Origin: a virus
Length of the DNA: 27,190 nucleotides
Reading direction: 5' to 3' (one strand)
Virus record (IMG/VR): IMGVR_UViG_3300032242_003702
Coordinates: 1 to 27,190 of that record
Under the pieces are notes generated by a model. It was not told where the DNA came from. It ran no database searches and saw nothing but the letters and a program-made list of their open reading frames with translations. Shown piece by piece: positions 1 through 27,190 of the stretch; within the stretch, counting starts at the first letter, position 1; every line of letters begins with the position of its first letter. The position numbers and the translations under genes were made by a program.

Positions 1-156
1 AGCGTTCCCCCATTCGGTTTTAGCAAATTTTGTGACACCGCTTTCCTCATGGGAAACGACGATAAATCCCATGTCGAAATGCTCACTCAGGATCTGGCGG
101 GCCTTTTCCATGGCTTTTAGCCGGCCCTTATGGTCTTCCGGGGTTGCCTCACTCAT
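1..156 (-). CDS. Partial small phage protein, cut by window edge
   Basis: An open frame of 52 codons runs off the left edge, beginning MSEATPEDHK and reading FIVVSHEESGVTKFAKTEWG near the cut. Its ATG overlaps the TGA of the preceding gene as ATGA, so the two are probably translationally coupled. The N-terminal part looks helical and charged. The second half has a strand-like hydrophobic stretch (FIVVS) followed by a polar turn. I do not recognise a family. The coupling and phage-like codon use argue it is real; its function is unknown. Confidence 0.7.
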   Translation of the reverse strand, partial: MSEATPEDHKGRLKAMEKARQILSEHFDMGFIVVSHEESGVTKFAKTEWGNA

Positions 157-416
157 TTGTTCTTGTAGTGCCAGACAGGGGAAATATTCCTGCCGCAACG
201 GATGCGAAATTGTTTTTTCTGCAATTTATTGGCATCCATAGCTTTTTCCAATCGATGCTGCATCGTGGATGTCGGAAGTTTCGCCAGAACAGCAAGCTCC
301 CGGACATGCATCCATCCTTCGGGCACTTTATCGACTCCGCCGCTTGTTCCCATTGTTTTCATTAGGACTGAGAGCCATGCGTTGGCGGTCTTTTCGGCTG
401 GAGGCTTCTTTTTCAT
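153..416 (-). CDS. Small putative helix-turn-helix protein
   Basis: An 87-residue basic protein. Residues about 35-60 (WMHVRELAVLAKLPTSTMQH) have the spacing of a helix-turn-helix: helix, turn around LAKLPTS, then a recognition helix with TMQHRLEK. The C-terminal stretch RIRCGRNISPVWHY could be a wing, so a winged-helix fold is possible. It is the second-last gene of the block and its TGA overlaps the next ATG. A short inverted repeat fills the 20-base gap before its start and might be an autoregulatory site. DNA binding is inferred from pattern only. It could equally be a small structural or host-interaction protein. Confidence 0.65.
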   Translation of the reverse strand: MKKKPPAEKTANAWLSVLMKTMGTSGGVDKVPEGWMHVRELAVLAKLPTSTMQHRLEKAMDANKLQKKQFRIRCGRNISPVWHYKNK

Positions 417-423
417 GAATGAA

Positions 424-436
424 ATTAGGTTCTAAT
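424..436. promoter_or_regulatory. Short inverted repeat before the HTH-like gene
   Basis: ATTAG-GTT-CTAAT is a perfect 5-base-arm inverted repeat. It lies wholly inside the 20-base gap between the metallophosphoesterase stop (437) and the ATG at 416. The position suits an operator for the HTH-like protein, but arms this short arise easily by chance in AT-rich DNA. Confidence 0.25.
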
Positions 437-1204
437 CTAAAAAGGCAAACGCCACCCGTGGTCTTCGTTCTCACTGGGGCCGGTGAAGAGCCATGCTTGT
501 GATGCAGGAGACTTCCCCTCGCGGAATTCCCCGGCCACGATCCCCATCCCCCATGCCATGGTTGCCCTGCGGAATGAGGCGTAAGTCATTTCCCGTTTGC
601 GGGTCAGAGTTCCGACACAATACCCATGGGATGGCTTCATCGTGCGACCAGGAGCGGACATGGCTCGATGAGTGTGAGCAAAAATCACTTTCCCTCCATA
701 AGCCTCACCCATGTCCCTGGCACACGATTCGTTGTAGAATGTCCCGTGAGTGAACGTCAGATCCGCCCGCTTGTATTGCTGATAGATCCCATCGTAAGGA
801 ATGATCCGTGTGCCGATCTTGGCGCAGCCGTCCTCGATGTGCTGGATAGCACGGTTGGAAGCGTAGGCAATGACCGCATTTGGGGAAGATTGAAGGTGCC
901 AGAGACGAGCCTCATGGTTCCCGCATAGAAAAACATCAGGCCTATATTCCCGCAGGAACATCAGCCCTCCATCGATGTCAGGGGCGACTGGTTCGGCACT
1001 GTCAGCATCGATCCCGCGAGCTCCGCTGCGGAACGCCGCCGTGTCGATGGCATCTCCAAGGTGAATGGTCAGATCACTTTGATTCCTGCGGATCCATTGG
1101 GATTTGAAATTGAGAACAGCTTTTTTTGCCTCGGGACAGATGTGCTTGCCATGCGAGCACCCCACGGCCATGAACCTCGTCCACTTGGAAACAATGGCGG
1201 CCAT
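437..1204 (-). CDS. Calcineurin-like metallophosphoesterase with altered motif I
   Basis: 255 residues with the ordered motifs of the metallophosphoesterase superfamily: GCSHGKH at 15-21 (motif I position), GDAID at 50-54, GNHE at 95-98, HG at 153-154 and AHTH at 176-179. These metal ligands define a dinuclear-metal phosphoesterase of cytoplasmic type, with no signal peptide. The usual Asp of the motif I DxH is Cys16 here, while His18 is kept. An alternative start at Met12 (MAVGCSHG) would remove an N-terminal tail not needed for the fold. The gene follows the dNMP kinase with only 2 bases between stop and start, so the two form a pair. Substrate is unknown; nucleic-acid or nucleotide phosphoester cleavage is likely. 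Confidence 0.85.
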   Translation of the reverse strand: MAAIVSKWTRFMAVGCSHGKHICPEAKKAVLNFKSQWIRRNQSDLTIHLGDAIDTAAFRSGARGIDADSAEPVAPDIDGGLMFLREYRPDVFLCGNHEARLWHLQSSPNAVIAYASNRAIQHIEDGCAKIGTRIIPYDGIYQQYKRADLTFTHGTFYNESCARDMGEAYGGKVIFAHTHRAMSAPGRTMKPSHGYCVGTLTRKREMTYASFRRATMAWGMGIVAGEFREGKSPASQAWLFTGPSENEDHGWRLPF

Positions 1205-1206
1205 GG

Positions 1207-1758
1207 TTATTCAGTCAGGAAAAGATCCAGGTCGGCGTGGAGTTTCTCCACCGGGCCGTTGTTGAGCAGGATCCGGTCAAAGGTTATCGGTTGTTTTTCG
1301 GAGGAATGAGCCTCCACCGGCGCGATCCCAGGGCGCTTCACCGCGATGATCGTGAACCCTGCCTGCTTGAGAGCCTCGGCTTCATTCTCAAAACGGAGGT
1401 CATCCACCACGACCGAATGGCCTTCCTGCAAATGGCGCGAAACCTTGGAGAGCAAGATCTTCCGCCAGATGTCGGTAGCGACCACATCCCGACCCCATTC
1501 CGTACCTAATGTTTGCATCAGATAGCGGGGAGATTTCCCCCCGACCAGATCGCTGGTGGTTTCCTTGAGGTTTCCATCGACCATTTCCACGGCTTCCATG
1601 AGACCGGCTCCGGCCTCGATGAGGAGGCAACGGACCATCCGTTTGATCGGTGCCGCAAAGCGAACCCGACGGAAATGATGCTTGGCGACGAGGTGGTCGG
1701 CTGCGGTTGATTTACCGCTGCCAGCTAAACCGCAGAAAGCGATGAGCTTGGGGGCCAT
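1207..1758 (-). CDS. Deoxynucleoside monophosphate kinase-like protein
   Basis: 183 residues. The P-loop is at residues 10-17 (GLAGSGKS), followed by an adenylate/thymidylate-kinase-type core. The stretch RYLMQTLGTEWGRDVVATDI and the later VVVDDLRFENEAEAL, then a strand with IIAVKRPG, match the phage dNMP kinase family (T4 gene 1 relatives). These enzymes phosphorylate dNMPs with ATP to supply dNTP synthesis. A TTGACAC element and TAGGGG lie just before its ATG. It sits after the lysis genes and before the metallophosphoesterase, an unusual place for an early-type metabolic enzyme. The kinase family call is strong; nucleotide specificity cannot be read. Confidence 0.88.
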   Translation of the reverse strand: MAPKLIAFCGLAGSGKSTAADHLVAKHHFRRVRFAAPIKRMVRCLLIEAGAGLMEAVEMVDGNLKETTSDLVGGKSPRYLMQTLGTEWGRDVVATDIWRKILLSKVSRHLQEGHSVVVDDLRFENEAEALKQAGFTIIAVKRPGIAPVEAHSSEKQPITFDRILLNNGPVEKLHADLDLFLTE

Positions 1759-1778
1759 TCCCCTACGGGCCGTGTCAA
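1759..1778 (-). promoter_or_regulatory. TTGACAC element before dNMP kinase gene
   Basis: TTGACA at 1773-1778 (minus strand), 14 bases before the ATG, followed by C, GGCCCG and TAGGGG. It is one of nine gene-start-linked copies in the window. It begins directly after the stop of the muramidase gene. No -10 hexamer at 16-18 bases is visible. Confidence 0.55.
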
Positions 1779-1779
1779 T

Positions 1780-2364
1780 TTAGCTGACCAGTGAAGCCTT
1801 CAGATTGGCCACGCGGTTGAGGAGGCCATGCAAGTCGTCGTGGACGACTTCGCTTGTGGTGGCGAGGAATTTGTAGCGGGCGGCGCATTGACTGAGGAAT
1901 GCCAGGGCGAGAGCCTGTTTGTTCTGAGAGGCCCATGCCGCCGAGAGCGTCTGGTCGCCGATTTTCCCATCGATGACCAAATGCGACCCCTCGAGGTCGT
2001 TGAGGGCAAGCTGGAGAAGGCGGACGCATGTCCCCTCCCCTTCATTCACTGCCTGCACAAAAAAGATCCAATTCAGTGGAGAGGGCAATCGGTTAGCAAC
2101 GAGAACCCAATAGTTTTCGGCATAGGTCTGGACGATCCAGTGAGTCGTGGCCGTCACGGTGCCGGTCTCATTTACCGGGAGGTCGTCATCCTGCTGATTT
2201 AATCCAGCAAAAGTAATTCCATGGGAGTCCGGGCGCTCGGAGCGGATGGTCACCCCGTCGTGCTCAAACTCGCACTCGGCTGGCAACACGATGGAGAGTC
2301 CTTTGCGAAAATCGGCAGAATAATTGCCGGCATTGGCCGAGACCAAAATGTCGGAGATCTTCAT
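1780..2364 (-). CDS. Divergent GH108-like endolysin (muramidase)
   Basis: 194 residues from the ATG at 2364, whose ATGA overlaps the holin stop; a longer upstream reading lies inside the holin gene and is rejected. Residues 26-37 (VLPAECEFEHDG) followed by DSHGITFAGL at 46-55 align in pattern with the catalytic E-x-G-G-Y...GGxTxxGI region of glycosyl hydrolase family 108. The family's usual GGY is replaced by EFEHDG. The C-terminal half has the matching features: NWIFFVQAVNEG, LLQLALND, DGKIGDQTL and a closing helix, resembling the peptidoglycan-binding part of the family. It should cut the glycan backbone of the host wall after the holin opens the membrane. No signal peptide. The family call rests on pattern and lysis context. 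Confidence 0.7.
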   Translation of the reverse strand: MKISDILVSANAGNYSADFRKGLSIVLPAECEFEHDGVTIRSERPDSHGITFAGLNQQDDDLPVNETGTVTATTHWIVQTYAENYWVLVANRLPSPLNWIFFVQAVNEGEGTCVRLLQLALNDLEGSHLVIDGKIGDQTLSAAWASQNKQALALAFLSQCAARYKFLATTSEVVHDDLHGLLNRVANLKASLVS

Positions 2365-2774
2365 TTGACCGATTTTGTCTCGGTGCCCTTCCACTTGTCG
2401 AAGCTGCGAAGGGATCCGATGCCAAGCAGGGCAAAGACGAGATTCATCAAATCACCCGACGGGAGGACGGGAAGAGCAATATGGCTGCCAGAAAGGGTGG
2501 CGATCCATGTCGCCATCGGTGCCAGGACAAATTGCCATGCCAGCCCAAAGGCCCCTACCCATCCGCAGGCCGGTCTCCACCCAGCAACGAACATTGAGGG
2601 AGATGCGGCTTCCACTTTATTGATCTCACGCTGACCAGACAACTGATCCGCCTCGATCTGCATCATCTGTTGTTCGATGGCAGCTTGGATCTTCACCTGG
2701 GCATCCCGATCCGGCACCAATTTGTTCACAATTCCGGTGATCGAAGTCACCATCTGCGGTATGTCCCAGAGCAT
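2361..2774 (-). CDS. Holin of the GTA/3TM family
   Basis: 137 residues with an N-terminal amphipathic, charged helix (20-55). Then come the signature AGWRP at 64-68, a membrane segment at about 69-90 and another at about 108-122 after LPSGDLM, and a basic tail. The order AGWRP, GW, hydrophobic helix, LP..GDLM, LGIGSLRSFDK is that of the 3TM holin family first described in gene transfer agents. It would form the membrane lesion that releases the endolysin. Its start overlaps the upstream stop as TAATG and its stop overlaps the endolysin start as ATGA, giving a coupled lysis cassette. Confidence 0.88.
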   Translation of the reverse strand: MLWDIPQMVTSITGIVNKLVPDRDAQVKIQAAIEQQMMQIEADQLSGQREINKVEAASPSMFVAGWRPACGWVGAFGLAWQFVLAPMATWIATLSGSHIALPVLPSGDLMNLVFALLGIGSLRSFDKWKGTETKSVK

Positions 2775-3010
2775 TATCTGACGATTTCCTGTGCGGTCAC
2801 TTCGGGGTGGCGCTCCAGCCAGAGGCGGGTCACTCTTGGTTTCATCTCATCCCTGTCTTTTTCAAGGACGACCTGAGCGTAATGATCGGCAACTATGAGC
2901 GCGACTCCCGAGGCAAGTGCTAGAACAAGAGGGACTCCGATCCACCGCATGAACGCAAGGATGGCTTTTAGCGTGTCAAGAACTTCGTCGTGGTTTGAAG
3001 AAGTCGTCAT
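2774..3010 (-). CDS. Single-TM small protein of the lysis cassette
   Basis: 78 residues: a polar N-terminus, one strong membrane segment at about 18-41 (IGVPLVLALASGVALIV), and a charged tail ending in PEVTAQEIVR. Its stop overlaps the holin ATG. Position and topology suit an antiholin, a second holin or a spanin-like accessory. There is no lipobox cysteine, so an o-spanin is unlikely. The exact role is not known. Confidence 0.75.
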   Translation of the reverse strand: MTTSSNHDEVLDTLKAILAFMRWIGVPLVLALASGVALIVADHYAQVVLEKDRDEMKPRVTRLWLERHPEVTAQEIVR

Positions 3011-3033
3011 AAGGAAAAATCGTTTAATGACAA

Positions 3034-3369
3034 TTATTTAACCGGAACAGCGCGGATCTTGGCAGGTGCCGGGAACAACGCGAGGATTGCCGTCTGGATT
3101 GCTGATGTTCCGTTTTTAACGTTCAGAAGATCGCTGATTCGAGCGTCCGTGTCGGAATCGGAAAACTGACCAACCGAAGAGTAGGGAGGCGTCGTGTGTT
3201 GATCCCAGAGGACAAGGCTTGCGTTGACGCCTTTAAGTCGGGCCGTGGCGACCTGACGGCTGTTGTCGTAACTGACCGAATAATCAATCGAAGTCAGCGT
3301 GGTGGGTTTGATCGGCTTCCCCGAAACGGGGGCCGGTGCGATCGTGATGGGAGCGGTTAATGCAATCAT
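3034..3369 (-). CDS. Small virion-associated protein of unknown function
   Basis: 111 residues. A proline-rich start (TAPITIAPAPVSGKPIKP) is followed by a beta-rich centre (DYSVSYDNSRQVATARLKGVNASLVLW) and a Ser/Asp-rich stretch. The stop-to-start gap to the LamG protein is 4 bases. Lying between the adhesin genes and the lysis cassette, it may be an accessory fibre or capping protein. I recognise no family. Confidence 0.7.
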   Translation of the reverse strand: MIALTAPITIAPAPVSGKPIKPTTLTSIDYSVSYDNSRQVATARLKGVNASLVLWDQHTTPPYSSVGQFSDSDTDARISDLLNVKNGTSAIQTAILALFPAPAKIRAVPVK

Positions 3370-3373
3370 GGTG

Positions 3374-4975
3374 TTAGAAGTTAAGGAACCAAGGGAAACG
3401 AAGAAGTCGCGAAATCAATCCATCCTGACCGCCGCCGGAACCGGCAATGGTCACGGTCAAATTATTGGAACCGTATTGCCCCCCCTGGGTGATTTTTTGC
3501 AGGGAATTAACATTGAAAGAATAAATTAGCGAAGTCGGTGACGTGTAAGTGGCATGACCATGGATTACGGAATGTTCATTGTAAGCACCGGAACGGAATG
3601 TCACATCTCCGTAAATGGTGGATTCGTACATGCCCCAACTGTCACCTGAAAAAGTGGCACCGTTGGTGACCGTAAGGCCAATGTAAGCAAGTTCCGCTGA
3701 ATCTGCGGTCAATGTATTAACCGTTGGGTTCAAAGTGCCGGTGTTGGAATAAATGGCACCATTCGGAGCAATGAAAATGTTTGTCGAAGCATCCGGCAGC
3801 GCTTGAGTACCAACCGAATTGATAGGGCGAGTCGTAAACGTATTGTCAGTCCACCAGTTTGCAGGGTTGCTGAAATCTCCATTGCCAGCACCGCCAACAG
3901 AAGGACTATCGTTAAACCATTGAGGACTTACGGCGGGCCATCCAAGATAGCTTACTGTTCCTGCAACAGTTCCTCCGATTGGAAATTGACCATTTCCTTG
4001 ATCGTAATACACATAAGCATTACCACCAATATAGCCATATGCCCTTGAGCTATCACGCATGGTAACATTGCCATCAATAGTCCCTGCCATTACCGAAGAT
4101 CCCTGCATATTGACTACGCCAGTAGATTGAAGCGTTAGTCCCACACCAAAGTCAGCAGACCAGAATGAAGCATCATGGCAAAAGCATTGGTTAGCACCTT
4201 GCGTATTCTGGGTTACTTGATTGTAAAGATTAACAATCGTTGTGCTATATGGAAGTGCTATAGCTTGGATAGTAAATCCAGAATCCTGCCACCAATTTAG
4301 AAGGTTTCCCCAATCTCCATCTTCTTGAGCATTGTTATAGTATAATTGAAATGGATATGTATTTCCTGCTCCATTATTCCAAAGTGTATTTACTTCTCCA
4401 GTTGAGAGCGCACGACTCCAAGCTCCTACTTCATCAATACTACAAGTACCAAGAGGGCCGACATCTCCACTAAAATTAACATAAAAAGGAACACTTGGCC
4501 CTATATTTCCTGCCGCAGATCCAATAAATACATTATCAACATACAAAGAAAAATTAGTACCATCAAAAATTCCAACTACATTATGCCATGCCGCATCATT
4601 GTATGATACTCCTGTGGTATTTACTACGGTTGTATTTGGTGCTTGGAAATAAATATTACTATCAACTGCTAAAATCCTATAACCATTACCGAAATTTGCA
4701 CCTATTTGCCCCCAAACCCCACCTTGACCAATCGTAGAAGATTTAATCCATGCAGAATATGTAAATGGGGAAGATGCACTAAATAATGTTCCAGATTCAA
4801 AGTATTCTTGACCATTAAAATTAGCACATCCACCAATAATTCCAGCACCTAAAGTTGTTTTATCACGCTGTGAGGTAAAATCATTTCCATTGCCAGTTAC
4901 ATCAACAAGACTAACTCCTCCAGAACCATCATCATTAAAGTTCCAGTAGGCTGAAAGGCCGTTTCTAATTGCCAT
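3374..4975 (-). CDS. LamG-domain tail protein with NWW/beta-helix modules
   Basis: 533 residues. Residues about 6-208 form a LamG/concanavalin-A-like lectin domain (GLSAYWNF, DVTGNGND, FNGQEYFESG, FTYSAWIK, WHNVVGIFDGTNFSLYVDN, IDEVGAWSRALS). Two modules of the form YNN...W..L.NWW.D..FT...LP follow, at about 212-245 and 362-402. Each is followed by short strand repeats (DGNVTMRDSSRAYGYIGGNA and similar) suggestive of a beta-helix. The C-terminus is Gly/Ser-rich, then hydrophobic. Such proteins bind surface glycans, so a receptor-binding or virion-decorating role is likely. The LamG part lies in clearly AT-rich DNA (about 4100-4975), unlike its neighbours. The same NWW module occurs in the protein at 5952-8477. 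Confidence 0.85.
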   Translation of the reverse strand: MAIRNGLSAYWNFNDDGSGGVSLVDVTGNGNDFTSQRDKTTLGAGIIGGCANFNGQEYFESGTLFSASSPFTYSAWIKSSTIGQGGVWGQIGANFGNGYRILAVDSNIYFQAPNTTVVNTTGVSYNDAAWHNVVGIFDGTNFSLYVDNVFIGSAAGNIGPSVPFYVNFSGDVGPLGTCSIDEVGAWSRALSTGEVNTLWNNGAGNTYPFQLYYNNAQEDGDWGNLLNWWQDSGFTIQAIALPYSTTIVNLYNQVTQNTQGANQCFCHDASFWSADFGVGLTLQSTGVVNMQGSSVMAGTIDGNVTMRDSSRAYGYIGGNAYVYYDQGNGQFPIGGTVAGTVSYLGWPAVSPQWFNDSPSVGGAGNGDFSNPANWWTDNTFTTRPINSVGTQALPDASTNIFIAPNGAIYSNTGTLNPTVNTLTADSAELAYIGLTVTNGATFSGDSWGMYESTIYGDVTFRSGAYNEHSVIHGHATYTSPTSLIYSFNVNSLQKITQGGQYGSNNLTVTIAGSGGGQDGLISRLLRFPWFLNF

Positions 4976-4981
4976 GATAAA

Positions 4982-5194
4982 TTACGCTGTGCGGCGGGTT
5001 GTGCGGCTGCCATTGCCGCCGATGGTGATGGTGATTTCGGCAACCCGAGTCCCTTCAGGGCCATTTTCAAAAAAACTCAACGTCCCGCCGGCGCTTGAGA
5101 CGGATGTGGAAGATTCGACAATCGTATCGTAAGTTGGAATTTCAAAGGGATTGGAAATATCCCTGAAGCTGGGATGAAAAAACGGGTCGCTCAT
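4982..5194 (-). CDS. Small protein of unknown function in adhesin cluster
   Basis: 70 residues, aromatic at the N-terminus (SDPFFHPSFRDISNPF). A Ser-rich middle and a strand (VAEITITIGGNGS) lead to a basic end RTTRRTA. The strand resembles the LTVTIAGSGGG at the C-terminus of the downstream LamG protein. A TTGACAT element precedes the start by 13 bases. It is probably a minor virion component; no family recognised. Confidence 0.7.
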   Translation of the reverse strand: MSDPFFHPSFRDISNPFEIPTYDTIVESSTSVSSAGGTLSFFENGPEGTRVAEITITIGGNGSRTTRRTA

Positions 5195-5213
5195 ACCATG
5201 GAAAAAATGTCAA
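5195..5213 (-). promoter_or_regulatory. TTGACAT element before 70-residue gene
   Basis: TTTTGACAT with TTGACA at 5208-5213, 13 bases before the ATG at 5194. CCATGG lies between. Same orientation as all other gene-linked copies; no -10 hexamer visible. Confidence 0.55.
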
Positions 5214-5217
5214 AACA

Positions 5218-5493
5218 TTAAGACCAAGCCAATCCGGTCACTTGATTGGACTCGTTAATTGTAATCGTCAATGATTTTTTTGTGTCGTTAATTACAGTAT
5301 GCGTGGCGTTCGGTTGAGATATGAAAAGGGTGTATACAACGGCACTGGCTCGGATGTAATCAATTTGATAAATGTTGCCCGATCCATCCCGATAGATTTG
5401 GCAAGTATCGTAATGTGGGGGTTCAAACGAGCGTGTTCGATCCAAAATGACATCAAAAATATTATTTTCTGAATCAAAGAATTTAATGGCCAT
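5218..5493 (-). CDS. Small beta-rich protein of unknown function
   Basis: 91 residues from the ATG at 5493 (MAIKFFDSENNIFDVILDRT). A TTG six codons upstream is open but belongs to the TTGACAC element and is rejected as a start. The sequence alternates hydrophobic and polar residues throughout, suggesting an all-beta fold (YQIDYIRASAVVYTLFI, KSLTITI). Its opening MAIKFFDSENN recalls short baseplate or fibre adaptor proteins. It lies in moderately AT-rich DNA between two adhesin-related genes. Function unknown. Confidence 0.75.
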   Translation of the reverse strand: MAIKFFDSENNIFDVILDRTRSFEPPHYDTCQIYRDGSGNIYQIDYIRASAVVYTLFISQPNATHTVINDTKKSLTITINESNQVTGLAWS

Positions 5494-5511
5494 ACATGTG
5501 AAGAGTGTCAA
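5494..5511 (-). promoter_or_regulatory. TTGACAC element before 91-residue gene
   Basis: TTGACA at 5506-5511, 12 bases before the ATG. The TGA inside the element is the stop codon of the preceding gene, so this copy overlaps coding sequence. Confidence 0.5.
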
Positions 5512-5951
5512 TTTAGTGCCGAACCCATTTTGACAATAAAGTTTTTGCTTGAGGTTTTAATTGTTGCAGGGCCGATGTTTCCATTTTCCGAATTGTAAAA
5601 AGGATTGCTTTGAACCCATTGGATTTCTCCGAGGAGTGAAAGCAATTTTCCTTTTCCCATGGCACCCTCAAGACCAGATCCCGAAAGGGATGCATGCAGG
5701 TAGTAATTCCCATTGGAATGATTCCAGCCGTCACTTTGCAGCAAAATCTCACCGGTGTCCGTTTCTTTCAGTGTGAACAAGATCAAGGAAATTGGACTCA
5801 GATCGGCTGCAAAGGCAGGATCGCTGACAACTCCTCCATTGGAAAAAATAACTTGAAAAATCAGGTCATCGCCCACTTTTTCCAAATCGGGGAGAGTTCC
5901 CGTCACCGCACGGGTGACCACATCGATCAAAAGACTATTGAGCGTGTTCAT
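5508..5951 (-). CDS. Stand-alone copy of adhesin C-terminal domain
   Basis: 147 residues that align along most of their length with the C-terminal about 150 residues of the adjacent adhesin (5952-8477). GDDLIFQVIFSNGG..SDP matches SDDFFFQVAFHSGN..SDP. LLGEIQWVQ...IGPATIKTSSKNF matches LIGEVKWQE...VGPRVLIRRSQNF. Both end near SALN/RSLN. The gene begins at ATG directly after the adhesin stop (TAAATG). It looks like a duplicated domain that now forms its own subunit, perhaps a fibre cap or an attachment piece. Biochemical function unknown. Confidence 0.85.
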   Translation of the reverse strand: MNTLNSLLIDVVTRAVTGTLPDLEKVGDDLIFQVIFSNGGVVSDPAFAADLSPISLILFTLKETDTGEILLQSDGWNHSNGNYYLHASLSGSGLEGAMGKGKLLSLLGEIQWVQSNPFYNSENGNIGPATIKTSSKNFIVKMGSALN

Positions 5952-8477
5952 TTACTGGGGGTTAAAATTTGTCGGGTAATTAAGCGACCGAGTCACGGTG
6001 AGTGGGAAATTCTGGCTGCGGCGGATGAGCACGCGGGGGCCAACGCCGGTTTGATTGATTTCCTGCCATTTCACTTCGCCAATCAGGGTGATGGTCTCGG
6101 ACACTCCCGATTGAAACGAACCAAGGCAAGAAGACAACGCGGTTCCGGTGATCGGAAAATAGAAAAGGTAGGAAAAATAGCCCGATGATCCGAGTTGCGT
6201 AGAAACCGCTGGAATGAATTGGTTGCAAAAAAACACCACTGAACCACTAGCGGAATCAAGGAACGTGCAAGAGATGGAAGTGACTTGGGGATCCGAAAAA
6301 CTGTTCCCCGAATGGAAAGCAACTTGAAAAAAGAAATCATCACTTTCCTTAACAGCTCCCAAAGCAACCGACGGCTGAATCGCTGGAGTTGCCTGGGGAA
6401 GAACAGCAGACCACTGCGCAGTTCCGTGTGATGATTGATCGATCCAAAGAGTTTGCATCGGGATATCCAACGCATTTGCAGCAATCGCATAAGGGTAACC
6501 AACATAAGAAATTCCTCCATCGGCCATAAGACCGGCCAAAGGCACGGCACACGGATAATGGACGACTGCCCTGCTATGTAACCCACCATGAAATTGAGGA
6601 TCAATCGAAGCTCCATTCCAGAACTCGATGGAATTGCAAATAATTCCGTAGAATGTTGGATCACCGGCCTCATTGTGCCATACGATTGGAATAATGGTGC
6701 CAGTTGAGTATTTACCCACAATCACTTGATCGTAATGAAAAGATGTTGTCGTGGCTTCAAAAGCACCGGAAATCTGATTGTAAGAACCAGCAATTTGAAT
6801 AGCGCCGTCTATGAAAATATTATCTGAATTTGCGGGGAGGCTGGTTGCTGGGTTGGTGTGCGTGCTGTCTAACCACCAATTTGCTAAAGTTAGCGGAGAA
6901 CCGTCTCCAGTGGCGTTATTGTAATAAAACGGTTGTCCAACGATGACCATTTCATCGGCAATTTGGCCGGAGTAATTGGGATCCGTGATGGTCGCGACGA
7001 CGTTGTAAGTGCCCGAGTTCGATGGAATTGTGGATGATCCGTTGTAAGTGATCCTTGTTGCAAGACCACTGGGGCTTGTCGTGGCAATCAGGCCATGGGG
7101 TGATTCATCATAAGTAATCAAACGGGCACCAGAAAGCGATATTGTGGCCGGTGCGGGGGAAATAAATAAAACCGCATTTTTAGAACCTGCATGATCGGTG
7201 TCATTAATCACTACTGAAACCGAATAGGTTCCGGCATCAGTAGGAACAGTTAAGGAACCATTGTAAGTGACGGTTGTGCTAAAACCGGTTGGATATGTTG
7301 TTATCGTTACGGGTCGCGGTTGACCCGTGTAACTTTGGTTGAGGTTTTCAATAGAAATTCCAATCGAAATTTTGCCCACTGTGAACGAAGTGGTGACTTC
7401 GCTGGCGGCGCCGTACTGGGTATTCCCCGATTGATTGGCGGCTAGGACAACAGCACCTTCTGACCCGGTCAGCGTGATCGTATTGCCTGAAATGGTCGCA
7501 GGGCCACTTTTAACCGTAACAGCTACGGTCAGACCGCTTGAAGCGGTAGGAAGTGCGATCGTGAACGCAGCGGTTCCAGGCGTCTTGGATGCTATCGTGG
7601 CAAACGGGGTAATCGTATGGGACAGCTTGCCAACTGTGAACGAAGTGGTGACTTCGCTGGCGGCGGCATAATCAACATTACCAGACTGATTGGCTGCGAG
7701 GACGACCGTTCCCTCCGTGCCAGCAAGGGTAATCGTGTTACCACTGATCGTTGCAGGGCCACTCTTGACTGTAACAGCTACGTTCAGGCCGCTTGATGCA
7801 GTAGGAGGCGTGATTGAAAAAGATGAAGCTCCAGGCGTTTTTGCCGAAATTGAAGTAAAGCTGGAAATCGTTTGGGTAAGAAATGTAGACCAAGAAAAAC
7901 TATTTGGCGGATTAGGAGCCGCAGCACCTCCTGTTTCTGAGTAAAAATTAAAATCTGATACTCTTGCCAAGTAACTACTCGGGGTTGGAACTAGCCCGGA
8001 ACCAGAACCTAGATTTGTTGAAACTCTTGAAGTAGTGTTAATACTTCCAGACCCCTGATAAGTTCCACTATAATAATATAAAAGTCCTCTTACTCCAAGA
8101 GACAAGTTTGAAGAGTTAGAAACATTATCTATGCAAGATACAAAACTGCGTCCAATGACGGATGCAATATTAGAAGGCGTATAAAATAAAATGTTTGCAT
8201 TCCTTTTTCTAATAGAACAATAAGCACCCGTTGCACTTAAATTTTGATAATTTACTATAAATATATTGTATCCAGCATTTAGATTTAGGGTAAGAGTTCC
8301 AGTGAAAGAGTTACTGACATATCCATTTGTTCCAAAAGAACTGCCGTTTAATGAAAATTCAAAGACGTCATCAGCAGTTACATCGAAAATATATGATCCA
8401 GATGCAGGAGCATATATATATGTTGGGAATAAACAGGAGAATAATGTATTTCCTGTAAATGTTACATTTACACTCAT
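5952..8477 (-). CDS. Large modular tail adhesin (Ig-like, MBG-like repeats)
   Basis: 841 residues. Residues 1 to about 200 are an Asn/Ser/Tyr-rich beta domain encoded by AT-rich DNA. Two near-identical 85-residue Ig-like repeats follow at about 203-285 and 286-370 (SGLxVAVTVKSGPATISGNT, AASEVTTSFTVGK). Two MBG-like repeats are at about 371-540 (YNGSLTVPTDAGTYSVSV, YNGSSTIPSNSGTYNVVA). An NWW module lies at about 545-690, and a C-terminal domain (690-841) is shared with the next gene. This is the make-up of an extracellular adhesin or tail fibre that contacts the host surface. The last domain may anchor it, since it is retained separately downstream. Start ATG has a TAAGG five bases or fewer upstream. 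Confidence 0.88.
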   Translation of the reverse strand: MSVNVTFTGNTLFSCLFPTYIYAPASGSYIFDVTADDVFEFSLNGSSFGTNGYVSNSFTGTLTLNLNAGYNIFIVNYQNLSATGAYCSIRKRNANILFYTPSNIASVIGRSFVSCIDNVSNSSNLSLGVRGLLYYYSGTYQGSGSINTTSRVSTNLGSGSGLVPTPSSYLARVSDFNFYSETGGAAAPNPPNSFSWSTFLTQTISSFTSISAKTPGASSFSITPPTASSGLNVAVTVKSGPATISGNTITLAGTEGTVVLAANQSGNVDYAAASEVTTSFTVGKLSHTITPFATIASKTPGTAAFTIALPTASSGLTVAVTVKSGPATISGNTITLTGSEGAVVLAANQSGNTQYGAASEVTTSFTVGKISIGISIENLNQSYTGQPRPVTITTYPTGFSTTVTYNGSLTVPTDAGTYSVSVVINDTDHAGSKNAVLFISPAPATISLSGARLITYDESPHGLIATTSPSGLATRITYNGSSTIPSNSGTYNVVATITDPNYSGQIADEMVIVGQPFYYNNATGDGSPLTLANWWLDSTHTNPATSLPANSDNIFIDGAIQIAGSYNQISGAFEATTTSFHYDQVIVGKYSTGTIIPIVWHNEAGDPTFYGIICNSIEFWNGASIDPQFHGGLHSRAVVHYPCAVPLAGLMADGGISYVGYPYAIAANALDIPMQTLWIDQSSHGTAQWSAVLPQATPAIQPSVALGAVKESDDFFFQVAFHSGNSFSDPQVTSISCTFLDSASGSVVFFCNQFIPAVSTQLGSSGYFSYLFYFPITGTALSSCLGSFQSGVSETITLIGEVKWQEINQTGVGPRVLIRRSQNFPLTVTRSLNYPTNFNPQ
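7378..7665 (-). repeat. Direct repeat within adhesin Ig-like modules
   Basis: A 33-base identical sequence occurs at 7378-7410 and 7633-7665, 255 bases (85 codons) apart. The stretch between differs more. It marks the ends of the two Ig-like modules and points to a recent in-frame tandem duplication or ongoing gene conversion. Confidence 0.85.
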
Positions 8478-8480
8478 GCC

Positions 8481-8534
8481 TTATGCGCTCGAAGCCGCGT
8501 TAGTTAGGGGGTCTTTGATGACAGTCAGATTCAT
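8481..8534 (-). CDS. 17-residue mini-ORF between fibre genes
   Basis: ATG at 8534 to TAA at 8481 encodes MNLTVIKDPLTNAASSA. It starts 4 bases after the upstream gene's stop and ends 3 bases before the adhesin ATG, so it fills the gap exactly. It may be a coupling leader. Alternatively it may be the remaining N-terminus of a fibre gene displaced when the AT-rich module arrived. No direct support for expression. Confidence 0.35.
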   Translation of the reverse strand: MNLTVIKDPLTNAASSA

Positions 8535-8538
8535 GACT

Positions 8539-10713
8539 TTACTGGACTGATGCTTGCGCCGCCGATGCGCCGGATTTTGCAGTCAGGCTAGGCACCAAGG
8601 CATAACTGATCCAGGCTCGCGGATCAGTTTGAGAGGATTCCGTGGATAAACCTATCAATCGGCAACGAATCAGGAAATCCGCCGTCGAGGGAGCTGCCGC
8701 ATTGTTGCCTGTAGTGATTCCATATTTTTGTTGATCAAGATGGAGTGTATCGGTGTTCCCAACTAACAACCGAGAAATTGAAATGCCGAAACTATGGGTG
8801 ATGAATTCTTCGGTCATCACCAACGGTTGAACAAAAACTGGGGATCCCGTGTTCCACGAAACAGAAAGCCCTCCTGTCTCGGTGTAATTGCCAATTTCAA
8901 CGACAAGATTGTAACTGACGCCACAGGTGGATTTGAGAGCCTGCAATGCAACCCCCCAATCAATTTTGAGTTTCCGACCAAGCGCCAAAATCGATGAATT
9001 CATCGGCACGCTCCACAATTCACGGTCGAAATTGGAGGAAACCGCAAGCGATGGCGGTCGATTCGGCAACGCCGAAGCATCGTATCCCGTAGATCCACTT
9101 TTTGCTGCCCCAAAGTATCCAATTAGTTCGGAAACAATCGAAAGTGGGTAAACAACGGCTTGAGCAGAATTTGCAGTGACACCTATGCCATTAGTTGTTG
9201 GCAAAATGGCCTGAAGTTGGGCAACCGTTTGGTTAAGTTGTGAAATATGCTCCGATAAACCAATGACTTGTGATTCTGAAATCGTCAATCCTTCGACAAA
9301 TGCACTCGTAGGACCAGCAGAAGAAACAACCCCAACAATCGACCCATTGGCCGGAGCCGTTGGGAAAACCACCATCAAAGAATTATTTGAAATGGAATGT
9401 GCGACATAATCACTGCCATTGATAAGAATGCGAGCACCGGTGATCGTGGTATCAATGAAGGTTGAATTTTCCCGTAAAGTCAGATGAACATTTTGGGTGT
9501 TCAACCCATGGGTGATGGTGAATTTATTGGCCGTGCCGTTTCCCAGGGAAAGAGTGTAGAACTGCTGACCGGTGATGACTTGGGTCGGGTTGTAAGGGAT
9601 GTAACTCGTCGGGCCGGGCGGCTGCGCCCAATTAATAGGCGTTGCGGCTTCGAGTCCCGACCAGTTAATCGGCCTCTGGATCGAGACAGGAACGCGACAG
9701 AGCGTGACCGTCTGCCAATCGGTGGCCGTGGCGGGGTCGGCATTGTCGGGAACAATATCGGCTACGATCTCCAGATAAAAATCCTTGAGCGTGTCCGCCG
9801 CCCTAAGTGCCTCATAAGCAGAACTCGTGTTAAGATCGAGCGAAACGGTCGGGATGGTATTCGGGGCTTGCAAGATTGCAACCTGAAGCAATGGCTGGGT
9901 AAACCCCATGAATGAAGACCCGTCGAACGCAATTTGAGCCGTCGAGGTTTTCGGGTTGGTGACCGTCACGCTCTGGCCGTACTGCGTAAAAACCGCATTG
10001 ATTGCTTCTTGAATCTGGGTCGATCCATCCTGGACCGAAAGACTTTTTGTGGCGTTCCCGTTATACGACAACGTGAAAGTTCCCGTAAAGTTTGGAGGAA
10101 TATAGAGGCTCTGGATTGTGGCCGTGGGATGCAGCAAACCCTCCGTGGCCGTCTGGATCATGGTGACCGTGGGGGCCGGAGGAACCATGGGAGTAAAAAC
10201 ATTGCTTGAAGCAATCGGGGCCTGAAGCAATGTCACTTCGGTCTGATAGAGATCTTCTAAGTGGGTTTGTCTCACCCGGATCAGGCAGATCGGGTCGAGG
10301 TCATTGTGAGCCGCGACCACGGTGTGAGCCGCATTATCCGAAAAAGTGATCACAAAGCTCGTCCCGTCGATGACCACGGAAGAAGTGACCCCTCCGGTCA
10401 ATACCGCGTCAATCGCACTTTTTAAGTTTGAGGCGGATGCCGTAAAAGGAAGCGTCGCCGTGACATGAGTGTCCACCCGAAGGGCAAACTTTCCACCCGT
10501 TGGCGGGGCATCTGATCTGCCGATTGAGGCGCGGAGTGACCGCAGATTGGGAGTGATCTGGGTCGCCGTGCCGTTGATGACCTCAGAGAAATTCAACCCA
10601 ATATCAACCTGCTCTCCTGCAGTCAGCGTGGGTAAAGAAAACGTCGTCCCACCGACCTTGGTGGAAAGAATGCGTTTGGTCAGGTCGGCGACAAGGAAAA
10701 AGGATGTGCTCAT
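8539..10713 (-). CDS. Large tail fibre-like protein
   Basis: 724 residues from the ATG at 10713 (MSTSFFLVADLTKR); an upstream TTG frame runs through the leader and is rejected. Two internal copies of a beta module are visible at about 73-165 and 207-284. Each has a GG/TGTF..L start, a helix of the AIDAVLT/AINAVFT type, and an ending LLQAP or ILQAP. Residues about 380-465 form a small fibre domain (FTITHGLNTQNVHLTLRE...VVFPTAPANG). A heptad-like segment at 478-505 (ISESQVIGLSEHISQLNQTV) suggests a trimeric coiled coil, before a C-terminal region of about 220 residues. This order fits a trimeric tail fibre or tip protein. Receptor is unknown. Confidence 0.82.
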   Translation of the reverse strand: MSTSFFLVADLTKRILSTKVGGTTFSLPTLTAGEQVDIGLNFSEVINGTATQITPNLRSLRASIGRSDAPPTGGKFALRVDTHVTATLPFTASASNLKSAIDAVLTGGVTSSVVIDGTSFVITFSDNAAHTVVAAHNDLDPICLIRVRQTHLEDLYQTEVTLLQAPIASSNVFTPMVPPAPTVTMIQTATEGLLHPTATIQSLYIPPNFTGTFTLSYNGNATKSLSVQDGSTQIQEAINAVFTQYGQSVTVTNPKTSTAQIAFDGSSFMGFTQPLLQVAILQAPNTIPTVSLDLNTSSAYEALRAADTLKDFYLEIVADIVPDNADPATATDWQTVTLCRVPVSIQRPINWSGLEAATPINWAQPPGPTSYIPYNPTQVITGQQFYTLSLGNGTANKFTITHGLNTQNVHLTLRENSTFIDTTITGARILINGSDYVAHSISNNSLMVVFPTAPANGSIVGVVSSAGPTSAFVEGLTISESQVIGLSEHISQLNQTVAQLQAILPTTNGIGVTANSAQAVVYPLSIVSELIGYFGAAKSGSTGYDASALPNRPPSLAVSSNFDRELWSVPMNSSILALGRKLKIDWGVALQALKSTCGVSYNLVVEIGNYTETGGLSVSWNTGSPVFVQPLVMTEEFITHSFGISISRLLVGNTDTLHLDQQKYGITTGNNAAAPSTADFLIRCRLIGLSTESSQTDPRAWISYALVPSLTAKSGASAAQASVQ

Positions 10714-10764
10714 GGGATAAATAAGGGGAGCAGAACGCAATCCCCTACCCATCACCCATGTCAA
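10714..10764 (-). promoter_or_regulatory. TTGACAT element and hairpin leader before fibre gene
   Basis: TTGACA at 10759-10764 followed by GGGTGATGGG and TAGGGG. Here the distance to the chosen ATG is 45 bases, longer than at the other copies. The leader also contains an AGGGG/CCCCT pair able to form a small hairpin. Confidence 0.45.
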
Positions 10765-10779
10765 ATAAGCTTCTGGGAT

Positions 10780-10974
10780 TTAGGATTGCCCGTCACCCGA
10801 ATCAAGAGGTGCAGGGAGTCCAAAAAACTTGGGATTGAATGGCACCACAAACCAAGGGTAGTCGGGGTCGAGCGCGGGAGCCTTTTTGAGTTGGGAATTG
10901 GCGGCGGCGGCTCGGAGCTTTTTGACCTTGTCGAGCCCTAGCGTGCCAAAAATGTTTTGCGAGGTAGTGGACAT
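10780..10974 (-). CDS. Small tail-region protein of unknown function
   Basis: 64 residues from the ATG at 10974, chosen because a strong AAAGGAGG lies 4 bases upstream; the longer frame to 11049 is inside the neighbour. The N-terminus MSTTSQNIFGTLGLDKVKKL is followed by a helix, then a Pro/Phe-rich end (YPWFVVPFNPKFFGLPAPLD). The excellent Shine-Dalgarno is unusual in this window and suggests high or independent expression. No family recognised. Confidence 0.78.
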   Translation of the reverse strand: MSTTSQNIFGTLGLDKVKKLRAAAANSQLKKAPALDPDYPWFVVPFNPKFFGLPAPLDSGDGQS

Positions 10975-10984
10975 GGATCCTCCT

Positions 10985-11944
10985 TTAAATGCTCCAGAAC
11001 AGCCCCGAGAGCGAATAAGTCTGAGCCGCAGCAGCATGAAGCTGGGCAAAGGCGTCGTTTAATTGGTTCTGGATGGTATTTCCAATGGCATCAGCAAATG
11101 GCAAACCAGTCTGAATAACAATACTGTCTTGCACCCCGGATTTAACCGGCGCAACTCTCTGAGGAGCGTGGCAGAGATTATAAAAAAGAGCGTGTTGCAA
11201 AAAACAAATCCAACTATCGTCAGGATCTGATCCCTCCTCAAGTCCCGGCGGTGACAAAAAATAAAGCGTCGCTACCAGCAATTCGTCCGAAGGGATATCT
11301 TCTGTATTGGAAATATACCTTTCCTCGGGGGTCATCTGGGCCGAGCTTTTCCAAAACGGGGTTTGTAAAATACGGGCTCGCGTCCCCAATCGAATTAGCG
11401 CTTTATCATTTACCACGGGAGCGTAGTTGACCTGCAGATTTCCGCTGTCTGCTTGAGTATAAAAAACCGTGCCATTAATTGCTGCACGCGCGACGGAAAG
11501 GTAAATATCAACGCTCTGAAGGCATTTCCTGTTCGGAGAATTCATGCCACCCGCAAGATCCCCGTTGGCATCGATTGAAAAAGAAGCATCGACCGCAGCT
11601 CCCAGTTCTTTGAAAAACACGGGAATCGGACCATCCTGTTCAATAGGGGTTGTCCTCTTGGCAAATTTTTCCACCATGAACTCGGGTGCATCGAGCAAAG
11701 GAATTCCGTTCACCGTGGCATCGATCCCATTGACAAAGCCCGGCAAGACGGAAATCATCCATTTTTTCACATTGGCATCCCATCGAGCCGATGTTCTCCA
11801 TGGATGGGAAAGAATGTTTCCCTGTTCCAAAGCGTTGATCGAATATCCCGATGCCGACGCCCGGAGTTCGCAAAAGGATCCTGGGGCGGGGCGTGCCGCT
11901 GCCAGCCGGTCGATCAGATCATTAACGGCACGGGCCGGAATCAT
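10985..11944 (-). CDS. Tail-tip protein, paralogue of upstream neighbour
   Basis: 319 residues. The first 110 residues parallel the upstream protein (11941-12531). LIDRLAAARPAPG matches LRDAVAALRPQSG, SHPWR matches DHPFR, and SVLPGFVNGIDATVNGIPL matches TVSPGLVNGIEPTIGGVPI. It then carries an extra region of about 200 residues with a Cys pair (WICFLQHALFYNLCHAP) and a helical end (AQLHAAAAQTYSLSGLFWSI). Its ATG overlaps the upstream TGA as ATGA, consistent with balanced synthesis of two related tail-tip subunits. Exact function unknown. Confidence 0.82.
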   Translation of the reverse strand: MIPARAVNDLIDRLAAARPAPGSFCELRASASGYSINALEQGNILSHPWRTSARWDANVKKWMISVLPGFVNGIDATVNGIPLLDAPEFMVEKFAKRTTPIEQDGPIPVFFKELGAAVDASFSIDANGDLAGGMNSPNRKCLQSVDIYLSVARAAINGTVFYTQADSGNLQVNYAPVVNDKALIRLGTRARILQTPFWKSSAQMTPEERYISNTEDIPSDELLVATLYFLSPPGLEEGSDPDDSWICFLQHALFYNLCHAPQRVAPVKSGVQDSIVIQTGLPFADAIGNTIQNQLNDAFAQLHAAAAQTYSLSGLFWSI

Positions 11945-12531
11945 GCTGCCCAGAAAAAATGCACCCCCGTTCCATTGCTAGGCTTGAGGAACTGGTAGGC
12001 GAGATTGTGATAGGTGATCTGATGAATCACGGGCGTCCCGCTGGTGTTCTTAATCACTGCCAGCGGGTGGCGGGCCATACTTGTCTCAAGGGTGGTGGGA
12101 AAGGTCGCCGTCTGCAGGATCTTTGCCTCAAGGATTGTGGTTCCATTCCCACCGATCTCGACCTCCAGGACAATCCAACTCCTGCTCTCGGCATCATAAT
12201 CTGACCCAAGGGTCAGTTTTGGAGCACCTCCGACCAACATTTTTCCCTGGGCGGAAACGCCCGAGATCGGAACACCACCGATCGTCGGCTCGATGCCGTT
12301 CACAAGTCCGGGGCTCACGGTGATCGATTTCCCCGACTGAAGAACTCGGAACGGATGATCCCAGTTGAGGCCGGCAGGGACGAAACTCACGGAAAATCCA
12401 TTCGGCCCTTGAGTGATCCGGGTATTGGCCCCCGACTGGGGACGCAGCGCGGCGACGGCATCACGAAGCTGGTTCCAGAGCTTGGCTGTGAAAGGATCAC
12501 CCGGGGCGACCTTGGGAGGGAGAGGGATCAT
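11941..12531 (-). CDS. Tail-tip protein with PGxVNG motif
   Basis: 196 residues from the ATG at 12531 (MIPLPPKVAPGDPFTAKLWN). The frame is open further up, but that part overlaps the preceding gene and is rejected. An N-terminal helix (AKLWNQLRDAVAALRP) precedes a beta-rich body containing TVSPGLVNGIEPTIGGVPI. The N-terminal half matches the downstream gene at 10985-11944. It lies downstream of the tape measure gene, where tail-tip and hub proteins are normally encoded. No enzymatic motif seen. Confidence 0.8.
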   Translation of the reverse strand: MIPLPPKVAPGDPFTAKLWNQLRDAVAALRPQSGANTRITQGPNGFSVSFVPAGLNWDHPFRVLQSGKSITVSPGLVNGIEPTIGGVPISGVSAQGKMLVGGAPKLTLGSDYDAESRSWIVLEVEIGGNGTTILEAKILQTATFPTTLETSMARHPLAVIKNTSGTPVIHQITYHNLAYQFLKPSNGTGVHFFWAA

Positions 12532-12547
12532 TGGAAATGATGGATCG

Positions 12548-13246
12548 TCAGGTTGTCGGTTTGTAGAGGATTGAATTCCAGCCACCGGCCCCCGAAAGCT
12601 GCCATTGCTCGCTGACCTCGAAGACGCCTGCCCGGGAAGTGATTTTCGGAGCAAGCTTGAGCCAGTTGCGGTTGGGAAGATCGGGAATTGCGATTAAGGT
12701 GTCGCCCGGCAGCTCGGAAATCATCCCGATATTATCAAAGATTCCGTCGATTTCCCCCAAATCCTTGACCGTCTGGTTCCGCCGGAAAATGCAACCAAGC
12801 GACAAGTAACTTGTGACCCCGTACATCGGGTTATCCCCTCCCCCAGCATTTTGGTTTGCGGCGGTCTGGATGTCGGAAAGGAAACTGGAATCGGGAAGGT
12901 TGATTGAGAATTCCTTGGTCGTCTGATTGTACCCGTACAAAGTGGCAATCGAATCAGGCTGCCCGAGGCCAAAATTGGGATGCGACTGGATCGGTTCCTC
13001 CTTCATGGAGAAATCGAGCGTCTCCTGGATCATCCCATGGGCATCCGTCGCCCGAAAATCACCCACAATGAACGCGCCACTCTCATCGACCGAGAAACTG
13101 GAATCCTCGTAAGCCCTGGCAAAAGTTTCTGCAGAGGAGAAATCAAGATTTCCCGGGGTGATCGGAAAAACATAGCGCTCGGACGAGGTAAAAAGCCCCG
13201 TGCGATCAAGCGTGAAACTGCCGCCAACTGTCTGAAAAGTGTTCAT
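12548..13246 (-). CDS. Tail-tip protein, second copy of tandem pair
   Basis: 232 residues, clearly paralogous to the upstream gene (13255-13956). ETLDFSMKEEPIQSHPNF matches EELDFSMSQNPVQSSPQF, NPMYGVTSYLS matches SPVYGTTDFLS, LKLAPKITSRAGVFEVSEQW matches the equivalent LYLAPKVSTRGNAFQIVQEW, and both carry LSGAGGW near the end. Copies differ most at the N-terminus. A position just after the tape measure suggests distal tail proteins, but the fold is not recognised. Confidence 0.85.
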   Translation of the reverse strand: MNTFQTVGGSFTLDRTGLFTSSERYVFPITPGNLDFSSAETFARAYEDSSFSVDESGAFIVGDFRATDAHGMIQETLDFSMKEEPIQSHPNFGLGQPDSIATLYGYNQTTKEFSINLPDSSFLSDIQTAANQNAGGGDNPMYGVTSYLSLGCIFRRNQTVKDLGEIDGIFDNIGMISELPGDTLIAIPDLPNRNWLKLAPKITSRAGVFEVSEQWQLSGAGGWNSILYKPTT

Positions 13247-13254
13247 GAGTTGCG

Positions 13255-13956
13255 TTAGTTGGCTTGAGTCTCAAGCATCATTAGGGCGTCGTGGCCGTAG
13301 ATTGCCTCCAGCCAGCCACCGGCCCCGGAGAGCATCCATTCCTGCACAATCTGGAACGCGTTGCCACGGGTTGAGACCTTCGGGGCCAAGTAAAGCCAGG
13401 TGCGGTCATCGTTGGCTGCCGGATCCTCCAGATTTTTAAACGGAGGGTCGCCGATGATCGTGCCGATATCCTCAAAAATCGTTGCAGGGATGGCTCTGAC
13501 GGTCTTGGTCTGGCGATAGACGCAAGTGTACGAAAGGAAATCAGTTGTCCCATAGACCGGAGACGAACTGCCGTCGGAGAGGTTCTGTGGGAAGGCTTTC
13601 TGGGCCGTATCCCACCCGTACTGGGTCACCATGTCCGCAAACTGAGGAGAACTTTGCACCGGGTTCTGACTCATGGAGAAATCCAGCTCCTCAACCAAGC
13701 CTATGTCGTTTCCCTCATCAATACTTCCCGAGACTTTCTCGTAGTCGAACTGGGCAATCCAATTCCCCGCCTCATCTCCCTGCGCCTGGGCACCCACAAA
13801 GAGCGCCCTTTCATAATCGGAATCTACCTCGTTGTAGGATGCTGTGACCGCCGCCGTGTACGAGCTGAAAAAAAGACGACGCGAGATCTTCTCCAGACCC
13901 GTCTTGTCGATGGATCGCTTCTCCCCCAGCAGGTTTGTTCCGTCAGGTAACGGCAT
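13255..13956 (-). CDS. Tail-tip protein, first copy of tandem pair
   Basis: 233 residues, first gene after the tape measure, preceded by AAAGGATAA at a good ribosome-binding distance. Key features are LDFSMSQNPVQSSPQF at about 90-105, YGWDTAQKAFPQNL, a Cys-containing strand YTCVYRQTKTV, and LAPKVSTRG...LSGAGGW near the C-terminus. All are repeated in the downstream paralogue. In lambda-like phages this position holds distal tail and hub-forming proteins. The tandem pair may form a hetero-oligomeric ring; this is inference. Confidence 0.85.
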   Translation of the reverse strand: MPLPDGTNLLGEKRSIDKTGLEKISRRLFFSSYTAAVTASYNEVDSDYERALFVGAQAQGDEAGNWIAQFDYEKVSGSIDEGNDIGLVEELDFSMSQNPVQSSPQFADMVTQYGWDTAQKAFPQNLSDGSSSPVYGTTDFLSYTCVYRQTKTVRAIPATIFEDIGTIIGDPPFKNLEDPAANDDRTWLYLAPKVSTRGNAFQIVQEWMLSGAGGWLEAIYGHDALMMLETQAN

Positions 13957-13976
13957 GGATCGTTATCCTTTGAAAG

Positions 13977-15509
13977 TTAAGGGTAGGAAAACTTGAGAGT
14001 GTCGGGGGACATCATGGCCCGCTGCATCGGGTTTTTCAGCCCGTCGGCAATCTTCTGAAGGAGCGAGGTCTGACGCTTGTTCTCATCGAGCAACGGATCA
14101 CCCTGACCACCGGCAAGTCCTCCTCCACCGATTTTGCGAAGGCTGTCGGCAAAACTATTGGATCCTTTGCCAAATCCCATGGCTTCCTCATCCTCACCGC
14201 CGAGGTGTTTGAATTTCTTGGAGGATTCTTCCCGTGCTTTGGCAAGTTGTTCTTTGCTGGCGTCCGTGGCCGTGAAAGACCCCTTCATCGGGTCGATCAG
14301 GGCGCTCTTGAGGTATTCTCCCACCTGACCGAGCCCCTCGCCGATCAAGGCATTCGCGTCACCTTTCCCCGCCTGGGCAAGCTGTTCGGCCCCATTTCCC
14401 TCGGCTTGAGTCTGTTTCAAGATGTCATCGAAGCTACTGGCCTTGTATCCTTCCGTCCCGGTGAGCTTGTTCAAGCCAGGGATGTGACCCATGGCCTGCA
14501 TCACCTGTTCGATCGCGGCTTGCAGTCCAGCTTGGAAATAATCTAGCGGGGTCTTGAACATGTGGATCAGGAGCACCCCGAGGCGCTCAATGAGTCCTGC
14601 GACCACACCGACAAGACCGGAAATCAGTAAAGGAAGTTCCCCGATCAAGTTCATGACTCCCTGGGCAAGACCTTCAAAAATCTGACGCATCTCCTCATCG
14701 AAATCGGTAGAAAAATTCTCAAAAAACGACCCGATTTCTTCCCCGATGCCAGAAAGGTCGATGGAATTGCCAAGCTCCAGCAATGGCTCGATCGCGGCCA
14801 TGATCGGTCCGGCCATGCCGATGAAGAGTCCTGAGAGCTTCCCACCGATATGCTCCAACTGGTCGTGGGCCTCCTTGAACAAATAGGCATTCTCCCCCAT
14901 GAGCTTGGCCGTGTTGGAAAGATCCCCCATGTTCTTGAAATCGGGGTTCTGGAAGACCTGAAGCAGTTCCCCGCCCGATTTGCCAAAAATGGTCATGGCT
15001 GCCTTGGCTTTGTCGCTTTGGCTTCCGAGACCGGCAATGGCTGTCCCAATATCCTTGAACGCCTCCGCCGGGGCCTTGCTTGCCTCGGCCTTGGGATCGA
15101 GGTTCATCTGACGAAGTACCGGAGAGCCTTCCTTCGAGGAAGCCAACTCGGACAGATACTTCTGCATCTTGTTGACCGCAGGGCCGATCTTTTCGGCCTC
15201 GACGCCCGAGTCCTTGAAGAGACGACGCATCATCATCAGGTTCTCAACGGCGATGCCCGTGCGGTTCGAGAGGTTGACCATTTCGTCACCCAGCTCCACG
15301 GCCCCGTGGATTCCGGCCATGATGCCTCCGATCGTGGTGAGCGCTGCGGTCACTTCGGCAATCGGTGCTAGGAGTGCCTTGAAATCCAAATGATCACCGA
15401 TCTTGCCAGCTTGCTCGCTGAAAGCTTTGAGCTCGCCCTTGCTCTTGTTGAGTTTGGAATCGAACGACCCGGTGATCAGGTCGAGGTAGAATTGGACGCC
15501 AGAACTCAT
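13977..15509 (-). CDS. Tape measure protein
   Basis: 510 residues, mostly helical. It has an N-terminal region with hydrophobic, Gly-rich helices (LTTIGGIMAGIHGAVELGDE), a TGIAVENLMMMRRLFKDSGV segment typical of phage tape measure N-termini, and a strongly hydrophobic stretch at about 287-318 (LPLLISGLVGVVAGLIERLG). The rest is Lys/Glu-rich helix with a Gly-rich break near 460. It sets tail length and is ejected or rearranged during DNA entry. At about 0.15 nm per residue this short protein predicts a tail near 75 nm. It follows the chaperone region in the usual order, apart from one intervening gene. Confidence 0.9.
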   Translation of the reverse strand: MSSGVQFYLDLITGSFDSKLNKSKGELKAFSEQAGKIGDHLDFKALLAPIAEVTAALTTIGGIMAGIHGAVELGDEMVNLSNRTGIAVENLMMMRRLFKDSGVEAEKIGPAVNKMQKYLSELASSKEGSPVLRQMNLDPKAEASKAPAEAFKDIGTAIAGLGSQSDKAKAAMTIFGKSGGELLQVFQNPDFKNMGDLSNTAKLMGENAYLFKEAHDQLEHIGGKLSGLFIGMAGPIMAAIEPLLELGNSIDLSGIGEEIGSFFENFSTDFDEEMRQIFEGLAQGVMNLIGELPLLISGLVGVVAGLIERLGVLLIHMFKTPLDYFQAGLQAAIEQVMQAMGHIPGLNKLTGTEGYKASSFDDILKQTQAEGNGAEQLAQAGKGDANALIGEGLGQVGEYLKSALIDPMKGSFTATDASKEQLAKAREESSKKFKHLGGEDEEAMGFGKGSNSFADSLRKIGGGGLAGGQGDPLLDENKRQTSLLQKIADGLKNPMQRAMMSPDTLKFSYP

Positions 15510-15513
15510 AAAA

Positions 15514-16230
15514 TCATTTCATTGGGAGGCCGGAGGCCGCCATCTGCTTTGCCTCAAGGTTTTTCAGGATCTTGACCATGTTCTTGATCTGGTTGTTCAC
15601 CGCGTAATCGACGCGGCGTTGCATGTCCTTCACATGGCCCGCAAAATTGACTTCGTTGCTGGCACGGAAAGCGATCCCCTTGGCCCCGACGCTCAGGGTC
15701 ATGGTGCCGGGGGCGGCATGCCGCGAGATCCAGGCAGGGACGCGGATCTTGCCGAGCTTGTTGGCCGCAGGAAGCCACCCACTGGCAAGGAATCCGACCA
15801 TCTTTTTCTTTTGCTGGCGGTAAGCATTCAGAATGGAGGATTCAATGAGGAATCGTTCGTCTTTTGTTCCCTTGTTCAATCTCCTTTCCACCCGTCCGGT
15901 CGATGCTTGGCGAAAGGAACGGTGAACGGATGCCGGAGATCCAGACGTTGGAGATCTTCTGCCAGCCGATCGCATGATCTTGGCCAGATCGTTGAGTACG
16001 GCTTGCTCCCCCCTCTTCTTGGAATCGCTTCCCGTGGTCATCTCTCCCTTGCCATCATTGGCCGCACTATCCCATCCGCTCGGAGGAGTGACGGAGATGA
16101 CCGATCGCAGGATACCGCGTGCTTGAGTCTTCATCGCCTCCGTCCGGGAGCGCTTGGAATCCCGCATGTAAGTCTCAAATGCCTTTAGGAACTTGTCCGT
16201 GTTGCGGGGTTTGATCGTTACAAAGGCCAT
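15514..16230 (-). CDS. Putative phage morphogenesis/tail completion-like protein
   Basis: 238 residues, very basic. It has an N-terminal helical region (KFLKAFETYMRDSKRSRTEA), a PPSGWDSAAND segment, an Arg/Lys/Ser-rich middle, and a beta-containing C-terminal half ending in a helix with HVKDMQRRVDYAVNNQIKNM. This make-up resembles the minor tail Z/virion-morphogenesis group that joins or completes tails. It lies between the chaperone and the tape measure, not at the neck, so the assignment is tentative. Its ATG overlaps the end of the frameshift product by 13 bases. Confidence 0.7.
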   Translation of the reverse strand: MAFVTIKPRNTDKFLKAFETYMRDSKRSRTEAMKTQARGILRSVISVTPPSGWDSAANDGKGEMTTGSDSKKRGEQAVLNDLAKIMRSAGRRSPTSGSPASVHRSFRQASTGRVERRLNKGTKDERFLIESSILNAYRQQKKKMVGFLASGWLPAANKLGKIRVPAWISRHAAPGTMTLSVGAKGIAFRASNEVNFAGHVKDMQRRVDYAVNNQIKNMVKILKNLEAKQMAASGLPMK

Positions 16231-16888
16231 GAGATTTCCGGGGTGTCTTCTTCTTCTGAAGGAATGTCAAAGTAAGAAGAGAGAGCATTCAGTTCCTCTA
16301 ATTGGGCCTCCTTCGAGGGGCTCGGATCCACCGTCCAGACGTCATGACTCCGCCAGCAGGCGTGCAGGTATTGAAGCAGACGCGCCAAAGGCATCCGCAG
16401 GATCTGGCGTTCAGGCCACCCCGTTTCCTTCGCAATCGTAAAGACCAGCGAGGCGGTGCGGGATGGCTCCCTCAGTTTCCCGGGGGGGTTTCCTTATTTG
16501 ATCCGCTACCGGGCTTTTCCTGGACATCGACCGTGGCCTCCGCAATCCCTGCCACGATTTGCTCAATCACCGAGCGAAGACCAACCAGTCCGGTGACCGG
16601 AATCTTGCGGGCAAAGCCTCTGACGTTTTCTTTCCATGCCTCTGGGTCATCGCTTTTGAATTTCACCAAGTCGGGATCCGTCCCATGGATATACAGGAAC
16701 TCGGTCATCTGACGGATCTGATCCTGAATCGTGAGCTTGGCCGTGGGGTCGTAAAGAAATGTCAGACCCGCATCGATCACGATCAACTGCGTTTCCAAAG
16801 AGAAACGGCTGAAGGTGATGCCGTTCCAGACAATCGGGGTGTCACGGAATGCCTTGTTCAAGACGGAGGAGGAAGATTTTTTGCTCAT
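16218..16888 (-). CDS. Tail assembly chaperone, -1 frameshift GT-type fusion
   Basis: The G-type frame (16472-16888) is joined through a seven-C tract at 16482-16488 to a stop-free -1 frame that runs to the TAA at 16218-16220. This gives a protein of about 223 residues. The extension reads EPSRTASLVFTIAKETGWPE, then LRMPLARLLQYLHACWRS and an acidic Ser-rich end. Its composition and position match the T domain of lambda GpGT and its many analogues. It has no plausible start of its own in the right place. In known systems the short form coats the tape measure and the T part recruits the tail tube protein. Frameshift efficiency cannot be read from sequence. Confidence 0.85.
16472..16888 (-). CDS. 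Tail assembly chaperone, unshifted G-type product
   Basis: 138 residues ending KETPPGN before TGA, two codons after the slippery tract. The body is mixed (PIVWNGITFSRFSLETQLIV, TIQDQIRQMTEFLYIHGTDP) with a helical centre and a hydrophobic segment VGLRSVIEQIVAGIAEAT. Its location between the tail tube genes and the tape measure, plus the frameshift arrangement, identify it as the G-type chaperone even though sequence similarity in this family is low. Confidence 0.85.
   Translation of the reverse strand: MSKKSSSSVLNKAFRDTPIVWNGITFSRFSLETQLIVIDAGLTFLYDPTAKLTIQDQIRQMTEFLYIHGTDPDLVKFKSDDPEAWKENVRGFARKIPVTGLVGLRSVIEQIVAGIAEATVDVQEKPGSGSNKETPPGN
16476..16490 (-). other. Slippery sequence for -1 ribosomal frameshift
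   Basis: On the minus strand GAA ACC CCC CCG GGA AAC TGA contains C-CCC-CCG, an X-XXY-YYZ type heptamer, immediately before the G-frame stop. Slipping back one base re-pairs both tRNAs on C triplets. An AAGGA lies a few bases upstream and a GGGA/TCCC 4-bp hairpin lies shortly downstream; either could stimulate shifting but both are weak. Confidence 0.8.
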
Positions 16889-16895
16889 CGAGATA

Positions 16896-17054
16896 TCATT
16901 TGGACTTTTGGATCACGGCAGCGGCGCGAAGATTTGCCTCCAACATGGCCAGTAACTTTTCGGCAGGGGTGAGGGTCTTGAATCGGACCTTCTTTAGCTT
17001 CATGACTTCTGCCCCGGTGCTCTTCCGTGCAAGAATCGGTTCTTTGTTTTCCAT
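16896..17054 (-). CDS. 52-residue basic helical protein
   Basis: ATG at 17054 follows the upstream TGA by one base (TGAAATG), giving MENKEPILARKSTGAEVMKL and ending AAAVIQKSK. It is rich in Lys, Ala and Leu, with a likely amphipathic helix at LTPAEKLLAMLEANLRAAAV. A longer open frame that starts at 17327 is antisense-like shadow of the neighbouring gene and is rejected. Lying just before the chaperone gene, it probably assists tail assembly. No family recognised. Confidence 0.7.
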   Translation of the reverse strand: MENKEPILARKSTGAEVMKLKKVRFKTLTPAEKLLAMLEANLRAAAVIQKSK

Positions 17055-17055
17055 T

Positions 17056-17526
17056 TCAAAAGATCTCCAGCATCTTTTTCCCTTTCTCAGTCGGGACGAG
17101 CTTGCCATCCGGCCCCCTCGTCGTGGCAATGTAGGCGCTGCGACCGCTCTTCTGGATGTGAAGCTGCGGCGGATTCTCCCGGATCGCGTCGCGGAGTTTG
17201 CCGAGCTTCTCCATGAAAGTGCGAAGGTAGGTGATCGGGTGATCAAGGTTTGCGGAAAGCCAGGCACGGTCATTCCACCGGCGGAGCAGTTCATTGGTGG
17301 AGATCGTCTCTCCCTTGAAGTCCTCAAAGGTGATCTTCCGATCCTCGGCCATCCAGACCACTGTCCTGGTCGGCTTCCCTTCCTCGGTGCCGATGGCGTT
17401 CATGTAGCCTCCCTCCTTGACCAATTCCCCACCACAAGTGAGGAGCGCGGCGATCGCCTGCGTGTTGGGACTCTTCAAGGGATCCTGATCGTCCTTGAGG
17501 TAATGGTAAGTGCTTCCTGTTTTCAT
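17056..17526 (-). CDS. Tail-region protein of unknown function
   Basis: 156 residues from ATG 17526 (MKTGSTYHYLKDDQDPLKSP); a GTG seven codons upstream is open but less likely. The first half is mixed with a short TRTVVWMAEDRKITFEDF strand segment. The second half is helical (NELLRRWNDRAWLSANLDHP, FMEKLGKLRDAI) and ends in a Lys-rich segment with GRSAYIATTRGPDGKLVPTE, which looks like a small beta hairpin. Its place between the tail tube and the chaperone suggests a tail assembly or structural role. Confidence 0.75.
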   Translation of the reverse strand: MKTGSTYHYLKDDQDPLKSPNTQAIAALLTCGGELVKEGGYMNAIGTEEGKPTRTVVWMAEDRKITFEDFKGETISTNELLRRWNDRAWLSANLDHPITYLRTFMEKLGKLRDAIRENPPQLHIQKSGRSAYIATTRGPDGKLVPTEKGKKMLEIF

Positions 17527-17573
17527 AAATTCATTCTCAACTGTCACCGATCAACGAATCGGTCAGGTCGTAG

Positions 17574-17900
17574 CTAGGTCGTAGCGTTCGGGAAAATCTT
17601 GGCCGTGTATTTGAACGACCCAAAATCGTCGTTCTTATGCGAAGTCTCCACGGAATCGACAATGACCTTCCCACTGAGGCCGGTCGGAGCAGTCGTGGTG
17701 GCGGCAATGGTGACCGGATTGGTGTCGCCATAGCCTTCGGCGCTCAATTCGCCCGTGGGGTCGTAGGTAGCCATGCCTCCGAACCCTCCGGTCGAATTCA
17801 TATAGGTTTTGACTTCCAGCTTTTCGCTCGCCGTGACCTTGGTCAGGGCCGTGCTCGAAAGAAGGTGAATGCCGATTCCGCCTGTGTAAGTTGCTGCCAT
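17574..17900 (-). CDS. Tail tube-like protein, second copy
   Basis: 108 residues, Thr/Gly/Ala-rich and beta-predicted (GGIGIHLLSSTALTKVTASE, SGKVIVDSVETSHKNDDFGS). Its C-terminus KNDDFGSFKYTAKIFPN parallels TNDDFPKTKVEAVAYTN in the upstream gene. The leader lacks a Shine-Dalgarno and is a C/T-rich, G-poor run. Two adjacent small tube-like genes could encode alternating tube subunits, or a tube protein plus a tube cap/terminator. Which is the main tube protein cannot be decided here. Confidence 0.7.
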   Translation of the reverse strand: MAATYTGGIGIHLLSSTALTKVTASEKLEVKTYMNSTGGFGGMATYDPTGELSAEGYGDTNPVTIAATTTAPTGLSGKVIVDSVETSHKNDDFGSFKYTAKIFPNATT

Positions 17901-17936
17901 GGAAGTGGGAAGTGGGGAGGGTTAAGTCCTGTGGAA

Positions 17937-18251
17937 TTAGGAATTGGTGTAGGCAACGGCCTCGACCTTGGTCTTGGGGAAATCGTCGTTGGTGTCGTCT
18001 TGGCTGACGCTTGTCACTGTAAGAGTTGCAGCTGCCACTGAATTGGATCCTGTAAGGCCAAAAGTCGCCGTTCCGACGATATCGAGGGAAACCTTGCGCT
18101 CTTTCATCGTAACCGCATCGGCTCCGACCGTGGCTCCCGTCTCGTCGCGGTAGGTCTTGATCGTGGCCGTAGTCGTGTCCGTGAATGACTGGACGTTGCC
18201 CGTGTAGTTGGTAGAGATCGGAGGAGTTCCGACGCCGAAGGTTGCGCTCAT
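17937..18251 (-). CDS. Major tail tube-like protein, first copy
   Basis: 104 residues, Thr/Ser/Val-rich and beta-rich (TATIKTYRDETGATVGADAV, KVSLDIVGTATFGL, AATLTVTSVSQDDTNDDFP). This is a composition and length found in small tail tube proteins. It sits after the neck genes and before the chaperone, the normal position. A TTGACAC element with CCTAGGG precedes the start by 16 bases and a 5-bp GC hairpin lies just before that element, so expression may be separately set. Confidence 0.7.
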   Translation of the reverse strand: MSATFGVGTPPISTNYTGNVQSFTDTTTATIKTYRDETGATVGADAVTMKERKVSLDIVGTATFGLTGSNSVAAATLTVTSVSQDDTNDDFPKTKVEAVAYTNS

Positions 18252-18273
18252 ATATCCCTAGGTGCGGTGTCAA
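18252..18273 (-). promoter_or_regulatory. TTGACAC element before tail tube gene
   Basis: GTTTGACACCGCACC with TTGACA at 18268-18273, then TAGGGA, 16 bases before the ATG. The sequence resembles the copy at 21306 (CTTTGACACCACACC) most closely. No -10 hexamer at 16-18 bases. Confidence 0.55.
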
Positions 18274-18277
18274 ACAA

Positions 18278-18293
18278 GCCGGTGGGATCCGGC
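18278..18293 (-). terminator. Weak GC hairpin before tail tube gene
   Basis: GCCGG-ATCCCA-CCGGC forms a 5-bp perfect stem, followed on the minus strand by TTGTTT. It could be a weak intrinsic terminator or an RNA-processing or stability hairpin. The T-run is poor, so confidence is low. Confidence 0.35.
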
Positions 18294-18301
18294 GCGTAAG
18301 A

Positions 18302-18370
18302 CTACGACGTAGGAGTAGCCCGAAGGGCGGCACCGGTCGCCGGGAGGCGGCTGCCGTCAATAGCCAACAT
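18302..18370 (-). CDS. 22-residue mini-ORF in neck/tail gap
   Basis: ATG at 18370, 4 bases after the upstream TGA, to TAG at 18302; product MLAIDGSRLPATGAALRATP plus two residues. It occupies much of the 123-base gap before the tail tube gene, which is otherwise GC-rich with short hairpins (GCCC-TTC-GGGC; CGGC...GCCG). There is no clear ribosome-binding site. It could be noise inside a structured intergenic RNA. Confidence 0.25.
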   Translation of the reverse strand: MLAIDGSRLPATGAALRATPTS

Positions 18371-18374
18371 CCCA

Positions 18375-18803
18375 TCAGGCCACCACCGGTGTGACCCCGA
18401 TCTCCACATCGATTTCGATCACATGCCTTTCGTGATCGACCTGTTCCCTGACCGAAATGCCGGCGAGTCCGGCATAGTTCCAAGAGTTCTGGGCGGCGTT
18501 GAAATCCGCAGCCAACGGCGACGATGGCCCCTGACCATATTGGTCAAACAAAACGGCGATTTGCGACGCCCTGGTGCGGTGCAGTGCTAGGTTGCTACCG
18601 GCTGCGGGTGTCGTGAGGCGAAGCGGGCAGGTAGATTTCCAGAATCCGAGGGCGGAACGCTGGGCGCTGGTGGCTTCGACGATCAAGAGAGGCCGCCCGT
18701 TGGGAATCTGCTCGGCACTGGTTCCTGGATGAATTGCAAGCCCCGCAAGGAAGCTTTGGGAAGAAAGGATGCCGATGAGTCCCAGTTCGATGTCTGCGGT
18801 CAT
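18375..18803 (-). CDS. Putative tail terminator/completion protein
   Basis: 142 residues. An N-terminal helix region (ADIELGLIGILSSQSFLAGL) precedes beta strands (GRPLLIVEATSAQRS, CPLRLTTPA), a helix (ASQIAVLFDQYG) and a final strand set (HVIEIDVEIGVTPVVA). This alpha/beta pattern and size, directly upstream of the tail tube gene, match tail terminator proteins of the lambda gpU type. Sequence identity to a named family was not recognised. Its start overlaps the upstream 46-residue frame. Confidence 0.65.
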   Translation of the reverse strand: MTADIELGLIGILSSQSFLAGLAIHPGTSAEQIPNGRPLLIVEATSAQRSALGFWKSTCPLRLTTPAAGSNLALHRTRASQIAVLFDQYGQGPSSPLAADFNAAQNSWNYAGLAGISVREQVDHERHVIEIDVEIGVTPVVA

Positions 18804-18940
18804 GAAGAAAGGGGGTGATGAAAGTTAGAAAATGATGCCGCGACGTCGATCGACGGACGCGATGCGGCGGTCGCGCAAGTACCGGTGCAGAACAACAACA
18901 CCTCCGTCAGGGCTCTGGACGACTTACCCAAATGATTCAT
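18800..18940 (-). CDS. 46-residue coupled ORF
   Basis: ATG at 18940 overlaps the upstream stop as ATGA, and its own TGA overlaps the next ATG at 18803, so it bridges the gap exactly. The product begins MNHLGKSSRALTEVLLFCTG and contains two Cys. The exact bridging argues for translation. A second frame in the same DNA also reads protein-like (SPDGGVVVLHRYLRDRRIAS) but has no start, so a frameshift or decay of an older gene is possible. Confidence 0.4.
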   Translation of the reverse strand: MNHLGKSSRALTEVLLFCTGTCATAASRPSIDVAASFSNFHHPLSS

Positions 18941-19263
18941 GGGGTCTTGAGCGTGACTCGCGTCTCGGTCGCCCGGGCCGGATCGCCACTCGGAGGAATG
19001 ATGTCGAGGATCTGGTAAATCTCGCCCGTGGACTCCAATGTCACGGCCTCGCCAAGCGTGGGAGCCGGGGTGATCACCCGAAGGAACCGGCACTCGAAGC
19101 TGGCGTCACTACGGTAGCCGCCGAGCTGGAGGTCGAGCTTGGGATCCGGGGTGGAGAGTACGGCACGCTCGGTAAGCCCACGGTAGGTGACATTACTTGC
19201 CAAAGCATCGCGGCTCTGGGTGGCACGGGAGGCCATGCGAACGATGCTGTCGGAAAACGCCAT
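18937..19263 (-). CDS. Putative head-tail joining protein
   Basis: 108 residues. An N-terminal helix (DSIVRMASRATQSRDALASN) leads into beta strands with VTYRGLTERAVLST, ECRFLRVITPAPTLGEAVTL, EIYQILDIIPPSGDP and TRVTLKTP. The strand order of a small beta-barrel, with a P/G-rich loop then an xYxVLDI-type strand, resembles lambda FII-type neck proteins. GGGGAG lies about 8 bases before the ATG. It lies in the neck region between capsid and tail tube genes, which supports the role. Confidence 0.7.
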   Translation of the reverse strand: MAFSDSIVRMASRATQSRDALASNVTYRGLTERAVLSTPDPKLDLQLGGYRSDASFECRFLRVITPAPTLGEAVTLESTGEIYQILDIIPPSGDPARATETRVTLKTP

Positions 19264-19266
19264 GCT

Positions 19267-19461
19267 TTAGCTCCCCTTGACCTTGGAAATAACTTTCTCC
19301 ACTTTGCCCACAAAACTCTCGACGGAAGTCTCCACCTTGTGCTCCACCTTGTGCTCGGCGGCTTTCAGGTGGGCATCAAGGATGGCGATCTCGGCGCGGA
19401 GATTGGCCGGAATGGTGGAAAGGAGGGGGCGGATTTTTCCCCAGGCGTCGGTTGCATTCAT
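19267..19461 (-). CDS. 64-residue helical protein
   Basis: Starts MNATDAWGKIRPLLSTIPAN, then a long heptad-like helix with a short repeat AEHKVEHKVETSVESF and a Lys-rich end. It is predicted to be a single amphipathic helix or coiled coil. It is 5 bases upstream of the neck gene start. No family recognised; perhaps a head completion or chaperone peptide. Confidence 0.65.
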   Translation of the reverse strand: MNATDAWGKIRPLLSTIPANLRAEIAILDAHLKAAEHKVEHKVETSVESFVGKVEKVISKVKGS

Positions 19462-19469
19462 AAAAATAA

Positions 19470-19718
19470 TCAGGCGGTAACGGGTTCGGATTTGGGTTTC
19501 TTGGCAGTTGGCTTGGGAGCCTCGGGAATGAGTCTCTTGCGACGGATGACCCCACCGGAGGAGTCCCAGAGGGAAAGGATGCCGAACTCGGCGTCGGAGT
19601 TCTTGGCGTGGAAGGTCTCGCGCAGCGCGGCGTAGTCACTGGTCGGCCCCGCAAGGATGCTGTGCCGTGGCTTCCGGGGGTCGCTCTCTTCGGAGAGTGT
19701 GAGGATGAAGGTTCTCAT
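19470..19718 (-). CDS. 82-residue protein after major capsid gene
   Basis: Begins with a strand MRTFILTLSEESDP, has a central YAALRETFHAKNSDAEFG, a strand region GILSLWDSSGGVIRRKRLIP, and ends in a Pro/Lys/Ala-rich tail (PEAPKPTAKKPKSEPVTA). It follows the capsid gene and its terminator. A head decoration or head completion role is possible but unsupported by a recognised domain. Its leader is A/C-rich and G-poor with no Shine-Dalgarno. Confidence 0.7.
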   Translation of the reverse strand: MRTFILTLSEESDPRKPRHSILAGPTSDYAALRETFHAKNSDAEFGILSLWDSSGGVIRRKRLIPEAPKPTAKKPKSEPVTA

Positions 19719-19777
19719 CGGTGATGTCGTTGGTTGGGGATCGTTGGGGTTGTCTTTTGGTGGGATCTCTTCAGCCC

Positions 19778-19811
19778 AAAACCCCTCCCCCGGAAATATC
19801 CAGAGGAGGGG
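19778..19811 (-). terminator. Intrinsic terminator after major capsid gene
   Basis: On the minus strand CCCCTCC-T-CTGGA-TATT-TCCGG-G-GGAGGGG forms a stem of 7 plus 5 base pairs around a four-base loop, followed by TTTT. It lies 20 bases past the capsid stop. A terminator here would give more capsid transcript than neck and tail transcript. Confidence 0.75.
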
Positions 19812-19831
19812 CGGAGCAGGAGGGTTGAGTC

Positions 19832-20728
19832 TTAGGCGGAGACGATGCGCTTGAGAGCGGCACCCTCGCCCTTGCCGTAGCCGTAGTTGGCCTCGATCAC
19901 CATCTGGACAGTGTCCGAGCCGGGGATCGGGTACTCGCGGTACTCCAGGGTGAGTCCGTTGTCGTCAGTTGCGGTGACGTAACGGGTGATGCGGTCGTCC
20001 GCAGGAGCGATCGGGGCGAAGGCCACCAGTGCCGCGTCGGGCAAGCAGGCGAATCCGACCAGGTTCTCCGTGTTGGAGGGGATGTTCGGCGTGACATACA
20101 CGTCGAGTCCGGCGATGTGGGTGACGGCTCCCTTGAGCTTCACGTCCGCACCGGCCTGACCCATGGCGTTCCAGTTCGCGATGGAACTGTCCTTGAGGAG
20201 AGCACCATGGTAGGTGTTCGTCAGCACGAGGGAACGGTTTGCAACGGGCCAGTAGCTGCCATCGATGGAGACCACGATGTCGGCGATGTCGGTGAAATCG
20301 AAAGCGGTCGCGGCTCCGGTGGAGACGGCGCTGCCGAAGTTTGCGGCGGTGACCACACCAAGGATGTCGCGGACGACGTCGTTGGCAAGGGCCTCGGCCT
20401 GACGGTCCATCAGCTTCTCAACCGAGAGGTGAGGCTGGCGGGCGAGTTCGTAGCCGGTGATGTTGAGCGCCTGATACTTGCGCTTGTTGACAACGATGTT
20501 GCGGCTCTGAACAGTACCGGCGGCGGCGCTGTAGGATCCGGCGAAATCGCTGGAGGTCGTACCCTGGAGAGGGTAGTAGGGAACGGTCACAGTGTCATTA
20601 CCCTGGAGAGGGATGCCACGGAACACCGTACTGAAAGCGTTCAGAGGTGCCAGAGTACGCTTGAAAGCCAGAAGGGCGTTTTCAAGGATAGCCTGAACCT
20701 GCAGATCGCTGGCGATGGAATTGGCCAT
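19832..20728 (-). CDS. Major capsid protein
   Basis: 298 residues, length and order typical of HK97-fold major capsid proteins. N-terminal helix (ANSIASDLQVQAILENALLA), FSTVFRGIPLQGNDTVTVPY, a spine-helix-like segment (LSVEKLMDRQAEALANDVVR), then SLVLTNTYHGALLKD, IAGLDVYVTPNIP and a C-terminal strand with TVQMVIEANYGYGKG. It follows protease and scaffold genes. The 43-base leader immediately upstream contains no G. The start ATG lacks a Shine-Dalgarno, though the product must be the most abundant one in the block. No decoration-protein gene sits before it, unlike lambda. Confidence 0.9.
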   Translation of the reverse strand: MANSIASDLQVQAILENALLAFKRTLAPLNAFSTVFRGIPLQGNDTVTVPYYPLQGTTSSDFAGSYSAAAGTVQSRNIVVNKRKYQALNITGYELARQPHLSVEKLMDRQAEALANDVVRDILGVVTAANFGSAVSTGAATAFDFTDIADIVVSIDGSYWPVANRSLVLTNTYHGALLKDSSIANWNAMGQAGADVKLKGAVTHIAGLDVYVTPNIPSNTENLVGFACLPDAALVAFAPIAPADDRITRYVTATDDNGLTLEYREYPIPGSDTVQMVIEANYGYGKGEGAALKRIVSA

Positions 20729-20771
20729 GATGTTAAGGGATTAGGAGTTGGGGTTTGGGTTGGTGGGATTG
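20729..20771 (-). promoter_or_regulatory. G-free A/C/T leader of capsid gene
   Basis: The 43 bases directly before the capsid ATG contain no G on the mRNA strand (AATCCCACCAACCCAAACCC and onward). Such a leader is unable to form stable structure and has no Shine-Dalgarno. This suggests Shine-Dalgarno-independent initiation from an unstructured leader. Confidence 0.6.
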
Positions 20772-20780
20772 CTCCCGGGT

Positions 20781-21284
20781 TTATTTCTTGGAGCGCTCGG
20801 CGTCGTACTTCTGGAGCACGGCCTTGTGTTCGCGGAAAAAGCTGGTCTTGGCGGATCCCTTCAGGGAGTTCCACTGGTCGTAGATGGAGGCGGGGTCGTT
20901 CGTGGCGGCGTCGGCCTCGATCGGAAGGGCGCTGGCCTCGAACCCAAGGGCTGCGACCTGATCCACGGTGGCGGCGGCGACTTCCTCGTCGATCTGGCGC
21001 TCGGCCTGCTCAAGGGTCTCCTTGACCTCGGTCAGCTTGGCGATCTCCTCGGCGTGAAGAACCTTGGTGCTCTCCAGGGCGGAGGCGTGATCGGCGGCAA
21101 GCTGCTCCAGTTCGCTGACCTTCAAAGCGTGGCTTTCGGCGGCAAACTCGAATTCGGCGATCAAGGCGTTCTTGGTTTCAAGGAGCGCGATGGACTCGGA
21201 AAGGGAATTCTGCGCGGCGGCAAGGTTGCCCAGGAGGGTCTCCTTTTCGGCGAGGGCGGCTTTGAGTTGGGAAAAGATGTTCAT
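20781..21284 (-). CDS. Putative capsid scaffold protein
   Basis: 167 residues from ATG 21284; an upstream TTG belongs to the TTGACAC element and is rejected. Residues about 3-105 are a long coiled coil rich in Ala, Leu and Glu (LKAALAEKETLLGNLAAAQN, LAADHASALESTKV, EEIAKLTEVKETLEQAERQI). The C-terminus is a basic helix (FFREHKAVLQKYDAERSKK), as in scaffolds that contact the capsid. It lies between protease and capsid, where lambda Nu3 is encoded within the protease gene; here it is separate. The protease probably degrades it during maturation. Confidence 0.8.
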   Translation of the reverse strand: MNIFSQLKAALAEKETLLGNLAAAQNSLSESIALLETKNALIAEFEFAAESHALKVSELEQLAADHASALESTKVLHAEEIAKLTEVKETLEQAERQIDEEVAAATVDQVAALGFEASALPIEADAATNDPASIYDQWNSLKGSAKTSFFREHKAVLQKYDAERSKK

Positions 21285-21311
21285 GTGGTTTCCAGCTTGG
21301 TGTGGTGTCAA
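21285..21311 (-). promoter_or_regulatory. TTGACAC element before scaffold gene
   Basis: CTTTGACACCACACC with TTGACA at 21306-21311, 21 bases before the ATG. A run of T residues lies further upstream, after the protease stop. The first 15 bases match the L5-type stoperator pattern in orientation and core. No -10 hexamer. Confidence 0.55.
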
Positions 21312-21332
21312 AGTTCTAAAAAAAACGGGCGA

Positions 21333-22223
21333 TCAGATGCCGTCGTGGTCGTCATCTCCCTCTCCGTCCCCGTCCTCGTCCAGATCCTCGGCAATGAGGG
21401 AGACGGCTTCCGCGATGCCCGAGACAAGCCGGTCGGCAAGTCCGTTCTCCACGGCCTGCTCTCCGTCGAACCATTGGCCCTGCATGGTGGCGTCACTGAT
21501 CGTGCGGCCCGTGGCTTCGAGACGATTTGCCAAGACTGCGGAAGTGAAACGGCTGTTGGCTCGGTCCACTCCCTCCTGAAGGAAAACGCGTTCGGCATCG
21601 GTGAAGGCTTTCCCCTCCAAACCGATGGCTTTCAGAGATCCGGCCTTGAAGAGTTCGAGCTTGAGTCCCTCCATTTCGTAGGCACGGGAGCTGTCGATCA
21701 TCGCCAAGTAGGTGCCGATCGATCCCACATCACTCGATCCGGTCACGAAGATCCCGGCGGTCGCGGCACTTGCAAGCCAGTAGGCTGCCGAGCACATCTG
21801 AGAATCCGTAAAAGCGTAGAGGGGCTTGGTTGTCTCTCCGAGGGCGGCAGCGGCCTCGGGGGTGCCGGTGACCATGCCGCCGGGGGAGTTCACATCGAGC
21901 AGGATGCTGGTGACCGAAGGATCCATGTCGGCTTTCTGAACCGCTGAGACGAGTTGATCGACATCCGCTCCACCGCACATCATCTCCAGCATGTTGAGCC
22001 GCTTGCCGATGACGCCATTCACCGGGACGATGGCGACGCCGTTCTGGACGTCATAGGCGCTCGCCTCCATGTCATCCTGATCTCCGTCGTTCTCGGTCGT
22101 CAGGAAGGAACTGATCGGCTGGGTCTGATGCGCCTCAAAGAGCGACTGGAGACGGCGATGGGCCTCGGGAAGAATGTGCCAGGGCGTGGCGTAGAGACGG
22201 GTTGCGATGCGTGCGAGCTTCAT
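21333..22223 (-). CDS. S49-family prohead protease
   Basis: 296 residues of the SppA/lambda gpC protease type. Features are NGVAIVPVNGVI at about 61-72, SPGG at 113-116, the nucleophile Ser145 in CSAAYWLAS, VGSIGTYLAMIDS at 167-178, and Lys198 in AGSLKAIG as the likely general base, 53 residues after the Ser as in bacterial SppA. The C-terminus is a very acidic, Asp-rich tail. It cleaves scaffold and itself inside the prohead. It lies between portal and scaffold genes, in lambda order. Confidence 0.92.
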   Translation of the reverse strand: MKLARIATRLYATPWHILPEAHRRLQSLFEAHQTQPISSFLTTENDGDQDDMEASAYDVQNGVAIVPVNGVIGKRLNMLEMMCGGADVDQLVSAVQKADMDPSVTSILLDVNSPGGMVTGTPEAAAALGETTKPLYAFTDSQMCSAAYWLASAATAGIFVTGSSDVGSIGTYLAMIDSSRAYEMEGLKLELFKAGSLKAIGLEGKAFTDAERVFLQEGVDRANSRFTSAVLANRLEATGRTISDATMQGQWFDGEQAVENGLADRLVSGIAEAVSLIAEDLDEDGDGEGDDDHDGI

Positions 22224-22242
22224 CCCCTACACTCCGTGTCAA
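22224..22242 (-). promoter_or_regulatory. TTGACAC element before protease gene
   Basis: TTTTGACAC with TTGACA at 22237-22242, then GGAGTG and TAGGGG ending at the ATG, 13 bases in all. ACAC-GGA-GTGT inside it is a short inverted repeat. Confidence 0.55.
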
Positions 22243-22249
22243 AAGGGAA

Positions 22250-22510
22250 TCAGAATTTCTCGGCTCGCTTCTGACGCGCCTGAACAACGCTCTGCCGGAT
22301 CCTCATCTGCATGGAGTCGCGCCAGCTCCGGCTTTTCCCGTTCTTGCGCTCGTATTCCCTCAGGTGTCCCAAGACGCTGCCGCATCCAGAAACCTGCTTG
22401 TGACCTCCATCCTGAGAACTGGCAACCGTGAGGGGGCTCCCATTCATGGTGCCACGACTCAGCCCCACATCCTCGAAAGCCCCGATCAGTGCGTTCAGAT
22501 CTTCGGTCAT
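22250..22510 (-). CDS. 86-residue basic protein after portal
   Basis: N-terminal helix MTEDLNALIGAFEDVGLSRG, a Ser/Gly-rich middle with a Cys, and a strongly basic C-terminal helix (RKNGKSRSWRDSMQMRIRQS). It is placed between portal and protease. Lambda has no equivalent gene here, its gpW being before the portal. It may be a portal- or DNA-interacting head completion protein. No family recognised. Confidence 0.7.
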   Translation of the reverse strand: MTEDLNALIGAFEDVGLSRGTMNGSPLTVASSQDGGHKQVSGCGSVLGHLREYERKNGKSRSWRDSMQMRIRQSVVQARQKRAEKF

Positions 22511-22518
22511 GGAAGTTG

Positions 22519-24108
22519 TTAGTTTGATCCCGGGGTGGGATCTTCCTCTTCGGCTGTTTCCTCGGCGGGATCAGCGGCAGCAGGGGCCTGCTGAACCTTG
22601 AGCTCGGGGTAGAGGTCGCTCATGGAGAGGCCACGGCTTTCCATCTCCTGCTTCCTCCAGAGGGCGAAATTCATCTCGCGGCTGACCTCTTCCTTGGCGT
22701 CCTGACCTTTCAGGTTATAGAGACGCTCGGTCGAAATCAGGCCGGTGCGGTGCTGCTCCAGATAGATGCGACCATCACGTCCGAAGTCGCAGGTGATCTG
22801 CTCGGGCGGAACCCATGAGTGCGACCAGAATGCGGGATCCTTGCACTTGCGAAGGCGTCCGGCCTTGATCTCCTTGGCGATGGTGTAGACCCAATCCCGG
22901 GCAAGCCATGTATCGACGAAATTGGCCTGCTCGCTGGCGATCCATGCCTGCGCGTCGGCCAGCACATACCTGACGCCTGCACCTCCGAACTTGGCAATCG
23001 ACCACCCTAGGGCGTCCGAGATGCCGAGGCCCCAGCAGCAGTCGCGGATGAGGGAATTCTCGACGAATTCTACGCTGTTCGGATGCGGGCGCTGATCGAG
23101 CAGGGTCTTGATATCGTAGCCGGGCGGAACTTCTTTGATCTCGCCACCCATGCCGAAGACCTCGCTCGTGCGGATGCTCTGGAGGTTGCCGGTATTATCC
23201 GAGCCGACGACCTGATCGGTCTGATATTTGCCAGCCAGGGCATCCATGATGCCGGGGGTGGCATCCTTGTCCTGGGAGGCGAGGTAGTAGCCGATCTGGT
23301 TGCTAAGTTTGATGCCCTGCATGACCGAAGCGTTCAGCTCGGTGATGTCGATGAGTTTATTGACCGCGTGGGCCAGCGCAGAAACGCCACGGAACTGGCC
23401 GGGGCTTTCCTGATTGCACAACCAGACGACATTCTCGGCACCGACCCGCGTCGTCTTGGAGAAATCGTCGTCGAGGAAATAAAATGCCTGAGCGCGACCA
23501 AGGCGATCCACGGCGATGCCGTCGTTCATTTTCTTGTCGAGCGTGCCGATCGGCTCGCCGACCTGTGTGCCGGAATAAAGGCGTCGAAGCGCTCCACCAC
23601 TCTGGCTCTCACTGAAAACAATCGCGGCGTCGCCGTCTTTCTTCTGAGTCAAATAAGCGAGACGCTGCATCTGGATTCCGGTCAGGCGGGCAGAGACGTC
23701 ATAGGTGGAGGCGCTGCGGGCACGGCGGTTGTACGCGGCATCTGCCAGGGCGTTCCACTCGGCGTCCTTGGTCGTGGCCTGCGGGGTAAATCCGTTGCCG
23801 ACAACCATGTTGGTGATTGAGGTGAGCAGGCGTCGGGCCAGACCCATGTTCGCCATGAGATAATGCACCTTGCGGGCGATCTCGCGGCGGGTCCAAACAT
23901 TGATCTCATCCCGTGGGGAAAGTGTCGGCCAGTAAATGTACCCCCTCTGCATGGAGGGAACGGCGGCGTCGTATCCGTAGGCGGCCTTGATGCGGGCGGG
24001 GCCGGTGCCGCCGGTGGCCGTGGAAGGATTGCCAGTAGGGGTGGAGGGGATTTGCGGGAGACCGCGACGGGTCGTTTGCCGTGTCGGGCGGGATGTCTTC
24101 TTGGCCAT
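22519..24108 (-). CDS. Portal protein, lambda gpB family
   Basis: 529 residues. A basic, Pro/Thr-rich N-terminus leads to AAYGYDAAVPSMQRGYIYWP, then RDEINVWTRREIARKVHYL, MVVGNGFTPQATTKDAEWNA, a QKKDGDAAIVFSES strand set, and the later FRGVSALAHAVNKLIDITEL helix. This order is that of the lambda-type portal family. The stem and crown helices follow (SLIRDCCWGLGISDALGWS, AGVRYVLADAQAWIASEQAN). The C-terminus is acidic and Ala/Pro-rich. It forms the dodecameric DNA entry ring. The gene starts 6 bases after the upstream stop (TAGTTTTTTATG). Confidence 0.92.
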   Translation of the reverse strand: MAKKTSRPTRQTTRRGLPQIPSTPTGNPSTATGGTGPARIKAAYGYDAAVPSMQRGYIYWPTLSPRDEINVWTRREIARKVHYLMANMGLARRLLTSITNMVVGNGFTPQATTKDAEWNALADAAYNRRARSASTYDVSARLTGIQMQRLAYLTQKKDGDAAIVFSESQSGGALRRLYSGTQVGEPIGTLDKKMNDGIAVDRLGRAQAFYFLDDDFSKTTRVGAENVVWLCNQESPGQFRGVSALAHAVNKLIDITELNASVMQGIKLSNQIGYYLASQDKDATPGIMDALAGKYQTDQVVGSDNTGNLQSIRTSEVFGMGGEIKEVPPGYDIKTLLDQRPHPNSVEFVENSLIRDCCWGLGISDALGWSIAKFGGAGVRYVLADAQAWIASEQANFVDTWLARDWVYTIAKEIKAGRLRKCKDPAFWSHSWVPPEQITCDFGRDGRIYLEQHRTGLISTERLYNLKGQDAKEEVSREMNFALWRKQEMESRGLSMSDLYPELKVQQAPAAADPAEETAEEEDPTPGSN

Positions 24109-24114
24109 AAAAAA

Positions 24115-24441
24115 CTAGGTGCGGACGAGGCGGTGGCTGAAGTCGGCAATCACGGGCCCGGGAACCGCAGGCAATTTGCTCTCTCCGGTGACTCCGGTGA
24201 CGGCTGCCTCCATGAGGAGCTTTTCCACAGCAAAACCGATGACGCTTTTTGGAAACGTCACTTCTCCCGAGGAATGCACTCCGTCATTCCCCAGCGTGGT
24301 CACGGTCACTTCGTCCGTTGCTTGCTGAAAAATCGTGTCCGCAAGGACAACCAATTGATTCACCGTCTGAGTCCGGCGCAGGTATCGGGTGCAGTAGGTG
24401 ACCTGCCCGTAGTTATTAAGACCAGAATAGTTCAGTGACAT
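24115..24441 (-). CDS. Small head gene in lambda gpW position
   Basis: 108 residues (MSLNYSGLNNYGQVTYCTRY...). Features are LRRTQTVNQLVVLADTIF, a beta pattern VTVTTLGNDGVHSSGEVTFP, FAVEKLLMEAA, and a C-terminus PVIADFSHRLVRT. It lies between large terminase and portal, where lambda encodes gpW, but is longer and not obviously related. A head-completion role is inferred from position only. The ATG lies inside an inverted repeat that could hide the start in an RNA hairpin. Confidence 0.7.
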   Translation of the reverse strand: MSLNYSGLNNYGQVTYCTRYLRRTQTVNQLVVLADTIFQQATDEVTVTTLGNDGVHSSGEVTFPKSVIGFAVEKLLMEAAVTGVTGESKLPAVPGPVIADFSHRLVRT

Positions 24442-24463
24442 CGCTCCCCTAGGGGGATGTCAA
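24437..24463 (-). promoter_or_regulatory. TTGACAT element and inverted repeat over start codon
   Basis: TTGACA at 24458-24463, 16 bases before the ATG. GACATC (24456-24461 on the minus strand) pairs with GATGTC, which contains the ATG at 24439-24441, around a CCCCTAGGGG palindrome. The transcript could fold so that the start codon is in the stem, limiting translation. Confidence 0.55.
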
Positions 24464-24467
24464 AAGG

Positions 24468-26195
24468 CTATTTTTTAGCGATCCAATGGGAGAGCACCGC
24501 CAACTTGACGCAATCGCCAAAGTGATCCTCCCTGATTTCTTTCCAATACTTGGTAGTCCCTCGAGGTGTCCTGGTCTCCAGCAACTGCTGGCCGGTCATC
24601 CCATGGATGAGCGCTGCCGGTGCGTCATCGGGAAGATGAAGCAGGGGGGCAAGGCGCTTCTCGCATTTCTCGACGTAGAGGGAAAGTTTGATGGTGTAAT
24701 CGACGTAGGTATGCAGGACGAGGCCCCGGTGGGTCTTCACCTGGGAAGTGCTCCATGTGCCAAAAGATGCGACCGACCCCTTCGACGGCCACAATTTCCC
24801 ACGGCTGCGGACGCAGAGATCGTAGATGCGATCCGTCTGCCATCCTGAATCGACGATGCCAAAGCCGATCGGCCACTCGGCATCGCCGGTGCCTTTGTAG
24901 GTTTTTTCCTTTAGCAGGGTGAGCAGATCCTCGGGTGCCAGGACGGTGCCGCAATCCACCACCGCGATCTCTCCGTCGCGAGCCACCGCCGAGACGACCC
25001 AGTGGGTCTGATCTTGCCCGGGATCCGCTGTCAGGACGAGGTAACCGAACTTCTCCAAAAGGAAGGGGGGAATTTGGCCGAGGCGGTACTCTTTGCACCG
25101 GAGGGCGTGAATTTTCTCTTCTTTCACATTCACGGTGCTCTCCTGATGCGGGAGGGCCATCCAGCCGTTGTTATAATCCTGCAATCCGAACAGGTCGATC
25201 GACTCCAAGAATCGGACGGCGAGATTCCCAAAACTGCACTGGACGTCGGGTGAGTAGAATGAGTTCAGGTGATAGGAACGTCGTCCGTAGGGGGCGGAGG
25301 GGTTGCGGGCAATCCATTTCCCCTGGAGCATCATGGAGGGCTTGTGATGATCTCGGATCTGGAACGCGCAATGGGGGCAACGGTAGTGGGCGGTCTGGCG
25401 GACCTTTTCCTTGTCCCAGATGCCGTCCTTTCCTTTGGCCTCGGTATCCCAACAGAGGGTCTTGTTCTCCCCCTGTCCATGCTCAAAGGTGAACCGGCCA
25501 CCGCACTCGGGGCATGGCACTTCAAAGTACCTCTGGTCTCCGGCTTGAAAATCCATCCAGAATTCGTGCTCGGCGGTGGTGGGGGTGGACATCTTGACCC
25601 GAAGGGAACGGGAAAAAGTCTTGGTGCGTTGCTCGGCGAGTTTCATGGCGCTCGATTCATCGGTCGAGGCACGGGCAAATTTGCAGCATTCATCCAGAAT
25701 CAACGTCTGGACGGGGCGGGAACTAAGTTGGCTGGGGGAGTTCGACCCGACCACCGTGGTCGTCTGGCGGGCGAACTGCATCTCCAAAGACTTCATGAGG
25801 TCTTTATTCTCAGGCATGTGAGCGGAAAGGGCGGGATTGTCCTCGATCAGCGGGATCCACCGGGTCTGACTCCATGATCGGCCAAGGGCCTCGGTAGGCA
25901 TGACGACAAGGGTGGGAGATGGGTCATTTGCCAATTTGTAAGCCATGCCCATCATGGCGACGGTGGTCTTGGCACACTGCGACCCCCAGCAAAGCGTGAG
26001 GTCGGTGCATCCGCTCTCGGGGTGGAACTGACTGAGCGGCTCGCGCATGTAGGGCCGCAGGAGGGTGGAAAATCGACCTGGCTGATTCGGCGAAACGCGG
26101 GGGGAGAACTCGATGTTCTCCTCGCACCACGCGACCGGATCGGGCAACTCAGGCAGACTGAGATCCCCAAGGAACTCTCCCAAGAGATCGGTCAT
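24468..26195 (-). CDS. Terminase large subunit, GpA family
   Basis: 575 residues from ATG 26195, which overlaps the upstream TGA as ATGA; a TTG 15 codons earlier is open but lies in the neighbour and is rejected. ATPase motifs: GSQCAKT at 71-77 in the Walker A position, LILDE at 165-169 as Walker B. A Cys cluster CPEC (228-231) and CPHC (273-276) forms a probable zinc site, as in many GpA relatives. The nuclease part has Asp391 in LTADPG, Asp449 in GIVDSGW and a late Asp in HFGDCVK. It pumps DNA into the prohead and cuts it at the packaging site. Confidence 0.93.
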   Translation of the reverse strand: MTDLLGEFLGDLSLPELPDPVAWCEENIEFSPRVSPNQPGRFSTLLRPYMREPLSQFHPESGCTDLTLCWGSQCAKTTVAMMGMAYKLANDPSPTLVVMPTEALGRSWSQTRWIPLIEDNPALSAHMPENKDLMKSLEMQFARQTTTVVGSNSPSQLSSRPVQTLILDECCKFARASTDESSAMKLAEQRTKTFSRSLRVKMSTPTTAEHEFWMDFQAGDQRYFEVPCPECGGRFTFEHGQGENKTLCWDTEAKGKDGIWDKEKVRQTAHYRCPHCAFQIRDHHKPSMMLQGKWIARNPSAPYGRRSYHLNSFYSPDVQCSFGNLAVRFLESIDLFGLQDYNNGWMALPHQESTVNVKEEKIHALRCKEYRLGQIPPFLLEKFGYLVLTADPGQDQTHWVVSAVARDGEIAVVDCGTVLAPEDLLTLLKEKTYKGTGDAEWPIGFGIVDSGWQTDRIYDLCVRSRGKLWPSKGSVASFGTWSTSQVKTHRGLVLHTYVDYTIKLSLYVEKCEKRLAPLLHLPDDAPAALIHGMTGQQLLETRTPRGTTKYWKEIREDHFGDCVKLAVLSHWIAKK

Positions 26196-26425
26196 GATTT
26201 GATATTGATTCCCTGATTTAACTCGGGGCAGTAATGCCAAAATCCCCCTTCGATGACCGGAACGGTGGCAATAAATCGAGAACGATTGCGGATGAAGATC
26301 CTGACAAAATCGTCATGCCTAATGCGTAGGCGGATTTTTCCTTTGGGAAATCCTTTGAGACCAGGACAAGGAACACATCCGAAAGGGACGGGTTGAATAC
26401 CACGCTTCACTCCGATCATTGTCAT
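26192..26425 (-). CDS. 77-residue gene coupled between the two terminase genes
   Basis: ATG at 26425 overlaps the small terminase stop (ATGA), and its own TGA overlaps the large terminase ATG (ATGA). This double overlap gives strong support for a real gene. The product has CVPCPGLKGF (a CxxC) at about 17-26, a basic strand segment IRLRIRHDDFVRIFIRNRSR, and FWHYCPEL near the end. The Cys and His residues could bind a metal. Small basic terminase accessory proteins that modulate cutting are known in other phages, but no family was recognised. Confidence 0.75.
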   Translation of the reverse strand: MTMIGVKRGIQPVPFGCVPCPGLKGFPKGKIRLRIRHDDFVRIFIRNRSRFIATVPVIEGGFWHYCPELNQGINIKS

Positions 26426-27072
26426 GCAGGGATCGGATCTGAGGTGTCGTACTTGCTGAACTCTTTCTCGACGGCGGCAAGCTGGGGCGTGAAGCGGCTG
26501 CGGAGCCATTCCTGACATGCCTGGATGCCGAAGGCGGGGTCGAAACTGTTTGCCCGGGGGCCAACCTCGGAAGGCATGTTGGCCAGGACTGCTCGGATCG
26601 GTTGGATGAACCGACGGCGTAGATCGGCGATCTGGGAAGCAGGGACGAGACGACCGGCGGCGATCTCGGCGGTTTCTCTGGCTCGCTTGCTTTTGCGATA
26701 GCTCTCCTGGGCGTCTTTTTCGGCACGGCTCCATTGCGTTGCGTTGATGTCTCGGGAAGCCAGAAGTTCTCCATAGGTGGCGGCGACGCTCTGCCAGAAC
26801 TGATAGGCTTCCCTTTCCATGCGGTGGGCTTTCTCCAGATCGTCCCCGCTATCCTCGAAGGGAGCCACCGGCGTTGCGTTGAGCGATTCAGAAGGAGAAA
26901 TTTGACGTACAGGGGCCGCTGCAGTGCGGACGGCGGTGTTGGCCTGACGGGAAAGGAACTCTAGAAAGAGCGGATCCCGGCGTTGACGATGGAGCTGGGC
27001 CGTTCTCAGAGAGATATTTCTGGCCGAGGCATAAGCCTTCACAAGCAGGTGCTGGTCTCTTCCGTGTCGCAT
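26422..27072 (-). CDS. Terminase small subunit
   Basis: 216 residues. The N-terminal helix-turn-helix pattern (VKAYASARNISLRTAQLHRQ) suits DNA recognition. A long charged helical middle (KAHRMEREAYQFWQSVAATY, WSRAEKDAQESYRKSKRARE) suits oligomerisation, and the C-terminal part may contact the large subunit. Its position as first gene before the large terminase fits. A repeat array (TGCGTC) lies directly upstream, a candidate binding site for this protein. A TTGACAT element lies 15 bases before the ATG. Confidence 0.85.
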   Translation of the reverse strand: MRHGRDQHLLVKAYASARNISLRTAQLHRQRRDPLFLEFLSRQANTAVRTAAAPVRQISPSESLNATPVAPFEDSGDDLEKAHRMEREAYQFWQSVAATYGELLASRDINATQWSRAEKDAQESYRKSKRARETAEIAAGRLVPASQIADLRRRFIQPIRAVLANMPSEVGPRANSFDPAFGIQACQEWLRSRFTPQLAAVEKEFSKYDTSDPIPA

Positions 27073-27093
27073 TCATCGTTTGCGTCATGTCAA
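27073..27093 (-). promoter_or_regulatory. TTGACAT element before small terminase gene
   Basis: CTTTGACAT with TTGACA at 27088-27093, 15 bases before the ATG. It overlaps the innermost TGCGTCATG repeat (27081-27089), so a repressor and terminase site could compete here. Confidence 0.5.
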
Positions 27094-27161
27094 AGAAAAC
27101 GCAAGGGCATGGCACATGACGCAATGAGTGCGTCATGGCGGTGCGTCGGGGAAATTGCGTC
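27079..27161. repeat. TGCGTC repeat array upstream of terminase genes
   Basis: Plus-strand TGCGTCATG occurs at 27081-27089 and 27129-27137, its reverse complement at 27115-27123, and shorter TGCGTC at 27142-27147 and 27156-27161. The copies at 27115 and 27129 form a 9-bp-arm inverted repeat with a 5-base spacer. The last three are spaced 13 and 14 bases apart. This iteron-like cluster next to the small terminase gene resembles the R-site arrangement of lambda cosB. An operator or replication iteron is also possible. Confidence 0.65.
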
Positions 27162-27190
27162 TTTGCTCCGTTTTACAGTGGGAGACCCAA

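Follow-up and report, generated by a model that had tools for sequence, protein, structure and literature searches.

The question raised by this locus is how a viral reading frame that lacks a start codon of its own comes to be expressed. The DNA analyzed, here called the window, is the whole 27,190-nucleotide stretch of IMG/VR virus record IMGVR_UViG_3300032242_003702, and the minus strand is the coding strand for all of the relevant genes. The 3' end of the gene that we call G reads GAA ACC CCC CCG GGA AAC TGA, with its stop at 16474-16472 and an in-frame C_CCC_CCG (16487-16481) two codons ahead of the stop. The -1 frame from this seven-C tract (GGG AAA CTG AGG ...) is open for 87 codons, up to a TAA at 16220-16218, and runs 13 bases into the next gene. 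Counted from the CTG at 16475, this frame (T) has no ATG, GTG or TTG before an ATG at residue 28. A first-pass annotation of the window had described the same features, all of which were confirmed on the sequence, and had read them as a programmed -1 frameshift joining a G-type to a T-type domain in the layout of lambda. It had placed the slip on the all-C heptamer, with a fusion peptide PP-GKLREPSR (hyphens mark junctions). The features of the locus are collected in Table 1.

Table 1. Features of the G-T locus and its neighbours in the window.
Feature	Coordinates	Strand	Evidence
G, candidate tail assembly chaperone, 0-frame product, 138 aa	16472..16888	-	ORF; homologs in 62 loci; AF2 model and structural matches
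SD-like AAGGA, ends 9 nt before the heptamer	16491..16495	-	GGAG/AGGA/AAGGA at the same place in most clusters
Seven-C tract, at most a secondary shift site	16482..16488	-	Not conserved
Slippery heptamer G_GGA_AAC, most likely shift site	16475..16481	-	X_XXA_AAN at the homologous place in 62/62 loci, 33/33 clusters
Stem-loop beginning 7 nt downstream of the heptamer, its outer stem formed by GCCAUCCCG/CGGGGUGGC (16467-16459 with 16423-16415)	16415..16467	-	Folding energy; synonymous-codon null
T domain, -1 frame, 85 codons + TAA; predicted to be reached only as GT (223 aa)	16218..16475	-	Purifying selection; homologs in 62 loci and in Akkermansia phage Moulinsart
Next gene, 238 aa, overlaps the end of T by 13 bases (ATG at 16230)	15514..16230	-	ORF
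Tape-measure protein, 510 aa	13977..15509	-	Matches in PHROGs to tail length tape measure, the best named hit at 1e-11

The head module of the window is lambda-like, with a gpA-type terminase, a lambda-family portal and an S49 protease. G and T lie upstream of the tape-measure gene with one gene in between; Pfam and PHROG scans gave no confident family match for this intervening gene, and no tail-tube gene was confidently identified. Several other genes were noted in passing. Two adjacent paralogs downstream of the tape-measure gene (12548-13246 and 13255-13956, minus strand) are 31% identical and have in common a C-terminal LSGAGGW..IY motif, and the gene right after T in Akkermansia phage Moulinsart ends similarly. 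The gene upstream of G (17056-17547, minus strand) is without a family match; by eye, it resembles gene 12510-12959 of Moulinsart. A deoxynucleotide monophosphate kinase (Pfam DNMK) is encoded at 1207-1758 (minus strand), and another is annotated in Verrucomicrobia phage P8625. The 841-aa product of 5952-8477 (minus strand) has two MBG_3 domain matches and is possibly a tail fibre or adhesin.

Relatives of the locus were found by searches with G, T and the T alignment. This yielded 62 loci, made up of the window, 59 virus contigs and 2 contigs from Verrucomicrobiota metagenome-assembled genomes (MAGs), which form 33 clusters below 90% identity. One MAG is assigned to Spartobacteria (T 98% identical), the other to Chthoniobacter flavus, and because of this binning the hosts are probably Chthoniobacterales. 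T was at -1 relative to G in 62/62 loci, taken from many assemblies. Within the clade of the window, the T frame had a dN/dS of 0-0.16, indicating purifying selection, and substitutions at its codon positions 1/2/3 numbered 138/85/483. pN was below pS in the T frame and above pS in both shifted frames. The most conserved block of T is AKETGWPE. The programmed -1 frameshift of the first-pass annotation is supported by the common frame relation and by the selection on T. The lambda-type layout likewise held, with the G ORF extended by an open startless -1 frame and, in all 62 loci, a conserved heptamer near the end of G.

The proposed slip site, in contrast, did not stand. C_CCC_CCG was found in the window only, and of the two things that the first-pass annotation had named for comparison among relatives, the -1 frame is conserved and the C tract is not. 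Downstream of C_CCC_CCG, the G frame contains two more overlapping heptamers of the XXXYYYZ type, C_CCG_GGA (16484-16478) and G_GGA_AAC (16481-16475); only G_GGA_AAC, which directly precedes the G stop, is conserved. Every locus has an in-frame X_XXA_AAN where T homology starts (CCCAAAC in 39, GGGAAAC in 19, CCCAAAA in 2 and AAAAAAC in 2). The closest relatives of the window, L016 and L075, read GCC CCG GGA AAC TGA, and the group of L059 and L062-L074 has CCG GGA AAC only. In several relatives C_CCC_CCA overlaps the conserved site, starting one codon earlier, so that slips ahead of this site may account for a small part of the shifting. Over the 33 clusters, the slip codon pairs were CCA-AAC (23), GGA-AAC (8), CCA-AAA (1) and AAA-AAC (1); the residues encoded therefore vary (P-N, G-N, K-N, P-K) and slipperiness is kept. 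At the slip pair, Pro is CCA in 24/24 clusters and Gly is GGA in 8/8, whereas in the remainder of these genes CCA makes up 17% of the Pro codons and GGA 18% of the Gly codons; the naive binomial significance of this bias is overstated because the clusters share ancestry. As the probable shift site G_GGA_AAC sits directly before the G stop, the GT junction predicted for the window is ETPPGN-LREPSR, in place of the one first proposed.

The region after the heptamer was analyzed by comparing the folding energy of its 60 nt with that of recodings that keep the T protein. This revealed that the native sequences are more stable, with a mean z of -2.63 over the 33 clusters and a fraction at or below 0.05 in 28 of them; control windows in the same genes gave mean z values of -0.03 to -0.27. 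For the window itself, the stem-loop has a minimum free energy of -25.6 kcal/mol (z -2.13, fraction 0.023). Across loci the hairpin starts 5-7 nt after the heptamer, and L062, L063 and L069 show only a weak signal for it. Three stem registers occur in different clades; all of them pair the GCC that begins 7 nt downstream of the heptamer, with 3' arms at three different places. In 18 clusters of the sister groups, which share one pairing register, compensatory changes were seen: 17 cells were changed on both sides of the stem, versus 6.8 in shuffled data (0/500), and sliding the stem partner abolished pairing. In the clade of the window the stem pairs at 92%, a conservation too high to show covariation. 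The hairpin is under selection, as T is as coding sequence.

When pairing with the anti-SD was scored in 8-nt stretches, the mean energy reached a minimum of about -4.9 kcal/mol in stretches that begin 18-12 nt upstream of the heptamer. This minimum is due to AAGGA, GGAG or AGGAG elements whose ends lie 8-9 nt from the first base of the heptamer, and over all clusters it differs from synonymous shuffles with a z of -3.0. The SD-like element of the window itself is no stronger than its shuffles, and the element is absent or weak in six loci (L056, L059, L060, L062, L063 and L069). Neither this element, nor the hairpin, nor the two further heptamers figured in the first-pass annotation.

The identity of the proteins was approached through structure and families. 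Members of G and T had no match in Pfam or among the PHROG families, and T had no significant hhalign match to lambda T (P 0.09). The AF2 model of G had a pLDDT of 74.5. Foldseek found no significant match for it in the PDB; by VIA re-alignment the best PDB match was the HK97 tail assembly chaperone 2ob9, which is weak (Z 3.0, 81 residues, 12% identity). Among BFVD structures, several matches of the model are named tail assembly chaperone, at E values above 0.001. The place upstream of the tape-measure gene, the G-T layout, and the BFVD and 2ob9 matches agree with a tail assembly chaperone, although none is strong alone.

Deposited phages of Verrucomicrobiota provide a comparison. A tblastn search of INPHARED with G returned no match. 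The best terminase match among deposited phages was that of Akkermansia phage Moulinsart (ON453896), at 39% identity. In the G-T region of this phage (10632-11332), the gene at 10632-11090 ends in A_AAA_AAC TAG, with AAAAAAC at 11081-11087. Its product aligns with G of the window (hhalign probability 95.7%), and tblastn finds a T homolog in the -1 frame (E 2e-4). The hairpin is present there as well (synonymous-null z -2.44, fraction 0.004), and nine Moulinsart-related virus contigs likewise have AAAAAAC followed by TAG, with a hairpin. In the Moulinsart record the two parts are annotated as separate hypothetical proteins, with no fusion and with T starting at an internal ATG. No -1 site like that of the window was found in P8625, the other verrucomicrobial siphophage checked. 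At the C-terminal end of the product of its gene gp18 (11917-12537), hhalign gives a weak match to T without any change of frame, and gp18 may be a naturally fused single chaperone that needs no frameshift.

G and GT thus seem to be made by a ribosomal slip in Verrucomicrobiota phages. From these comparisons we infer slippage, its efficiency and the chaperone role, and we put at roughly 0.9 the probability that the locus encodes a tail assembly chaperone in two forms, G and GT, by a -1 shift at G_GGA_AAC with stimulators. Most ribosomes would read G and stop at the TGA. In a minority, the P- and A-site tRNAs would stand on GGA and AAC of the heptamer, hindered by the stem-loop 7 nt downstream and assisted by the SD-like AAGGA 9 nt upstream, and would re-pair on GGG and AAA. 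The -1 frame would then be read for 85 codons to give GT (...ETPPGN-LREPSR...). By analogy with lambda, both forms would bind the tape-measure protein, and tail-tube subunits would be recruited through the T domain.

The original alternative of a slip on C_CCC_CCG, giving ...TPP-GKLREPSR, is favoured in that this heptamer lies in frame and several relatives carry the overlapping C_CCC_CCA just upstream of the conserved site; the protein would also have the same length with a slip on C_CCC_CCG as with one on G_GGA_AAC. We nevertheless consider it unlikely, as the tract is peculiar to the window and T is still at -1 in relatives that have no such heptamer (L016, L056, L059 and L062-L075). In addition, A-site CCN codons are on average less shift-prone than AAN codons in E. 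coli (PMC4066793). The same run of C could act on RNA polymerase, so that a fraction of the mRNAs would fuse G and T in frame; such transcriptional slippage is already known as another way to the same end (PMC5009743). No long homopolymer is common to the relatives, and the conserved tRNA re-pairing heptamer, the hairpin and the SD-like element are positioned as for ribosomal -1 shifting, which makes slippage of the polymerase highly improbable. That homopolymers are prone to sequencing or assembly error might suggest a single gene split artificially. This is refuted by the relatives, and we regard its probability as negligible: the frame relation is identical across the 62 loci from many assemblies, which span 33 divergent clusters and for the most part lack a C7 run, and it recurs in Moulinsart.

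Independent initiation is a different kind of explanation, in which T would be a separate protein with its own start or made by reinitiation after the G stop. The internal ATG chosen for T in the Moulinsart record would fit such a protein, as would the CTG that overlaps the G stop in the window, with SD-like sequence upstream. This reading is disfavoured, because no standard start precedes residue 28 and because the CTG, the first T codon of the window, is replaced in some relatives by CTA, CTC or ATA. Starting internally would also remove AKETGWPE and would leave the heptamer and its codon bias unexplained; we judge separate initiation very unlikely, if slightly less so than polymerase slippage. 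Several points count against the preferred explanation, the -1 shift at G_GGA_AAC. In E. coli, GGGAAAC and AAAAAAC shift with low efficiency, though IS elements use them (PMC4066793). G and T lack Pfam and PHROG matches, the 2ob9 match is weak and that of T to lambda T is not significant. The stem in the clade of the window shows no covariation, and in some loci the SD-like element is absent or weak or the hairpin signal is weak.

The mechanism is known and widespread; what is new here is the corrected slip site and the conserved stimulatory elements. As in lambda G/GT, which shifts on G_GGA_AAG, the putative slip is on X_XXA_AAN near the end of G, T is a C-terminal extension with no start of its own, and the pair lies upstream of the tape-measure gene. 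Unlike in lambda, the A-site codon is AAC rather than AAG, an extra gene separates T from the tape measure, and there is no detectable sequence link. A host tRNA-Lys(CUU) was considered as an explanation of AAC over AAG and was rejected, only tRNA-Lys(UUU) having been found in two incomplete MAGs. G_GGA_AAC and A_AAA_AAC have already been reported in the G-T genes of haloarchaeal viruses (PMC5009743), the corresponding gene with the same heptamers in viruses of archaeal hosts. The -1 cassettes of E. coli dnaX and IS911 resemble the locus in having a slippery heptamer and a downstream stem-loop at similar spacings, with an SD-like element upstream in dnaX (PMC5009743); they differ in gene and purpose, and dnaX shifts on A_AAA_AAG at about 50%. 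In known -1 cassettes the SD spacing is 9-14 nt and 3' structures begin 6-9 nt after the site (PMC5009743); the spacings here (SD 8-9 nt, hairpin 5-7 nt) are close to these, given that counting conventions differ.

In lambda, G and GT act on the tape measure, T recruits the tube protein and the ratio of the two forms is critical (PMC5009743). The G-T shift in lambda and certain other tailed phages seemingly occurs without stimulatory signals (PMC5009743). By the test used here, the lambda GGGAAAG site has no such hairpin (z +0.97), lambda being a single comparison, and a limited literature search found no published stimulator at the tail-chaperone site of the phages studied here. We find it an evenly balanced proposition that frameshifting is stimulator-driven, a weak X_XXA_AAC being boosted by the conserved hairpin and, in most members, the SD-like element. 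RNA structure, and not the slippery site alone, would in that case determine the GT:G ratio, which would perhaps be higher than in lambda or regulated, and the hairpin would have been rebuilt in three pairing registers as T diverged. The conserved stem-loop, with the SD-like element of most members, would allow a direct test of whether RNA structure tunes the chaperone ratio. For annotation, an X_XXA_AAN that ends a gene upstream of the tape measure would point to a missed fusion gene in Verrucomicrobiota phages, Moulinsart included. The locus thereby offers a first handle on a probable chaperone family that Pfam and PHROGs miss.
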